The notes beneath the pieces were generated by a model. That model did not search any database. It saw only the letters and a list, made by a program, of their open reading frames with translations, and was not told where the DNA came from. From NCBI RefSeq assembly GCF_001854805.1, contig NZ_MBLO01000261.1, positions 1-64,000 of the forward strand: a stretch of 64,000 nt of DNA, read 5' to 3'. Positions 1 through 64,000 of this stretch are shown piece by piece. How positions within the stretch are numbered: the stretch's first letter is position 1; each line of letters begins with the position of its first letter. Both the position numbers and the translations under genes were made by a program. Source of the DNA: Pseudofrankia coriaricola (GTDB lineage Bacteria; Actinomycetota; Actinomycetes; Frankiales; Frankiaceae).

Positions 1-105
1 TCGCACCTCCGGAGGCCCCTGTCACCGGAAGCACTAGAGGGCCAAAGGAGGTGCGAAAATGCTCTTCGTTCGCACCTCCGGAGGCCCCTGTCACCAGGAG
101 CACTA
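1..105. repeat. pair of 36-bp direct repeats 33 bp apart (possible CRISPR array end)
   Basis: Positions 1-36 and 70-105 are near-identical (34 of 36 bases); both begin TCGCACCTCCGGAGG and end GCACTA, with the two differences near the 3' end (positions 26 and 28 of the unit). The 36+33 spacing equals a typical CRISPR repeat-spacer unit, and divergence of the last repeat is common at an array end. The intervening 33 bases contain the reverse complement of the repeat start (47-57 pairs with 69-79), which is unusual for a spacer. No cas genes are visible; any array would extend leftward out of the window. It could equally be a short intergenic repeat upstream of the next gene. Confidence 0.5.
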
Positions 106-134
106 ATGGGTCGGGCGGGCGTGGGAGGCGGGCA

Positions 135-992
135 ATGACCATGGCGGTGCTCGAGCCGGGCGCCCGCCCGGAGCTGGTGGCCGACGGGTTCGTCTTCGCC
201 GAGGGGCCGCGCTGGCGGGACGGGAAGCTCTGGTTCTCGGACATGCATGGCGAGGCGGTGTACACCACGACGATGACCGGCGAGACCACCCGGGTGCTGG
301 AGATGCCAGGCAAGAAGCCGTCCGGCCTCGGCTTCCTGCCGGATGGCTCGCTTCTGATCGTCTCGATGGCGGACCGCGAACTGCTCCGGCTCTCCCCGGA
401 CCGCACGTGCTCCGTGTACGCCCGGCTTGGCCACCTCGTTGACGACGAGCTCAACGACATGGTCGTCGCCGCCGACGGGACGGCCTTCGTGGGCAGCTAC
501 ACGCTCGCGCCGGACGCCGGGCTGCTCCTGCGCGTCGCCCCGGACGGCCAGGTCTCGGTGGCCGCGGAGAAGATGAACTTTCCCAACGGCACCGTGATAT
601 CGCCGGATGGCCAGACGCTTACGGTCGCCGAGTCCAAGGCCAGGCGACTCACGGCCTTCGACCTGGACGCCGACCTTGGCCTTGGCGGCCGGCGAGTCGT
701 CGCCGCGACTCCTGACGCGGCCGCGGACGGGATCGCCCTGGACGCGCTGGGAGGAATCTGGGCCGCCTTTCCGCTGGCCCACGAGTTCCGGCGGATAGTG
801 CCGGGCGGCGAGGTCACGGACCGCATTCCCCTGGGGGACCGGATGGCCATCGCCTGCGCGCTGGGCGGACCGGACCGCCGGACGCTTTTTCTCCTGTCCG
901 CCGTCGACTGGAACTCCGCGGCCCTGGGCGGCGCGCGAACGTCCACTGTCACCATGGTGCGGGTCCGTGTGCCGGGCGACGGTCTGCCCTGA
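135..992 (+). CDS. SMP-30/gluconolactonase family protein
   Basis: A 285-residue six-bladed beta-propeller hydrolase of the SMP-30/gluconolaconase/LRE family, which open sugar lactones or related esters with a bound divalent metal. Visible marks are the opening FAEGPRW segment (metal-binding Glu), repeated PDG turns, the FPNG segment near residue 150 and the ADGIALDALGGIW strand typical of the last blades. The ATG at 135 is chosen because GGGAGG lies about 8 bases upstream; an in-frame GTG at 51 would place the N-terminus inside the direct repeats. No signal peptide is seen, so it is probably cytoplasmic. The substrate cannot be told from sequence. Confidence 0.8.
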   Translation: MTMAVLEPGARPELVADGFVFAEGPRWRDGKLWFSDMHGEAVYTTTMTGETTRVLEMPGKKPSGLGFLPDGSLLIVSMADRELLRLSPDRTCSVYARLGHLVDDELNDMVVAADGTAFVGSYTLAPDAGLLLRVAPDGQVSVAAEKMNFPNGTVISPDGQTLTVAESKARRLTAFDLDADLGLGGRRVVAATPDAAADGIALDALGGIWAAFPLAHEFRRIVPGGEVTDRIPLGDRMAIACALGGPDRRTLFLLSAVDWNSAALGGARTSTVTMVRVRVPGDGLP

Positions 993-1574
993 CCTTCCGA
1001 CCCCCCTGACCTTCCCCGTCCTGGTCTTCCACCCGCTCGACCTTCCAGCTGCCTTGGTCTTCGACAACCGCTCTGGCCATTCAGTCACGCGAGGCTCGTC
1101 CAGCGGGGGGCGTGGGACGACGATCATGATCATCTGTAGTCAAAATAGTAAAGGTGTCCACGTCGCGATCCCGACGGTCTGACACGGGCGGCGTCGTCGG
1201 CTCCCGGCGCCAGGTCGGTTCGGGCCGTTCAGTCGAGCGGCCCGATGGGTAGTCCGTCGTGTCCAGGGCCCCGTATACCTGGCGCGGCCGGGGCGTGAGC
1301 GTTCCTCCCGCGCATACGGGCTCGCGCTGGCGAGGCCGCCGCCCGGCGCACCGGACTGGAGCCGAGTCTGTCGGCACCGTGCCAGACGTCACCGTGACCG
1401 GGAAAGATGGCCAGACGGTGGGCTGGGCCGGCTCTGCCCATACGCGCCACGACGCGGGCGCGTATGGGCGGGACGCCGACATCCCACCGCCAGCAAAGGC
1501 ATAGCGGCCAGCGCTCTTCCTATATCGGCGATACTGACGGCTCAGACCAACGCGGTGTCTCGGGGGCTGGGCGA
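993..1574. other. intergenic region, 582 bp
   Basis: No convincing gene. It begins with several degenerate GACCTTCC/GGTCTTCC units (about 990-1065), then an AT-richer patch with the palindrome GATCATGATC (1122-1131) followed by TAGTCAAAATAGTAAAGG (1137-1154), a plausible promoter zone, and a strong hairpin at 1436-1469. Short open frames here are out of frame with each other and lack start signals. Confidence 0.5.
1436..1469. promoter_or_regulatory. 13-bp perfect inverted repeat upstream of the kinase gene
   Basis: GCCCATACGCGCC (1436-1448) pairs perfectly with 1457-1469 across an 8-base loop. It lies 105 bases before the kinase start and has no T-run after it, so it is more likely a leader hairpin or protein-binding site than a simple terminator of the upstream gene. 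Confidence 0.55.
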
Positions 1575-4500
1575 GTGTCGATATACAGGGCTGCGGTCCA
1601 AGAGGCGCTGCCTGACTACGAGGTGGGCGACACACTCGGCCAGGGTGGGTTCGGACTGGTCTTCGACGGGCGTCATCGGGCCATGGGACGCCGCGTCGCG
1701 ATCAAGGTGCTGACACAGCCGGGCCAGCAGGACCGGTTCCTGCGTGAGGCGCGGGTGCTCGCCGACCTTGACCACCCGCACGTCGCCCGGGTCTTCGACT
1801 ATCGCGAGAGCCCGGAGCAGCAGCTCCGTGTTCTGATCATGGAGCATCTGTCCGGAGGCACCCTGAAGGACCGGCAGCGGACGAACAGGCTGGCTCTGGA
1901 GGAGTCCTGCGTGGTGGGGATCGCCATTGCCGAGGCGCTCGAGTACGCGCACACCGCTGGCGTGCTGCATCGGGACATCAAGCCGGACAACATCCTGTTC
2001 GCCCGCGACGGGACGCCGAAAGTCGCCGACTTCGGCATCGCGAAGATCCTCCAGGAGGGCAAGGGAAGCTACGTGATCGGTAGCCCGGGCCACATGGCGC
2101 CCGAGCAGTTGGGCCCGGGTGAGCTCGGCCCGGCCACCGACGTCTACGCCCTTGGTGTGGTGCTCTATCGGCTGTTGTCCGGCCGGCCGCCATTCGACCC
2201 CGCCCTGACCCTGTTCGAGCTGTGGCAGACCCAGGTGAGCACCCGCCCGCCCGAGCCAGTCGCGCCCGAACCCATCGCCAAGGTGGTGATGAAGGCGCTC
2301 GAAGCCGACGTCGTGCGGCGTCACGGGACGGCCCGTGAATTCGCGCTCGACCTGGCGCGGGCGGGCGCTGGCGCCTTCAGACCGGGCTGGCTGACCCGGC
2401 CCGGAATACTCCTGTGGGCGAGCGATGACATCCGCACGGCCGCCCAGCCGGCTCCCGTCCTGCCGGCTCCGGCTCAGCCGGAGCTCGTCCCCGCGTCGGC
2501 TCACAAGCCCCGACAGGTCCCACCCCCCGCGCCGAAGCCGAAGGGCGAGAGCCCCCGGGACGGCGACACCCCCGTCAGCACACGGCCGCATCCCGTCTCA
2601 CGACCGAGTGACCCGCCGCGCGGACAGGCGAACGAGGGTCTGTTGGGCAGGGACCTGACCGACGCGGACCTGTCGGGTCGGAATCTGACCAATGCGGACC
2701 TGTCGGGTCGTGACCTGGCCGGCATCCGCCTGACCGGCACCACGCTCGCCGGTGCCGTGCTGCGCGATACCGTTTTGACCGGCGCCCTGCTCGACCACGT
2801 CTCGCTCGTCGGCGCGGACCTGACCGGGGCCGACCTGAGCGCCGCGCGGCTCGTCCACACCGACCTGGCCGGGGCAGTGCTGGACAGCGTCCGTTGGACG
2901 CGGGCGGCGCTGCTGTCCTGCGCCGTCGACCCCGCTGCCCTGATGGGTGACGAACTGGCGTCGGCCGCGGTCACCGGCCGCGATCCGGCGACGCTCATCA
3001 TCCCGCCCCCGCCCGCGTCGCTGCGCTCGATCGCTGTAGATCCGTGGGGTGGCCTCCTCATGTCCGCGGGCCAGGACGGCGCGCTGCGGCTGTGGGAGGC
3101 ATCCAGCGGGCGGCTGATCCGTGTTCTCACCGGTCATGTCGGTGCCGTCAACGCGGCGGCGTTCTCACCCCGCGGCGCTCGGGCGGCCTCCGCGGGTGCC
3201 GACCACACGGTGCGGCTGTGGGAGACGTCCACAGGACGCGAGATCGGCCTACTCACCGGGCACCACCTGCGCAGCGGTACCCCGAGCCCCGTGAACGCGG
3301 TGGCGTTCTCCCCGGACGGCATCCTGATCGCCTCGGGTGGCGACGACGGCGCGGTTCGGCTGTGGGAGACGTCCACTGGACGCCAGATCGGCCCGCTCAC
3401 CGGTCACACCGGTGCGGTGAACGCGGTGGCGTTCTCACCGGATGGGCGTCTGGTCGCCTCGGGCGGCGACGACCAGACGGTGCGGCTGTGGGAAACGGGC
3501 AGCGGGACTCTGCTTTACCAGCTTACGGGCCATACAGGCGCGGTGAACGCGGCGGTGTTCTCCTCAGATAACCGTCTGGTCGCCTCGTGCGGCGAGGACA
3601 AGGCGGTGCGGCTCTGGTATGCCGCCAACGGGCGGCCGTACCACCTGCTCACCGGTCATTCCGGTGCGGTGAACGCGGTGGCGTTCTCGCCGGATGGCCA
3701 CCTCATCGCCTCCGCCGCGACCGACAAGATCGTGCAGCTGTGGGACACCGCGAGCGGGCGGCCGCTTTACCAGCTCACGGGCCATACAGGCGCGGTCAAC
3801 GCGGTGGGGTTCTCCGTCGATGGCCGACTGATCGCGTCCGGTGGCGACGACGCCGTTCTCCGGCGATGGGAGACAGCGAGCGGGCGGCCACTCTCGTACA
3901 CAACGAGCCTCGCCACGGCGGTGTCGACGGTCGTGTTCTCCGCGAACCGTGCGCTGCTCGCCTCTGCCGGTGACGACAACGCGGTCCGGCTGTGGGAGCG
4001 GTCCACAGGGCGCCAGCTGCACCTGCTCACCGGTCACTCTGACGTGGTGAACGCGGTGGCGTTCTCCCCGGATGGCCGCCTCCTGGCCTCCGGCGGTGAC
4101 GATCACGCCGTGCGGCTGTGGGAGACCTCCGGCGGACGCGCGCTGCGCCAGCTCGGCGGGGACTGCGGCCGGGTGCGCGCGCTGGAGTTCTCAGCGGATG
4201 CCGCCCTGCTGGCCTGCGCCGGTGACGACAAGAAGGTGCGGCTGTATGACACCGCTGGCGGGCAGGCGCCGCGCCAGCTCACCGGCCACAAGGACCGGGT
4301 GAACGCCGTGGCGTTCTCACCGGACGGCAGCCTGCTCGTTTCTGGCGGAGAGGACAGGACGGTGCGGCTGTGGGAAACGGCCAGTGGCCGCCAGCTACGT
4401 CGCCTCGCGGGTCACGAGGGCACGGTATTGGGACTCGCGTTCTCCCCGACCGAGCATCTGCTTGCCTCGGGGGGCGGCGAGGGCATGGTGCGGCTGTGGG

Positions 4501-4967
4501 AGCCCGTCGTCGCGTCCCAGGGTGTCCCGCTCGCCGGCCACGTCGGACCGGTGAACGCGGTCGCGTTCTCCCCGGATGGCCGCCTGGTCGCCTCCGCCGG
4601 GGAGGACGGCACGGTGCGGCTGTGGGACGTGGCTGGCGGGCGCCAACTGAGCCAGCTCACCGGTCCGGCGGGACCGGTGAACGCGGTGGTGTTCTCGCCG
4701 GAGGGCCGGCTGGTGGCCGCGGCGGGCGCCGACGGGACGGTGCGGTTGTGGCGGACGGATGGGGGGCGCCCATACGCGATCCTGATGGGGCTTGGTGACG
4801 GGTGGGCGGTCCTGCTGCCCGGCGGCTCCTACAAGATCGCTGGCGATGGCGCCGGCGACGCGTTCTGGTGGGCCGTGAACGCCGTCCGGTTCGATGCCGG
4901 TGTGCTTGACGAGCACTTTCGCTCGGTCCGAAGGCTGTCCGATGACCGCGCGCTGCCTCAGGTCTGA
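1575..4967 (+). CDS. serine/threonine protein kinase with pentapeptide and WD40 repeats
   Basis: A 1130-residue soluble signalling protein. Residues about 14-270 form a canonical Hanks-type kinase: glycine loop LGQGGFG, VAIK lysine, HRDIKPDN catalytic loop, DFG and an intact MAPEQ segment. A Pro/Lys-rich linker follows, then about 17 pentapeptide repeats (A[DN]LSG type, residues 355-440), then fourteen WD40 blades (about 478-1072; typical unit AVNAVAFSPDGRLVASGGDD), enough for two seven-bladed propellers. No membrane segment is present. Start: GTG at 1575, 13 codons before the kinase fold; the Shine-Dalgarno is weak, so upstream starts cannot be excluded. Domain order suggests that phosphotransfer is controlled by, or targeted through, a large protein-binding scaffold; partners are unknown. 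Confidence 0.9.
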   Translation: MSIYRAAVQEALPDYEVGDTLGQGGFGLVFDGRHRAMGRRVAIKVLTQPGQQDRFLREARVLADLDHPHVARVFDYRESPEQQLRVLIMEHLSGGTLKDRQRTNRLALEESCVVGIAIAEALEYAHTAGVLHRDIKPDNILFARDGTPKVADFGIAKILQEGKGSYVIGSPGHMAPEQLGPGELGPATDVYALGVVLYRLLSGRPPFDPALTLFELWQTQVSTRPPEPVAPEPIAKVVMKALEADVVRRHGTAREFALDLARAGAGAFRPGWLTRPGILLWASDDIRTAAQPAPVLPAPAQPELVPASAHKPRQVPPPAPKPKGESPRDGDTPVSTRPHPVSRPSDPPRGQANEGLLGRDLTDADLSGRNLTNADLSGRDLAGIRLTGTTLAGAVLRDTVLTGALLDHVSLVGADLTGADLSAARLVHTDLAGAVLDSVRWTRAALLSCAVDPAALMGDELASAAVTGRDPATLIIPPPPASLRSIAVDPWGGLLMSAGQDGALRLWEASSGRLIRVLTGHVGAVNAAAFSPRGARAASAGADHTVRLWETSTGREIGLLTGHHLRSGTPSPVNAVAFSPDGILIASGGDDGAVRLWETSTGRQIGPLTGHTGAVNAVAFSPDGRLVASGGDDQTVRLWETGSGTLLYQLTGHTGAVNAAVFSSDNRLVASCGEDKAVRLWYAANGRPYHLLTGHSGAVNAVAFSPDGHLIASAATDKIVQLWDTASGRPLYQLTGHTGAVNAVGFSVDGRLIASGGDDAVLRRWETASGRPLSYTTSLATAVSTVVFSANRALLASAGDDNAVRLWERSTGRQLHLLTGHSDVVNAVAFSPDGRLLASGGDDHAVRLWETSGGRALRQLGGDCGRVRALEFSADAALLACAGDDKKVRLYDTAGGQAPRQLTGHKDRVNAVAFSPDGSLLVSGGEDRTVRLWETASGRQLRRLAGHEGTVLGLAFSPTEHLLASGGGEGMVRLWEPVVASQGVPLAGHVGPVNAVAFSPDGRLVASAGEDGTVRLWDVAGGRQLSQLTGPAGPVNAVVFSPEGRLVAAAGADGTVRLWRTDGGRPYAILMGLGDGWAVLLPGGSYKIAGDGAGDAFWWAVNAVRFDAGVLDEHFRSVRRLSDDRALPQV

Positions 4968-5068
4968 GACGCGGGCCGTTTCTCGGCGTACCACTGACGG
5001 CGACCCCGGCCAAGGAAGCCGCCGCCACAGACGTGGCCGATTTCCGACGAAGACCGCCGAGAGACCGG

Positions 5069-6283
5069 TCAGCTGGTCGCCGGGGTGGGCGCGGTGGCGG
5101 CGGCGTGGTCCTGGACCGCCTTGCCGATGGCGGCCGCGGTCTGGTCGCGCCACGTCTTTGACTTGCCGAACTGCCAGTTCTCGGAGGCGAGCGGGGCCGC
5201 GGAGGCGCCGGTGAAGTGCGGGACGACCTCCCGGGCGAACAGGTCGTAGCTGTGCCGGGTGGCCTCCGGGTCGGCGAGGTCGGCGGCGAGGAGCAGGTAG
5301 CCGCCGAAGCCGCCGGACTGCTGCCACAGCCGCTCGATCTGCGCGATCGCCATGTCCGGGGTGCCGCAGATGAACGAGCCGGTCGCGTTGCCGTGCTCGA
5401 TGCGCTCCGCCAGCGGGGTCGACGGGTCGAGTGGTATCGGAAGCACCTTTGACTGGTAGTTCTGCACGGCGGTCAGCCCGTAGGCGACGTCCTTCGCCGC
5501 CTGCTCGACGGTGTCGGCCAGGTGCATCTGGCCCATCAGCCGCCAGCCGCGCCGGTCCATCGTCTGCCCGTGCCGCGCGGCCATCTCGCCTGCGACCTCC
5601 CAGTGGGAGCCGAGAATGTCGAAGCCGCCGGCCTGGCTCGCGGCGATGGAGAGCATCCCGGCGCCGAACCGGCCGGCGGTGCGCGGGCCGGCGGGGGAGA
5701 AGGTGGCGGCCACGGCGATCTCCGGGCGCGGCCGGGTGTACGGGGCGAGCTGCAGCACCGCGTCCCGCAGGGTGAACCAGTCGGTCTGCCGGGTCACCGG
5801 CTCCTCGCCGGCGAGGAGCGCGACGACGGCCTCGAGGGACTCCTCCATCATCTCCCGCTGCCGGTTGGTGTCGATGCCGAGCATGTGGGCGTCGGAGGCG
5901 AGCTGGCCCGGGCCAACGCCAAGCATCACCCGGCCGCGCGTCAGGTGGTCGAGCAGGACGATCCGGTCGGCGACGTGCAGCGGATGGTGGTACGGCAGCG
6001 AGACGACGCCGGTGCCGAGCCGGATGCGGCGGGTCCTGGCGGCGGCGCTCGCGATGAACACCTCCGGCGACGAGATGATCTCCCATCCGCCGGAGTGGTG
6101 CTCGCCGATCCACGCCTCGTCGAAGCCGAGCCGGTCGAGATGCTCGATCAGGGCCAGATCCTGTTCGAGCAGCAGCGTCGGGTTGCGGCCGGCCTTGTGG
6201 AACGGCGCCAGGAAGATGCCGAACCGCAGCGGCCAGCGCGCCCCGGCCGCGACCTGGTTGGTGATCGTGTGGGACAGGGACAA
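5069..6283 (-). CDS. LLM class flavin-dependent oxidoreductase
   Basis: A 404-residue luciferase-like (bacterial luciferase/F420 or FMN) monooxygenase. The TIM-barrel N-terminus FGIFLAPFHKAGRNP, the WIGEHHSGGW segment, the RLGTGVVSLPYHHPL strand and GRVMLGVGPG are all family hallmarks, close to limonene-monooxygenase-like members. The start is TTG (6281-6283) with GGAGG six bases upstream. It is the last gene of a leftward unit crotonase-SDR-LLM, 64 bases after the SDR stop, which suggests oxidative degradation of a lipid-like or terpenoid compound. Substrate and whether the cofactor is FMN or F420 are not visible. Confidence 0.85.
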   Translation of the reverse strand: MSLSHTITNQVAAGARWPLRFGIFLAPFHKAGRNPTLLLEQDLALIEHLDRLGFDEAWIGEHHSGGWEIISSPEVFIASAAARTRRIRLGTGVVSLPYHHPLHVADRIVLLDHLTRGRVMLGVGPGQLASDAHMLGIDTNRQREMMEESLEAVVALLAGEEPVTRQTDWFTLRDAVLQLAPYTRPRPEIAVAATFSPAGPRTAGRFGAGMLSIAASQAGGFDILGSHWEVAGEMAARHGQTMDRRGWRLMGQMHLADTVEQAAKDVAYGLTAVQNYQSKVLPIPLDPSTPLAERIEHGNATGSFICGTPDMAIAQIERLWQQSGGFGGYLLLAADLADPEATRHSYDLFAREVVPHFTGASAAPLASENWQFGKSKTWRDQTAAAIGKAVQDHAAATAPTPATS

Positions 6284-6347
6284 GACGAGCCTCCGTCGAC
6301 GAGAAGCGAGGTGAGAGGTCAGGCGGCCGGCGGCCGGCGACCGATGG

Positions 6348-7427
6348 TCAGGGGGTGAAGGGGCCGCGGCCCATCTGGTCGCGGACGGTGACCACCGCCG
6401 GGTTTGTCAGCGCCCGGCGCTGCCAGTTCGCGCCGTCGACGACCAGCGTGTGCCCGGAGATGAACCGGGCATAGGGCGAAGCCAGGAACGTCGCCGCCCA
6501 GCCGAGCTCGCGCGGCCGGCCGACCCGCATCGCCGGCTGGGCGACGGCCTTGTCGTGGGTGCGGGCGAGGTTGGCCTGGATATCGGCCGTCATGTCCTCA
6601 TGCGGGAAGAGCCCGGGAACGAGCCCGTTCACCTGAATCCCGTACGGCCCCCACTCGACGGCGAGCGTCTCGACCATGTTCTTCACCCCGGCCTTGGCCG
6701 CGGCCGAGTGGGCGAAGCCGGGGCCGCCCGTCCAGGCGTAGGACGCGCCGACGTTGACGATGGAGCCGGTCCGACCGGCGGCCATCAACCGGCGGGCGAA
6801 CTCGCGGGCGCAGAAGAAGGTGCCGTTGAGGGTGATGTCGACGACCGTGCGCCAGGCGTTCGGCGACATGTCCTCGGCCGGGACGGGGAAGTTGGCGGCG
6901 GCGTTGTTGACGAGCACACCGGGCGGGCCGAACGCGGCCTCGGCCGCGTCGAACAGGTCCGCGACCTTCTCGGGGTCACGGATGTCGCAGCGGGCCGCGA
7001 GGACCGGGGCGCCGAGCTTCTCCATGGCCTCCCGGCCGGCGTCGAGATGCTCCTGCTTGCGGCTGCCGATGACGATAGAGGCGCCGAGGCGGGCGAACTC
7101 GGTGGCGATCGCCCGGCCGAGCCCGGTGCCGCCGCCCGTGACGACGACCGCGACGCCGTCGAAGGTGCCGGGCGGTAATGCGCTCTCACCGGCGCCGGGC
7201 GGCTCGGACAGCCCGATGACACCCTGAGCGTCGCCGGTCCGGCCTGCGGCGCCGTCGGCGCTGGCGCTGGCGCTGACCGAGGCGGTTCCGCCCGTCCCGC
7301 CGTTTGCTCCGTTCACCGTGTCCGTGGCGTCCGTGGCGTCCGTGGCGTCCGTGGCGTTCGCGTTGGCCGCCTTGGGCCCCTCGGCGCCGTCGGTCGGGTT
7401 CGTTCCCATGGGTCCGTTGCCGGTCAT
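6348..7427 (-). CDS. SDR family oxidoreductase, 2,4-dienoyl-CoA reductase-like
   Basis: A 359-residue short-chain dehydrogenase with a roughly 78-residue low-complexity N-terminal extension (Asp-Ala-Thr and Ser-Ala repeats coded by a 9-bp tandem repeat, 7320-7355). The Rossmann part starts with VVVTGGGTGLGRAIA (NADP-binding TGxxxGxG), has NNAA, and ends with a typical SGHTLVVDGANW. The usual YxxxK pair reads HSAAAK, so the Tyr is replaced by His while the Lys remains, as in 2,4-dienoyl-CoA reductase-type SDRs. It starts four bases after the crotonase stop with GGGGAG about eight bases upstream of ATG, so it is translationally linked to that gene. Probably reduces an unsaturated acyl-CoA. Confidence 0.85.
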   Translation of the reverse strand: MTGNGPMGTNPTDGAEGPKAANANATDATDATDATDTVNGANGGTGGTASVSASASADGAAGRTGDAQGVIGLSEPPGAGESALPPGTFDGVAVVVTGGGTGLGRAIATEFARLGASIVIGSRKQEHLDAGREAMEKLGAPVLAARCDIRDPEKVADLFDAAEAAFGPPGVLVNNAAANFPVPAEDMSPNAWRTVVDITLNGTFFCAREFARRLMAAGRTGSIVNVGASYAWTGGPGFAHSAAAKAGVKNMVETLAVEWGPYGIQVNGLVPGLFPHEDMTADIQANLARTHDKAVAQPAMRVGRPRELGWAATFLASPYARFISGHTLVVDGANWQRRALTNPAVVTVRDQMGRGPFTP

Positions 7428-7431
7428 GTAG

Positions 7432-8214
7432 TCAGCTCCCCGTGTATCGGGGCGGGCGCCCCTCGGCCCGTGCCGTCCGCATCTCCGCGATGTCGTCCGA
7501 CCTGCTGATGAAGGTCTGGAAAACGAGCTCGTCCGCCATCGACGAGCGCAGCGTCGGCTCCGAGAGGTGGCGGATCACGCGGCGCGCCATGTTCACCGAG
7601 ACCTTCGGCGCGGCGGCGATCTTCTCGGCCATCTCGCGCACCGTGCTGTCCAGCTCGTCGGCCGGCACGACCCGGGAGACGACACCGTGCGCCAGCGCCT
7701 CGTCGGCCCCCATCGCCCTGCCGGTGAGCACCAGGTCACTCACCACGCCGTGGCCACAGATCTGGTACAGCCGGCCGATGCCACCGGTGTCCGGGATGAC
7801 GCCGTAGCCAAGCTCCGGCAGCATCATCCGGGCGCCCTGGGCGGCCACCCGGATGTCACCGATCAGCGCCCGTTGAAACGACGCTCCAATCGACCAGCCC
7901 TTCATCGCGACCAGGATCGGGGCCTCGATGTCGAGGATCCGCAGGATGCCGCGGTGACCGCGTTTCATCAGCTCGTGGTGACTGAGTTCGACGGCTCCGC
8001 CGCCGATCGCGGCGACGTCGCGACCGGAGGAGAACGACTTCCCCTCCGCTCGCCAGATCACCGCCCGTAGGTCGCGTCGCTCCGCCAGCTCGTCGAGGAT
8101 CTCGAAAAGAGCGAGGTCCATCGCGTCGTCGAAGGCGTTGTGCTTGTCCGGGTTGTTGTTCGTGATCGTGGCGATCGGCCCGTCGACCTCGAGCCGGACC
8201 CGTTCGTCAGCCAT
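7432..8214 (-). CDS. enoyl-CoA hydratase/isomerase family protein
   Basis: A 260-residue crotonase. The first oxyanion-hole region SFSSGRDVAAIGG and the second segment WSIGASFQRALIGD are present. One catalytic Glu is seen in LPELGYG, but the glutamate usually found at the start of the GxGxE helix is absent, so the chemistry may be isomerisation or hydrolysis rather than simple hydration. It is the first gene of the leftward operon with the SDR and the LLM oxidoreductase; a candidate operator (8376-8390) lies 162 bases upstream. Acts on acyl-CoA in the cytoplasm. Confidence 0.87.
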   Translation of the reverse strand: MADERVRLEVDGPIATITNNNPDKHNAFDDAMDLALFEILDELAERRDLRAVIWRAEGKSFSSGRDVAAIGGGAVELSHHELMKRGHRGILRILDIEAPILVAMKGWSIGASFQRALIGDIRVAAQGARMMLPELGYGVIPDTGGIGRLYQICGHGVVSDLVLTGRAMGADEALAHGVVSRVVPADELDSTVREMAEKIAAAPKVSVNMARRVIRHLSEPTLRSSMADELVFQTFISRSDDIAEMRTARAEGRPPRYTGS

Positions 8215-8590
8215 GTGCGCACGCCTTCCGCCTCACCAACGGCCGCGAGCCGACCCAGGACCGGCCCGGAGCTCCGACCCCGGAGCGGGCCGCGGCTCGC
8301 GGCCGCCAGGAGAGAAGCGTGGGCGGTCTCTCCTCGGTCAGGAGGGCCCTCCGGGGAGCCTGCGAGGCCCATGTTGTAACACGGTTCTACCTTCCTGGTG
8401 TCTTCGGCCGCAAGTGACGCGAGACGCCCGCCGGGCCCGGCTTCGCCGTGGTCGTCCCGCGGGCGGGGTAGCCCTGGCGAGGCGCCGGGTGCGGGATGGT
8501 CTTATGGGCGGCACACGGATTGGTGCGTGCGGCGAGATGGACGCCGCGCCCGAGGGCCGCCGGTCAGGGCGGCGGTGAGGCGGTCACGCG
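8215..8590. other. divergent intergenic region, 376 bp
   Basis: Lies between the leftward crotonase operon and the rightward TMEM175 gene. Contains GC-rich inverted stretches (for example AGGGCCCT at 8344-8351) and one AT-richer point at 8373-8390 with a candidate operator. No gene is seen. Confidence 0.5.
8376..8390. promoter_or_regulatory. candidate operator TGTAAC-N3-GTTCTA
   Basis: An imperfect palindrome TGTAAC ACG GTTCTA, 162 bases before the crotonase start. The same pattern, TGAAAC-N3-GTTCTA, occurs at 62368-62382 in front of the two-domain acyl-CoA dehydrogenase. Shared sites at two lipid-degradation loci suggest one TetR-like fatty-acid regulator; the regulator is not identified. 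Confidence 0.4.
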
Positions 8591-9205
<615 letters not shown>

Positions 9206-9267
9206 CCCGCGGCCGGCCCGGCGAAGCCCGCCGCTCGGTCAACGGCGGTCATGGGTGTGGTGAGCAG

Positions 9268-10892
9268 ATGGCACTGATGGAGAGACGGGTCTGCGCGTCG
9301 AGGGCGATGGTGACATTGGTTTTTCCCGGTTTCCTGGCCATAATATCCGAGAAAACGGGAATCTCTGTGAACGATGTAACCGAAATCTTGGTTTCATGCG
9401 GATACCGAATTCCCTCGGAAATCCGTCTCCCGGCTGCGGTCGACGAATGTGATCTAGTGCTGCTGAGCCTTAAACTGGACGGTTCTCCTCCATGGTTAAT
9501 TCCCGATTCTCAGGCGTCGCTCGCTCACGTGACACAGGCGTCCGCGGTGACTGGAAAGGCGCCTCGAGAAATTGTTGCTCGGCTCGCCGACTACGGAATC
9601 ACGCTGAACTCCTCCGCTGGCGTACCCGAGCAGATACCGACAGCCGGCCGTGCGCTGCTCAACTGCGAGAACAAGGTAATTCGGTCCCTAGGGCGTGTGT
9701 TCAAATCGTGGCGGAAATTCGACGCCGCCGACTTGGTCGCGGCTTCCGGTGAAACGCAAAGATCGCCATGGGACATCGCATGCACCCTGGGTACCTACGG
9801 TTTTACTGGTAGCGTTCCCCAGAGTCTTTCGGACGAGTTTCTCGAGATTGACCGTGAGATCATATCCTATCTTCAGTGGAGTGACTTTATCTGGGCTCGC
9901 CTCATTCGGCGCTCGGAGACAGATTCGGAGAAGGTCGCACGGCTGTCCGTGGCTTTCGTCGTCCAGATCGCGGATCGTGTCCGTCGGGCGCCACGCGAGG
10001 TGATCGACCGGTTGTGCGCGTACGGGTTCGAGGGCCCGAGTAACGAAATTCTTCCGGACCGTGTGGAGCCGGGCGACGCGGAGATTCTATCCCAGACTGA
10101 CGATCTTCCATCGCCGGAGGTTCCGGCGTGGATGGTCGCGTTGGCGGCAATGGAGAACAACCGTGGCATCGAGGAGGTAGTCGAAAGGCTCAGAGCATAT
10201 GGATTTGACCCGCCGGGCGCCGACCTATTCCCCAGAGACTTTAATAGCATTCTATTGAGCGGTCCGACGGATTCCCGTCGTCGTCTGGACCCGGCGAAAC
10301 CGGTTGACCGTGGTCATATTGCGTTCGTCGCATCACGAACGGCGTGGACACCCGTCGGCGTGGCCGCGCGGCTGCTGGCCTGTGGCTTCGACGTCCCGGC
10401 ATCCGACCGTCTGCCTGACCGCGTGGAATCCGCGGATCTGGTGGTGCTCAGCAAGTGCCTTGGCGGAGAAGGGCCCTGGATTCCATGGGACAAGCCGGTA
10501 CCGCCAGTTCACATTGCGCTGGCGACGCTCCACACGGCCCTATCCGCAAGGGAGATCATCAAGCGCCTCCTGGCCTACGGGTTCGCCGTGCCGCGCGAAG
10601 CGGAAGTGGCACATGATCTACAAAGAAACGATCTGAATATAGTCCCGAAGGTCCGTTGTGGAAGTCGGCTCGTCGGCTCGTCGATCTTTATGCTCCGGTT
10701 CCGGCTCTGCATCTGTGTCGCCTGCTCGGCAAGAGTCTCGAGGGTGGCCCGCCGTTCATCCCGGCTGTGCGGCGGTTGGTGGAACTCGGGTGGGCCTTGC
10801 CACCTGGCGTGAGTCTCACCCCGCCGTCGGATGAGACGTCCGAGACGGAGCGAGGGGCTGTGTCCGTCGAGGATCAGGCAGGCTCGGCGTAG
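9268..10892 (+). pseudogene. wHTH-repeat protein, frameshifted
   Basis: Encodes about eight tandem repeats of roughly 65-75 residues. Each combines a stretch like DLVVLSKCLGGEGPWIPW, a PVPPVHIALA-type segment, and a helix-turn-helix-like end such as VAARLLACGFDVP. This matches, from memory, the winged-HTH repeat found at the C-terminus of large actinobacterial conflict-system proteins with HSP90-like or other NTPase heads; no such head is present. The uninterrupted frame ends at 10812, but repeat 8 continues in another frame (RRLVDLYAPVPALHL) to a stop at 10892. An 8-bp duplication at 10665-10680 explains the shift. Base composition is visibly more AT-rich than the neighbours, consistent with transfer. 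Start ATG 9268 is provisional. Confidence 0.6.
10665..10680 (+). repeat. 8-bp tandem duplication causing the frameshift
   Basis: TCGGCTCG occurs twice in direct contact (10665-10672, 10673-10680). Removing one copy joins the first reading frame to the second and gives a continuous repeat reading KVRCGSRLVDLYAPVPALHL. This is direct evidence that the break is a recent slippage-type duplication. Confidence 0.75.
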
Positions 10893-12358
10893 AGGCGAGT
10901 GAGATCGATTGTTGCGATCTTGGCCCCGGCGGGCGTCGCAGTGGTGGCGGTGGTCAGTGCTGGGTCGAAGCCGGCGCCGCTGTAGCAGGCGAGGACGGTG
11001 TCGCGGACGTCGTAGCCCTTGGCCGCGAGCAGGTCGCGGGCGCGGCGTAGCCGCTCCACGTGGCGGGTGCCCATCACGTCGCCCCATTTCGCCTCGCCGA
11101 GAGAGAGGACCCGCCGCGGCTCGCTCTGAACGGGCGGGGCGAGGACCGCGACGTCGATCTGGATCTGGCTCTTGCATTCCGGATCCGCCACGACGCCGGC
11201 CCCGACCTCACCTGGGAGCTCACCGAACAGCTCAGGCGGCGCGCTGACCGCGAACTCGCGGCAGATCTGCTCGAAGTGCGGCCCGAGGACCTGGGCTGAG
11301 AAGCGGGGTCTGGCATCTCGCCAGACGGGCACTGCCCGGCCGCTCTCCAGCAGTCCCCATCGCGGCCGCATGATCGCCTGATAGAAGACGATCAATGGCT
11401 CGGCGATGCGGTAGACCGATCGTCCCTGCCGAAAAAGGTCCGGCTCGCGGCGCAACAGACCACAATCCTCCAACATGCCCAGATGGTGGCTGATGTCGGT
11501 CGCTTTACGACCGACATAGGTTGCAATGCCTCCGCGGGAGTTGTTGCCGTTCGCGACCGCGCCGAGGACCGAGTGGTACATCGCGGAGTCGCGGACACCG
11601 GCCTCCTCGTCCAGCAGGTAGCGGGCCTCCCGGAACAACGGCGTTCCAGGGTTGAGGACGGTGCGCAGCACCCAGTTGTCGAAGTCCTCCGGGCCGGCCG
11701 GGGCGTCCTCGTTGACGAAGCGGCGGTACGCGGGGGTGCCACCGACCACCGCATGATGCGCGACCGCGAGTCGAGGATCGCCGATGCCCCAAAACCTGGC
11801 GGCGACCGGATATTCGAAGGGATGGACCACTAGCTCGAGGCTGGCCCGACCCCGTAGGGGGGCGGTTCCCGCCAGCAATTTGCCCATGACGGACATGGCC
11901 GACCCGCACAGCAGCAGGGAGATCCCCTGTTTGGTGCCGCGTGTCGGTGACACCGCCCGGTCCATCTCCCGTTGCAGGATCGATGGCAACGCCGGTGACA
12001 CAGTGCTCAAATAGGGGAACTCGTCGATCACGACCGGGCCCGGCAGTGGGGCACCCACGGAGAACAGGTACACGACGGCCTCATCCCAGCTCGCGAAGCG
12101 AGGCGGCACCGGGAGGTCGATCCTCTCCGCCAGCACGTCGGCGAACAACTGCAATGACTCGGCCTCGGTCGCCTGGGTTGCGCCAAAGTAGAGTCCACCG
12201 CTCTCCCGTGCGATCGCCTCCAGCAGGAACGTCTTCCCCTGCCGCCGCCGCCCGCTTACGATGCCGAGCTGCGCCTGCCCGCCGGTTCGCCGCGCGAACG
12301 CCGTCAGGTGCCCCCACTCGAAGTCCCGGTCGTAGACCTGCTCTGGCTTGAGGATCAT
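10874..12358 (-). CDS. AAA-type ATP-binding protein with DUF234-like nuclease-fold tail
   Basis: A 494-residue STAND/archaeal-type ATPase. Walker A is SGRRRQGKTFLLEA (near residue 35), Walker B is VVIDEFPYL, and sensor-like LLLCGSAMSVM follows. A winged-helix stretch (IATYVGRKATDISHHLGMLEDCGLL) leads into a C-terminal DUF234 region whose VLSLGEAKWGD resembles the E-x-K core of PD-(D/E)xK nuclease folds. Members are abundant in archaea and actinobacteria, often in mobile or defence regions; function is mostly unknown. Its ATG lies 18 bases from a doubled palindromic operator, so it is probably autoregulated or controlled by a dedicated repressor. Its 3' end overlaps the restored end of the convergent wHTH-repeat gene by 19 bases. 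Confidence 0.8.
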   Translation of the reverse strand: MILKPEQVYDRDFEWGHLTAFARRTGGQAQLGIVSGRRRQGKTFLLEAIARESGGLYFGATQATEAESLQLFADVLAERIDLPVPPRFASWDEAVVYLFSVGAPLPGPVVIDEFPYLSTVSPALPSILQREMDRAVSPTRGTKQGISLLLCGSAMSVMGKLLAGTAPLRGRASLELVVHPFEYPVAARFWGIGDPRLAVAHHAVVGGTPAYRRFVNEDAPAGPEDFDNWVLRTVLNPGTPLFREARYLLDEEAGVRDSAMYHSVLGAVANGNNSRGGIATYVGRKATDISHHLGMLEDCGLLRREPDLFRQGRSVYRIAEPLIVFYQAIMRPRWGLLESGRAVPVWRDARPRFSAQVLGPHFEQICREFAVSAPPELFGELPGEVGAGVVADPECKSQIQIDVAVLAPPVQSEPRRVLSLGEAKWGDVMGTRHVERLRRARDLLAAKGYDVRDTVLACYSGAGFDPALTTATTATPAGAKIATIDLTRLYAEPA

Positions 12359-12376
12359 GTCGCCTGCCCAGGGCCG

Positions 12377-12409
12377 TTAGAAGTGTACTTCTTAGAAGTG
12401 TACTTCTAA
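12377..12409. promoter_or_regulatory. doubled palindromic operator upstream of the ATPase
   Basis: Two contiguous 15-base copies of TTAGAAGTGTACTTC (12377-12391, 12392-12406) followed by TAA. Each holds the inverted arms AGAAGT/ACTTCT around a two-base centre, and the whole 33 bases is itself close to palindromic. On the minus strand each copy contains TACACT, a fair -10 hexamer, so repressor binding would block the promoter directly. Confidence 0.65.
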
Positions 12410-12425
12410 TTCTTTGACCGGGTCG

Positions 12426-13844
12426 CTAGCCGGCGCGGCGAGGAGCCGTGGCGGCTGGAGGAGCTACGAGCAGGCGGGTGAGGGTGGCTTCGACATGGGG
12501 GAAGCTGATGCGCTCCTGTTCCAGGCGGATCGCGTCACCGTAGGCATGGCTGACGAGGTCCTGGTGGAGCGCCGCCTCCTCGGGGGTCAGACGGGGCAAC
12601 TGGGTGCGGTGCTGCGAGGGTTCGCGGACCCACTGGTCCGGGTGCGCCAGCAGCGTTGCGCGGTCCATCAGGAAAGACTCGGCGTCCGGTATCTCGGCGC
12701 GCAGCCGGTCGAGGATCGCGAAGCCGTGGGTGTCGAGGTCGCCCCAGTAGAGGACGCGGCGGCCCGCGAACCACGGGTGCGCGGCGAGGCCGGTCAGCCC
12801 GTACCCACCACCGAAGACCGCGGCCGCGTCGGGCACGTCGGGGAAGGCCAGGTAGGTGATCTCGTTCTCGAGCACGAACACGGTGCCGACGTCTGGCGCC
12901 GCGGCCCCGAGGTCCTCGACTCGGACGCTCAGCTCGCCCACGCCGGGCAGGCGATTCGCGGCCGGGTCGAGCGACCGGAACCGGGCGTAGGCCGGCGGGC
13001 TCCGGAACCCGTACCGCCGGGCGAACTGGGAGCGGGAAACCGCCTGGTCGACCGCGGCGTCCGGTAGCAGCAGGTCGAGGAGTTCGGCGAGCAGGGCCCG
13101 GTGGGCCTCGATGAACTTGGTGTCGACGTCGGGGACCGGCACCTGCCGCAGATATCGGCCCTGGCCGCGTTCGCGCACGAGCCACCTGGTCGTCGCGAGG
13201 ATCCTGGCCCACTGCTCGGGGGAGTGCTGGAGCACCCGAACCGGATGGGTGTTCACCCAGCCCACGAGCGTCGCCACGGTGACGGAACCATCAGCGGGCC
13301 CGGGCCCGGGCCCGGATGCGGCGGTTCCGCGGAACCGGGGCGGGGTGGCGTCGAGAGATCCGGGCCTTGTCACGTCGTCGAGTTCGGGTGGGTCGGCTTC
13401 TCGGGGTTCCGTGCCGGTGGCGGCCGGGAGTCTGGCGGTCACGTGGCCTTCGGCCGCGGTGATGGCACGCAGCCTGACGAACCGTTGGACCTCGGCCGTG
13501 ACCTGAAGAAGCCGCCACAACGCGTCCCAGCCGCCGTCGACGACGAACCTGGCCGGGATCCTGTTCGTCCCGATGCTGCGGCCGCCGACGGTCCTAGTCG
13601 GCAGCCGGAAGTCCGTCGACCTTTCGGCGGCGGTGAGCCACTCCCGGCTCCAGGTCCGTGCCTCGTCGAACCGGTCGGCCAGCTCACTCACCGCCGGCCC
13701 CCGAAGCGGAACCTCCACGGGCTCGAACGGCTCGCCCTTCGCCCAGGCCGCGAGATACTGACCGTTCTCCCAGCGCCGACGCAGCCGGGCACGCACGTCC
13801 GCGAGCGTCGTCCATCCCGTCGCGTTCGTCCCCGCCCGCGTCAC
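12426..13844 (-). CDS. jetD: Wadjet protein JetD (DUF3322-DUF2220, Toprim nuclease subunit)
   Basis: A 472-residue JetD. The N-terminal DUF3322 region (VRARLRRRWENGQYLAAWAKGE) is followed by a DUF2220 Toprim domain with the acidic motifs VFVLENEITYL and RRVLYWGDLDTHGF. In characterised Wadjet systems JetD nicks or cuts plasmid DNA that the JetABC condensin has extruded. It is the last gene of the leftward jetABCD operon, 115 bases after jetC. Start is GTG at 13842-13844, inside an 8-bp tandem repeat (see 13840-13903). A mid-protein Pro/Gly-rich insert (about residues 145-190) is coded by a stretch with the palindrome CGGTTCCGCGGAACCG. Confidence 0.92.
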   Translation of the reverse strand: MTRAGTNATGWTTLADVRARLRRRWENGQYLAAWAKGEPFEPVEVPLRGPAVSELADRFDEARTWSREWLTAAERSTDFRLPTRTVGGRSIGTNRIPARFVVDGGWDALWRLLQVTAEVQRFVRLRAITAAEGHVTARLPAATGTEPREADPPELDDVTRPGSLDATPPRFRGTAASGPGPGPADGSVTVATLVGWVNTHPVRVLQHSPEQWARILATTRWLVRERGQGRYLRQVPVPDVDTKFIEAHRALLAELLDLLLPDAAVDQAVSRSQFARRYGFRSPPAYARFRSLDPAANRLPGVGELSVRVEDLGAAAPDVGTVFVLENEITYLAFPDVPDAAAVFGGGYGLTGLAAHPWFAGRRVLYWGDLDTHGFAILDRLRAEIPDAESFLMDRATLLAHPDQWVREPSQHRTQLPRLTPEEAALHQDLVSHAYGDAIRLEQERISFPHVEATLTRLLVAPPAATAPRRAG

Positions 13845-13903
13845 CCCGTCACCCCGTCACCCCGTCACCGCGGCACCGCGGCACCGCGGCACCCAGCCAC
13901 CCC
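13840..13903. repeat. 8-bp tandem repeats containing the jetD start
   Basis: Eight contiguous 8-bp units: three GTCACCCC, then GTCACCGC, two GGCACCGC and two more divergent units. On the minus strand the GTGACGGG units create GTG-ACG-GGG-TGA three times in succession (starts at 13868, 13860, 13852), each stop overlapping the next GTG (GTGA), the last overlap leading into the jetD GTG at 13844. Copy number change would move or remove upstream mini-ORFs without altering JetD itself. Confidence 0.7.
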
Positions 13904-13959
13904 GTGACCAGCTGCCGCGGCACCGGCGGTCGCGGCACCGGCCGCCGCGTCAGGTCGCG

Positions 13960-16900
13960 TCACCGAACGGCGGCCAGCTCGGCCGCGAGCCGGCCGACCC
14001 GCCTGGAGCGGTACTCCTGGACCGTCAGGTTCTGCAGGCGTGAGTAGCTACCGGACTCGTTGTCGACGAAGCCCACCGACGACACGTGCCGCTCGATGAC
14101 GTGGATCTTCTGCAACGGGGTGACGATAAGCAGCTGGAGGCCGAGGCGTTCGAACAGGCCGAGCGCGAACCGGGTCGAGGCGTCCGACCCGCGGCCGAAC
14201 GCCTCGTCGATGACGACGAACCGGAAGGTGCGCGGCCCGGAGTCGAGCTTGAACTGGTAGGCCAGCGACGCCGCGAGAATGGTGTAGGCGAGCTTCTCCT
14301 TCTGACCGCCGGACTTCCCGCCCGAGTCCGTGTAGTGCTCGCGCTCGGTGTCGTCCGCGAGCGCCCGTTCCGACGCCGAGAACACGAACCAGTTGCGCAC
14401 GTCGGTGACGCGCCGGGTCCAGATCCGGTCGGCCTCGGTCTGCCCTTCCCGCCCGCGCAGCCGCTCCACGATCTTGCTGACCTGCAGGAACTTCTCCTCC
14501 GAGTACTGGTCGGCCTCGCCGCCGCCCGAGAGCGACCCCTCGGTGCAGGCCCGCAGGTCCGCGCGGAACTGCCTGACCTCGGTGTTCGGGGTGTCGTCGA
14601 GCTCGAGCCGGATGAAGGTGCCCGGGTTGTACTCGATGGACGTCAGCGACTCGTTGATCGTCGCGACCCGCCTCCTGATCAGGTCGCGCTGCCTGTTCAG
14701 CTCGGCCTGGAACGTCGCGATGTCGCGGATCGTGTTCACGTTCAGGTGGGTCTTGAACTCGGCCTCGAACCGCGGCAGGTCGTCGCGGACCAGCCGGGCG
14801 TGCAGCTCCCGGTAACCGCCGATCGACTCCACCGAGTCGTCGAACTCCGCGGTCTCCAGTGGGTAGGCCTGCCGGAACCGCCCCATCTTCGCGACGAGGC
14901 GCCGGCCCGTCACGGCCCGGCGGTCGCTCACCAGCCGCGACTCATGGCGGATGGCGTCGTCGAGCCGTCGGCCAGCGTCCGCCCACTGGCGCGGCAACGA
15001 CGGGCGCGGCTCGGTCAGCCGGGCCGAGAGGGTGGTGAACGAGGCGCTGGCCGGCGCGAACTCGGCCGCTGACAGCATCTGCTCGCATTCGGCCAGCTCG
15101 GTCCCGGCGTCGTCGCGGCGCGTCTGGAGCCCGCCGAGGCGGCGGCGCAGCTCGTCGCCCCTCTCGTCGGCCCGTTTCAGCTCGTCGGTGAGTTCCCCGA
15201 GGCGCCGGGTGATGTCCGCGAGCTCCGCCGACGCCTTCTCGAGCCCGGCCTTCTCCGCGGCAAGCGCGTCGATCTCACGGGCGACCGAGCGCCAGTCGAG
15301 CTCACGCCAGGCCTGCGTGTCCGCGAGCAGCCTGACGTTGGTCTCCTGGCCGCCTACCGACTCGATGTCCCCCGCGACGGCGTCGAGGCGGCCGGTCATC
15401 TCCGCGAGCTCCGCCTGTACCTGGGCCGCCCTGGAGACGATCGCGGCGATCTTCTGCTCGTTGCTCCAGCCCAGGACGTACTGCGTGCGGTCGTCGACCC
15501 GCCAGCGGTCGTCCTTCTCGTGCCGGCCGCCGGTGTGCTTGATCTGCCCGGCGCGGGTGACGGCCTTCGCCGCGCGGCGGAAGTCGTCCATGGTGGCGAC
15601 GCACTCGTGGTCGGCCCGCGACTCCAGCTCGCGCCGCAGCCATGGCAGGAACGGCGAGTCGGACTTCAGGTCGAGGCGGTCGACGAGCAGCGCGTTCCCA
15701 CCGCGGGCCTGTCGCTGCCGCGGCGGCCCGACGGCCGACGGCACCCGGAAGTAGATCAGCCTTGCCCGCAGGTGGTTGCGGTCGATCCAGTCGGAGGCGG
15801 CCTGGTAGTGTCGATCCGGCACGAGCAGCGAGAGCCCGAAGCCGTGCAACAGCCGCTCGGCGGCTCCCTCCCACTCGCGGTACTCGGGTGAGATCTGGAT
15901 CAGCTCGCCGGCGAACGGCAGCTCCGCCGCGTCGAGGCCGGTCTCGGAACACAACCGCCCGCGCAGTTCCAGGCTCCGCACGGGAATGTTGCTGCGCCGC
16001 TGGCGCAGGCTCGCGATCTCGTCGCGCAGCGCCGCCGACTCGTCGCGAATCATCCTGCTCTGGACGTCCAGATCCGACCGACGTGCCTCCAGCTGCTGGC
16101 GCTGCCCGGCCAGCGTCTCGGCGAGCCTGGTGAACTCACGGCGCCGCTGGTCGAACTCACCGGCGTCGCGCACCGCGTCCAGACTGAGCGCGGCGAGCCG
16201 GGTGTCGAACACCCGCGCCCGGGCCTCGCGGGTCTCGCGGTCCTGGCCGAGCCGGCCGAGCTCCCTTTCGATCTCGCCGAGGCGGCCCCCGCCGAGACCG
16301 GCGCGCTGGAGCTCCAGGCGCTTCTCGTCCGCGCGCAGCGCCCGGACCTGGGCGTCGAGCTGGCCCGCGCGCGCCGTGTCCTGCTCGATCCGCACGTCGA
16401 GCTGGCGGATCTCGCCGCGCAGGAACGCCGCGGTGCGGTCGGCGACGAAATATCGCACCGCCTGGGCCTCGGCCGCGAGCGCGCGTTCCCGCCCGCCGAG
16501 CTGGTCGTACTCGTCGCAGTCGCCGAGCAGCGGAGTGAGCGCCTCGAGCTGGTCGCGGGCCCGGCGCACGGCCGCGTGCGCCCTGGTCAGGTCCTCGAAG
16601 TGGGCGACGAGCTCGTCGATGCGCCGCCCGACGTCCTGCTTCTCGAGCATGTGCGCGCGGACGAACTCGTTGAGGTCGCCGACGGACTTCATCGACACCG
16701 TCTGGTGGAACAGCTCCATTGCCTGCTCGGACTCGATGCCGAGCAGGCGCCGGAAGGCACGCCCGTAGCCGGGGAAGCCGTCATGGACGTCGACGCCGGC
16801 CCGGCGCAGCTTGCGTTTCAGCGCGGGAATGTCCTCGCCGAAGTCGGCGAAGTCCGCGGCGATCCCCAGGTCGCGCTCGGCGGTGGCGTAGAACCGCTCC

Positions 16901-17442
16901 GGCTGCCCGGCGTCGTCCGCCGGCTGCCAGAAGACCTGAGCCAGGCTCGCGGTCGCGCCCAGCGCCTCGTTGACGAACACCCCGAGCAGCACCGAATAGG
17001 TGCTGCCGTCGGTCCGCAGCCCGACCGGGCGGGACCCGCCGGACGACTCGACGCGCTCGGACTTGTAGTGGCCCTGGACGTAGGAGCGCAGCGTCCGCTC
17101 GCGGGACTCGGCGCCGGCGGCCCGGTTGTAGGAGATCCGCTGCGCGGGCAGCAGCAGCGTGGTGACCGCGTCGACGACCGTCGACTTGCCGGAGCCGATG
17201 TCGCCGGTGAGCAGGCCGTTGTGCCCGCCGACGCGCAGTGTCCAGACGCGGCGGTGGAACGTGCCCCAGTTGAGCAGCTCGAGCCGGTCGAGCCGGAAGC
17301 CTGGCCGCGGCGGCCTGGCCGCGTCCGCTCCGCCCATCCCGTCCGTCGCGTCCATCCCGTCCGCTCCGTCCGCTCCGTCCGCACCGTCCGCGTCAGCGGT
17401 GGCCGGCTTCCGATGACCGTTCTCCGAGTGAACGGTGGTCAT
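13960..17442 (-). CDS. jetC: Wadjet protein JetC (SMC/MukB-like ATPase)
   Basis: A 1160-residue SMC-like ATPase. After a low-complexity Asp-Gly-Ala stretch (residues about 16-45) comes the head half [17 protein letters not shown] with Walker [10 protein letters not shown] near residue 80. Long coiled-coil segments rich in Arg/Glu/Leu surround a hinge-like middle. The C-terminal half has an ABC signature ([14 protein letters not shown], about 1040) and Walker [12 protein letters not shown] (about 1075). JetC is the motor that extrudes plasmid DNA in type I Wadjet. The ATG at 17442 is chosen: it overlaps the jetB stop as ATGA and has GAGGAGG upstream; a longer reading to 17514 would lie within jetB. 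Confidence 0.95.
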
Positions 17443-18095
17443 GCGTCCTCCTCGGTTGAGCCGGTCAGCGACCGTGCGTACCGGGCGAGGCCTTCGTCGA
17501 AGCCCGACAGCCATTGGGCGTCGACGAACGCCTTGAGGATCCGGCGCACCTCGTACATCTCGTCGGAGCCTGGCAGCTTGTGGAGGAACCCCAGGTCGAC
17601 GACCTTGCGGAGATGGGTGTCGATCTCGTCCACGAGCCGGGCCTCGTTGCGACCGGCCGGCAGGAACATCCGCATCATCTCGACGAGGTCGGCGCGCGCC
17701 AGGACGAGCCGCGTGTCGGCGTTGTCGGTGTCGAACTCGGCGAGCCGCTTGCGCAGCAGGGCGAGCAGCAGGCTGACCGGGAACGACAGCGCCCGCCGGG
17801 CGATCAGCCTGGGCACAGGCTCACCGCCGTCGTCATCCGGGCGCGACCGCAGGAACGCGTACCCCTCCGCGTCGTCCACGATGACCTGCAGGCCGATCAC
17901 GGCGACGTAGTCGGACACCCGCGTGCGCAGGCCGAGCAGGTGGCGCCAGGCCTTCTCGTGCTGGTCCCGGTACACCGGCCCCTTCATCAGGCTGGTAACG
18001 ACGAGTGAGAAGTCGAGGTCGGACTGGGGCGCTGTCGCGGCCCGCGCGGACGAGGCGGCCCGGCCGCCGGCCGGGCCGTTCGCGGGCTCAGCCAT
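17439..18095 (-). CDS. jetB: Wadjet protein JetB (DUF4194)
   Basis: A 218-residue DUF4194 protein, the MukE/KITE-like subunit of the Wadjet condensin that binds the JetA kleisin. Visible core: [24 protein letters not shown], then [17 protein letters not shown] and a winged-helix end with [16 protein letters not shown]. Start ATG at 18093-18095 overlaps the last codons of jetA (8 bases) and is preceded by GGAG; the stop overlaps jetC by four bases, so the three genes are translationally coupled. The Ala/Gly-rich first 20 residues are probably disordered. Confidence 0.93.
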
Positions 18096-19608
18096 CCGCG
18101 CGCTCCTCACTGGCCGCGGCGGGGCCTGTTCCGCCCGTGTCGGCCGTGCCAGCCGTGGCGGCCCAGCCGGCACGGACGAACGTCACGCGCGGAACCGTCG
18201 CCACCCGCACCACCCCATCGTCGCCCTTCCAGGTCAGCTCGTCCGTGGCGCGGTCGTCGAAGACCACGCTGAACGCCTCGTCGCCCAGACCGAGATAGGC
18301 GACGAGCTCCGCCAGGCCGCGCTGGAGTGGGCGGTCCGCCAGCAGCGAGGGGAGGCCGACCCGGGGCCGGCTGGCCAGCGCGTCGCGCACGGCCGTCGCG
18401 AGCCGCGCCGGGTCGACGTGGACCTGGTCGTAGAGCGCTCCCGAGTCGAAGTCGCCGTCGCCCTCCTCCAGCCCGGTGCTGTCAATCGCCGTCCGGCGTT
18501 TCGGCGCGTACAGCCGGCGTTCCATCGGCAGCACGATCCGGGGCGCCGTCTCGTCGAGCTCGGCTCCTGGCAGCGGCCCGGGAGCGTCGCGCAGCTGGAG
18601 GGCGTGTGCCTCGATGCCGCGCAGGATCTCCCCGATCCGGCGGTTCTCCAGCCACACCCGGTCGTCGAGGAAGCGGCGCAGCTGCGCGGACAGCAGCCGC
18701 ACCGTCGCCTGGGTTCGCTCGCCCGCGGCGAGCCAGTCGTGGTGGATCGTGCCGAGGCGCCGGTCCGCGTCCGCGAGCGCCGGAAGCTCCAGGACCTGGT
18801 CGAGCAACGCCGTGAACCGCGCCTGTCGGTCCGCCGAGAGCAGGAAGTCGTAGAAGGCGCCGAAGCTCCTGCCCTGGTCGGACTCGGTGATGCTGCCCCG
18901 GCTGCGCAGGACCTCGTCGAGCAGCTCGCCCTTCGCGCCGTCGAAGGAGGCGATCTGGACGCGCAGGCTCCGGTCGAGCTCGCGGAAGTTCGTCTCGACC
19001 TGGCGGAAGTCCGCCAGCAGCTCGCGTGCCATGTCGGAGAACTGCTGGAACCGGTCCCGCTGGGCCGACGGGTCCAGCACGTCGAGCTCGCCGCGGCCGA
19101 CCCGGTCGATCTCCCGGTCGAGCGCGTCGCGCTGGCGTCGCAGCTCTTCGAGACGCCGCCCCGGGTCGGTCTCGGTCCCGAGTGTCATCTGGCGGAGCAG
19201 GTCGAACAGGGTGTTCAGCCGCGACTCCGTGCCGACGAACGACCGCGCCCGCAACCCGGACAGGAACGACACGACCTGCTCCAGAGCCGGGGTCGCGTCG
19301 AAGTGGGGCTCGTCGGAGCCGGGCGGGTAGTACTTGCGCAGCCAGCCCTGCTCCGCGCTGGCCCATTCCTCCAGGTAGGCCTTCGCGGACCGCGGGTAGG
19401 TGCCGTCACCCAGCTGCTGGTTCAACGCGTACAACGTGTCGTCGAGACGGCCGGTGAGCGCCGATGCCGCGATGTCGCGGACGTTCTCCTCGACGAAGAC
19501 CTGGGCGAGGAAGCTGATGACCAGCGGGGCGTGCTCGGCGCGCAGCAGCCGCCAGGCCGGGCCGCGCCGCAGCAGCTCGACCGTCTCGTAGTCCAGGTGG
19601 TTGTCCAA
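18088..19608 (-). CDS. jetA: Wadjet protein JetA (DUF3375, kleisin-like)
   Basis: A 506-residue DUF3375 protein, the MukF-like kleisin of Wadjet. The N-terminal winged-helix region [27 protein letters not shown] and the [14 protein letters not shown] segment are family-typical; a coiled-coil follows ([24 protein letters not shown]). The start is TTG (19606-19608) with GGGAGGAG about seven bases upstream. First gene of the jetABCD operon; an inverted repeat (19623-19637) overlapping a -10-like TACGAT lies just upstream and may control the operon. Confidence 0.93.
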
Positions 19609-19622
19609 CGGCCGTCTCCTCC

Positions 19623-19637
19623 CGATCGTCGCGATCG
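19623..19637. promoter_or_regulatory. inverted repeat at the jet operon promoter
   Basis: CGATCG-TCG-CGATCG, a perfect six-base inverted repeat, sits 15 bases before the jetA start. On the minus strand TACGAT (19639-19634) fits a -10 box and overlaps it; a good -35 is not obvious. Confidence 0.35.
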
Positions 19638-19770
19638 TAGGTGACAGGTCCGACAGCTACCTCGGTTGGTGGCGGGGCGCATGGCCGGCGAGCTCGGCGG
19701 CCGAGGATCCTGAACGGTGGACGGATACCGTCGGGGAGGCGGTGCCGCCGGGTACCCGGGGAGGTGCGAC

Positions 19771-20349
19771 GTGGCGGTGGCGGCAGGAACACGCCCGGTC
19801 GCGTTGGAGCTGCTGCCGCACCTGCGGCGGGCGCGTGACCACATCGACCGGCACTACCGTGAGCCGCTCGACCTCGACGAGCTGGCCCGGGTCGCGCGGG
19901 TGTCGAAGTTCCACTTCGCCCGCTGCTTCGAGGCGAGCTATGGCGAGACGCCGATTCGCTACCTCACCCGCCGCCGGATCGAGCGGGCACAGGACCTGCT
20001 CCGGCATGCCAACCTGACGATCACCGAGATCTGCATGCTGGTCGGCTTCTCGAGCCTCGGGTCGTTCTCGGCGCGCTTCACCCAGCTCGTCGGCGAGACG
20101 CCCTCCGCCTACCGCGACCGGTGGGCGGCCCGCGGCGCCCCGCACGTCCCCGGCTGCTACCTGTTCATGCGCGGCTCCATGGACCTGCGCGGCACCGCGG
20201 GCGATCCGGGCGATCCGGGCGACCCCGGCGGCTCGGGTGACCCGGCCAGCCGGGCCGGCCCGGGCGGCGCCGGCGGAGACGGTCCGGCCGGTGGCCTGAA
20301 CTCGCGCAATCTCGGAGAAGCCGGCTTCGCCGGGCCGGGCCTACGCTGA
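19771..20349 (+). CDS. AraC family transcriptional regulator
   Basis: A 192-residue regulator built of an AraC/XylS double helix-turn-helix at residues about 10-115: RDHIDRHYREPLDLDELARVARVSKFHFARCFEASYGETP and ITEICMLVGFSSLGSFSARFTQLVGETPSAYR. There is no N-terminal sensor; the C-terminal 70 residues are Gly/Pro/Asp-rich and probably disordered. Start GTG at 19771 follows GGGGAGG at six bases. It lies four bases before the VOC gene, so the two are co-transcribed; this AraC-VOC pairing is frequent in actinobacteria and suggests that it controls its own neighbour. Confidence 0.85.
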   Translation: MAVAAGTRPVALELLPHLRRARDHIDRHYREPLDLDELARVARVSKFHFARCFEASYGETPIRYLTRRRIERAQDLLRHANLTITEICMLVGFSSLGSFSARFTQLVGETPSAYRDRWAARGAPHVPGCYLFMRGSMDLRGTAGDPGDPGDPGGSGDPASRAGPGGAGGDGPAGGLNSRNLGEAGFAGPGLR

Positions 20350-20353
20350 CCGC

Positions 20354-20782
20354 ATGATCACGAACATCTCGCTGCTGACCGTCTACTGCCTCGACCAAGA
20401 GGAGACCCGCGCGTTCTACGTCGACCTGCTTGGCTTCGAGGTACGCACCGACGTCACGATGAGCGAGGGCTTCCGCTGGCTCACCGTCGGCCACCCGAGC
20501 CAGCCGGGGCTGGATGTCACGCTCATGATCCCCGGGCCGCCGCTCGACCAGGAGGCGGCCGACTTCTACCGCCGCCAGCTCGGCAAGGGCCAGCTCGGCG
20601 GCCTCGGGCTCAGGGTAGACGACTGCCGCAAGACCTACGAGGAACTGACCGCCAAGGGAGTGGAGTTCGTCCAGGAGCCGTCCGACCGGCCCTACGGCGT
20701 CGAGGCGGTCATGCGCGACAACTCCGGCAACTGGCTGGTCCTCGTCGAGCCCCGGAACTTCAGCCCGGCGGACTTCGCCTGA
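20354..20782 (+). CDS. VOC family (glyoxalase/bleomycin resistance fold) protein
   Basis: A 142-residue vicinal-oxygen-chelate protein. Paired beta-alpha-beta units are seen in ISLLTVYCLDQEETRAFYVDLLGFEVRTDV and in the second half GLGLRVDDCRKTYEELTAKGVEF, ending MRDNSGNWLVLVEP with the usual metal-binding Glu. Family members include glyoxalases, dioxygenases and drug-binding proteins, so the reaction cannot be set. Co-transcribed with the AraC regulator four bases upstream. Confidence 0.85.
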   Translation: MITNISLLTVYCLDQEETRAFYVDLLGFEVRTDVTMSEGFRWLTVGHPSQPGLDVTLMIPGPPLDQEAADFYRRQLGKGQLGGLGLRVDDCRKTYEELTAKGVEFVQEPSDRPYGVEAVMRDNSGNWLVLVEPRNFSPADFA

Positions 20783-20846
20783 CCTGTGCTCCCGGAGCAA
20801 GGCCGGGGGCGGCGCGCGGGCAGTCCTCGCCCGCGCGGCCCTCGGC

Positions 20847-22115
20847 TCACACGCCGACGGGCGCCAGCCCCTCGACCGTCGGAGCCCCGGTCTCCAGCTC
20901 CGGCCCCTCGGTCGCGGCCTCGACGGTCGTGGCCGCCGCGGACGCGGGTTCGGCAAGCGCGGGTTCGGCGGACGCGTCGGCCCGGCCTTCGTCCTTGCCC
21001 TGGTCGGCCGGTGCCTCGGCCTTGACGGTCCTGGGCTCGCCGGACTTCACGGTGATGACGCCGGCCAGGACGAGGACGCCGCCGAACAGCTGGACGGGCC
21101 GGGGGAGCTCGGCGAGCAGCAGCCAGGCGAAGCCCAGCGCGGCCACCACCTCGAACAGGGCGACGAACGAGGCGAGGCGCGGCCCGAGCCGCCGGCTGGC
21201 GGCGATCCCCGCGCAGTAGGCCAGCGCGCAGGCGACCAGCCCGACGAGCGCCAGCGGAACCCACCAGGGCACCGTCACGTCCCGGTAGGTCACGGGCGCC
21301 GTCGACGCGGCCATCGGCACCATCCCGACCGCGCCCGCGACGACCAGCGCGACCGCGCCGACGACGAGCCCGCCCGCGGCGAGCACGATCGGCGGCAGGC
21401 CGGTGTCGTCGGCCGCGGACAGCACGAAGTAGATCGCCGCGCCGACCATCGCGCCGAGCGCCCACAGCATGCCGGGCAGGCTCACCTGGGTGCCGTCCAC
21501 CAGGTCGAGCACGCCGACGAGCCCGAGCGCCGAGAGGACGGCGCCGGCGAGCGTCCGCCGTCCCGGCCGCTGCCCGTGCCGGGCCCACAGCCACAACACG
21601 ACCAGCACCGGCGCCGTGTACTCGATGAGCAGCGCCGAACCGACCTCCATGTGGTCGACGGCGTTGAAGTAGCACAGCTGGCAGCCGGCGACCGCGATCA
21701 GCCCATAGCCGACCAGCAGCCCGGCGTTGCGCCGCAGCAGCCACCACCGTCCGCGCAACGCGACCAGCGCCGGCACCAGCAGCACCGCCGCCGCGATCGT
21801 CACCCGCGCCGTGACGGCGGCCGCCGCCGTCCAGCCGCTGTCCAGCAGCCCGCGCGCCAGTGCCCCCGACATCCCGAACGACGCGGCCGATACGAGCGCC
21901 AGCAGCGTGCCGACCGTGGACCCGCTGCCTCCGTCCGCGGATCCGCTGTCTCCGGAGCTTCCGGCGCCGCTACCCGTCGTGACGCTGTCCACGGTCGCGC
22001 TGTCCAGGGTGAGGCCGCCCGTGAGAGCGCGGCCGTCGGCCGTGCCCGACCGCGCGGCCGGGACACCGCCGCCCGCCGGGCCCGCTGCCGCCATGTCATG
22101 TGTCAGGGACCTCAT
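20847..22115 (-). CDS. EamA/DMT family transporter
   Basis: A 422-residue inner-membrane exporter with two EamA repeats, about ten hydrophobic helices between residues 70 and 360 (for example VGTLLALVSAASFGMSGALARGLL and LVGLVACALAYCAGIAA). It has a Ser/Gly-rich N-terminal tail of about 65 residues and a Glu/Ala-rich C-terminal tail. The start ATG at 22115 is favoured over one 54 bases upstream because a promoter with perfect TTGACA (22153-22148), 18-base spacer and TAGCGT (22129-22124) places transcription start almost on this ATG, a leaderless message. Divergent from a CGNR regulator, a common pairing; the regulator probably controls it. Exported metabolite unknown. Confidence 0.85.
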   Translation of the reverse strand: MRSLTHDMAAAGPAGGGVPAARSGTADGRALTGGLTLDSATVDSVTTGSGAGSSGDSGSADGGSGSTVGTLLALVSAASFGMSGALARGLLDSGWTAAAAVTARVTIAAAVLLVPALVALRGRWWLLRRNAGLLVGYGLIAVAGCQLCYFNAVDHMEVGSALLIEYTAPVLVVLWLWARHGQRPGRRTLAGAVLSALGLVGVLDLVDGTQVSLPGMLWALGAMVGAAIYFVLSAADDTGLPPIVLAAGGLVVGAVALVVAGAVGMVPMAASTAPVTYRDVTVPWWVPLALVGLVACALAYCAGIAASRRLGPRLASFVALFEVVAALGFAWLLLAELPRPVQLFGGVLVLAGVITVKSGEPRTVKAEAPADQGKDEGRADASAEPALAEPASAAATTVEAATEGPELETGAPTVEGLAPVGV

Positions 22116-22123
22116 GGCTGATG

Positions 22124-22153
22124 ACGCTATGTTCGATCGGTGTAATATGTCAA
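22124..22153. promoter_or_regulatory. overlapping divergent promoters of eamA and the CGNR regulator
   Basis: On the minus strand TTGACA-N18-TAGCGT drives the transporter. On the plus strand TAATAT (22143-22148) fits a -10 for the CGNR gene, seven bases before its GTG. The two promoters occupy the same 40 bases, so one bound regulator would control both; both messages look leaderless. A CGATCG palindrome lies in the middle. Confidence 0.6.
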
Positions 22154-22154
22154 T

Positions 22155-22697
22155 GTGCTCTTCGCTCATGACACCGAGGCGTCACTGCTGGCGGCGGTGT
22201 GGTTGGTCAACTCCGCCCAGGCGCCGGACACCCTCGAGACCGTCGAGCAGCTCGACGACTTCTTCGACGAGTTTCGTTACACCGGCCACCGCGACGGCGA
22301 CGAGACCGAGCTCGCCGCGGTCCGCGCCCTGCGCCCGGCGCTGCGCCGCCTGCTCGCCGGCAGCCGTGACGAGGCGGCCGAGCTGACCAACCAGGTGCTC
22401 GCCGACGCCGACGCCGTCCCACGCCTGGTCCGGCACGGCGGCTTCGACTGGCACATCCACGCCGTTCCGTCGGACGCGCCGTTCATCACCCGGATCATGG
22501 TCGAGACCGCGATGGCGATGGTCGACCTGATCCGCCTCGACGAGATGTCCCGTCTCGCCGTCTGCGCCGCCGACGGCTGCGAGGGCCTGGTCATCGACCT
22601 TTCCCGCAACCGGTCCCGCCGCTTCTGCTCCACCGCCTGCGGCAACCGCGAGGCTGTCGCGGCCTACCGTGCCCGTCGACGAGGGCCGACCATATAG
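22155..22697 (+). CDS. CGNR zinc finger (ABATE-domain) transcriptional regulator
   Basis: A 180-residue regulator. The N-terminal ABATE part has ASLLAAVWLVNSA and EQLDDFFDEFRYTG; the C-terminal treble-clef zinc finger shows CAADGCEGLVIDLSRNRSRRFCSTACGNR, with Cys pairs and the name-giving CGNR. Start GTG at 22155 directly follows a -10-like TAATAT, so translation is probably leaderless. Divergent from the EamA transporter, its likely target. Confidence 0.9.
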   Translation: MLFAHDTEASLLAAVWLVNSAQAPDTLETVEQLDDFFDEFRYTGHRDGDETELAAVRALRPALRRLLAGSRDEAAELTNQVLADADAVPRLVRHGGFDWHIHAVPSDAPFITRIMVETAMAMVDLIRLDEMSRLAVCAADGCEGLVIDLSRNRSRRFCSTACGNREAVAAYRARRRGPTI

Positions 22698-22844
22698 AAA
22701 TTCTTCGCGTTTTCCCCGACAAAAAGTAGATGGACTTGGGCTGAAGTCCGGCGCACGCTCGGCGCGTGCGATGTCCGTACGGGGACTGATATGGACTGAT
22801 ATGTACTGATGCGGGCTGCCGGCCCGGCCGAAAGGTGTGCGTGG

Positions 22845-23855
22845 ATGACGAGGCGGGGCTGGGCGCTGTTCGCGGCGATGAGCGTGATCTGGGGAATTCC
22901 CTACCTGCTCATCAAGGTGGCGGTCGAAGGGGTGTCGGGGCCGGTGCTGGTGCTGGCCCGCACGGGTGTCGGCGCGCTGGTGCTGGCGCCGCTGGCGTTG
23001 CGTGACCGGGCCGGTCGCGCCCAGGTGGCGCGCCATTGGCGACCGATTCTCGCGTTCGCCACGATCGAGATCCTCGGCCCGTGGATTCTGCTCTCGGACG
23101 CCGAACGGCACCTGTCCAGCTCGCTGACTGGCCTGCTGGTCGCGGCCGTCCCGGTCGTCGCGATCGTCCTGACCCGGCTGACCGGAGGCACCGAGCGCAT
23201 CACGGCGGCTCGCTGGCTCGGTCTCGCTGTCGGGACCGGCGGGGTCGCGGCGCTCGCCGTGCCCGGTGTCCACGGCTTCGGCCTCCGGCCGGTCCTCGAG
23301 GTCCTCGCCGTCGCGGTCTGCTATGCGATCGCCCCGCTGATCGCCGTCCGCCGGCTCGGCGACGTGCCCTCGCTGCCGATGACCGCCGCCTGCCTCGCGT
23401 TCGCCGTGCTCGTCTACGTTGGCCCCGCCGTCGCGACCTGGCCGAGCGCCGTCCCGAGCGCCCGGGTCCTGGGCGCGCTCGTCGCCCTCGGCCTGATCTG
23501 CACGGCCCTGGCGTTCGTCCTGTTCTTCGCGCTGATCCGCGAGGTCGGCAACGCCCGTGCGACCGTCATCACCTACGTCAACCCGGCGGTCGCCATCGCC
23601 GCCGGCGCGGTCTTCCTCGGCGAGCCGCTGACCTGGTCCATCGGCGTCGGCTTCGCGCTGATCCTCGTCGGCTCGGTCCTGGCGACGAGCTCCCCGCGGC
23701 CACCGGTCGCGACCGAGCCTTCCCTGGTCGTCCCGTCCGCCCTGTCGGCCGCGCCCGCTCCGGCCGCGTCAGTGCCCGCCGCGCCGCTCGCGCCGTCGGC
23801 CCGCCAGCCGGGTGTGCGGGGCTGGGCCATGTCACGTCACAAACCCGCCCGCTAG
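22845..23855 (+). CDS. EamA/DMT family transporter
   Basis: A 336-residue membrane transporter with ten predicted helices in two EamA halves, beginning GWALFAAMSVIWGIPYLLIKVAV and including NARATVITYVNPAVAIAAGAVFLGEPLT, the classic C-terminal EamA signature. Start ATG 22845 is preceded by AAAGGTG; an in-frame ATG at 22809 lacks a ribosome site. The C-terminal 45 residues are Ala/Pro-rich. Its stop overlaps by four bases the stop of the convergent fadD-like gene. Unrelated in detail to the other EamA gene in this window. Confidence 0.87.
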   Translation: MTRRGWALFAAMSVIWGIPYLLIKVAVEGVSGPVLVLARTGVGALVLAPLALRDRAGRAQVARHWRPILAFATIEILGPWILLSDAERHLSSSLTGLLVAAVPVVAIVLTRLTGGTERITAARWLGLAVGTGGVAALAVPGVHGFGLRPVLEVLAVAVCYAIAPLIAVRRLGDVPSLPMTAACLAFAVLVYVGPAVATWPSAVPSARVLGALVALGLICTALAFVLFFALIREVGNARATVITYVNPAVAIAAGAVFLGEPLTWSIGVGFALILVGSVLATSSPRPPVATEPSLVVPSALSAAPAPAASVPAAPLAPSARQPGVRGWAMSRHKPAR

Positions 23856-25555
23856 GAGGACTCTGCCGGGTTCCGCGCCGGGGGTGTCGCGTAGCGGGCG
23901 CGGAGGTCGACCTTGCGGACCTTGCCGCTCGCGTTGCGTGGGAGATCGTCGACGATCTCGACGGCTGTCGGCTTCTTGTAGGAGGCGAGCCGGTCCGTTG
24001 CCCAGGTGAGGATGTCATCGAGCGTCGGCGGGTCGTCCGGGTCGGTGGGCTCGACAACCGCGAGCGGCGTCTCGATCCAGCGCGGGTGCGGGACGCCGAT
24101 GAGGGCCACGTCGCGCACCTTCGGGTGGCCGGCGAGGATGCTTTCGACCTCGGCGCAGTAGATGTTCTCTCCACCGGAGATGATCATGTCCTTCTTCCGG
24201 TCGACGACGTAGAGGAATCCCTCCTCGTCCTCGCGCACCAGGTCGCCGGAATGGAACCAGCCGCCGGTGTACGCCGCCGCGGTCGCCTCCGGGTCGCGCC
24301 AGTAGCCGGACATGAGCCCCGGCCCGCGGTACACGATCTCGCCGACCTCGCCGCGCGGCACGTCGCGCATCTCGTCGTCGACAATGCGTACCGCGACCGT
24401 CGGCACCGGCCTCCCGACCGACCCCAGCTTGCGCGGCGCGTCGGCGCCGTCGAGCACGCACGTGACCGGCGACATCTCCGTCTGACCGAAGACGGCGACG
24501 TTCGCGACCCCCGGAAAGGTCGCCGCCATCGCCTCCAGCGTCGACGCGAGTGCCGGTGACGCGCCCCAGGACATCGACCGCAGGGCCAGGTCCATCTTGC
24601 GTACCCCCGGCACCTCGCACACCGCCTGCCACTGCGTCGGCACCAGGAAGGCGCTGGTTACCCGCTCCCGGGCGATCAGGTCGACGAGTGCCGCCGCGTC
24701 GAACGCGCCCGTCGGCACGACGACCGCCCGCCCGCCGGTCAGCAGCACCGGCGCGAGCGCGCCGACCCCGGCGATGTGGAACAGCGGGGCGCTGACGAGC
24801 ATCGCCGCCTCAGCGTCGGCGAGCTGGTAGGAGCGCATCGCCGTGATCGCCTGCATCAGCAGGTTGAGGTGGGTCAGCATCGCGCCCTTGGGATTCCCGG
24901 TCGTCCCCGACGTGTACATGATCAGGAACGTGTCGGTCTCGCGGACCTGGGCGTACGGGAAGCGACCACCCCCCATCCCCGCCGCGCCCGCCTCGTCGGG
25001 CCGCTCGGGCTCGGCCGCGACCGCCGTCTCGAAGTCCTCGGCGCCGGCGCCGGCCCGCCCCGGGTCGCCGCCCACCACCAGGCACACCTCGACCGGAACC
25101 CGGGCGCGCGCGGCGGCGGCCACCGGCGCGGTCGCCTCGTCCACGACCAGCGTGGCGGCACCACAGTTGTCCAGGATCCAGGCCACCTCCGCGCCGACCA
25201 GCCGGAAGTTCACCGGCACCGCGACCGCGCCCGCCCAGGCGGCGGCCAGGATCGTCTCGATGTGCTCGACCCGGTTGAGCATCAGCGTCGCGACCCGGTC
25301 GCCCGGCCGGATCCCGCGCCGCGTCAGCGCCGCGGCGACCCGCGACACCCGGTCGGCCAGCTCGGACCAGGTGACGCCGTGCCCCTCGAACCGCAGGGCG
25401 ACGCCGTCCGGAACCTGATGGGCGTGCCGCACCAGCTGCGTCACCCAGGTGTACGTCCGCGCGGCCTCGAGCGCCGGGCCGGGTGCGCCTGGGCCGTTGC
25501 CCGCGCCCGCGACGTCGCTCGCCCCCGAGATCGTCCGGTTCGTCGTGGCCACCAT
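23852..25555 (-). CDS. AMP-binding acyl-CoA synthetase (FadD-like)
   Basis: A 567-residue ANL-superfamily ligase that activates a carboxylic acid to acyl-AMP and then acyl-CoA. Motifs in order: YTSGTTGNPKGAML (P-loop), FGQTEMSP (A4), YTGGWFHSGD (A7) and the catalytic lysine in NASGKVRKVDL near the C-terminus. Start ATG 25555 (MVATTNRT) follows GGAGG at about eight bases; a further upstream start is less well supported. It is a single gene with a convergent neighbour on one side and DUF2277 on the other. Chain length preference cannot be read from sequence. Confidence 0.9.
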   Translation of the reverse strand: MVATTNRTISGASDVAGAGNGPGAPGPALEAARTYTWVTQLVRHAHQVPDGVALRFEGHGVTWSELADRVSRVAAALTRRGIRPGDRVATLMLNRVEHIETILAAAWAGAVAVPVNFRLVGAEVAWILDNCGAATLVVDEATAPVAAAARARVPVEVCLVVGGDPGRAGAGAEDFETAVAAEPERPDEAGAAGMGGGRFPYAQVRETDTFLIMYTSGTTGNPKGAMLTHLNLLMQAITAMRSYQLADAEAAMLVSAPLFHIAGVGALAPVLLTGGRAVVVPTGAFDAAALVDLIARERVTSAFLVPTQWQAVCEVPGVRKMDLALRSMSWGASPALASTLEAMAATFPGVANVAVFGQTEMSPVTCVLDGADAPRKLGSVGRPVPTVAVRIVDDEMRDVPRGEVGEIVYRGPGLMSGYWRDPEATAAAYTGGWFHSGDLVREDEEGFLYVVDRKKDMIISGGENIYCAEVESILAGHPKVRDVALIGVPHPRWIETPLAVVEPTDPDDPPTLDDILTWATDRLASYKKPTAVEIVDDLPRNASGKVRKVDLRARYATPPARNPAESS

Positions 25556-25763
25556 CCGTCTCGCCTCCAGATCCACCAGGAACCCCACCGCCGATTGTGT
25601 GACGCCGATCACTGACGTTAGGTCGGATCGGCCGCGCACGGAACCCGGGACGGGTGGTCGTTCCGAGAGGGAGCGGACGGTCGCCCAGCGAAAGGCGCGG
25701 ACGGTCGTCCGGAGAAGAGGCCGGCGGGCCCGACTTGTCGGCGCGGGGACCTACCGTGGAGGC

Positions 25764-26027
25764 ATGTGCCGCAACATCACGGAGCTGCGCGGCCTTGAGC
25801 CGTCGGCGACCGACGAGGAGATCGAGGCAGCCGCGCTGCAGTTCATCCGCAAGGTCAGCGGCCTGCGCCAGCCGCCGCCGGCCGCGGCGGAGGCGTTCGA
25901 CGGCGCCGTCACCGACGTGGCGGCCATCGTCCACCGGCTGCTGGACGCGCTCCCGGCGCGCCGCCAGCCCCCGGCGACCGTCCCGCCGCTGCGCCGTCCC
26001 GAGGTCCGCGCCCGCCTCGGCCGCTGA
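25764..26027 (+). CDS. DUF2277 family protein
   Basis: An 87-residue protein starting MCRNITELRGLEPSATDEEI with the conserved AALQFIRKVSGLR core, diagnostic of DUF2277, a small conserved actinobacterial/proteobacterial family without assigned function. GGAGG lies immediately upstream of the ATG (spacing is short, about two bases). Divergent from fadD and convergent with the PIG-L gene. Confidence 0.85.
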   Translation: MCRNITELRGLEPSATDEEIEAAALQFIRKVSGLRQPPPAAAEAFDGAVTDVAAIVHRLLDALPARRQPPATVPPLRRPEVRARLGR

Positions 26028-26050
26028 GCCGCGCTTGGTGTAGACGTGGC

Positions 26051-26120
<70 letters not shown>

Positions 26121-26126
26121 CTGATG

Positions 26127-26170
26127 CGCGCGTACGCGCACACGGGACCGCCTGTGCGCGTACGCGCACA
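26127..26170. terminator. paired GCGCGTACGCGC palindromes, possible bidirectional terminator
   Basis: Two related palindromes follow the microsatellite: one centred near 26133 and the perfect 18-base TGTGCGCGTACGCGCACA at 26153-26170, 23 bases before the stop of the minus-strand PIG-L gene. Position between converging genes suggests transcription termination in both directions. Confidence 0.4.
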
Positions 26171-26193
26171 TCGGGAGCGTGCGGGGCGGGGCG

Positions 26194-27039
26194 TCAGTCG
26201 GCGTCGGTGAAGACGTCCAGGAACGAGGCGGCGGGGGTGGCGGACGGGTCGTTGAAGTACTCGCGGCCGCCGAGGAGGGCGAACAACGGAACCGGAAGAC
26301 GGGTGACGTAGCGGCGAAGGCGAGCCGGAGCGCGAGGGCCGGCGAGCTGGGAAGCGTGCGCGGCGAGCGAGGCGCGCTTCTGGCGTGCGTAGCGGCGGAC
26401 GTCGACTCGGTAGGCGATCTCGCGGCGCGGGGTGAACATCGGGGGAGCGGGTTCCTCTGCCGCCGCGGCCTGGCGACGGAGCCGGAACGGCCGGGGCCGC
26501 TGGGCCGGCCGGGCCGGTCGGAACAGCGCGCCGAGCCGGCCGATGCGGACCAGTCGTTCGACGGTCTCCCGCGGGAGGGTCGCCTCCACCGTGCGGATGC
26601 CGCCGGCCAGGTCCGCCGCGCGGGCGCCGACCTCGTGCACCCGTACGTGGTCACGGTGCCCGTATCCGCCGCGCGCGTCGTAGCTGATCAGAACCGACGC
26701 CTTCTCCGCGCGCAGCAGGCCGGCCAGTTTCCCGGCCGCCTCGTCCAGGTCGGCGCGCGCGAACCTCTGCCGGTCATCCGGATCCGGGTAGAACAGCGGC
26801 CCGTGCCCGCTGTCCGCGTAGCCGAGATACTCGACCCGGGCGACCCCCAACTCGGCCGCGCTTGCTCGCAACTCGTCCAGGCGGACGCGTGCCTCGGGAT
26901 CGGAGCCGTTCCCCATGTGCCCGTCGGTCGCGACGACGATCACGACCCGATGTCCCGCCGCGGCGAGCAACGCCAGCGTCCCGCCGCTCCACAGCGCCTC
27001 GTCATCCGGATGCGCGTGCAGCGCCACGACCGAGCCCAC
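26194..27039 (-). CDS. PIG-L family deacetylase
   Basis: A zinc-dependent N-acetyl-sugar deacetylase of the PIG-L/MshB/Mca fold, 281 residues from the GTG at 27039. Metal-binding motifs are HAHPDDE near the N-terminus and GGYGHRDHVRVHEVG at about residue 110. The C-terminal third (FTPRREIAYRVDVRRYARQKRASLAAHASQ) matches the mycothiol-related branch, but MshB or Mca identity cannot be claimed. An alternative GTG at 27138 would overlap the upstream methyltransferase by 53 bases; neither start has a clear ribosome site. Lies downstream of the methyltransferase on the same strand. Confidence 0.82.
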   Translation of the reverse strand: MGSVVALHAHPDDEALWSGGTLALLAAAGHRVVIVVATDGHMGNGSDPEARVRLDELRASAAELGVARVEYLGYADSGHGPLFYPDPDDRQRFARADLDEAAGKLAGLLRAEKASVLISYDARGGYGHRDHVRVHEVGARAADLAGGIRTVEATLPRETVERLVRIGRLGALFRPARPAQRPRPFRLRRQAAAAEEPAPPMFTPRREIAYRVDVRRYARQKRASLAAHASQLAGPRAPARLRRYVTRLPVPLFALLGGREYFNDPSATPAASFLDVFTDAD

Positions 27040-27085
27040 GTCCGGATCGTGCCAGACCGGCGCGACGACGCCGAAGCCGCGACCT

Positions 27086-27883
27086 TCAGGGCTTCCGCGC
27101 GACCGCGGCCCAGACGGGCACGGGGGCGGTGTCGGCACCGGGGTCGGGACGCCACTCGGAGGCGGTGACGAGGCCGGGCTCGACGAGTTCGAGACCGTCC
27201 ACGAAGCGCGCGACCTGGTCCCGCGTCCGGTAGACGGAGATCACCGGGCTGCTCGCGCTCGCCTCGTCCATGCTGCGGGCGGTCTCGGGGCGGACGTCCT
27301 GGGCGATGTGGGCCAGCGAGAGGTAGCTGCCGGACGGCATCGCGTCCAGGAGGGTCCGGACGACCCGGTCCGCTTCGTCGGAGTCCGGGATGAACTGCAG
27401 CACGCCATGCAGCAGGGTCGCGACCGGCCGGGAGAAGTCCAACGTGGCCGCCGCGTCCTCCAGGATCTTCTCCGGGTCACGCAGGTCGGCCTGCAGATAG
27501 GCGGTCACGCCCTCGGGAACGCCGGTCAGCAGCGCCCGGGCGTGGACGATCACGACCGGGTCGTTGTCGACGTAGACGATGCGGCTTTCGGGCGCGAGGC
27601 GCTGGGCGACCTCATGGATGTTGTCGGTGGCCGGCAGGCCGGTTCCGATGTCGAGGAACTGCCGGATGCCCGCGTCGGCGGCCAGGAACGTCACCGCGCG
27701 GCGCAGGAAGGCCCGGTTCGCGCGCGCGGTGTGCGGGATGGTCGGGTCTATCGCCAACATCTGGTCGGCCAGGGCCCGGTCGACGGCGAAGTTGTTCTTG
27801 CCGCCGAGGAAGTAGTTGTGGATCCGTTCCGGATGCGGGAGATACGGGTTTAACCCGGCCGAGGACTGCTCGTCATTGGGCAT
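27086..27883 (-). CDS. SAM-dependent methyltransferase, DUF574 family
   Basis: A 265-residue actinobacterial-specific methyltransferase-like protein. The opener GLNPYLPHPERIHNYFLGGKNNFAVDR is the family signature, followed by the SAM-binding FLDIGTGLPATDNIHEVAQ and VYVDNDPVV. Start ATG 27883 follows GGGGGGAG at six bases; upstream in-frame starts do not. Substrate unknown; these genes occur in many copies in actinomycetes, often near regulatory genes. Confidence 0.9.
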   Translation of the reverse strand: MPNDEQSSAGLNPYLPHPERIHNYFLGGKNNFAVDRALADQMLAIDPTIPHTARANRAFLRRAVTFLAADAGIRQFLDIGTGLPATDNIHEVAQRLAPESRIVYVDNDPVVIVHARALLTGVPEGVTAYLQADLRDPEKILEDAAATLDFSRPVATLLHGVLQFIPDSDEADRVVRTLLDAMPSGSYLSLAHIAQDVRPETARSMDEASASSPVISVYRTRDQVARFVDGLELVEPGLVTASEWRPDPGADTAPVPVWAAVARKP

Positions 27884-28078
27884 GTCCACTCCCCCCTTGG
27901 CCGCTGCATCGCGGCGCACCTGGACATAGTCGCAGAGTGTTGGACAACTGGTCATCAACTGGCCGTCGTCATGCCACCCGGTAGCGGTGCGTGCACGGCG
28001 ACGGAGCGGCGCCGAGCGGCCGGGCTGGTGCCAGCCCGGCCGCTCAGAGCCGCCGGAAGCCGCCGGCGAGCCGTCCGG

Positions 28079-28969
28079 CTACTCCTCGCCGACGGGGGAG
28101 AGGTCGTCGTAGCGCTGGTGGGCGAACGGGACGATGTCCTCCTGCGGCAGGCGGCGCACGACGGCGCCGGTCTGGATGCTGGAGCGCTCGGCGATCTCGA
28201 TGCCGACGAGGCGGCGCACCGGCAGGTCGGCGACGGGGTCGAACTGGGACTCGCGCAGGATGACCTCGCCGTCCACCCGGAACAGCTTGCGCGTCTTCTC
28301 CCGGCGCTGGACATGCACGAGCCCGGGGTCGTCGTCGAAGCCCTTGCCATCCGGCGCCGGCTGGAACTTCAGGTAGAAGCTGGTGCGCACCCCGTCCGCC
28401 GGCAGGGGCAGCTCCTCGACGATCTGCCCGCTGATCTCCACGTAGGTGACGCCGAGCCGGGCGAACGAGCCGGTCAATCGCGTGCCGACGGCCAGGTCGC
28501 CGCCGAGGGCGAGGCGGACCTCGGCGATCTTCTTCGGCTCGCCGAACGTCTCCCGGCCGCCGATGACCGACTGTTCCGTCGACATCGGCATCGTGAGCGC
28601 ATAGTCACCGACCAGCCCGTCGTGGACGGCGCCGACGGCGAACGTGCCGGCGCCGAACGGTGGTAGGCGGCGGCCGACGTCGACCCGCGCGATCGTGAGC
28701 CGCACGTGCTCGGGCGTCGACGCGACCAGCGGCGGCGGTAAGACGGCCGCGACCAGCTCGGGATCGGTTTCGTAGATCGCGACGATCGAGGTCGCCCAGG
28801 TATCGACCGAGGTCGCCTCGACCTCGCGGTTGCGTAGCTGCTCTGGGGTACGGGCGCCATAGCGGATACGGGGACTCACTGTGTCTCGGGTTCGCTCCAT
28901 CGCCGCACTCGCTCCGTGGCCGTCCTCGTCCCTCGGACGACCACTCCGCTCGCTTGCTCCTGCGCTCAC
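28079..28969 (-). CDS. acetoacetate decarboxylase family protein
   Basis: A 296-residue ADC-fold protein: SVDTWATSIVAIYETDPELVAAVLPPPL, then VGDYALTMPMSTEQSVIGGRETFGEPKKIAEVRL, where the Lys-Lys pair corresponds to the Schiff-base lysine region of acetoacetate decarboxylase. GTG at 28969 is chosen because it overlaps the preceding amidohydrolase stop as GTGA and has GGAGG seven bases upstream; ATG at 28900 is the alternative. Third gene of a coupled operon after two amidohydrolases, which suggests decarboxylation or hydration of a beta-keto product from their reaction. Confidence 0.85.
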   Translation of the reverse strand: MSAGASERSGRPRDEDGHGASAAMERTRDTVSPRIRYGARTPEQLRNREVEATSVDTWATSIVAIYETDPELVAAVLPPPLVASTPEHVRLTIARVDVGRRLPPFGAGTFAVGAVHDGLVGDYALTMPMSTEQSVIGGRETFGEPKKIAEVRLALGGDLAVGTRLTGSFARLGVTYVEISGQIVEELPLPADGVRTSFYLKFQPAPDGKGFDDDPGLVHVQRREKTRKLFRVDGEVILRESQFDPVADLPVRRLVGIEIAERSSIQTGAVVRRLPQEDIVPFAHQRYDDLSPVGEE

Positions 28970-30279
28970 GATGATTCCTCCTTGCCGTAGCCGATGAGGG
29001 CGGGGCACATCTCGGCCTCGATGGGCAGCGACGCCGGCTTCAGCGGCTCGGCGACCTCGGCGACCCTCGGGCCGAACCAGTCGGCGAGCGGGCGCAGCGC
29101 GTCGAGGTCGAAGCCGTAGGTGGTGGCGGCGTTGCCGGCGAGCATCCGCTCGACGTCCACCGGGGCGACCCCGGCGAACGCGGCCCGCAGCGCCTCGCGC
29201 GAGTAGGGGTGGCTGCCCTCCCTGTGCGGGTAGTCGCTGCCCCACATGATCTTGTCGAAGCCGATGCGGCTCGCGGCCGGCACCTCGCTTCCGCGCAGGA
29301 AGCTCGCGCCGATGCGGACCTGCCGGGCGAAGAACTCGCTCGGCCGCAAGGACAGCCCGCCGACCAGCTCCTTGCCCCAGACCGCCTCCTGCGAGTCGGC
29401 GGTGCCGGTGCCCATCCGGTCGAAGAAGTAGTCGAGGCGGGCCAGCTCCTCGGGCACCCAGGCGGTGCCCTGTTCGGCGAGCACCAGCCGCAGGCCGGGA
29501 TGGCGCTCGAAGACGCCGCCGACCAGCAGGTGGGTGAACGCCCGGTGCGCCCACCAGGTGACCTCCAGCAGCAGGATCACCTTGTCCTCGGCGCGTTCAC
29601 CGGCGGCCGGCGCGGCGCTGCCACTGTGGTGGTTGACCGGCATGTCCAGCTCTTCGCAGACCGACCAGAGCGGTTCGTAGTACTCCGGGTCGTACAGCGA
29701 GGGCACGCCGGAACCGGGCGGCGCACCGGGTAGCAGCACGCCGCCGAACAGGCCGTTCTCCTTCGCCCAGCGCACTTCGGCGACGGCGGCGTCCAGGTCG
29801 TGCAGCATGATCTGGCAGATGCCGGCGCGCCGGCCCGGGGCCGCGGCGCAGAAGTCGGCCATCCAGCGGTTGTGTGCCCGCAGCCCGGCCCAGCGCCGCT
29901 CCAGGTCGCCGGCGTTCGGCGCTGGCGGCTGCTCGACGAGGGAGTTGTTCGGGTAGAACGGCGGGACGGTGTTCGGGTAGATCACCTCGGCGACGATCCC
30001 GTCGGCCTCCAGGTCGGCCAGCCGCCGGTCGGAGTCCCAGTTCCGGCCGCCCAGGTCGCCCTTGAGGTCGTCGTAAGGAACGGTGTAGCCAGCGGCCCAG
30101 GCGTCGAAGTCGTCCAGCCAGCGGTTTTCCAGGTAAGGGCGGTAGCCGCGCAGGTTCCCGCCGCCGTGGCAGTCGGCCGAGATGACGATGTAGCGGTCGT
30201 CCGGTGCCGGTGCCGGTGCGGGCCCTGGGTTTGGGTTTGGGGCCGGCGTGGGCGCTGGGGCTGTCGCGTCCGTGGTCAT
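28966..30279 (-). CDS. amidohydrolase family protein (COG2159-type)
   Basis: A 437-residue metal-dependent TIM-barrel hydrolase or decarboxylase of the amidohydrolase-2 family. After a Pro/Ala repeat tail (residues 5-27) come YIVISADCHGG, a mid-barrel DMPVNHHSG histidine pair, and IMWGSDYPHREG with the catalytic Asp. Its ATG overlaps the upstream amidohydrolase stop as ATGA and its stop overlaps the downstream ADC-like start, so translation is coupled on both sides. Members act as decarboxylases of aromatic acids (ACMSD-like) or hydrolases; which one cannot be decided. Confidence 0.88.
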   Translation of the reverse strand: MTTDATAPAPTPAPNPNPGPAPAPAPDDRYIVISADCHGGGNLRGYRPYLENRWLDDFDAWAAGYTVPYDDLKGDLGGRNWDSDRRLADLEADGIVAEVIYPNTVPPFYPNNSLVEQPPAPNAGDLERRWAGLRAHNRWMADFCAAAPGRRAGICQIMLHDLDAAVAEVRWAKENGLFGGVLLPGAPPGSGVPSLYDPEYYEPLWSVCEELDMPVNHHSGSAAPAAGERAEDKVILLLEVTWWAHRAFTHLLVGGVFERHPGLRLVLAEQGTAWVPEELARLDYFFDRMGTGTADSQEAVWGKELVGGLSLRPSEFFARQVRIGASFLRGSEVPAASRIGFDKIMWGSDYPHREGSHPYSREALRAAFAGVAPVDVERMLAGNAATTYGFDLDALRPLADWFGPRVAEVAEPLKPASLPIEAEMCPALIGYGKEESS

Positions 30280-31643
30280 TCGGCCACGCCCCAGGGGAGG
30301 TCCTGGCCGGTCAGCCAGTGCCGGCCGGCGACGCGGGCCCGGGCCCATTTCGCGACGTTGGCCGCGTCGTCGGTCTGGCCGAGGCTTTCCGGGGTGACGT
30401 TCAGCCGGTCGGCGATCGGGCGCAGCCCCGCCAGGTCGAAGCCGAACACCTCGGCCGCGGCCTCGCCGAGCATCCGGCGGGCCTCGGCGACGGGGACGTC
30501 GTGGAAGGTCTTCTTCATCCATTCGCGCGAGCGCGGCCAGGTGCCCTCGGGGTGCGGGAAGTCATTCCCCCAGAGCATGTTCTCCAGGCCGATCTCGTAG
30601 CGCATGCCGATCTCGCGCCGCTTGGTGTTCGACGAGCAGATGAAGCAGTTGCGGTCGAAGTACTCGCTCGGCGACATCGTGAGGTCGCCGAGCGAGCCAA
30701 GCTTCTCCGCGCCCTTCTGACCGAGGTAGAGCCGGTCCCAGAACCACAGCAGGTTCGCCACCCACCAGCAGCCGGCCTCGGCGACGCCGAACCGCAGCCG
30801 CGGGAACCGCTCGAACACGCCCGACCAGAGCAGGAACCACAGCGGCCGCGCCGGCCACCACGTCACCTCGGTGACGTAGATACCGAGGTGGTCGCCGTAG
30901 GACTCCTTGTCCGCCGGGCCGGAGTGAGTGAGTACCGGCATGTCCAGGTCCTGGCACAGCGCCCACACCGGGTCGTAGCGCCGGTCGTGGTAGGGCGCCT
31001 GGTGCATCCACATCGCCGGGATCATCACGGCGCGCAGGCCGGACTCGTAGGATCGGCGGATCTCGGCGAGCACGTCGTCGAGAGGGGCGGTGATCTGCAC
31101 CAGCGCAATGCCGCGGCGCCGCAGCGGCGAGTCGGCGCACAGCTGGGCGAGCCAGCGGTTGTGGGCGCGGGCGCCGGCGAGGCCGAGCACCGGGTCGAGG
31201 TCCCCGGAGAGGCCGAGGCCGGTGCCGAACGGGGCACAGGTGCGGCTTTCCACGGCGTCCGCGTCCGGGAAGATGATCTCGGCTGTGATGCCGTCCGCGT
31301 CCATCTCCTTGTTCCGCCGCGCCGCCTCCCAGCCGCCCTCCAGGCCCTCGGCGTTCTCGGTGAACCATTTCTGCGCGAACTTCGCGTCGGAGGTCCCCAT
31401 GCGGCGGATTTCCTCGACCGCCGCCGGCCTGCCGGCGAGGAACTCGTCGAACGCCGGGTGGAATTCCTTCTCCAAGTAATCCCGGTACAGCTCGGTCGGT
31501 AAGCCCGCGTGGCTGTCGGACGTGATGACGACATACGGGGTGGCGGAGGCGGTGTCGGCGCCGGACGTGCCCGTGCTGCTCGCGGGCTCGCTGTTCTCGG
31601 GTGCTTTGTTCTCGGGTGCTCCGTGTTCGGACGCGGTGGCCAT
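30276..31643 (-). CDS. amidohydrolase family protein (COG2159-type)
   Basis: A 455-residue paralogue of the next gene. Key segments are YVVITSDSHAGLP, DMPVLTHSG, and MLWGNDFPHPEGTWP. An N-terminal low-complexity stretch (about residues 5-32) precedes the barrel. Start ATG at 31643, with AAGGGG nine bases before; a longer form from 31757 would begin inside the IclR operator region. First gene of the three-gene leftward operon and divergent from the IclR regulator, which probably controls it. Confidence 0.88.
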   Translation of the reverse strand: MATASEHGAPENKAPENSEPASSTGTSGADTASATPYVVITSDSHAGLPTELYRDYLEKEFHPAFDEFLAGRPAAVEEIRRMGTSDAKFAQKWFTENAEGLEGGWEAARRNKEMDADGITAEIIFPDADAVESRTCAPFGTGLGLSGDLDPVLGLAGARAHNRWLAQLCADSPLRRRGIALVQITAPLDDVLAEIRRSYESGLRAVMIPAMWMHQAPYHDRRYDPVWALCQDLDMPVLTHSGPADKESYGDHLGIYVTEVTWWPARPLWFLLWSGVFERFPRLRFGVAEAGCWWVANLLWFWDRLYLGQKGAEKLGSLGDLTMSPSEYFDRNCFICSSNTKRREIGMRYEIGLENMLWGNDFPHPEGTWPRSREWMKKTFHDVPVAEARRMLGEAAAEVFGFDLAGLRPIADRLNVTPESLGQTDDAANVAKWARARVAGRHWLTGQDLPWGVAE

Positions 31644-31743
31644 GGGGCGTCCCCTTCGGCTCGGCCGGCCACTGGGACCGGCCGCTGGGTCGGCCGCTCG
31701 GGCGGCTCGACGGCGGCTGCCCGCCGCCCGATCAGGGAACCTC

Positions 31744-31795
31744 TTTGCATCAGACATGTCAATCTTTGCACTATGCGAAAAGGGGCCGGTACAGT
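31744..31795 (+). promoter_or_regulatory. iclR promoter and candidate IclR binding sites
   Basis: TTGCAC (31766-31771), an 18-base spacer and TACAGT (31790-31795) form a good sigma-70-type promoter whose transcript would begin at the IclR ATG (31802), hence leaderless. TTTGCA half-sites at 31744 and 31765 are 21 bases (two helical turns) apart, and a TTGACA on the minus strand (31762-31757) may be the -35 of the amidohydrolase operon. One regulator could therefore govern both directions. Confidence 0.5.
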
Positions 31796-31801
31796 CGCCG
31801 C

Positions 31802-32719
31802 ATGTCGTCGCGCCCGCGGCCGTCCCCGCAGACCGACCGGGTCATCGCCGTCGTCGAGATGCTCGCTGGCGCGCCGGGCGGCCTCAGCCAGTCGGAGATC
31901 TCCCGGCGGCTCGGCACCACCGCCGCCACCTGCTACCCAACGCTCGCCACGCTGGAGCGCGCCGGCTGGCTGCGTCGCCACCCGACACGGCGCACCTACG
32001 CACTGGGCCCCGGGCTGATCGCCGCCGGGCAGGCCGCCACCGCCGGCACCGACGCGCTCGCCGCCGGGCGCGGCCGGATGGCCGACCTGCACCGCCGGCT
32101 CGGCCTGTCGGTCGTCGCGCTTGTCCCGGCGGCCGAGTACGCCACGGTCGCGCACCTGGTCGTCGACCCGCGCGGGCGCCCGCTCGCCACGCTGCGCGTC
32201 GGCGACACGATCCCGTTCCACCCGCCACTCGGGATCACGTCGATGGCCTGGCAGCCGGACGCGGTCGTCGAGGGCTGGCTCGACCGTGGCGGCGTCACTG
32301 ACCCGGCCGACCGCGGCGAGTACCGCGAGCTCCTCCACGTCATCCGCGTCCGGGGCTACTCCGTCGAGCTGTCCACGTCTCTGGACGAACGGGTACGCCG
32401 CCAGGTCGGCGCCGCGGCCGCGGCCAACCTGCGCGGCCAGCTCCCCGGCCTGCTACGCGACCTCGCCGCCGGCCTCGCGAGCCCGGCGGACTTCGTCGCC
32501 GGCGACCTGGAGGACGCCCGGGACTACCGGGTGGACTCCCTGTCGGCCCCCGTCTTCGACGCCCACGGCGCCGTCGCCCTCGTCGTCTCCCTGCGCGGCT
32601 TCGCCGCGGCCATCACCGGAGCCGAGGCCAGCCGGCTCGGCACGGCGCTCATCGCCGCGACGGACGCGGTCACGGCCGATATCGCCGGCCGCCCGCCCGC
32701 CATTCGGTCCGGGGGCTGA
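31802..32719 (+). CDS. IclR family transcriptional regulator
   Basis: A 305-residue IclR-type regulator. The winged helix-turn-helix occupies residues 12-75 (VIAVVEMLAGAPGGLSQSEISRRLGTTAATCYPTLATLERAG...LRRHPTRRTYALG) and the effector-binding GAF-like domain follows, ending SLSAPVFDAHGAVALVVSLRGF. ATG 31802 fits the leaderless promoter just upstream. Divergent from the amidohydrolase/decarboxylase operon, so it is the probable local regulator, with a pathway intermediate as ligand. Confidence 0.9.
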   Translation: MSSRPRPSPQTDRVIAVVEMLAGAPGGLSQSEISRRLGTTAATCYPTLATLERAGWLRRHPTRRTYALGPGLIAAGQAATAGTDALAAGRGRMADLHRRLGLSVVALVPAAEYATVAHLVVDPRGRPLATLRVGDTIPFHPPLGITSMAWQPDAVVEGWLDRGGVTDPADRGEYRELLHVIRVRGYSVELSTSLDERVRRQVGAAAAANLRGQLPGLLRDLAAGLASPADFVAGDLEDARDYRVDSLSAPVFDAHGAVALVVSLRGFAAAITGAEASRLGTALIAATDAVTADIAGRPPAIRSGG

Positions 32720-32838
32720 CCAGGCATGGCGGGCAGGACGGAAAGCGGTTCAGGGGACGCGGTTGGACGGCCGGGGTAGCCCCGCGCCGTCGGGGAGCAG
32801 GCAGATCCGCGGGGTATGCCTGGCTCGGCGGGTCGCGG

Positions 32839-33048
32839 TCACGTCGCGTCTCCGGGATCCCACTCGCCGGTCGGGTCGAGGCGGAGCGCGAACGGCCGGC
32901 CAGGGTGGTCCGCGGCCATCGCCCGTTCGACGGTGCTAAGCAGATCGGTCAACCGGTCACAGCGAAGAACCTTGGCTGATGGCAGTACCGCCCACCACGT
33001 GCCACCGGTCTCCGCGGGGCCAAAGGCGATCACCGGCGGCTCAACCAT
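32839..33048 (-). CDS. hypothetical protein
   Basis: A 69-residue small protein (IAFGPAETGGTWWAVLPSAKVL...LDPTGEWDPGDAT). I do not recognise a named domain. The balanced amino acid composition and two-strand-then-helix pattern suggest a real gene rather than a shadow. It lies 150 bases downstream of the NUDIX gene on the same strand. Confidence 0.5.
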   Translation of the reverse strand: MVEPPVIAFGPAETGGTWWAVLPSAKVLRCDRLTDLLSTVERAMAADHPGRPFALRLDPTGEWDPGDAT

Positions 33049-33198
33049 GGCGCGATCCTATTGCGCGCCGCCGCCGTGCCGCCCGCCGCGCGGCTCCCCG
33101 GTCGCCGTCCGCGAGGCGTAGTGGGTCCGCCGGGAATTGCGTGTGCAGGTCACGCACGACCGAGGACCGTGTTTCGAACCGCACCGATGTGGCCCGTG

Positions 33199-33786
33199 TT
33201 ACTCCCGCTGACAGGCAGGCGAGAAGGGGAGGCCGTCCGGTGGGCGGGCACACAGCAGTGCCCAGGCGGCGAGGGTCGAGGCGTCCTGGATGACGCCGTC
33301 GGCGAGCATGGCCAGCCAGTCGGCGTGGCTGAAGCGGCGGGCCACCAGGTCCTGCTCCTCGACGCTCGGCGCGCGTGGGCCTTCGGTCAGGTCCGTGGCG
33401 AGCCAGACGTGGCAGCCCTGGGTGGAGTAGCCGTAGGCGGTGAACAGCCGGCCGACGTGGTCGAGCCGGCCGGCGCGCAGACCGGTCTCCTCCCGTAGCT
33501 CGGCCGCGGCGAGCTCCGCCGGGTCGACGCCGGGCCGGTCCTCCCAGGAGCCCTGCGGGAACTCCCAGTACCGCCCGCCGACCGGGTAGCGGTGCTGCTC
33601 CACGAGCCAGACCCCGCCCGCGTCCATCGGGATCACCAGCGCGAAGTCCGGCTTCTCGACGACGCCGTAGATCCCTTCGACGCCACCGGTCCGCACGATC
33701 GCGTCCTCGCGTACCCGCATCCACGGGTTCTCGTACACCACTCGACTTGCCCGTACTGTGATTGGCTCGTCGTCCGCCACGCCCAC
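33199..33786 (-). CDS. NUDIX hydrolase (ADP-ribose pyrophosphatase-like)
   Basis: A 195-residue NUDIX protein. The Nudix box reads GSWEDRPGVDPAELAAAELREETGLRAG: the REETGL core with the glutamates that bind Mg is intact. Sequences ahead of it (VVYENPWMRVREDAIVR and VEQHRYPVGGRYWEFPQG) match the ADP-ribose pyrophosphatase branch, though the box has a few extra residues between the Gly and Glu parts. GTG start at 33786. Probably cleans up nucleoside diphosphate derivatives in the cytoplasm. Confidence 0.87.
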   Translation of the reverse strand: MGVADDEPITVRASRVVYENPWMRVREDAIVRTGGVEGIYGVVEKPDFALVIPMDAGGVWLVEQHRYPVGGRYWEFPQGSWEDRPGVDPAELAAAELREETGLRAGRLDHVGRLFTAYGYSTQGCHVWLATDLTEGPRAPSVEEQDLVARRFSHADWLAMLADGVIQDASTLAAWALLCARPPDGLPFSPACQRE

Positions 33787-33982
33787 CTCGCCACCGATCC
33801 GCCTGCCTCACTTCTACAGACACGCATCGGCCTCTGCGCGACTGCGCACGCCGCCGGATGACGGTCAGACCGCCACGCTGGGCGTTCAGGATGTTGCGGG
33901 CCACCTCCTGGACACCTTGGCCTTACGTGGGGCACGGCGCGCCGCCCGCGGCGGAATGATCGTGTAACCATTTCAAAACGCG

Positions 33983-34426
33983 ATGAACCTACGGTCGGAA
34001 GACATGCGTGTCACCGCCGAGCCGTCCCTGCGGCACTATTGGTACCCGGTTGCCTTCGCCTCCGACCTCGGGGACGCGCCGCTCGCCCGCCGACTGCTCG
34101 GCAGCGACCTCATGGTCAAGGCGATCGCGCCGGTCGACGACGGCACCTGCCGGCTGCTGTAGTTCGTGGTCCGCAACGACACCGAAGCCGACCGCCCGGG
34201 CGCCGACATCATCGCGTTCGACTCCGCCGTCCGCGACGAGGACTGGTACGTCCTCGAGACGATGCCGCCGGACTACCACCTGGACCTGATGGCGAACGTC
34301 CACATCGACACCGACCGCGGCACCATCGCCTACCGCCGCCTGCTCACCGAGGTGACCAGTGGTTCCTGGCTCCCGGCCGACGGCGCGCTGGCCGCCGCCG
34401 TCGACGCCGCGCTGACCGCGAGTTGA
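33983..34426 (+). pseudogene. Rieske ring-hydroxylating oxygenase remnant
   Basis: One reading frame holds the N-terminus of a Rieske oxygenase (LRHYWYPVAFASDLGDAPLARRLLGSDL), then jumps directly to the C-terminal part (APVDDGTCRLL, stop, FVVRNDTEADRPGADIIAFDSAVRDEDW to LLTEVTSGS). The whole Rieske [2Fe-2S] centre and catalytic iron domain are missing and a TAG (34160-34162) stands where TGG (Trp) is expected. So a vanillate-demethylase/PaO-type oxygenase gene lost about 200 codons and gained a nonsense mutation. No product is expected. Confidence 0.7.
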
Positions 34427-34736
34427 TGCCGACGAGCACGGCTCATGCCGGCGCGACGTCGGCGGGAGCCGCCACCTGACTGGACCGCCTACGCGAGCAC
34501 GCCGCGACGGACCGCGCACGACGACGACCGAAGCGGTGCCAGCGGCGTCCGAACGGGCCGCGCCGACAGTCCGCGCCGCCGCCGAGCCGCCGCACCGCCG
34601 CCGTGCGGCTGGGCCCGCGCCGGGGCGCACACCATTCGCGAACCGGTTCACCGTCACCGACGGATTGGTTTTCTGTGCCCCTTCCAGCCGGTGGCGTTTG
34701 GCATGTCGCCTGGTGTACGCCGATAACCTCCAAACC
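34427..34736. other. intergenic region, 310 bp
   Basis: GC-rich without a recognisable gene. Near the right end TTGGCA (34698-34703), an 18-base spacer and GATAAC (34722-34727) make a plausible promoter for the gene starting at 34737, with almost no leader. Confidence 0.45.
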
Positions 34737-35057
34737 ATGCGAGTGCGGCGCGTCGACCCACGCGACACCACGTGGGAACTGGGCAATCCGGTTTACCGCG
34801 TCTATTTCTGGACGCGCCCGGCCCATTCGAACGCCTCGCCCAGCTCGACCGAGTTCGAGATCACCGAGACCGACGTCCCCGCCGTCCTCGACTGGGCCAG
34901 GCGGACGGCCGGCAACCGCACCTTCGTCGTCTACGCCGTCTGCGGAACCGCCGACGGCCGCAAAGGCCTGGTCCGCCTGGCTGGCCAGGACCCCACCCGT
35001 GGCGCGGCCGCGGCCGGAACGATCAGCGGCGCTCGGCCGTCGGCCCGAAGCCTTTGA
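34737..35057 (+). CDS. conserved hypothetical protein
   Basis: A 106-residue protein of a small actinobacterial type, without assigned function: VDPRDTTWELGNPVYRVYFWTRP, then EFEITETDVPAVLDWARRTAGNRTFVVYAVC and GLVRLAGQDPTRG. The compact alpha/beta pattern and composition indicate a genuine gene. ATG 34737 sits about ten bases after a -10-like GATAAC, so the message is nearly leaderless; upstream in-frame sequence is low-complexity and not included. Confidence 0.7.
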   Translation: MRVRRVDPRDTTWELGNPVYRVYFWTRPAHSNASPSSTEFEITETDVPAVLDWARRTAGNRTFVVYAVCGTADGRKGLVRLAGQDPTRGAAAAGTISGARPSARSL

Positions 35058-35693
35058 GACCACTGCCGGTTCGCCAACGCCGGATCATGACGACGGGGTG
35101 GCTGGCGACCGCGCTGATCGGGGCCGGGAGCACGGTGGCGACCACGGACGGAGCCGGCATCCCCGCAACGCCGGTGCTCGTCGAGCCGGCGCTGTAGCGG
35201 CCCCCCAGCCCAGCCCAGCCCCGGCCCCGGCCACAGGTCGGTGGTTGGCGGTTGACGGTCGGTGGCGGAGTGGGCTCAGGCCCTGTGGGTCCGCTCGAGC
35301 CGTGGCGCGCGGTTCCGCGGAGCCGTCGTGGCGTGTGTCGCCCGCGCTGGCCTCGCCGACAGCGGCATGGCGCTGGACGTTCCGGGCGTGGCATGGAGGT
35401 TCCGAGCCTGGGCTCGGGCGGAGCTCGCGACGCTTTGACAGGCAGGGAGGCCTGATCGGCAAAGGCGGCCGGGCTCGACCGGTTCACTGGTCTCCTCGGG
35501 CCGGTGACGGGCGGTCTTCGGGACTGCTGGTCGGCGTTCGGGTTGCGTGGGCTCCGTGTCGCGGTTCCGCGGAACCGTCGCGGTCGGCTCCGTCCGGCAT
35601 CGGCCGGTCGCCGCGGTCGGAACCTGGCCGGGTCGCCGACCGCCGTCGGGGACGCCTCCATGCCACGCAAGGGAGATGGCGATCACGGGTCGA
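35058..35693. other. intergenic region with two CGGTTCCGCGGAACCG-type palindromes
   Basis: No gene seen in 636 bases. It holds the 16-base palindrome CGGTTCCGCGGAACCG at 35562-35577 and a one-mismatch copy at 35310-35325, with similar flanks, 252 bases apart. A third perfect copy lies inside jetD (13322-13337). They may be dispersed small repeats. Confidence 0.5.
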
Positions 35694-37508
35694 ATGATCA
35701 TGCCTCTGAGCTGGGGTGATTCCGAAAAACTGTCGGTGCTGGGTGGGAGTCTGGTCGTGTCGGTGACCCCTTGGCCCCGGGTGGTGGTGGCGATGTCCGC
35801 GATCGCGATGTCCGCGTCTGTGTCTGCGTCTGGGTCTGCGCCCGCGTCGGCTGGGACCGAGGCCGTCTCCGCCTCGGCTGTGTTGTCGGTGGACGTGGAG
35901 GCCGTGCCGCTGGAGGTGCTGGAGGGGGAGATCGTCGCGTGGGCGGGGCGGCTCGCCGCGGCGACGTGCGGCTGGTTGGTGATGGTGGCTGCGTTCGACC
36001 GGCGGGGTGGCTGGTCGGGGCAGGGGTTCGTGTCGTGTGCGCACTGGCTGGCGTGGCGCTGTGGGCTTGCGGTGCGTACCGCCCGGGAGCACCTGGCCGT
36101 CGGGCGTGCGTTGGAGGCGTTGCCGGCGGTGCGGGCGGCGTTCGTGGCCGGGCGGGTGTCCTACTCGAAGGTGCGGGCGGTGGCCCGGGTCGCCGAGCCG
36201 GACAGTGAGGGGGTCTGGCTGAACCACGCGCTGTGTTGCACGGCGGCCCAGCTGGAACGGCTGGCGGCCACCTGCGAGCGGCTGACGGGCGACCACGCGG
36301 GGCAGCGGGCGGGGCGGCGGGTGTCGTGGCGGACCGGCCGGGACGGGATGCTGCGGCTGTCGGCGGTGCTTCGGGCGGACGAGGGTGCCCAGCTGGTGGC
36401 CGCGATCGACGCGGCTCGGGCGAGCCTGGAGGACACCACCCCGCCGCCATCGCCGGACGACCCCGATCGGGTGCCGGCGGATGGGGAGGTGATCGTGGCG
36501 CCGCGCGACCGTCGGCTGGACGCGGATGCGCTGGTGACGCTCGCGACCGGGTTCCTGGACCGACCCGCGCCCGGCCTGCTGCTACCGTCGCACACGGTCA
36601 CCGTCCATGTGGACGTCGACACTCTCCTGCGCGCCGGCGCTGAAGGCAGCGGCTGTGTCCCTCGCGGCGACGAGATCTCAGGCAGCGATCAGCCCGGTGG
36701 GGCGGCTGGTCTCCGTGATGGTGCTGGTGAGCCCGGCCCGCCTGTTGGCCCATCCGGTGCCCGTCGACTGTTGCGAGCCGATGCCGAGCCTGGGATCGGC
36801 CTGCCCACGTCGGTGCTCCGCCGGCTCGGCTGCGACGGTCTCCTGCGCGCGTTGCTGTCCGACACCGCCGGCAACCCACTGCACCTAGGGCGGCGTCGCC
36901 GGCTACCCGGTCGCCGGCTGCGCGACGCCGTCTACGCCCGCGACCTCGGCACCTGCCAGTATCCGGGCTGCGAGCGCACCCGCTGGCTCCAGGTCCACCA
37001 CCTGGCGGAATGGTCCGACGGCGGCGGCGCGACGGACATCGACAACCTGACGATCCTGTGCACCGGTCACCACCATGCCGTCCACGAGGAGGGGACCATC
37101 CTCGACCGGGGTGTCGACGGCACGGTCGTCGCCACCCTGGCGGACGGACGTGTCTTGCGGCCCGCTCCCGTCGTCGACCCCGGCCCCCTGCCCACCGGGA
37201 TCCTCGCGGCCATGGCCCGCCACCTCGACGACGACGCGATCCTTACCCGCGACGGTGGCCGGCTCAACCTCGCCGACTCGATCTGCGCGCTCACCCAGCA
37301 CCAGTGGAACGCGGCCGCTCGGGCGACGCGCGGCGGTCCTGGCGCCCCGCATGACCAGACAACGACGGACCACCATTCCCGCCCGCCGACGGCGCCCGAA
37401 CACGGCGGTGCCTGCCGGCATCACCCGCCCGGCGGGAACGGCGCGCGGCGGCCGGTCCGTCACTCCCAACGCCGCCGGCATCCGGCCACCCCCGTCGCCA
37501 GCGGGTAG
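35694..37508 (+). CDS. HNH endonuclease with DUF222 (13E12-type)
   Basis: About 604 residues. A DUF222 region (VPLEVLEGEIVAWAGRLAAATCGWLVMVAAFDRRGGW through GRVSYSKVRAVARVA) is followed by a variable linker and a C-terminal HNH nuclease: CQYPGCERTRWLQVHHLAEWSDGG then DNLTILCTGHHHAVHEEG. This family is multi-copy in many actinomycetes (the M. tuberculosis 13E12 repeat proteins) and its cellular role is unsettled. The start is uncertain among ATGs at 35676, 35694, 35700 and 35790; none has a well-placed ribosome site. The Pro/His/Arg-rich last 60 residues are probably disordered. Confidence 0.85.
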   Translation: MIMPLSWGDSEKLSVLGGSLVVSVTPWPRVVVAMSAIAMSASVSASGSAPASAGTEAVSASAVLSVDVEAVPLEVLEGEIVAWAGRLAAATCGWLVMVAAFDRRGGWSGQGFVSCAHWLAWRCGLAVRTAREHLAVGRALEALPAVRAAFVAGRVSYSKVRAVARVAEPDSEGVWLNHALCCTAAQLERLAATCERLTGDHAGQRAGRRVSWRTGRDGMLRLSAVLRADEGAQLVAAIDAARASLEDTTPPPSPDDPDRVPADGEVIVAPRDRRLDADALVTLATGFLDRPAPGLLLPSHTVTVHVDVDTLLRAGAEGSGCVPRGDEISGSDQPGGAAGLRDGAGEPGPPVGPSGARRLLRADAEPGIGLPTSVLRRLGCDGLLRALLSDTAGNPLHLGRRRRLPGRRLRDAVYARDLGTCQYPGCERTRWLQVHHLAEWSDGGGATDIDNLTILCTGHHHAVHEEGTILDRGVDGTVVATLADGRVLRPAPVVDPGPLPTGILAAMARHLDDDAILTRDGGRLNLADSICALTQHQWNAAARATRGGPGAPHDQTTTDHHSRPPTAPEHGGACRHHPPGGNGARRPVRHSQRRRHPATPVASG

Positions 37509-37731
37509 CGCGGCCGGCCAGCGCCTGGCCACTCACGCCGGCCACGGCGCTGGCGGCGGCAGGCGGCATCCCGGCCCGGGACATGGATGCTGCCCTCCGG
37601 TAGGGACCTGAGTCCGCGACGAGACCGGGCGATCCGGCGGGTCTTCGCGCGCAACCTTTCTCGCCTGGAAGGCGTATCAGTGGCAGGGAGACGCGGACTG
37701 CGTCCCCCAGGACGCGGAGGCAGGGCGGTCG

Positions 37732-38457
37732 GTGCGTGGTGACGTCGGCGGGGAGCCGCGGGCACGGGGGCGCGGCGTGAAGGAGGGCGTCCGTGCCCGG
37801 CCGGCCGGAACCCCGCTGGCCAAAGCCCCGCCGCGCGGGAACCAACCGGCCGAGAACCGGACGGCCAGGAATCCGGCCGACGGCGACCCGGTCGACGGCG
37901 ACCCGGTCGACGGCCACCCGGTCGACGGCGACCCGGCCGATGAGGACTTCGCGGGGTTCGTGCGGCGGTGCGGGACGCGGCTGACGCGCTTCGCCTACCT
38001 GCTCGTCGGGGACGTGGGGCAGGCCGAGGACCTGGTGCAGACGGCGCTCGTCAAGACCTGGCTGCGGGGCACGCATGTGACGGCGGGCGGGCGCGAGGCC
38101 TATGTGCGCCGGGTGATGGTGACGACGTCCGTGTCGTGGTGGCGCGGCGCGCGCTGGCGGCGCGAGCGGTTACCCGGCCCCGGCCCCGCCGCCGCCGGCG
38201 GCGGCGGCGACCGGCCGGACCTGACCGAGCGGGCAGACCCTGTCGACGCGATCTTGCTCGTCGACGAACGTGACGTGCTGGTCGCCGCCCTGCGCCAGCT
38301 GCCGCCGCGCCAGCGGGCCGCCGTGCTGCTGCGGCACTACCTGGCGCTGACCGAGGCCGAGACCGCCGCCGTGCTGCGCTGCTCGGTGGGCACCGTGAAA
38401 AGCCAGACCAGCCGGGGCCTGGCGACCCTGCGCACGATGCTGGAGGCCGGCCGATGA
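37732..38457 (+). CDS. SigE-family ECF RNA polymerase sigma factor
   Basis: A 241-residue ECF sigma factor. Region 2 is seen in FAGFVRRCGTRLTRFAYLLVGDVGQAEDLVQTALVKTW and region 4 in ALRQLPPRQRAAVLLRHYLALTEAETAAVLRCSVGTVKSQTSRGLATLR, the layout of the actinobacterial SigE/ECF41-adjacent group. About 70 residues before region 2 are low-complexity, including a tandem DGDPV repeat (37882-37935). GTG at 37732 is provisional; GTG 37777 is the alternative. Its stop overlaps the next gene (ATGATGA), so the membrane Kelch protein is its probable cognate regulator. Confidence 0.88.
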   Translation: MRGDVGGEPRARGRGVKEGVRARPAGTPLAKAPPRGNQPAENRTARNPADGDPVDGDPVDGHPVDGDPADEDFAGFVRRCGTRLTRFAYLLVGDVGQAEDLVQTALVKTWLRGTHVTAGGREAYVRRVMVTTSVSWWRGARWRRERLPGPGPAAAGGGGDRPDLTERADPVDAILLVDERDVLVAALRQLPPRQRAAVLLRHYLALTEAETAAVLRCSVGTVKSQTSRGLATLRTMLEAGR

Positions 38458-39785
38458 TGACCGACGAGCAGCTTGCCGACCTGCTGCGCCGCACGGCCGA
38501 CCGGGTGCCGGTCAACGCGCGGCTGACCGACCTCGTCCAGGCTCGTGTCCGGCGGGCCCGCCGGCGTCGCCGCGCCGGCGCCATCGCGTCCGCCGCGGCC
38601 GGCGTGGTCGTGGTACTCGTCGCTGTCGTGGCGCTGGTCGCCGGGCCGGTCAGGCATGACAGCGGGCCGCGCCCGGAGCCGCCCGCGACCGGTGTCGACG
38701 CCTGGCGGTGGCGCGACCTGCCGTCGCCGCGACCGTTGATGTTCGGCGACACCGAGCGGACCCTCGTCGTGGGCCACTCCCTCGTCGTCCTCGGCCGCGA
38801 GCCGACGCACTGGACCGCGGTGGTGTCCGATCCGGTCGGCGCGCCGTTCGGCGCTCGCGACCCCGCCCCGGACACCTGGATGACGCAGGCGACCGTCGCC
38901 GTCTCCGACACGACGGTCTATCTGTGGGGCGGCTCGATCGTGGGGAGCGGCAACGGCGGCGCCTACCAGACCGGCAGCGATCTGGCCTTCGACGTCACGA
39001 CCAGGACCTGGTCGAAACTGCCGCCAGCACCCATCGAGTCCCGTACCGGCGCCGTCGCCGTCTGGACCGGCAAGGAGCTGGTGGTCTGGGGCGGATCGCG
39101 TGAGCTCGCTCCCAGGCCCGATGGCCAGCGGACCCAGGTGTTCACGGACGGCGCCGCCTACGACCCGTCGACGCGGGCCTGGACCGTCCTTCCGCCAGTG
39201 TCCGTCCCCGCTAGCCTGGTCCCCGTCAAGGCCGTCGCTGCCAGCGGCAAGGTGGTCATCTGGGCCCAGGCGGAAGGCCGGGGTTCGGACCCGGCCGAGG
39301 GCCGGACGCTCGTCTACGACCCGGCCACCCGCCAGTGGACGGTGGCCCCAGGCCCGCCGCTTACGACGCCGGCCGGCGGCACGGGTCTGGTGACCACCAC
39401 CGACGGCCCCGTCGCCGTCGCCGCGACTCTCAGCTCGGCGTGGCACAACCGGCCGCCTGCCGCCGCGCGCTTCGACGTCGCCGCCGAAACCTGGACGCCG
39501 CTGCGCGGCCCCAGCCTTCCGCCCGACACGCTGTGCGGCACCACGGTCGTGCCGCTGCGCGACCTGGCCGCCGCGACGACCGTCGCGGCCGTGATCCCGA
39601 ACTGCGGGGGCGCGTTCCCCCAGGTCCTCGACCCCACCCGCCGGCACTGGGTGCCCCTCGCCGCGTGGGGCGCCGACAAGGCCCTCGCGGGCGTCCCCTC
39701 CTCCGGCGACGCCTTCCTCACCTCGGACAAGCTCCCCGCCACCCAGCGCCCAAGCCGCCCGGGCGCGCAGATCCTTGCCCCATGA
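38454..39785 (+). CDS. membrane-anchored Kelch-like protein, putative anti-sigma partner
   Basis: A 443-residue protein with a short cytoplasmic N-terminus (DEQLADLLRRTADRVPVNARLTDLVQARVRRARRRRR), one membrane helix (residues about 42-66, IASAAAGVVVVLVAVVALVAG) and an extracytoplasmic Kelch/beta-propeller region with units like LAFDVTTRTWSKLPPAPIESRTGAVAVWTGKELVVWGG. Its start is embedded in the stop of the sigma gene (ATGATGA). The topology, cytoplasmic helix and coupling fit an anti-sigma factor whose outer propeller senses a ligand; no ZAS zinc motif (HxxxCxxC) is present, so this is an inference. Confidence 0.75.
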   Translation: MMTDEQLADLLRRTADRVPVNARLTDLVQARVRRARRRRRAGAIASAAAGVVVVLVAVVALVAGPVRHDSGPRPEPPATGVDAWRWRDLPSPRPLMFGDTERTLVVGHSLVVLGREPTHWTAVVSDPVGAPFGARDPAPDTWMTQATVAVSDTTVYLWGGSIVGSGNGGAYQTGSDLAFDVTTRTWSKLPPAPIESRTGAVAVWTGKELVVWGGSRELAPRPDGQRTQVFTDGAAYDPSTRAWTVLPPVSVPASLVPVKAVAASGKVVIWAQAEGRGSDPAEGRTLVYDPATRQWTVAPGPPLTTPAGGTGLVTTTDGPVAVAATLSSAWHNRPPAAARFDVAAETWTPLRGPSLPPDTLCGTTVVPLRDLAAATTVAAVIPNCGGAFPQVLDPTRRHWVPLAAWGADKALAGVPSSGDAFLTSDKLPATQRPSRPGAQILAP

Positions 39786-39994
39786 GCCGAGCCGAGGCTT
39801 TGCCGTACTCGGGACGAGGTATCCGGGGACGGGACGGGGACGGCGGCAATCCGCCCCATACCTGACCGGCATGGTTCGCCGCGAGCTGGTGTCCGGCATG
39901 TCCGGCTGTGGCAGGCTGGTCGCGCATGGACTGGAGTCGCGCACGGATGAGAGGCGACCGGTGTCCGTGCCCGGGGACGTGGGTTGGATGGAGC

Positions 39995-40011
39995 CCCGTC
40001 CGTAGGACGGG
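39995..40011 (+). promoter_or_regulatory. 7-bp stem hairpin ahead of the sigma-like gene
   Basis: CCCGTCC-GTA-GGACGGG forms a perfect stem with a three-base loop, ending 25 bases before the ATG at 40037. It could be a terminator for upstream transcription or a leader hairpin. The rest of 39786-40036 shows no gene. Confidence 0.4.
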
Positions 40012-40036
40012 TACGAGGACGGGCCTGTGAGGGCGG

Positions 40037-40735
40037 ATGGCTGACGACTCCGCGGTCGACGACGACCGGGCGTCGCGGCTTGCCGGGGATGCGGCGCTGT
40101 ATGCCCGGCTGATCGAGGTCGGCTTCGCCGGGCCCGACTACGAGGTGGTCGCCGATGCCCTGGCCCGCTACGGCCACCAGGTCCTGCACGCGTGGCTGGT
40201 CAGCGGGCAGATCACGCAGGAGTGCGCTCGCCGGGGCCTGGGTGGGGTCCGCCGCCTCGCCGCCGGCGAGATCACCCTGACCCGTGACGACATCGACGAC
40301 CTGGTGCAGGAAACCCTCATCACGGCCCTGGCCCGGTTCCAGGACGCCGGCCGGGAAGGCCGCGGCTGGTCGCCGAAGGGAGGCGCGAAGCTGTCGACCT
40401 ACTTCATCGGTGGCTGCGTGCTGGCATTCGGCGGCACCGTCTATCCGCGGTGGGAACGCCAGCGCCTCTCCGGAGCGCTGGTGGGTGAGGGTGTGCATGC
40501 CCTCGATCTTCGTGATCCCGCGCTTCGTGATCCCGCTGACCTGTTCACGATGCGCGAGGATCTCGCGGCGGCCCTGCCTCCGCCCGGCCGGCTGCGGACC
40601 GCGGTCCTGCTGTCCGCCACCGGCCACACCTACGAGGAGATCGCCCGGTTCCTCGGCGAGGACGTCACCCCGCGCGCGGTCGAAGGCATGCTCTACCGCT
40701 TCCGCCAGGGACTAAAGGGAGGAACGCGGTCATGA
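40037..40735 (+). CDS. sigma-70 family sigma factor-like protein
   Basis: A 232-residue protein with sigma region 2-like DDIDDLVQETLITALARFQDAG and region 4-like LRTAVLLSATGHTYEEIARFLGEDVTPRAVEGMLYRFRQGL, flanking a middle of about 70 residues. The N-terminal 90 residues (VVADALARYGHQVLHAWLVSGQITQECARRGLGG) are unlike standard ECF factors and match those seen in kinase-linked actinobacterial sigma-like genes, from memory. ATG 40037 follows GAGGG. It overlaps the pentapeptide-repeat gene by four bases (ATGA) and lies on the opposite side of the two kinase genes. Confidence 0.7.
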   Translation: MADDSAVDDDRASRLAGDAALYARLIEVGFAGPDYEVVADALARYGHQVLHAWLVSGQITQECARRGLGGVRRLAAGEITLTRDDIDDLVQETLITALARFQDAGREGRGWSPKGGAKLSTYFIGGCVLAFGGTVYPRWERQRLSGALVGEGVHALDLRDPALRDPADLFTMREDLAAALPPPGRLRTAVLLSATGHTYEEIARFLGEDVTPRAVEGMLYRFRQGLKGGTRS

Positions 40736-41493
40736 GCGCCTCCGGCCCGGTCGACATCCACCAGCTTCTGGCGAGCTCCTCGCTCGGCGATCCCGTCAGC
40801 CGGAGCATCCTGGACCGCGCCCCCCGCTCTCTCGCCGAGACGCTCCACGACGTCGGCTCCTCGACGTCCGAACTGACGAGCCGCAGCCTGGCCGACCTCC
40901 TCGACCTCGGTAACCTCGGCGGATCTGATCCGGTGGCGGGCCCTGAGTCGGCCGACCTCCGTGAGGTGGACCTCGGCGGGGCCGACCTTCGGGAGGCGAC
41001 GCTGCGCGGCGCCGATCTTCGCGGGGCGACGCTGCGCGGCGCGGACCTGCGCGGGGCGACGCTGCGGCGCGCCGACCTCGGCAGGACCGACCTTCGGGAT
41101 GCGAACCTCGGCGGGGCCGACCTTCGGGAGGCGACGCTGCGCGGCGCCGACCTGCGCCGGGCGGCCTTCGGCCTTGCCGACCTGCGGGGGGCCGACCTGC
41201 GTGACGTGAACGTCGGCGGTGCCGACCTCAGCGGTGCCGATCTTCGGGACGTGGTTCTCGGTGGGGCGGACCTGCGCGGAGTGACGCTCGGTCTGGCCGA
41301 CCTGAGCGGGGCCGATCTTCGCGGGGTGAACCTTCGGGGTGTCGACCTGCGTGGGGCGACGCTGAGCGGGACCCTGCTGCACGAGGCGCACTGGTCGTCG
41401 GACACAGCCTGGCCACGGGCATGGGTGGAGCGGATGCGCGACACGTCCGCGGAGGTCGGTGAGGGCCTGTTCGTGGTCGGCGGCCAGGCCTGA
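40732..41493 (+). CDS. pentapeptide repeat protein
   Basis: A 253-residue protein. Residues about 73-220 are nearly uninterrupted pentapeptide repeats, A[DN]LRG type (GADLREATLRGADLRGATLR), close to 29 units, predicted to form a right-handed quadrilateral beta-helix. The first 70 residues are a Leu/Ser-rich helical part. It is coupled (ATGA) to the sigma-like gene. Some such proteins mimic DNA (MfpA, Qnr), others are scaffolds; the kinase at 1575-4967 carries the same repeat class internally, hinting at a scaffold role. Confidence 0.85.
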   Translation: MSASGPVDIHQLLASSSLGDPVSRSILDRAPRSLAETLHDVGSSTSELTSRSLADLLDLGNLGGSDPVAGPESADLREVDLGGADLREATLRGADLRGATLRGADLRGATLRRADLGRTDLRDANLGGADLREATLRGADLRRAAFGLADLRGADLRDVNVGGADLSGADLRDVVLGGADLRGVTLGLADLSGADLRGVNLRGVDLRGATLSGTLLHEAHWSSDTAWPRAWVERMRDTSAEVGEGLFVVGGQA

Positions 41494-41631
41494 GCGATCC
41501 AGGTCCCGGTGGCGGCCGGTGCCAAGACCGCGGGCTTCCCGGGAGATCGGGAAACGGATCGGCTCCGAGGGCACCGAGGACAACCGGCGACGCGGGTGGT
41601 CCGCCCGGCGGAGGCGGGAGCGACTCGTGGG

Positions 41632-43104
41632 TCAGCCGTATTTGTCGAGCGCGTGGCGGAGCTCGGCGGCCGTGGAGAAGCCGATGGCCGGCTGGTCACG
41701 GAGGGCCTGGTCGATGACCTGGGCCAGTCCCGCGGGAATGGTGGGGTCGTGCTTGCGGATGGGCACCGGGTTGTTCTGGAGGACGACCTGCCAGGGGTCT
41801 CTGCGCCCGGTGAAATCGCGGGGATGGGCGCCGGTGAGAGTCCAGTAGAGGCAGGCGGCCAGCGCCCAGACGTCGACGTCGGGCTGGGCGTGCTTGAAGT
41901 TGATGACCTGCTGGCGGGGCATGAACCAGGGCTTTCCGGCGGCGGTGCCGGTACGGGTGAGCCCGGACAGCCCGGCCTGGTCGAAGGCCTTGGCGAGGCC
42001 GAAGTCGCCGACCTTCGCGACAGGGGAGGTCCCGTCGGTGAGCAGGATGTTCTGCGGGCTGAGGTCGCGGTGGACGACGCCCTGGTCGTGCGCGTGCTCA
42101 AGCCCTTCCAGGGCCTGCAAGGCGAGCGGGAGTGCCTCGTCGAGGGGCAGCCTGCCGCCGCGGCGGGCGACGAGCTTGTCGAGGCTGCCGCCGGCGCAGT
42201 ACTCCAGGGTGAAGTAGAAGCCGCCGTGGGCCGTGCCGATGTCGTGCAGGCTGACGATGTGGCGGTGTCGCAGCTCCTTGCTGATGGCGATCTCGCGCAG
42301 GAAGCGGGCCCGCACGTCGGGCTGGGCGGCGACCCGGGGCAGCATCACCTTCAGAGCGACCTCATGACCGGTGGTGTCGTCGCGGGCGAGGTAGACGGCG
42401 CCCATCCCACCGCGGCCGAGCTCGCGCAGCAGGGTGTAGCCGCCGATCGCGGCGAGTTCCCGGTCGCCGGAGCGGGCGCGCCGCAGCAGGTGACGTAGGA
42501 CCTTGCCGGGGTCAGCCAGGCAGACGGCGCACAGGTCGCTGCCCGGTCCGGCGCGGCGGGCGCCGGCGAGCGGCTCGCCGCAGGCGGCGCAGCGTGGGGA
42601 CACGGGCGCGGGCGACGCGGGGCAGTTTCGCCGGGCGGCCCGGGCGCGGCAGGCCGCGCATTGGATGGTCCCGGCCTCCGCCCCGGCCTCCGCCTGGGCG
42701 CCGTCCGGGATCTCCCGGCCGCAGCCGACGCAGTGGAGCGGAGTATGCACGGACACCCGGAAGGTCGTCGACCCGATCTTCAGCTCGTCGCCGTCGGTCA
42801 GGTCGTGTTCCGGGAAGGTCTGGGCCGCGGCCTCTTCCGGGGTCTGGTGGGCCTCGCGCTGGCCGATCTTGACGTCGTTGACGTACGTGCCGTTGAGACT
42901 GCCGAAGTCGCGCACGCGGATGTCGGGCGGGTTGATGTCGAGCAGGCAGTGGTGCCGGGAGACGGTGCGATGGTCGGCGTCGTCGGGAAGCCGGGGGGTG
43001 CAGCCGTCCGCGCGGCCGAGGATACAGGTGTTTCGTTCGGTGAAGGTGAATTCCTCGCCTTGCAGCCGTCCGTGGGTCACCTTCAATGTGACGGTGGCCG
43101 GCAT
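41632..43104 (-). CDS. FHA-zinc ribbon-serine/threonine protein kinase
   Basis: A 490-residue soluble protein. Residues 1-118 form an FHA phosphothreonine-binding domain (CILGRADGC, VSRHHCLLDINPPDIRVRDFGSLNGTYVND). Two zinc-ribbon-like Cys clusters follow (CVGCGREI...CAAC, CAACGEPL...CAVCLAD, about 123-200). The kinase domain (224-490) has LGRGGMGAVY, VALK and DFG, but the catalytic loop reads HRDLSPQN, with Ser in place of the Lys, and the APE motif is replaced by FMPRQQ. It may be weakly active or atypical. GGAG precedes ATG 43104 at seven bases. It follows the WD40 kinase by 55 bases on the same strand. Confidence 0.88.
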   Translation of the reverse strand: MPATVTLKVTHGRLQGEEFTFTERNTCILGRADGCTPRLPDDADHRTVSRHHCLLDINPPDIRVRDFGSLNGTYVNDVKIGQREAHQTPEEAAAQTFPEHDLTDGDELKIGSTTFRVSVHTPLHCVGCGREIPDGAQAEAGAEAGTIQCAACRARAARRNCPASPAPVSPRCAACGEPLAGARRAGPGSDLCAVCLADPGKVLRHLLRRARSGDRELAAIGGYTLLRELGRGGMGAVYLARDDTTGHEVALKVMLPRVAAQPDVRARFLREIAISKELRHRHIVSLHDIGTAHGGFYFTLEYCAGGSLDKLVARRGGRLPLDEALPLALQALEGLEHAHDQGVVHRDLSPQNILLTDGTSPVAKVGDFGLAKAFDQAGLSGLTRTGTAAGKPWFMPRQQVINFKHAQPDVDVWALAACLYWTLTGAHPRDFTGRRDPWQVVLQNNPVPIRKHDPTIPAGLAQVIDQALRDQPAIGFSTAAELRHALDKYG

Positions 43105-43159
43105 CGTCGTCTCCGTATCCTCGCCACCCGCATCCGCGGGATAGGTGAGTGGGCTTCTG

Positions 43160-46100
43160 CTACGCCCCGGGTAGCGGGGGCAGGGCTTCCCAGTTCCGGG
43201 CCATACGTTCCAGCTCCGCCTTTACACCGGCCGGGCGTATCCACCCGTAGCCGGAGTATTGCAACTGGCGGAGCAGGCTGTCGACGTCCGTTTCGGTCCA
43301 CGAGGGCCTACCCCGGCGGGAAAGACCCAGCCGGATCTGCTGTTCCGAGACTTCGCCCCGCGGCGGCAGGCTGCCCGCAACGGGAGTGTGCAACGTCAGG
43401 AAGGTTTCGAGATGGGGCCTGACGCCCTCGTCCCAGTCGGCCGGGTCCCGGGCCTCGAGCTCCCAGTCGATCTCCCACACCCGCACCGTCCGGTCGTCGC
43501 TGCCGGACAGGGCGAGGCGCCCGTCGGCGCTCACACACACCGAGGTCACCTCGCTGGTGTGTCCGGTGAGGGTGTGCAGGCAGTGGCCGGTGGCCAGGTC
43601 CCACACCCGCACCGTCCGGTCCTGGCTGCCCGACAGGGCGAAACGGCCGTCGGCGCTCACGCACACCGAGTACACAATCCCAGTGTGTCCTTTGAGGGTG
43701 TGCAGGCAGTGGCCGGTGGCCAGGTCCCACACCCGCACCGTCCGGTCCTGGCTGCCCGACAGGGCGAAACGGCCGTCGGCGCTCACACACACCGAGTACA
43801 CCCCAAAAGTGTGTCCTTTGAGGGTGTGCAGGCAGCGGCCGGTGGCCAGGTCCCACACCCGTACCGTGCAGTCCTTGCCGCCGGATACGGCGACACGCCC
43901 GTCGGGGCTCGCACACACCGAGGTCACGGCCTTCAGGGCCCCGTTCAGGATGGCGGTGTGTCCTTTGAGGGTGTGCAGGCAGCGGCCGGTGGCCAGCTCC
44001 CACACTCGCACCGTGTTGTCGTGGCTGCCGGACAGGGCGAGACGCCCGTCGGCGCTCACGCAGACCGAGTTCACCTCCCCGGCGTGTCCCTGGAGGATGC
44101 GTAGGCAGCTGCCGGTGGCCAGGTCCCACACCCACACCGTGCTGTCATTGTCGCTGGACAGGGCGAGACGCCCGTCCGAGCTCACGCAGACCGACTTGAT
44201 ACCAAAAGTGTGTCCGTTGTCGAGGGTGTGCAGACAGCGGCCGGTGGCCAGCTCCCATACCCGCACCGTGTTGCCGAGGCTGCTGGACAGGGCGAGACGC
44301 CCGTCCGCGGCCACACACACCGAAGTCACGTTGCCGTGTCCGTCGATGATTCTCGACTGCCAGATGCCGCGGACACCGGTTCTTACCGAGAACAGTGAAA
44401 GCCGTCGCCAGGTTTCCAGGGCTCGCGGGTCCCGCTCGTACCCCGGTATCGTCCGCGCCTTTCTGAGCAGGGTGAGCGCGGCCGGGAAGCGGCCCTCCGT
44501 GGTAGGAAGCTCGGCCGCGCTCAGCAGCGTCTCCAACTGTGTTTCATGCCGCACCAGCTCGGCATGTGGACGCAGGCGGCACAGCTGGAGCGAGGCGACA
44601 TCGGCCCCCACGTTCGGCAGCTCCCACACCCGCACCGTCCGGCTGTAGCTACTGGACAGGGCGATGTGCCCGTCCGCGCTCACACAGACCGACTGCACGT
44701 TCCCGGTGTGTTCTTGGAGGGTGCGTAGGCAGTGGCCGGTGGCCAGGTCCCACACCCGCACCGTCCGGTCGTCGCTGCCGGACAGGGCGAGACGCCCGTC
44801 GGCGGTCACACACACCGAGTTCACACCGCCGGTGTGTCCTTTGAGGGTGTGCAGGCAGTGGCCGGTGGCCAGGTCCCACACCCGCACCGTCCGGTCGTCG
44901 CTGCCGGACAGGGCGAGACGCCCGTCGGCGGTCACACACACCGAGTACACCAAAGAAGTGTGTCCTTCGAGGATGTGCAGGCGGCGGCCGGTGGAGAGCT
45001 TCCGCACCCGCACCGTCCGGTCGTCGCCGCCGGACAGGGCGAGACGCCCGTCGGCACTCACACACACCGAGTTGACGTCCCCGGTGTGTCCTTTGAAGGT
45101 GCGTAGACGGCGGCTGAAGGTGCGTAGGCGGCGGCCGGTAGCCAGCTTCCACACCCGCACCGTCCGGTCGTCGCTGCCGGACAGGGCGCGCCGTCCATCG
45201 GCGCTTACGCAGACCGAGTTCACGGTAGACGTGTGTCCTCGGAAGGTGCGTAGGCGGCGGCCGGTGGCCAGGTCCCACACCCGCACCGTCCGGTCGTCGC
45301 CGCCGGACAGGGCGCGACGCCCGTCGGCGGTCACACACACCGAGTTCACGTCCTCGGTGTGTCCTTCGAGGACGTGCAGGCAGCGGCCGGTGGCCAGGTC
45401 CCACACTCGCACCGTGTCGTCGTGGCTGCCGGACAGGGCGAGACGTCCGTCGGCACTCACACAGACCGAACTCACGGCAGACGTGTGTCCTTCGAGGGTA
45501 CGTCGACGGCGGCCGGTGGCACCATCGGCGCGGGCACGTCGCAGCGCCGCGCGGACTTCGGTGTCCTCAGGGGCGCGCCGCGCCGCCTCCTCGAGGAGAG
45601 GAAGGGCCGAGTCGACGTCGCCGCGCTCGAGGTGCACCTGGGCAAGCAGCCGCTGCATCAGCGCGCGCCGCGCCGCCTCCGCGGGGACCTTGAGGACAGG
45701 AGGGGGCACGTCGACGTCGCCGCGCTCGAGGTGCACCTGGGCAAGCAGCCGCTGCATCAGCGCGCGCCGCGCCGCCTCCGCGGGGACCTTGAGGACAGGA
45801 GGGGGCACGTCGACGTCGCCGCGCTTGAGGTGCGGCTGGGCAAGCGGACGCGGCACCGGCCCGGGGTCTGGTGCACTCGCCAGGACCGCCTCGAGTCTGG
45901 CCACCAGCTCGCTGTCGGTCATCCTGCCTGCCCGCCAGCGCAGCAACCCGGCGTTGTAGGTCGCCTCCAGGTGCTGCGGGTCGGCCGTCAGCGCCTCATC
46001 GAACAACATCTCCGCCTGCTTGACCCGGTCAAGGTCCAGCATCGACAGCGCCCGGTTGGTCAGCTCATCCGCCCGAAGCTCCGCCTCCCGCGGCGCCGTC

Positions 46101-47191
46101 CGAGGCAGGACATGGCCTAGTTCCCGCTGGTAGATGTCCGTGATCTCGGCGGCGATCTCGGCCATGCCGCCCGGCCTGGCGGCCGGGTCGTCGGCCAGGC
46201 AGCGCGCCAGCAGGTCAGCCAGCCGCGGCGGCATCGACGGACGGCTGGGGTCGGCGGGGCCTCGGGTCCGGTAGTCATCCAGGGCGGCGCCGGCGGCGGG
46301 ACCGGCTAGCCAGGTGACCTCGCCGGTGAACATCTCCAGCACGGTGACCGCGAAGCTGAACACGTCGCTGCGCCGTCCCACCGGCTCGCCGGCCGCCTGC
46401 TCTGGTGAGGCATAGGCCGGCGACAGGCCCCCACTCGTGACCAGCACGGTCGCCGCCACGCCGGCCGGGCTCGGGCGCGGCCCGCCGGCGAGGCCCTTCG
46501 ACCGGGCGAGGCCGAAGTCCGTCACCTTGGCCGTGCCCTCGGAGTCGAGGAGGATGTTCGCCGGCTTCAGGTCCTGGTGGACGACTCCCCGCCCGTGCGC
46601 GTGCTCCACTCCCCAGGCGGCCTGGACAGCGACGTCGAGGACGCGGCCCAGCGACTCCGCGGCCCCGCCATGGTAGAGCCGGCCGTCGTCGATCCAGTCG
46701 CGCAGGCTGCCGCCGTCGACGTACTCGGCGAACACGCGGGGGATCCCGCCGAGCGTGCGGACGTAGTGGCAGGCGCACAGGTGCGGGTGGACCCCGAGGT
46801 TCACCCAGGTTTCCGCCTCCCGGACGAAACGCTCCCTGTCCGCCTCGCCGGCGAACAACTCCGGCCGTGGGCTCTTGACCGCCAGGTCGACGTTCCAGCC
46901 GAGGTGGTGGACCCGGTAGACCAGGCCCATCCCGCCCGACTCGAAGACCTGCCGCACCTCGTACAGGTCCAGGATCCGGTGCCCGACCGCCCAGACGGCG
47001 GGAACATCCCGGGCATCCGCGGAGGATGACGCCGCCCGCCGCGCTGGCGCCGCGGGCGCGGTCTCCAGAACGGTGGCGTTCCGGGCCGGCGCCGCGGGCT
47101 CTGCTTTCGGCGCCCGCGAGAATTCCGGGCCTTCTCCGCCCTCGCCTCCCTTGTCAGTCTTCCTGCGACGCGGCCACCTCACCGTTCCCAC
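43160..47191 (-). CDS. serine/threonine protein kinase with TPR-like and WD40 repeats
   Basis: A 1343-residue soluble protein. The kinase domain (about 73-335) has FESGGMGLVY as glycine loop (first Gly replaced), LAVK, a catalytic loop HQDLKPAN (Arg replaced by Gln) and DFGLAR. TPR-like helices (370-560) include a 99-bp tandem duplication. Seven WD40 blades (557-867; unit SVCVSADGRLALSGSDD) are followed by a second helical segment (867-950), seven more blades (950-1247) and a C-terminal DPADWDEGVRPHLETF... domain typical of this kinase type. GTG start at 47191 follows AAGGGG. Blades 12 and 13 are almost identical, a sign of recent conversion. Probably co-transcribed with the FHA kinase downstream. 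Confidence 0.9.
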   Translation of the reverse strand: MGTVRWPRRRKTDKGGEGGEGPEFSRAPKAEPAAPARNATVLETAPAAPARRAASSSADARDVPAVWAVGHRILDLYEVRQVFESGGMGLVYRVHHLGWNVDLAVKSPRPELFAGEADRERFVREAETWVNLGVHPHLCACHYVRTLGGIPRVFAEYVDGGSLRDWIDDGRLYHGGAAESLGRVLDVAVQAAWGVEHAHGRGVVHQDLKPANILLDSEGTAKVTDFGLARSKGLAGGPRPSPAGVAATVLVTSGGLSPAYASPEQAAGEPVGRRSDVFSFAVTVLEMFTGEVTWLAGPAAGAALDDYRTRGPADPSRPSMPPRLADLLARCLADDPAARPGGMAEIAAEITDIYQRELGHVLPRTAPREAELRADELTNRALSMLDLDRVKQAEMLFDEALTADPQHLEATYNAGLLRWRAGRMTDSELVARLEAVLASAPDPGPVPRPLAQPHLKRGDVDVPPPVLKVPAEAARRALMQRLLAQVHLERGDVDVPPPVLKVPAEAARRALMQRLLAQVHLERGDVDSALPLLEEAARRAPEDTEVRAALRRARADGATGRRRRTLEGHTSAVSSVCVSADGRLALSGSHDDTVRVWDLATGRCLHVLEGHTEDVNSVCVTADGRRALSGGDDRTVRVWDLATGRRLRTFRGHTSTVNSVCVSADGRRALSGSDDRTVRVWKLATGRRLRTFSRRLRTFKGHTGDVNSVCVSADGRLALSGGDDRTVRVRKLSTGRRLHILEGHTSLVYSVCVTADGRLALSGSDDRTVRVWDLATGHCLHTLKGHTGGVNSVCVTADGRLALSGSDDRTVRVWDLATGHCLRTLQEHTGNVQSVCVSADGHIALSSSYSRTVRVWELPNVGADVASLQLCRLRPHAELVRHETQLETLLSAAELPTTEGRFPAALTLLRKARTIPGYERDPRALETWRRLSLFSVRTGVRGIWQSRIIDGHGNVTSVCVAADGRLALSSSLGNTVRVWELATGRCLHTLDNGHTFGIKSVCVSSDGRLALSSDNDSTVWVWDLATGSCLRILQGHAGEVNSVCVSADGRLALSGSHDNTVRVWELATGRCLHTLKGHTAILNGALKAVTSVCASPDGRVAVSGGKDCTVRVWDLATGRCLHTLKGHTFGVYSVCVSADGRFALSGSQDRTVRVWDLATGHCLHTLKGHTGIVYSVCVSADGRFALSGSQDRTVRVWDLATGHCLHTLTGHTSEVTSVCVSADGRLALSGSDDRTVRVWEIDWELEARDPADWDEGVRPHLETFLTLHTPVAGSLPPRGEVSEQQIRLGLSRRGRPSWTETDVDSLLRQLQYSGYGWIRPAGVKAELERMARNWEALPPLPGA
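45611..45808 (-). repeat. 99-bp tandem duplication inside the WD40 kinase gene
   Basis: 45611-45709 and 45710-45808 are essentially identical and begin GTCGACGTCGCCGCGCTCGA; a degenerate third unit begins at 45809. Coding 33 residues (RGDVD...ALMQRLLAQVHLE), it keeps frame and lengthens the TPR-like part by one turn. Confidence 0.85.
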
Positions 47192-47705
47192 GGCGCCCCT
47201 TCGTCATCGCGCATGGTACCGACAGGCCATCCAAGAAAGTGGCGCGAGTTCACCCGGAAAAGAGAGAACCGTGAGCCCCCTTGTCCACGATATTGGTACC
47301 GTACACCGGTCAGGAAGGACATGTGACGACCTTTCGGAAACGTCGGCGCACCGTTGCGGCGGTTGTTGGTGTCTAGGTCCTACGGTCATGGCGGGCCGTT
47401 CCCATGCCCGGGGAATGTGAGTAATCCCGTGGCCGCCGGGCGTGGGACCGACGGCGTGACGCCCGTAGAACCGGCACGAGAGCGACCCATGGGACGATGC
47501 GGGGGAGCGTCCTCGACCCGTAGAAGGCGGTCTCGCCGCCTGACGCCGAACCCCGGCGTACGGACGCTCCGGGCGCCGAGCTGGCGCCGCTCCGGCGCCA
47601 CGGAGAGGGTTCGACCGGGTTCGGGTGACCCGAGTGCGGTGTGACGTAGGCACTCCCGCCGCGCAGAACTGGCGTCGGCGGTTAACGGACGCTAACCTGG
47701 CGGAC
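47192..47705. other. divergent intergenic region, 514 bp
   Basis: Separates the leftward kinase pair from the rightward carboxylase operon. No gene seen. TGGTACCG occurs twice (47214, 47295), in AT-richer surroundings likely to hold promoters. Two palindromes near 47681 and 47708 are listed separately. Confidence 0.5.

Positions 47706-47723
<18 letters not shown>
47680..47723. promoter_or_regulatory. two GTTARCG-CGYTAAC operators before accD1
   Basis: GGTTAACG-GA-CGCTAACC (47680-47697) and GTTAGCG-GC-CACTAAC (47708-47723) are imperfect palindromes of one motif, centres 27 bases apart. The second overlaps the proposed ATG at 47706. The pattern is typical of TetR-family operators; the homologous mycobacterial cassette has a TetR regulator (Rv2506), but no regulator gene lies here. 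Confidence 0.6.
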
Positions 47724-49358
<1,635 letters not shown>

Positions 49359-49407
49359 GCCCGCCGCGGCGGAGACAGCAGAGGTGAATGGGCAGGTGAC
49401 TGGAGCG

Positions 49408-51603
49408 ATGTTCGACACGGTGCTGGTGGCGAACCGCGGGGAGATCGCGGTCCGGGTGATCCGGACGTTGCGGCAGCTCGGGATCCGGTCGGTCGCCGTC
49501 TACTCGGACGCGGACGCCGGCGCCCGCCACGTCCGCGAGGCCGACGTCGCGGTCCGGATCGGCCCGGCGCCCGCGCGCGAGTCGTACCTGAACCCCTCCG
49601 CGGTGCTGGCCGCCGCCTGGGCGACCGGCGCCCGCGCGATCCACCCGGGCTACGGCTTCCTCTCCGAGAACGCCGCGTTCGCCGCCGCCTGCGCCGACAC
49701 GGGCGTCGTCTTCGTCGGGCCGCCGGTGCGGGCGGTCGAGGTGATGGGTGACAAGATCGCCGCGAAGCGCGCGATGATCGACGCGGGCGTGCCGGTGGTG
49801 CCCGGGCGGGCCGAGCCGGGGATGGACGCCGCGGCGCTCGCCGAAGCCGCCGAGGAGATCGGGTTCCCGGTGCTGATCAAGCCATCGGCCGGCGGCGGCG
49901 GCAAGGGCATGCGCGTGGCCCGCTCGGCGGCCGAGCTGGGCGACGCGATCGCGTCGGCCCGCCGGGAGGCGGCGAACGCGTTCGGCGACGACACCCTCTT
50001 CCTCGAGCGCTACGTCGAGGGCCCCCGCCACATCGAGGTGCAGGTCCTTGCCGACGCGCATGGCACCGTCATCCACCTGGGTGAACGCGAGTGCAGCCTC
50101 CAGCGGCGCCACCAGAAGATCATCGAAGAGGCGCCGTCGGCGCTGCTCACCGCGCACCCCGGCGGCGCGGCGACCCGGGAGCGGATCGGCGCCGCCGCCG
50201 TCACCGCCGCCGCGGCCGTCGGCTACGTCGGGGCCGGCACGGTCGAGTTCATCGTCGCGGGCGACGAGCCGGAGACCTTCTACTTCCTGGAGATGAACAC
50301 CCGCCTACAGGTCGAGCACCCGGTCACCGAGCTGGTCACCGGCGTCGACCTGGTCGCCGAGCAGCTGCGTGTCGCGGCCGGTGAGCCGCTGCGGCTGCGC
50401 CAGCGAGACGTCGTCCTGTCCGGCCACGCCGTCGAGGCCCGCGTCTACGCCGAGGACCCGGCCCGTGGCTTCCTGCCGACAGGTGGGGAGATCGTCGCCC
50501 TCGCGGAGCCGGTGGGAGAGGGGGTGCGGGTCGACTCGGGGGTCGCGGCCGGCACGACGGTCGGCTCCGACTACGACCCGATGCTGGCGAAGGTGATCGC
50601 CTGGGCGCCGGACCGCGTGGGCGCGCTGCGCCGGCTCGACGCGGCGCTCGCCGGCACCGTGCTGCTCGGCGTGACCACCAACCTCGGCTTCCTGCGCACC
50701 CTGCTCGGCCACCCCGACGTCCGCGCGGGCGCGCTGGACACCGGCCTCGTCGAGCGCCACCTCGCCGAGCTGACGGCCGCAGCCCGCCCCGCGGAGGCGA
50801 ACGCCACGGCCGGCGCCACCGAAGCCGTCGGCGGGCCGCCGGGGGACGCGCTCGCCGTGTACGCGCTCGCGCAGCTGTCGCGGCTCGGGCCGGCCGGGCC
50901 GGTCGTCGACCCGTGGGACATCCCGTCCGGCTGGCGGGTCGGCGACGACGCCTGGCTGTCCTGGACGGTCGACGTAGGCGGTGGCGTGCGCCGTCGGGTG
51001 GACGTGCGCGGCCTGCCGGCCGCCGCGTCGGTGCGCATCGACCAGCGGGCGCCGATAGCGGCGTCCGTCGCGCGGGTCGGCGAGCCCGCCGCGGCCGGCG
51101 CGGCTGGTGCGGTTGGTGCGGCCGGGACGGGTGGCGCGGCCGCCGTGATGGGCACGGTCTCCGGCGGCGGCCTGGCCGCGGCGGAGCGGCTGCTCGTCAC
51201 CCTCGACGGCGTGACGAGCAGCTGGTACGTCGCGGCCGGTCCCGCCGCCCCCGGGGCGACCTCCGGCGTGCTGTGGGTCGGCGCCGGCGGGGCCGCGTGG
51301 CCGCTCGCGGAGTGGGTGCGCGAGCCGGGGGCGGCCGCGGCGGCGGCCGGCGACGGGCAGGCCCGCAGCCCCATGCCCGGCACGGTCATCGCGGTCGACG
51401 TCGCCGCCGGCGACACCGTCGCCGAGGGCCAGCGGCTCGCCGTCGTCGAGGCGATGAAGATGGAGCACGCGATCACCGCGCCGGTCGCGGGCCTGGTCAA
51501 GGACGTCCTGGTCGGCGTCGGCGCGCGGGTCGATCTCGACGCCCTGCTCGCCGTCGTCGAGCCGGCCGCCGCGGAGCCGAGCGCCGCCGAGGCGGGCGCA
51601 TGA
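49408..51603 (+). CDS. accA1: acyl-CoA carboxylase alpha subunit (biotin carboxylase and carrier)
   Basis: A 731-residue protein. Biotin carboxylase occupies about 1-450 ([29 protein letters not shown], the ATP-grasp [16 protein letters not shown]); a spacer rich in Ala/Gly follows (about 560-600), and the C-terminal BCCP domain carries the biotinylated lysine in [11 protein letters not shown] near residue 683. Together with the beta subunit it forms the carboxylase holoenzyme. ATG 49408 begins the conserved N-terminus; GTG 49384 is an alternative. Starts 49 bases after accD1. Confidence 0.92.
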
Positions 51604-51718
51604 GGGCCATCCTGGAACACGGGAAGCACCCGTCGGCGGCCTCGCTCAGGAGCACCTTCACCGCCGGGGCCGGCCCGCCACACCAGCCGACCAGCGCTGA
51701 TCAGTAAGGAGCGCGACG

Positions 51719-52870
51719 ATGCCTGACACCCGGCTCACCGACGAGCAGGAGGCACTGCGCAAGACGATCGAGGAGTTCGCCCGCGAGGTCGTCGCCCCGG
51801 TCGCCGCGCACCACGACGAGACGAAGACGTTCCCCTACGAGGTCGTCGCCCAGATGGGCGAGCTGGGGCTGTTCGGGCTGCCGTTCCCTGAGGAGTACGG
51901 CGGCCAGGGCGCCGAGTACTTCACGCTGTGCCTGGCGATCGAGGAGCTGGCCAGGGTCGACTCGTCCGTCGCGATCACCCTGGAGGCGGGCGTCGGGCTC
52001 GGCGCGATGCCGATCTACCGGTTCGGGACCGAGGAGCAGCGCCAGGAGTGGCTGCCGGAGCTGACGAGCGGGCGCGCGCTCGGTGCGTTCGGCCTGACCG
52101 AGCCCGGCGCCGGCAGCGACGCGGGCGGCACCCGCACCACCGCCCGCCTCGAGGGCGACGAATGGCTGATCAACGGCTCGAAGGCGTTCATCACCAACTC
52201 GGGCACCGACATCACCCGCGTCGTCACCGTCACCGCCATCACCGGCCGCTCCGAGGCCGGCAAGCCAGAGATCTCCACGATCATCGTTCCGGTCCCGACG
52301 CCCGGCTTCACCGCCGAGCCCGCGTACTCCAAGGTCGGCTGGCACGCCTCCGACACCCACCCGCTGTCCTTCACCGACGTGCGGGTGCCCGCCGCGAACC
52401 TTCTGGGCGAGCGCGGCCGTGGCTACGCGAACTTCCTGCGGATCCTCGACGAGGGCCGGATCGCGATCTCGGCGCTGTCCGTCGGCCTCGCCCAGGCCTG
52501 CGTCGACGAGTCGGTGAAGTACGCGAAGGAGCGCCAGGCGTTCGGCGCCCCGATCGGCACCTACCAGGCGATCCAGTTCAAGATCGCCGAGATGGAGGCG
52601 CGGACGCACGTCGCCCGCACCGCCTACTACGACGCCGCGGCCAGGATGCTCGCCGGCCGGCCGTTCAAGAAGGAGGCGGCGATCGCCAAGCTGTTCTCCT
52701 CGGAGACGGCGGTGACGAACGCCCGCGAGGCGACGCAGATCTTCGGCGGCTACGGCTTCATGAACGAGTACCCCGTCGCCCGCCACTGGCGCGACGCGAA
52801 GATCCTGGAGATCGGCGAGGGCACCTCCGAGGTGCAGAAGATGCTCATCGCCCGCCATCTGGGCCTCTAG
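51719..52870 (+). CDS. acyl-CoA dehydrogenase, FadE19-like
   Basis: A 383-residue FAD-dependent acyl-CoA dehydrogenase. LTEPGAGSDAGG and the FGLPFPEEYGG helix mark the N-terminal part, QAFGAPIGTYQAIQFKIAEM the C-terminal helices, and EIGEGTSEVQKMLIAR contains a Glu at the MCAD-type catalytic base position; isovaleryl-CoA dehydrogenases usually have their base elsewhere, so a short or methyl-branched substrate is more probable. AAGGAG precedes ATG 51719. Third gene of the carboxylase operon, presumably oxidising a branched acyl-CoA of leucine or related catabolism. Confidence 0.9.
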   Translation: MPDTRLTDEQEALRKTIEEFAREVVAPVAAHHDETKTFPYEVVAQMGELGLFGLPFPEEYGGQGAEYFTLCLAIEELARVDSSVAITLEAGVGLGAMPIYRFGTEEQRQEWLPELTSGRALGAFGLTEPGAGSDAGGTRTTARLEGDEWLINGSKAFITNSGTDITRVVTVTAITGRSEAGKPEISTIIVPVPTPGFTAEPAYSKVGWHASDTHPLSFTDVRVPAANLLGERGRGYANFLRILDEGRIAISALSVGLAQACVDESVKYAKERQAFGAPIGTYQAIQFKIAEMEARTHVARTAYYDAAARMLAGRPFKKEAAIAKLFSSETAVTNAREATQIFGGYGFMNEYPVARHWRDAKILEIGEGTSEVQKMLIARHLGL

Positions 52871-52989
52871 CCGGCGCACCGGCCGGAGCGGGTGAGCGAG
52901 GGCTTGACGAGCCGCCTGACCGCCTCGGTCGACGGTAAGTCACGACATGTGCACCCTGTTTAGATTTGTCCCTACGTGTCGCCGTCGGT

Positions 52990-53055
52990 ACTGTCGTACT
53001 AGACAGTGTTTGGGTCGTCACATGAAGATCGTCGGGGGTCGCTGGTGTGTATAGT
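52990..53055 (+). promoter_or_regulatory. toxin-antitoxin promoter region with inverted repeat
   Basis: ACTGTC-GTACTA-GACAGT (52990-53007) is a perfect six-base inverted repeat, and TATAGT (53050-53055) is a strong -10 with the antitoxin ATG (53062) just six bases after it, so the message is leaderless. The repeat is a candidate antitoxin operator. Confidence 0.5.
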
Positions 53056-53061
53056 ATGCGC

Positions 53062-53298
53062 ATGGCGAGGGTGAACATCACGGTGCCTGATGATCTTCTC
53101 GTGCGCGCGAAGGCGGCTGGTGTCAACGTCTCGCGGGTGACCGCGGCCGCGCTGGTCGAGGAGCTCGACCGGCAGGCGAAACTCGCCGAGCTGGACGCAT
53201 ACCTTCTCGAACTGGAGAACGACCTCGGACCGATCCCCGCCGACGAGGCGGCTGCCGCCCGTGACTGGGCTGACCGCCTCCAGAGGCACTCCCGATGA
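53062..53298 (+). CDS. type II antitoxin, CcdA-like
   Basis: A 78-residue antitoxin. The N-terminal ribbon-helix-helix (ARVNITVPDDLLVRAKAAGVNVSRVTAAALVEEL) binds DNA; the acidic C-terminus (ELDAYLLELENDLGPIPADEAAAARDW) would wrap the toxin. ATG 53062 fits the leaderless promoter; an ATG two codons earlier is possible. It overlaps the PIN toxin gene by four bases (ATGA), the usual antitoxin-first order. Confidence 0.85.
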   Translation: MARVNITVPDDLLVRAKAAGVNVSRVTAAALVEELDRQAKLAELDAYLLELENDLGPIPADEAAAARDWADRLQRHSR

Positions 53299-53681
53299 CG
53301 CTCGTCCTCGACTCGGGCGGCCTGTCGGATCTGGTGCACCACCGCGCGCGGCTGGCCGAGCTACGCGCCCGCGGGCTTTGGCCCGCGCAGGTCCCGGTCG
53401 TGGTCCTGACCGAGGCTCTCACCGGCAACCACCAACGTGACTTCCACACGAACAGGCTGCTGCGGGCCTGCCAGGTCCGCGAGGTCGACGAGCTGTTGGC
53501 GCGCGAAGGGGCCAGGGTTCGGACCGCCACCGGGCGTGCCGGATCCATCAGCGCGACCGACGCCATCGTCGCGGCCTTCGCGGCAACCCAGCATGATCCG
53601 GTCATCCTCACGAGCGACCCCACCGACCTGGCCGCTCTCACGGCACACACCGCCCAACCGGTCGCGGTTCAGGCGGTCTAA
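53295..53681 (+). CDS. PIN-domain ribonuclease toxin
   Basis: A 128-residue PIN (VapC-like) protein. Acidic metal-binding residues are seen in LVLDSGGLS (Asp 6), LTEAL (Glu), SATDAIVAAFAAT (Asp) and ILTSDPTDL (Asp), consistent with an Mg-dependent RNase that cuts tRNA or rRNA. Starts inside the antitoxin stop. Length and motif spacing are normal, so the pair looks functional. Confidence 0.85.
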   Translation: MTLVLDSGGLSDLVHHRARLAELRARGLWPAQVPVVVLTEALTGNHQRDFHTNRLLRACQVREVDELLAREGARVRTATGRAGSISATDAIVAAFAATQHDPVILTSDPTDLAALTAHTAQPVAVQAV

Positions 53682-53750
53682 CCCACCTGCCGCGGTTGGG
53701 TTCCCTTCGGATTCATCGCGGAGGCGCGACCATCGCGGCCGCGAGCCCCG

Positions 53751-53987
53751 TCAGCCATCCGTTGAGAGGCGACTGACCGTGGCGGCGATGCTCTTCTCGA
53801 ACGCGTCGTCCGGCGGAGTCGTGCCCGCAAGGGCGGCCCGCAGGTCAGCGCCGGTCCGCCTGCGCGTCGGGCCAATTTCCGCGATCGGTCGATGGCCACC
53901 GGTGATCGTGATGGTCTCGCCAGCCGCGACCGCGTCGAGCAGGCCGGAGAACCTCCGCGAGGCATCGGTCGCCGTCATGGTCCTCAT
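53751..53987 (-). CDS. orphan Phd/YefM-family antitoxin
   Basis: About 78 residues: MTATDASRRFSGLLDAVAAGETITITGGHRPIAEIGPT is the prevent-host-death fold, followed by RTGADLRAALAGTTPPDD. No toxin follows: only about 70 bases separate its stop from the end of the PIN gene on the other strand. Start is ATG 53987 or 53996. A TCTGA-AAA-TCAGA palindrome (54003-54015) lies directly upstream. Either a solitary antitoxin or the survivor of a lost pair. Confidence 0.75.
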   Translation of the reverse strand: MRTMTATDASRRFSGLLDAVAAGETITITGGHRPIAEIGPTRRRTGADLRAALAGTTPPDDAFEKSIAATVSRLSTDG

Positions 53988-54002
53988 GGTCATCAAGTCT
54001 TG

Positions 54003-54015
54003 TCTGAAAATCAGA
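54003..54015. promoter_or_regulatory. TCTGAAAATCAGA palindrome, candidate antitoxin operator
   Basis: A perfect five-base inverted repeat around AAA, 15 to 27 bases before the possible starts of the orphan antitoxin. It is AT-rich compared with its surroundings. Confidence 0.4.
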
Positions 54016-54347
54016 TTCTGGCGACGCGGGCCGCGTCGCTGCTCGGCGCGGTAGCCGCCTCCCGGACCGCCGGCGCCCGCGCGGCATAAATCCCTGACGT
54101 CATGGCGGCCGGGGGCGCTACGGTTGACCTCGCTCCCGGCTCACGGACGGGCTGGCAGCGGATGGTCCGACCGTGGGCAGAGGAGCGATCCGCATGGGCT
54201 TCGTCGGGGCGGCGCGCCGACCGAGGTAGCCGAGCCGTCCGTCGAGGGTGGCTCGGCCTCGATCGCCGCTGACCGCCGCGCGCCGTCAGCCGACCGCCCC
54301 CAGACGACGCGGCCTCGCGGGCCGCCTCGACGTGACGGAGCCTTCCG
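54016..54347. other. intergenic region before proS, 332 bp
   Basis: No gene. Positions 54029-54057 resemble 56088-56116 downstream of proS (26 of 29 bases). AGGGTGGCTCGG at 54245-54256 superficially recalls a T-box but lacks the conserved ACCGCG. GGAG eight bases before the proS ATG is its ribosome site. Confidence 0.45.
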
Positions 54348-56081
54348 ATGAACGCGTCTTCCCGCGTGCATTTTCTTTCCCGTGTCCTCGTCCGGACGCT
54401 TCGCGACGACCCGGCGGAGGCCGAGACGGCCAACCACCGGCTGCTGGTGCGCGGCGGGTACATCCGCAAGGCCACCTCCGGCGTGTACAGCTACCTGCCG
54501 CTCGGGCTGCGCGTCCTGCGCCGGATCGAGGACGTCGTGCGCGAGGAGATGACGGCGGCCGGGTGCCAGGAGCTGCTGATGCCGGCGCTGATGCCCCGCG
54601 AGCTGTGGGAACGCACCGGCCGGTGGGACCGCTACGGCGACCTGATGTTCCGCGTGACGGACCGCAAAGGGACCGAGCTCTGCCTGGGCCCGACGCACGA
54701 GGAGCTGGTCACCAGCCTGGTCGCGGGCGAGGTCGGAAGCTACCGCGACCTGCCGCTGCGGGTCTTCCAGATCCAGACCAAGTACCGCGACGAGCTGCGG
54801 CCGCGTGCCGGTCTCCTGCGCTCCCGGGACTTCGTCATGAAGGACGCCTACAGCTTCCACGACGGCCAGGACTCGCTGCGTGAGACCTACCGGGTGATGT
54901 ACGACGCCTACGAGCGGGTCTTCGCGCGCTGTGGGCTGCGGTTCCGCGCCGTCGAGGCGCAGGCCGGCGAGATCGGCGGCGACGTGAACCACGAGTTCAT
55001 GGCGCCCACCGAGGTCGGCGAGGATCTCGTCGTGTACGCGCCCGCGGGCACCTATGCCGCGAACCTGGAGGCCGCCACCTGCGCCCGCCCGGCGCCGGTC
55101 GAGTCGGGGACCCGTCCGCTGCTCCGCGCTCACACACCGGGGGCGCGCAGCGTCGACGAGGTGGCCGGGTTCCTCGGGATCCCGGCGAGCCAGATCCTGA
55201 AATGCCTGCTCTACAAGATTCCGGACGGCGCGGGAACGGAGGTCGTGGCCGCGCTGTGCCCGGGCGACCGGGAGGTCAACGAGCACAAGCTCGCGCGGGT
55301 GCTCGGCGCGGTGCCCGTCCTCCTGGACGCCGCCGACTTCGCCGCGCACCCCGCTCTGGTGCGCGGGCATGTCGGCCCGGTCGGGCTCGCTCCCCACGTC
55401 GCCAGGATCGTCGCGGACCATCACGTGACGACCGGCCGTGACTGGTGCGCCGGCGCGAACGAGCCCGACCACCACCTGACCGGCTGCAACCACGGACGCG
55501 ACTTCGAGCCGGACGAGTGGGCCGACATCGTCGACGTCCGCGCCGGCGACCCGTCCCCGGACGGCAGCGGACCGCTCGCGGTCGAACGCGCCGTCGAGAT
55601 CGGGCACATCTTCCAGCTCGGCACCAGATACACGGTGCCGCTGGAGGCGACGTTCCTCGATGCCGCGGGCAACGACCTGCCGATGGTGATGGGCTGCTAC
55701 GGGATCGGGATCAGTCGCCTCCTGTCTGTGGTGGTCGAGCAGCACCACGACGAGCACGGCATCGTCTGGCCGGCGTCGCTCGCCCCGTACGACGTCGCGG
55801 TGATCCCGCTGGGCCGCAAGGTCGACCCGACCGTCGTCCAGGCCGTTACCGACGCGCTCGCGGAAGCCGGTCTCGACGTTCTCGTCGACGACCGCCCGGG
55901 CGGCTCTGCCGGCGTCCGGTTCGCCGACGCCGACCTCATCGGCTGCCCTTACCAGGTCATCGTCGGCCGGCGCGCGGCCGAGGGCATCGTCGAGCTCCGC
56001 TCCCGCGACCGCTCCGTCGTCACCGAGACCCTCGTCGACGACCTGGTCACGGCTCTCGCCCGCCTCCGCCACGCCCACTGA
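54348..56081 (+). CDS. proS: prolyl-tRNA synthetase, bacterial type
   Basis: A 577-residue class II synthetase that charges tRNA-Pro. Seen are the N-terminal catalytic part (LRVLRRIEDVVREEM, CLGPTHEELVT), motif 2 (KYRDELRPRAGLLRSRDFVMKDAYSFH), a YbaK-like editing insert (about residues 225-385, with KCLLYKI and GANEPDHHLTG), motif 3 (MGCYGIGISRLL) and the anticodon-binding C-terminal domain (VIPLGRK...DDRPGGSAGVRFADADLIGCPYQVIVG). ATG 54348 follows GGAG. A fossil of part of its editing insert lies at 56100-56174, so there was once a second copy or a duplication event. Confidence 0.95.
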   Translation: MNASSRVHFLSRVLVRTLRDDPAEAETANHRLLVRGGYIRKATSGVYSYLPLGLRVLRRIEDVVREEMTAAGCQELLMPALMPRELWERTGRWDRYGDLMFRVTDRKGTELCLGPTHEELVTSLVAGEVGSYRDLPLRVFQIQTKYRDELRPRAGLLRSRDFVMKDAYSFHDGQDSLRETYRVMYDAYERVFARCGLRFRAVEAQAGEIGGDVNHEFMAPTEVGEDLVVYAPAGTYAANLEAATCARPAPVESGTRPLLRAHTPGARSVDEVAGFLGIPASQILKCLLYKIPDGAGTEVVAALCPGDREVNEHKLARVLGAVPVLLDAADFAAHPALVRGHVGPVGLAPHVARIVADHHVTTGRDWCAGANEPDHHLTGCNHGRDFEPDEWADIVDVRAGDPSPDGSGPLAVERAVEIGHIFQLGTRYTVPLEATFLDAAGNDLPMVMGCYGIGISRLLSVVVEQHHDEHGIVWPASLAPYDVAVIPLGRKVDPTVVQAVTDALAEAGLDVLVDDRPGGSAGVRFADADLIGCPYQVIVGRRAAEGIVELRSRDRSVVTETLVDDLVTALARLRHAH

Positions 56082-56099
56082 GCGCCCGGCCGCGTCGCT

Positions 56100-56174
56100 G
56101 CTCCGCGCGGTGCCCGTCCTCTTGGACGCCGCCGACATGTCCACGCACCCCGCCTTGGTGCGCGGGCATGTCGG
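56100..56174 (+). repeat. 75-bp fossil copy of an internal proS segment
   Basis: 56100-56174 matches 55301-55375 in about 67 of 75 bases; it would read VPVLLDAADMSTHPALVRGHVG versus VPVLLDAADFAAHPALVRGHVG in proS. It lies 18 bases after the proS stop and ends just before hpnH, with no flanking proS sequence. Confidence 0.75.
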
Positions 56175-56193
56175 GTGGGGCCGGCGAGGCGCG

Positions 56194-57315
56194 CTACGCG
56201 TCGATCTTCTGGGGTGTGTCGGCTGTCGCGGCCGGCGACTCCTGCCGGGGGACGGTCACGGTCGCCTGCTTGCGCTTGCCGCCGAGCAGGGCCGGCACGA
56301 CAGCCGGCGCGGCGGAGCTGCCGGCGGCGCGGATCGACTCGCGCAGCGACGCCATGGTCGCGGAGAGCGCGGTCGGCTCGTAGCCGCAGTGCGCCATGCA
56401 GTTGTCGCAGCGCGGGTCACGGCCCCGGCCGTACGACTCCCAGTCCGTGGTCTCCAGCAGCTCCTGGTAGGACTTGGCGTAGCCGTCGCCCATGAGGTAA
56501 CAGGGCTTCTGCCAGCCGAACAGCGAGTAGGACGGAATTCCCCAGGCCGTGCACGGGAAGTCGACCTTGCCCTCGAGGAAGTCGAGGTACAAGGGCGAGT
56601 GGTTGATCCGCCACCGGTTGCGGCGGCCCCCGGCGAACGCGTCGCGGAACAGCTTCCGGGTCTCCTCGACGCCCATGAACTTGTCCTGACCGGGCGCCTT
56701 CTCGTACGCGTAGGCCGGCGACAGCATCATCCCGTCGACCTTCAGGTCGTTGTTGAGGTAGTCGAGCACCTCGATCACGGTCTGCGGGGTGTCGGTGTTG
56801 AAGAACGTCGTGTTGGTGGTGACCCGGAAACCGCGCCGCTGCGCGTCCCTGATGGCGTCCACGGCCTGTGCGAAGACGCCCTGCTTCGCCACCGACTCGT
56901 CGTGGCGCTCCTCGAGACCGTCGATGTGCACCGCGAGCGACAGGTACGGCGACGGCCGAAGCTTGTCGATCTTCCTGGGCAGAAGCAGCGCGTTGGTGCA
57001 CAGGTAGATGAACTTCTTCCGCTTCACCAGGCCGGCGACGATCTCCTCGACCTGCGGGTGCATGAGCGGCTCGCCGCCCGCGAGGCACACCACCGGCGCG
57101 CCGCACTCGTCCACGGCGGCCAGCGCCTGCTCTACCGGCATGCGCTGCTTCAGAATGTCCGCCGGGTGCTGGATCTTTCCGCAGCCCACGCAGGCGAGGT
57201 TGCAGGCGAACAGCGGTTCCAGCTCCAGCGTGATCGGAAACTTCGTCCGCCCCGCGAGTCGCTGCTTCAGAATGTACGCGCCGATTTTGATCGCCTGACG
57301 CCGGGGAATACTCAT
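56194..57315 (-). CDS. hpnH: adenosyl-hopene transferase HpnH (radical SAM)
   Basis: A 373-residue radical SAM enzyme that joins adenosine to diploptene in extended hopanoid synthesis. CNLACVGC near residue 38 is the CxxxCxxC 4Fe-4S motif; conserved CLAGGEPLMHPQ, VHIDGLEERHD and FPCTAWGIPSYSLFGWQKPCYLMGDGYAKSYQELL are typical of HpnH. ATG 57315 follows GGGAAGGG. The C-terminal 40 residues are variable. It stands alone without shc, hpnG or hpnO, so the rest of the hopanoid pathway must lie elsewhere. Confidence 0.93.
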   Translation of the reverse strand: MSIPRRQAIKIGAYILKQRLAGRTKFPITLELEPLFACNLACVGCGKIQHPADILKQRMPVEQALAAVDECGAPVVCLAGGEPLMHPQVEEIVAGLVKRKKFIYLCTNALLLPRKIDKLRPSPYLSLAVHIDGLEERHDESVAKQGVFAQAVDAIRDAQRRGFRVTTNTTFFNTDTPQTVIEVLDYLNNDLKVDGMMLSPAYAYEKAPGQDKFMGVEETRKLFRDAFAGGRRNRWRINHSPLYLDFLEGKVDFPCTAWGIPSYSLFGWQKPCYLMGDGYAKSYQELLETTDWESYGRGRDPRCDNCMAHCGYEPTALSATMASLRESIRAAGSSAAPAVVPALLGGKRKQATVTVPRQESPAATADTPQKIDA

Positions 57316-57651
57316 CTGCGCCCTTCCCGCCGTTGTTCAACAGCCGTCCACTGGGTGGCCGCGCCTCCCTTTGCTCGGTCACCCTAAGCGAGCGGTTTCT
57401 TCGGCGCCGGGTGCAAGGATGTCGTGGGAAGGATGTCGCGAACACCGAGTACGCCCGTCGGCCGCCGATACGTCCGTGGCGCCGATCCTGGCTGCTCGTG
57501 GTTCGGCGGACATCGTGTCCGGCTGTTGGCTTCTTGTGGCTGCGGGTGGTGAAACGGCGTGGCTTTGGGCCGCGCGAAAGGGATCTGCTCGCAGCCTGGA
57601 ATGATCTCGTCCTGTCGGAGGAAACAACCGTCACGAGTGATGAGTCGTAGG
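57316..57651. other. intergenic region, 336 bp
   Basis: Between the hpnH start and the 3' end of the TIGR03086 gene. Contains GGATGTCG twice (57417, 57431). A plus-strand open frame of about 100 codons is Arg-rich, lacks a ribosome site and resembles no family; not called. Confidence 0.45.
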
Positions 57652-58221
57652 TCAGTGCGGTGCGAGGGAGCGGCCGACGAAGGCCAGCAACCGCCGGTGG
57701 GCGGGGGCGTCGGCTGGGACGGGGACCGCGGAGCCGAACATGCCCGGCCGGCGGAAGATGTCGAAGTCCATGCCCTGCATGATCGTGAGCAGTTCGGCGC
57801 ATGCGCGTTCGTCGACGAGATGCCCCTGGCCGGTGGCGATCGCCAGGTCGGCTCCGTGGACCAGGACCTCGGTGAGGTGGATGAGCGCGGCCATCGTCCC
57901 GGGGACGGCACCGAACCCGAGGCACACCGTCGTGTCCAGCACGTTGGGGCGGTGCCAGGCCGCGCGGTCGAGGTCGGCCGCGGTGGCGAAGGCGGCTGGC
58001 GGGTTGGCACCGAGCCAGTCGGCGTCGTGGTCGGCGCCGGCGTCGGTCGCGGTGAGCTCGGCCGTGAAGATCCGCATACCGCCCGCCAGGTGGTTGAGCT
58101 CGGCGCGCACATCCCAGTCCGGGCAGGGCGTGGGGGCGGCGAACTGGTCGTCGGTGATGCCTTTGACGATGGCGGCGGTCATGTCGAGGGCACGGTTGAT
58201 CTGGTCGATCACGCTGGTCAT
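57652..58221 (-). CDS. TIGR03086 family metal-binding protein (DinB/MDMPI-like)
   Basis: A 189-residue four-helix-bundle protein: INRALDMTAAIVKGITDDQFAAPTPCPDWDVRAELNHLAGG contains the PCPDWDVRxLxxH core that binds metal in this actinobacterial family, related to mycothiol-dependent isomerases and transferases. LIHLTEVLVHGADLAIATGQ carries the second histidine pair. It faces the TetR gene across 239 bases, so it is the probable target of that regulator. Confidence 0.87.
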   Translation of the reverse strand: MTSVIDQINRALDMTAAIVKGITDDQFAAPTPCPDWDVRAELNHLAGGMRIFTAELTATDAGADHDADWLGANPPAAFATAADLDRAAWHRPNVLDTTVCLGFGAVPGTMAALIHLTEVLVHGADLAIATGQGHLVDERACAELLTIMQGMDFDIFRRPGMFGSAVPVPADAPAHRRLLAFVGRSLAPH

Positions 58222-58301
58222 GTCGTGGTCCTCAGGAGTCGAGGTGATTCAGGCGGCTTTGGCCAGGACGTCGTGAGGCCAGCCGTGAACGCGGGTGAAA
58301 G

Positions 58302-58453
58302 CCAGGCGCTGGGCGCCTGGGCTGGCAGGGTCTCGGTGCTCTGGTCGGCGGTGAGAACAGGGCTCCCCGATCGACGCTAAGGCAGTTAGTGGCTGCTTTA
58401 AGGGCACGATAATAGACAGACTCGGTCAAACGCAAGTCTGGGCTGCGTTAAGG
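58302..58453. promoter_or_regulatory. hairpin and repeated sites between the TIGR03086 and tetR genes
   Basis: CCAGGCGC-TGG-GCGCCTGG (58302-58320) is a perfect eight-base hairpin in the TIGR03086 leader. GGCTGCTTTAAGG (58391-58403) and GGCTGCGTTAAGG (58441-58453) are direct repeats 50 bases apart, the second six bases before the TetR ATG, and AAGGCAG/CTGCTTT (58380-58398) forms an imperfect inverted repeat. These are candidate TetR sites serving both genes. Confidence 0.45.
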
Positions 58454-58460
58454 TGGCGGC

Positions 58461-59081
58461 ATGTCGGAACCACGGCCGACTCGCCGGCCCGGCGGACGCA
58501 GCGCCCGCGTCCGCGCTACGGTGCACCGGGCGGTCACCGGCCTGATCGTCGAACGCGGCTACGGACACTTCACGGTGGGCGATGTCGCCACCCGCGCCAC
58601 CGTGGCCGACAGCAGCATCTACCGCCGCTGGGGCACCCTCGAGACCCTGCTCACGGATGTGGCGATCACGTGGCTGACCACGACCTCCCCCATCCCCGAC
58701 ACCGGCGGCCTGGAACAGGACCTGCGTACCTACGCCGCCAACGTCGCCCGCGACCTCACCGGCCCCGACGGGCTGGCGGTGCTACGCCTGGTCATCGCCC
58801 TGTCGTCGGCGGGAGAGGCCGGCATACAGGCGCGGGATGCGTTCCTGGCGGAACGCGGACGCCAACTCCAGGACATGCTGGATCGCGCCCTCGACCGAGG
58901 CGAACACCCACCAGAGGGCCTGGACATCCTCGACCACATCCTGGCCCCGATGTACGTTCGCGTGCTGTTCGGCGCCGGGCCGCTCACCCCCGCCTACACC
59001 GACACGCTGGTCGACCGCCTGCTGGCTCTTCGCGGCTACTCGGCGGACCCACTCAGGAGGAGCGGTAGAGCTCAGGACTGA
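58461..59081 (+). CDS. TetR family transcriptional regulator
   Basis: A 206-residue repressor. The N-terminal HTH is VRATVHRAVTGLIVERGYGHFTVGDVATRATVADSSIYRRWGTLETLLTDVA; the ligand-binding C-terminus belongs to the TetR_C_11-like group (VLRLVIALSSAGEAGIQARDAFLAERGRQLQDMLDRAL). AAGGTG precedes the ATG. Divergent from the TIGR03086 gene and convergent with the thioesterase-like gene. Confidence 0.9.
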   Translation: MSEPRPTRRPGGRSARVRATVHRAVTGLIVERGYGHFTVGDVATRATVADSSIYRRWGTLETLLTDVAITWLTTTSPIPDTGGLEQDLRTYAANVARDLTGPDGLAVLRLVIALSSAGEAGIQARDAFLAERGRQLQDMLDRALDRGEHPPEGLDILDHILAPMYVRVLFGAGPLTPAYTDTLVDRLLALRGYSADPLRRSGRAQD

Positions 59082-59130
59082 GCTGCGCAGGTAGCCGAGC
59101 AGACCGGTGGCGTCGTGGACCGGCCACGCG

Positions 59131-60090
59131 TCAGCGTGGCCGCGTGCGGTCCGGGAGGCGGGCCGGGTTGGCCTTGCCGGGGTTGGCGAGTGTGGTCGTG
59201 GCGCAGGTGCCGAGCAGGCCGGCGGCGTCGTGGATGGTCGCCTGGCCGAAGGAGACGCCGTCGACGGCGTGCTGGTCCTCGGCGAGGACGCCGAAGAACT
59301 CTCCGACCGGCTCGCGGACCAGCGTCAGCGTGAAGTCGGTGTTGATGTACTGGATGCCGGCGGTGCCGCGATGGGTCGTCGGGCTGGTCATGTCGGCGAC
59401 CAGCACCGCCCGCACCAGCGGGGTCAGCTCCGTGCCCTCGACGACCTCGCGCAGCTCGCGCACCCACACCCCACCTCGCTGGACGCTCGCGGTCGGGCCG
59501 AGCGCGCCGGTGAGCGTCACGCCGGGCGCCATCGGCCGGACGTCGGCGCGCGAGCCCGCCTGCAGCCGCGGGTCGGGGGAGCCCAGTTCGGGCGCCGGCC
59601 ACTCGTCCCGGTCGGCGTGCCAGATCTCGCCCGGCGGGTTGCTCGACGGGCGCAGGAACACCGCCGTCGCGCGGGTGACGGGCACGCCGTCGTGGCTGAC
59701 GTGCACGTCGGCGACCCGGATCCGCCCGCCGGCCCGGACCAGCGACGTGGTCACCGCGAGCGGCGCGGAGGGGATCACGCGGAACATGTCGACGGTGAGC
59801 CGGGCGAGCCGGTAGCCGGGCTCGGCCTGCTCCTGCTCCAGGACATGCCCGATCAGGCCGCCGAGGATGCGGCCGCTGACGGTCCTCGCCCCCCAGACGC
59901 CGCTGGCGAACCGGCCGGGCAGGTAGCGGCCGTCGTCGAGACGGCGGAAGTAGGCCCACGGGGGGCCGTCGTCGTCGCCGATGTCCGCGGGCGCCGGCTG
60001 GCCGTTGGGGAGCGCCGACTGGCCGTTGGGGGGCGCGGGCTGGTCGGCGGGGGGCGCCGGCTGGCCCGCGGCCGGCCCGGTCGTCGTCAC
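59131..60090 (-). CDS. thioesterase family protein (double hot-dog)
   Basis: A 319-residue acyl-CoA thioesterase-like protein with two hot-dog halves: FASGVWGARTVSGRILGGLIGHVLEQEQ and the strands RLARLTVDMFRVIPSAPLAV in the first, GIQYINTDFTLTLVREPVGEFFG in the second. The first 38 residues are Pro/Gln repeats. Its GTG start (60090-60088) overlaps the crotonase stop as GTGA, so the two are translationally coupled. Likely hydrolyses the acyl-CoA made or handled by the crotonase. Confidence 0.85.
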   Translation of the reverse strand: MTTTGPAAGQPAPPADQPAPPNGQSALPNGQPAPADIGDDDGPPWAYFRRLDDGRYLPGRFASGVWGARTVSGRILGGLIGHVLEQEQAEPGYRLARLTVDMFRVIPSAPLAVTTSLVRAGGRIRVADVHVSHDGVPVTRATAVFLRPSSNPPGEIWHADRDEWPAPELGSPDPRLQAGSRADVRPMAPGVTLTGALGPTASVQRGGVWVRELREVVEGTELTPLVRAVLVADMTSPTTHRGTAGIQYINTDFTLTLVREPVGEFFGVLAEDQHAVDGVSFGQATIHDAAGLLGTCATTTLANPGKANPARLPDRTRPR

Positions 60091-60848
60091 TGGCCGCGCC
60101 AGACGGGCGGGCGTTTCTCGGCGAAGGCGCGCGAGCCCTCGATCGCGTCCCGCGACCGCACGACCGGGTCGAAGATCGGCGTCTGCCTCGCGGGCCAGTC
60201 CTCCTCGGTCCAGTCCGCGGACTCGGCGACGATCCGCTTGGTGGCCCGGACCGCCAGCGGCGCGTTCGCGGCGATCTCGGCGGCGAGCGCTCTGGCCGCG
60301 GTCAACGCCCCGCCAGGCTCGGTGAGCCGGTTGACCAGGCCATAGCGATACGCCTCCGGCGCCGCGAGGAAGCCGCCGGTGAGCGAGAGCTCCATGGCCA
60401 GGTGATAGGGGATCCGCCGCGGCAGCCGGTAGAGCCCGCCGCCGCCGGCGACCAGCCCGCGCTTCGGCTCCGGCAGCCCGAACCGCGCGTCGTCCGCCGC
60501 GGTGATGAGGTCGCAGGCGAGCACGATCTCGAACCCGCCCGCCACCGCGTACCCCTCGACGGCGGCGATCACCGGCTTGCGCGGCGGCCTGTGGGTGATC
60601 CCGGCGAGGCCGCGCTCCACCATCGGGCTCTCGCCGCGGACGAACGCCCTGAGGTCCATGCCGGAGCAAAAGGTGCCACCGGCGCCGGTGAGGATCGCCA
60701 CAGTGAGGTCGTCGCGGGCCTCGAACGCGCGCAGCGCCGTGTCCACGCCCACGCTCAGTGCCCTGGTGATCGCGTTCTTTGCCGCGGGCCGGTTGAGAGT
60801 GATCGTCATGACCCCGTCGGCCGCCTCGACCAGCACCTCGTCGGACAC
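60087..60848 (-). CDS. enoyl-CoA hydratase/crotonase
   Basis: A 253-residue crotonase with both catalytic glutamates: AVAGGFEIVLACDL and LPEPKRGLVAGGGGLYRLPR. Oxyanion hole residues are in GTFCSGMDLRAF. The GTG at 60848 is chosen for its strong GAGGAGG five bases upstream; a longer reading to 60983 adds unrelated residues. It is upstream of and coupled to the thioesterase gene, and divergent from the MBL hydrolase across 369 bases. Probably a true enoyl-CoA hydratase in lipid or sterol side-chain degradation. Confidence 0.88.
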   Translation of the reverse strand: MSDEVLVEAADGVMTITLNRPAAKNAITRALSVGVDTALRAFEARDDLTVAILTGAGGTFCSGMDLRAFVRGESPMVERGLAGITHRPPRKPVIAAVEGYAVAGGFEIVLACDLITAADDARFGLPEPKRGLVAGGGGLYRLPRRIPYHLAMELSLTGGFLAAPEAYRYGLVNRLTEPGGALTAARALAAEIAANAPLAVRATKRIVAESADWTEEDWPARQTPIFDPVVRSRDAIEGSRAFAEKRPPVWRGQ

Positions 60849-61217
60849 GTTTACCTCCTCACGAGGTGCGGGGGAGAGAACCAGGGGAGCAGCAGGACGA
60901 ACCGCGAAGGACCTCGTTCCGTCGTACACGCCGGCCGCCGCGCCCCGCAAGCGGTTGCCCAGTGTCACTAGTTCTTGCTTCACGTAACCGGTCCGTGCCC
61001 GTCCTACCGTCGGTGATTGCGGAGGACTGGATTCCGGTTCTCTGGAATCCGGAGTTTACGCAAGAGTACGGTGAAGATATTCCTGACTGATGATCTACCG
61101 GCCGGGGGCTGCCGATGCCGTGGCGCCCGCCGGGGGCGGGCCCGTGTCGGACCCGGGCGCGGCCGTGGGTTGCCGGGGCCTGGGCGCGGAGCCGCGCCGT
61201 GGAGGAGGGCCCGACCG
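60849..61217. other. divergent intergenic region, 369 bp
   Basis: Contains the inverted repeat GGATTCC-N8-GGAATCC (61029-61050), a candidate operator or hairpin 168 bases before the MBL gene, in the AT-richest part. No gene recognised. Confidence 0.5.
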
Positions 61218-62243
61218 ATGACGTCGCTTACGCAGCCGCCGAGCGTGGATCTGCCGCCCGTGGAACGGCTGCGGCCCGGGCTGTGGAGCATCCCCGTCCC
61301 GTTGCCGTCCATCGGTCTGCGCCACGTCTTCGTCTACCTCTTCGAGACCGACGCCGGTGGCTACATCGTCGACGCCGGCTGGGACACCGAGGAGGCGTAC
61401 GACGCGCTCTCGGCTGGCCTGGCCATCGCGGGCTACCGCATCGGTGATGTCCGCGGCGTGCTGGCCACCCACATGCACCACGACCACTACGGCCTCGCCA
61501 AGCGGATCCGCGACGAGTCGGGTGCCTGGGTCGCGCTGCACCCGGCCGACGTCGAGATGCTCAAGCGGTTCGCGGGGGACACCTCCGACCTGCGTGCCGG
61601 CATGGCCAGGCTGCTGGTGCGCGCGGGCGTGCCGGCGGACGAGATCGCCACGATGACCCGGGCGCTGCCGCCGGCGGGCCAGTTTCCCGCGCCGGCGCTG
61701 CCGGACATCCTGATCGAGGACGGCGAGCGCCCTGACGTCCCCGGCTGGGACCTGCGCGCCATCTGGACGCCCGGCCACTCGCCCGGCCACCTGTGCTTCT
61801 GGGAGCCGGCGAACCAGCTGCTGCTGTCCGGCGACCACGTGCTGCCGCGCATCACACCCAACATCCCGTTCTCACCGGTCGAGGGCGCCGACCCGCTCGG
61901 CGACTACCTGGCCTCGCTCGACAAGGTCGGCGCCTACCCGGCCCAGGAGGCGCTGCCGGCGCACGAGTACCGCATCGCGAGCCTGCCCGCCCGGCTCGCC
62001 GAGCTGCGCGCGCACCACGACCAGCGCTTCGGTGAGATCATCACCGCGATCCGCGACGGCGTCACGACCGCCTGGGCGATCTGCCAGCGGATGACCTGGT
62101 CACGCCCCTGGCACGACGTCGAGGGCTTCATGAAGCGGGCCGCGCTCGCCGAGGGCTTCGCGCACCTGCGTGCCCTGGAACGCCGGGGCGTCGTCCGCGA
62201 GCTCGACGGCGACCCGCCGACCTGGGAGCTCACCGCCGGCTGA
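61218..62243 (+). CDS. MBL fold metallo-hydrolase
   Basis: A 341-residue metallo-beta-lactamase-fold hydrolase. THMHHDHYGL is the HxHxDH zinc motif, GHSPGHLCFW and LLSGDHVLPRITPN carry further ligands; a LACTB2-like C-terminal winged helix (IITAIRDGVTTAWAICQRMTW...LRALERRGVVREL) follows. ATG 61218 has GGAGGAGGG at about eight bases. Members hydrolyse thioesters, lactones or nucleic acids; the lipid-degradation setting suggests a thioester, but this is inference. Confidence 0.87.
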   Translation: MTSLTQPPSVDLPPVERLRPGLWSIPVPLPSIGLRHVFVYLFETDAGGYIVDAGWDTEEAYDALSAGLAIAGYRIGDVRGVLATHMHHDHYGLAKRIRDESGAWVALHPADVEMLKRFAGDTSDLRAGMARLLVRAGVPADEIATMTRALPPAGQFPAPALPDILIEDGERPDVPGWDLRAIWTPGHSPGHLCFWEPANQLLLSGDHVLPRITPNIPFSPVEGADPLGDYLASLDKVGAYPAQEALPAHEYRIASLPARLAELRAHHDQRFGEIITAIRDGVTTAWAICQRMTWSRPWHDVEGFMKRAALAEGFAHLRALERRGVVRELDGDPPTWELTAG

Positions 62244-62367
62244 CGGTCGACAACTGACTGCCGACGACTGGCAGCCAACGGCCAACGGCTGGTCGTCCCA
62301 GCGGCCGCATGCTGCCCGGTCGTTCGGGATGCCCTCGGTCCTTCGGGATGCCGCCAGGTCCTCCGGA

Positions 62368-62382
62368 TGAAACGATGTTCTA
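62368..62382. promoter_or_regulatory. candidate operator TGAAAC-N3-GTTCTA
   Basis: TGAAAC GAT GTTCTA, 71 bases before the acyl-CoA dehydrogenase ATG. It shares 11 of 12 arm positions with the site at 8376-8390, in front of the crotonase-SDR operon. Confidence 0.4.
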
Positions 62383-62453
62383 ACCGTCCTAGCGTTTGAC
62401 GGTGCGCTTCCCGTCGGAGGTGCCGCGGGAAGAGAAGTCGGAGGGGCCACGTC

Positions 62454-64000
62454 ATGGCGATCGCCATCACCGAGGAGCATCGGGAGCTTGCCCGGACAGC
62501 ACGGGCTTTCCTGACGTCCAACGACGCGCGGGCCGCGAACCGCGCGTTACTCGAGGCCGACGAGGAGCCGCTGCCGGCCTTCTGGAAGGAGTTCGCGGAC
62601 CTCGGCCTGCTGGGCCTGCACCTGCCGGAGGAGCACGGCGGTGGCGGCGCCGGGCTGCCGGAGCTGGTGGTCGTCGTCGAGGAGCTGGGCCGCGCCGCCG
62701 CGCCGGGGCCGTTCGTGCCGACCGTCGCCGCCGCCGCGGTCATCGCGGCGGCCGGGGACGCGGAGCAGCGGGCCCGCCTGCTGCCCGGGCTGGCCGCCGG
62801 CGAGACGATCGGCGCCGTCGGGCTGCTCGGCGAGCTGACGCTCGCGGACGGCAGGCTGTCCGGGGCCGGGGGAGTGGTTCTCGGCGGCGCGCTGGCCACA
62901 CTGTTCGTGCTCGTGGCCGGCGACGACGTCGTCCTCGTGCCGGCGGGCGCGGACGGGCTGACGGTGGAGGTCCCGAAGGCGCTCGACCCGGCGCGCCGTT
63001 CGGCTCGGCTGTGGCTCGACGGTGTCGAGGTGGCCGGCGTCCTGCCCGGCGCGCGCCGCCTGGCCATCGCCCTCACTCGGGTGATCTTCGCGGCCGAGGC
63101 CGTCGGCGGCGCCCTGGAGACGGTCGAGACCGCCACCGCCTACGCCAAGGTCCGCGAGCAGTTCGGGCGCCCCATCGGCTCGTTCCAGGCCATCAAGCAC
63201 CACCTGGCGAACATGTTCGTCGCCTCGGAGCTGGGCACGGCGGCCGTCTGGGACGCGGCGCGGGCCGCTGTCGACGGTTCGGGTGCTGACGAGCTCGAGC
63301 TCGCCGCCGCGAGCGCCGCCGCGCTCGCCCTGGCGGCGTTCGCCGGCAACGCCTCGCTGAACATCCAGGTCCACGGGGGTATCGGCTACACCTGGGAGCA
63401 CGACGCCCACCTGTTGCTGCGCCGCGCGACGACGCTAGCGGCCGTGCTCGGCACGGACGCGGCCGCCGCCGACGTCGCCGCGCTGTCCGCGGCCGGGGCG
63501 AGCCGCGCGTCGACGCTGGACCTGCCGCCCGAGGTCGAGGACGCCCGCGCGGGCGTCCGCGCCTTCGCGCGGGAGGTGGCCGCCCTCCCCGAGAGGGAAC
63601 AGCTCGAGCGGCTCATCGACACCGGCTACATCCAGCCGCACTGGCCGAAGCCCTGGGGCCTCGCGGCCTCGGGCGGCCTGCAGCTCGTCATCGACCAGGA
63701 GTTCGCCGCCGCGGGCGTCCAGCGCCCGAACTACGGGATCACCAGCTGGAACATCCTCACCCTCGTCCAGCACGGCTCACAGGACCAGATCGACCGGTAT
63801 GTGCGCAAGGCGCTCACCAGGGAGGAGATCTGGTGCCAGCTGTTCAGCGAACCGGCCGCCGGCTCCGATGCCGCCGGCATCCGCACCCGGGCTGAGAAGG
63901 TCGACGGCGGCTGGGTCATCAACGGCCAGAAGGTCTGGACCAGCCTCGCCCAGTACTGCCGGCGCGGCCTCGCGACCGTCCGTACCGACCCGGACGCCCC
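62454..64000 (+). CDS. two-domain acyl-CoA dehydrogenase, partial (FadE34/FadE6-like)
   Basis: Reading runs open for 515 codons to the window edge; the 3' end is missing. Residues 1-360 are a complete but reduced acyl-CoA dehydrogenase domain (HRELARTARAFL, LGLHLPEEHGG, REQFGRPIGSFQAIKHHLANM, IQVHGGIGYTWEHDAHL), and a second begins near 365 (VEDARAGVRAFAREVA, QLFSEPAAGSDAAG, WVINGQKVWTS). Fused double dehydrogenases of about 710 residues are known in mycobacteria (FadE34, FadE6) and act on sterol or long acyl-CoA. GGAGG lies nine bases before ATG. The first domain's middle beta-barrel is shortened, as if only one active site remains. Confidence 0.88.
   Translation, partial: MAIAITEEHRELARTARAFLTSNDARAANRALLEADEEPLPAFWKEFADLGLLGLHLPEEHGGGGAGLPELVVVVEELGRAAAPGPFVPTVAAAAVIAAAGDAEQRARLLPGLAAGETIGAVGLLGELTLADGRLSGAGGVVLGGALATLFVLVAGDDVVLVPAGADGLTVEVPKALDPARRSARLWLDGVEVAGVLPGARRLAIALTRVIFAAEAVGGALETVETATAYAKVREQFGRPIGSFQAIKHHLANMFVASELGTAAVWDAARAAVDGSGADELELAAASAAALALAAFAGNASLNIQVHGGIGYTWEHDAHLLLRRATTLAAVLGTDAAAADVAALSAAGASRASTLDLPPEVEDARAGVRAFAREVAALPEREQLERLIDTGYIQPHWPKPWGLAASGGLQLVIDQEFAAAGVQRPNYGITSWNILTLVQHGSQDQIDRYVRKALTREEIWCQLFSEPAAGSDAAGIRTRAEKVDGGWVINGQKVWTSLAQYCRRGLATVRTDPDA

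Follow-up and report, generated by a model that had tools for sequence, protein, structure and literature searches.

Directly behind the stop codon of an intact prolyl-tRNA synthetase gene (proS), the window, a 64,000-nucleotide stretch of DNA from an 11.2-Mb Frankiaceae genome in 280 contigs (G000), carries a short proS fossil. This fossil is a genuine short self-copy, seen in this lineage alone, and, judged from the sequence, most likely a template-switch product. Taken as a whole, the reading to which we lean, by a modest degree, is that one internal proS segment was copied locally and in this lineage specifically, most likely by template-switching, and that the hairpin carried by the copy may terminate transcription.

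Partial copies of an internal proS segment

The proS gene (54348-56081, plus strand) encodes a bacterial-type prolyl-tRNA synthetase of 577 amino acids with an editing (YbaK-like) domain. The fossil (56091-56174, plus strand) is a partial copy of a segment within the part that encodes this domain (55292-55375, plus strand), with 73 of 84 positions identical (87%). An earlier note on this DNA had described an 89 percent copy of an internal proS segment at 56100-56174, and our count agrees (67/75 identical to 55301-55375, 89%); in an ungapped search the match between proS and the fossil reached 106 nt at 80%. Divergence is higher in the left part of the fossil (56080-56104) than elsewhere in it. 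The 29-bp imperfect direct repeats that were said to bracket proS were likewise recovered (54029-54057 and 56088-56116, 26/29 alike). The left repeat forms the first 29 bp of an upstream partial copy (54029-54075, plus strand), located 2 kb away from the fossil and 83% identical to 56088-56134 over 48 aligned columns. The sequence GGCCGCGTCGCTGCTC is common to the upstream repeat and the fossil, and proS does not have it at the corresponding place; this shared sequence indicates that the proS segment, the fossil, and the upstream repeat form one family of partial copies. The diverged left part of the fossil and the shortness of the upstream copy would be compatible with more than one order and number of copying events.

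With the stretch 56078-56193 as the query, the whole genome yielded three matches at E≤1e-3. Besides the query's own locus, these were proS (103 bits) and, at 44.6 bits (E 4.9e-5), 54029-54075. In eight genomes of the genus (approximately 72 Mb; 40 of 76-169 candidates scored per genome), the best match that was neither a proS gene nor the fossil locus scored 40.1 bits. The upstream repeat exceeds every unrelated match that was scored, and therefore composition alone does not explain it. Furthermore, no copy of the fossil was found among the 40 candidates scored in each of the seven other genomes of the genus. The two ordinary explanations that the earlier note had allowed for, a direct repeat expected by composition and a fossil present unchanged in all relatives, are thus at odds with these data.

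We also looked for other self-copies in the vicinity of their sources, as same-strand pairs of at least 70 bits within 5 kb, across 305,620 bases, 83.9 kb of them from the contig of the window. Such pairs occurred in three parts of the contig that are rich in repeats (3.0-4.8, 40.9-41.4, and 43.4-45.9 kb), at one place in each of two other loci (L130 and L133), and as the pair of proS and its fossil. Long internal direct-repeat arrays, approximately 66-84% alike, were observed in the window at 43469-45520 and 3063-4757.

Palindrome in the source and in the copy

The source segment contains an imperfect palindrome (55333-55375). Of its 18 possible pairs, 15 are Watson-Crick in proS, compared with 10-13 in five orthologues. 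Its counterpart in the fossil (56132-56174, no strand assigned) has 18-nt arms and a 7-nt loop, and forms 16 Watson-Crick pairs plus one G-U pair. The fossil copy ends at 56174, which is the end of its own palindrome and one base short of the counterpart of 55376, the end of the palindrome in proS. Over their 43 bp the two palindromes differ by six changes. Three of these coincide with the three mispairs and mend every one of them; another disrupts an existing pair, and the remaining two are in the loop. Of the four changes in the arms, three lie within a run of four consecutive positions on a single arm. Grouped changes that make the arms more complementary (three of three mispairs mended, one new mispair) are what a product of quasipalindrome template-switching displays. 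In simulations of six random changes, 0.02-0.14% of the runs matched the mending (two models and two criteria, with 200,000 runs for each model), the test having been devised after the pattern was seen. The predicted RNA fold of 56120-56180 has an energy of -37.6 kcal/mol (z -3.8, with 0 of 200 shuffles as good), and the parental proS segment folds at -35.5 kcal/mol, which indicates that the copy was hairpin-prone before any mending.

The presence of a palindrome in the source, the end of the copy at the end of that palindrome, and the mending of three mispairs fit template-switching during replication. We infer both the mechanism and the order of the two copies, as follows. A nascent strand would have stalled at the hairpin of the imperfect palindrome in the editing-domain coding part of proS and re-annealed approximately 800 bp away, immediately behind the proS stop codon, where 84-106 bp would have been copied until the base of the hairpin was reached. 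An additional short copy would have been laid down upstream of proS, and the palindrome inside the fossil would have been mended by quasipalindrome correction.

Hairpin-driven template-switching with palindrome correction is described in Escherichia coli in PMC7202029. The case presented here resembles the E. coli quasipalindrome mutation in that an imperfect inverted repeat gains complementarity through changes in one arm, but the palindrome that was mended here is part of a copy at a new position, not the one at the original place, and the mechanism is deduced from one sequence. Template switching has also been proposed as a source of RNA hairpins, as outlined in PMC8794818, where, as here, slippage during replication creates or repairs a stem of possible relevance in RNA; in contrast to those hairpins, the present stem is an intergenic hairpin derived from a coding sequence, with a candidate function.

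Age of the copy

Two sites bear on the time of copying. At 55312, T is present in proS, the fossil, and the upstream copy, and C in all five orthologues (G001, G002, G003, G006, and G009). Position 55355 is C in the fossil and in four of the five orthologues (all four of the genus), and T in proS; the outgroup G009 agrees with proS in having T, which makes the direction of this change less sure. In the simplest reading, copying would be younger than the split from G006 and would predate the last change in proS. The former bound comes from one site, 55312, and the latter from one site of less sure direction, 55355.

Gene order around proS

Upstream of proS, the window contains genes for a CcdA-like antitoxin and a PIN-domain protein (53047-53681, plus strand); the former matches PF07362 above the cut-off (E 1.6e-6), and the latter matches PF01850 marginally below it (23.5 bits, cut-off 23.6). 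A Phd/YefM-like antitoxin gene (53754-53996, minus strand), above the NCBIfam cut-off and below the Pfam cut-off, lies directly upstream of the left repeat, and DNA resembling this gene was found at other places in G001 and G002. Downstream, and convergent with proS, is hpnH (56194-57315, minus strand), which encodes an adenosyl-hopene transferase (TIGR03470, 517.4 bits, cut-off 225.05). Two genes, of the mycothiol-dependent isomerase family and the TetR family, occupy 57531-58970 between hpnH and the next block.

For the comparison of gene orders, H denotes hpnH, P denotes proS, and B and T denote the flanking blocks; from the sequence, we take B to be a carboxylase/dehydrogenase block, and T is the block from 59.1 kb on. 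The order in G000 is B, the CcdA-like and PIN genes, P, the fossil, H reversed, the isomerase-family and TetR genes, and T reversed. In G005 the order is B, H, T, and the aligned blocks are separated by 47 and 21 bp; P is absent, and so are the isomerase and TetR genes, in whose place there are only the 21 bp. The orders are B, H, P, T with P inverted in G006, and B inverted, P, T in G001-G003. G004 has B, a CcdA-like/PIN stretch, 2.5 kb of other sequence, and H, and lacks P. The slot between B and H is therefore different in all four genomes in which B lies beside H (G000, G004, G005, and G006). DNA resembling the CcdA-like antitoxin gene also lies approximately 470 bp before the P block in G001, and this shared neighbourhood suggests that proS is no recent arrival in G000; on this comparison, the position of proS in G000 looks old and that in G006 derived. 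Behind proS, G006 has eight perfect copies of a 12-bp unit (L006:3286-3381), followed by a long perfect inverted repeat from position 3380 of L006.

The stretch shared with G006 spans 54078-56044, and homology on the hpnH side restarts at 56178 (G004 and G006) or 56190 (G005). The upstream copy ends at 54075, 2 bp before the homology to the proS block of G006 begins at 54078, and the fossil ends at 56174; both copies thus sit at homology joints. Such positions are also what would be seen if proS had been inserted or swapped by recombination between short repeats, with the direct repeats as scars of integration or of target-site duplication, and the different placements of proS in G000, G006, and G001-G003 would suit this as well. 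We regard insertion or exchange as improbable, because the antitoxin-like DNA in front of proS in G001 makes the G000 position look old, the repeats are 26/29 alike and are themselves pieces of proS, and synonymous distances give no sign of replacement (see below). No transposase or integrase was present among the seven window proteins searched by family, and G005, whose empty site was the one read for a scar, had no copy of the repeat there. The suggestion in the earlier note of duplication or recombination at this spot holds in part: a stretch of proS was duplicated and the region was rearranged between relatives, but neither a second full proS nor a gene replacement is borne out.

Descent and constraint of proS

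The protein encoded by proS matches TIGR00409 with 598.9 bits (curated cut-off 306.7) and PRK09194 with 722.9 bits (cut-off 558), and carries the class II core, editing, and anticodon-binding domains (PF00587, PF04073, and PF03129, all above cut-off); the nearest solved chain is 5znj. It resembles the bacterial-type enzymes (TIGR00409; chains 5znj and 2j3l) in the full-length match with all three domains and differs from them in being an accessory beside an archaeal-type enzyme (TIGR00408).

The dN/dS values of proS were 0.208 to G006, 0.289-0.313 to G001-G003, and 0.191 to G009, which indicate, at the level of the sequence, that proS is under purifying selection, as expected of a functional gene. 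The dS value between G000 and G006 was 0.193 for proS, compared with 0.189 for hpnH, 0.199 for the carboxylase, 0.160 for the dehydrogenase, 0.131 for the T gene, and 0.138 for the archaeal-type prolyl-tRNA synthetase (for the carboxylase and the archaeal-type synthetase the rate tests were run without G005, whose sequence has N). The proS value is similar to those of the neighbouring genes (0.131-0.199), which fits vertical descent and argues against the replacement of proS through recombination that had been proposed earlier. In the tree, proS likewise groups with G006, its nearest proS-bearing relative. The archaeal-type synthetase had a lower dN/dS between G000 and G006 (0.155 vs 0.208 for proS) and a lower dN to G001 (0.046 vs 0.167). 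These values indicate that proS is constrained yet faster-evolving.

In a 101-row tree, the Frankia proS clade is set apart from other actinomycetes. A clade test on 47 of the 101 rows did not reject one common actinomycete clade (p-AU 0.715), and because common descent was kept we do not claim a xenologous origin for proS. The trees were built by a quick method with L026 and L027 left out, and L038 and L039 duplicate G003 and G009 in the 101-row tree; of 155 loci, the best 80 were kept.

Two types of prolyl-tRNA synthetase

The search of the genome for a second proS, as the earlier note had advised, did find another prolyl-tRNA synthetase, but it is of the archaeal/eukaryotic type (TIGR00408, 493 bits; G000:C239:25299-26621, L002, ORF 847-2253), and searching the whole genome at the protein level revealed no further bacterial-type proS stretch. 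The archaeal type (TIGR00408) was above the cut-off in 32 of 35 Frankiaceae genomes and the bacterial type in 9; six genomes had both types, 26 the archaeal type only, and three (G009, G010, and G013, of which G010 is 63% complete) the bacterial type only. By this distribution, the bacterial-type proS of the window is evidently a patchy accessory in the Frankiaceae, intact and constrained alongside a different, near-universal prolyl-tRNA synthetase. G009 (L008 and L039) has the bacterial type only above the cut-offs; its four searched genus-mates have the archaeal type only, one of them with bacterial-type remnants. Degraded bacterial-type proS was found in two other genera, as two pieces in G024 (L149 and L151, one with an inner stop) and as three stretches in shifted frames in G047 (L150); the longer pieces are 65.9-74.3% identical. 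The family is therefore a place where two types of prolyl-tRNA synthetase coexist and substitute for each other, and among the titles and abstract openings listed in the literature searches there was no paper that treats both types together in Frankia.

The decay of bacterial-type proS in G024 and G047 lends some plausibility to the idea that a tandem full-length proS was deleted down to a stub of 84-106 bp, leaving the fossil as its final trace, and the fossil does adjoin proS in direct orientation. We nevertheless consider this origin unlikely: a single internal segment was found, which begins close to the stop codon of proS and runs to the base of the hairpin; the genome lacks a second bacterial-type copy; and the upstream repeat derives from this internal segment too, a placement that simple tandem duplication would not produce. 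A proS pseudogene in the sense of a second full copy was rejected on the same footing, as it requires several proS stretches in gene order and one internal segment was found, twice. The former second full-length proS of the earlier note accordingly reduces to one internal segment of 84-106 bp and an upstream copy of a short part of it.

The hairpin as a candidate terminator

The hairpin at 56132-56174 lies 19 nt past the stop codon of hpnH and 50 nt past that of proS, and may, from its place and fold, be a terminator between these convergent genes, acting on hpnH and perhaps also on proS. The best hairpin score in the 80 nt behind hpnH was 15 here, 14 in G004, 17 in G006, and 12 in G007 (65 nt only in G007), and 8, 6, and 6 in G001, G005, and G008, which have no strong hairpin. 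Among 3000 random 80-mers, 24 reached a score of 15 and 82 reached 12. The window thus has a strong hairpin near a stop codon, and in three of the six other genomes hpnH is followed by a different hairpin scoring at least 12; these start 7, 7, and 16 nt behind the stop codon in G004, G006, and G007, respectively, and their sequences differ by eye. In regards to proS, the best scores in the 80 nt past its stop codon were 7-10 in all five relatives (10 in G006 and G009), a score of 10 being attained by 263 of 3000 random 80-mers. The score here was 7, as the hairpin starts 50 nt downstream of the stop codon and the 80-nt limit truncates it; the long perfect inverted repeat of G006 starts 112 nt past the stop codon, beyond that limit. 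Speaking against termination, a U-tract was found on neither side of the hairpin, both flanks being GC-rich, and a scan for consensus terminators did not list it. The title of a mycobacterial paper cited in PMC8355165 states that the RNA polymerase of these bacteria needs a U-tract.

It is conceivable, although we give it less than even credence, that a copy made by template-switching has become a selected terminator and that its pairs were mended by selection, a reading that overlaps with our preferred one. The distance of 19 nt behind the hpnH stop codon is comparable to those of the hairpins in G004, G006, and G007, but the U-tract is absent and the clustering of the arm changes (three of four in four adjacent positions) suits one mutational event. 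Under template-switching as the source of the mending as well, we tentatively propose, as a speculative extension, that a coding quasipalindrome was copied behind the stop codon of its own gene, was mended in the process, and now terminates two convergent transcripts, such a terminator having been born in one or two mutational steps. If so, hairpins at the end of hpnH that differ among sister strains would be a place to watch the birth of terminators; and if the hairpin does terminate, it would be a datable case of a bacterial terminator derived from duplicated coding sequence whose parent still lies next to it. The titles and abstract openings listed in the literature searches contained nothing on terminators born from gene fragments.

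Comparison with ProRSx and tRNA genes

The Streptomyces mistranslation pair of ProRSx and tRNA-ProX, as presented in PMC10365949, PMC11415595, and PMC9437257, is similar in that an actinomycete has a second prolyl-tRNA synthetase. That tRNA often lies beside its synthetase, whereas the window contains no tRNA, and ARAGORN, applied to each of the 69 places that Rfam marks in the genome, gave no tRNA with an AGC, ATT, or AGT anticodon; an identity of proS with ProRSx was rejected on these grounds. Elsewhere in the genome, 21 tRNA genes of many specificities lie within 3 kb (G000:C11:2197-5145, L182). Several anticodons of this array also occur elsewhere in the genome, and the array is perhaps the cargo of a mobile element.
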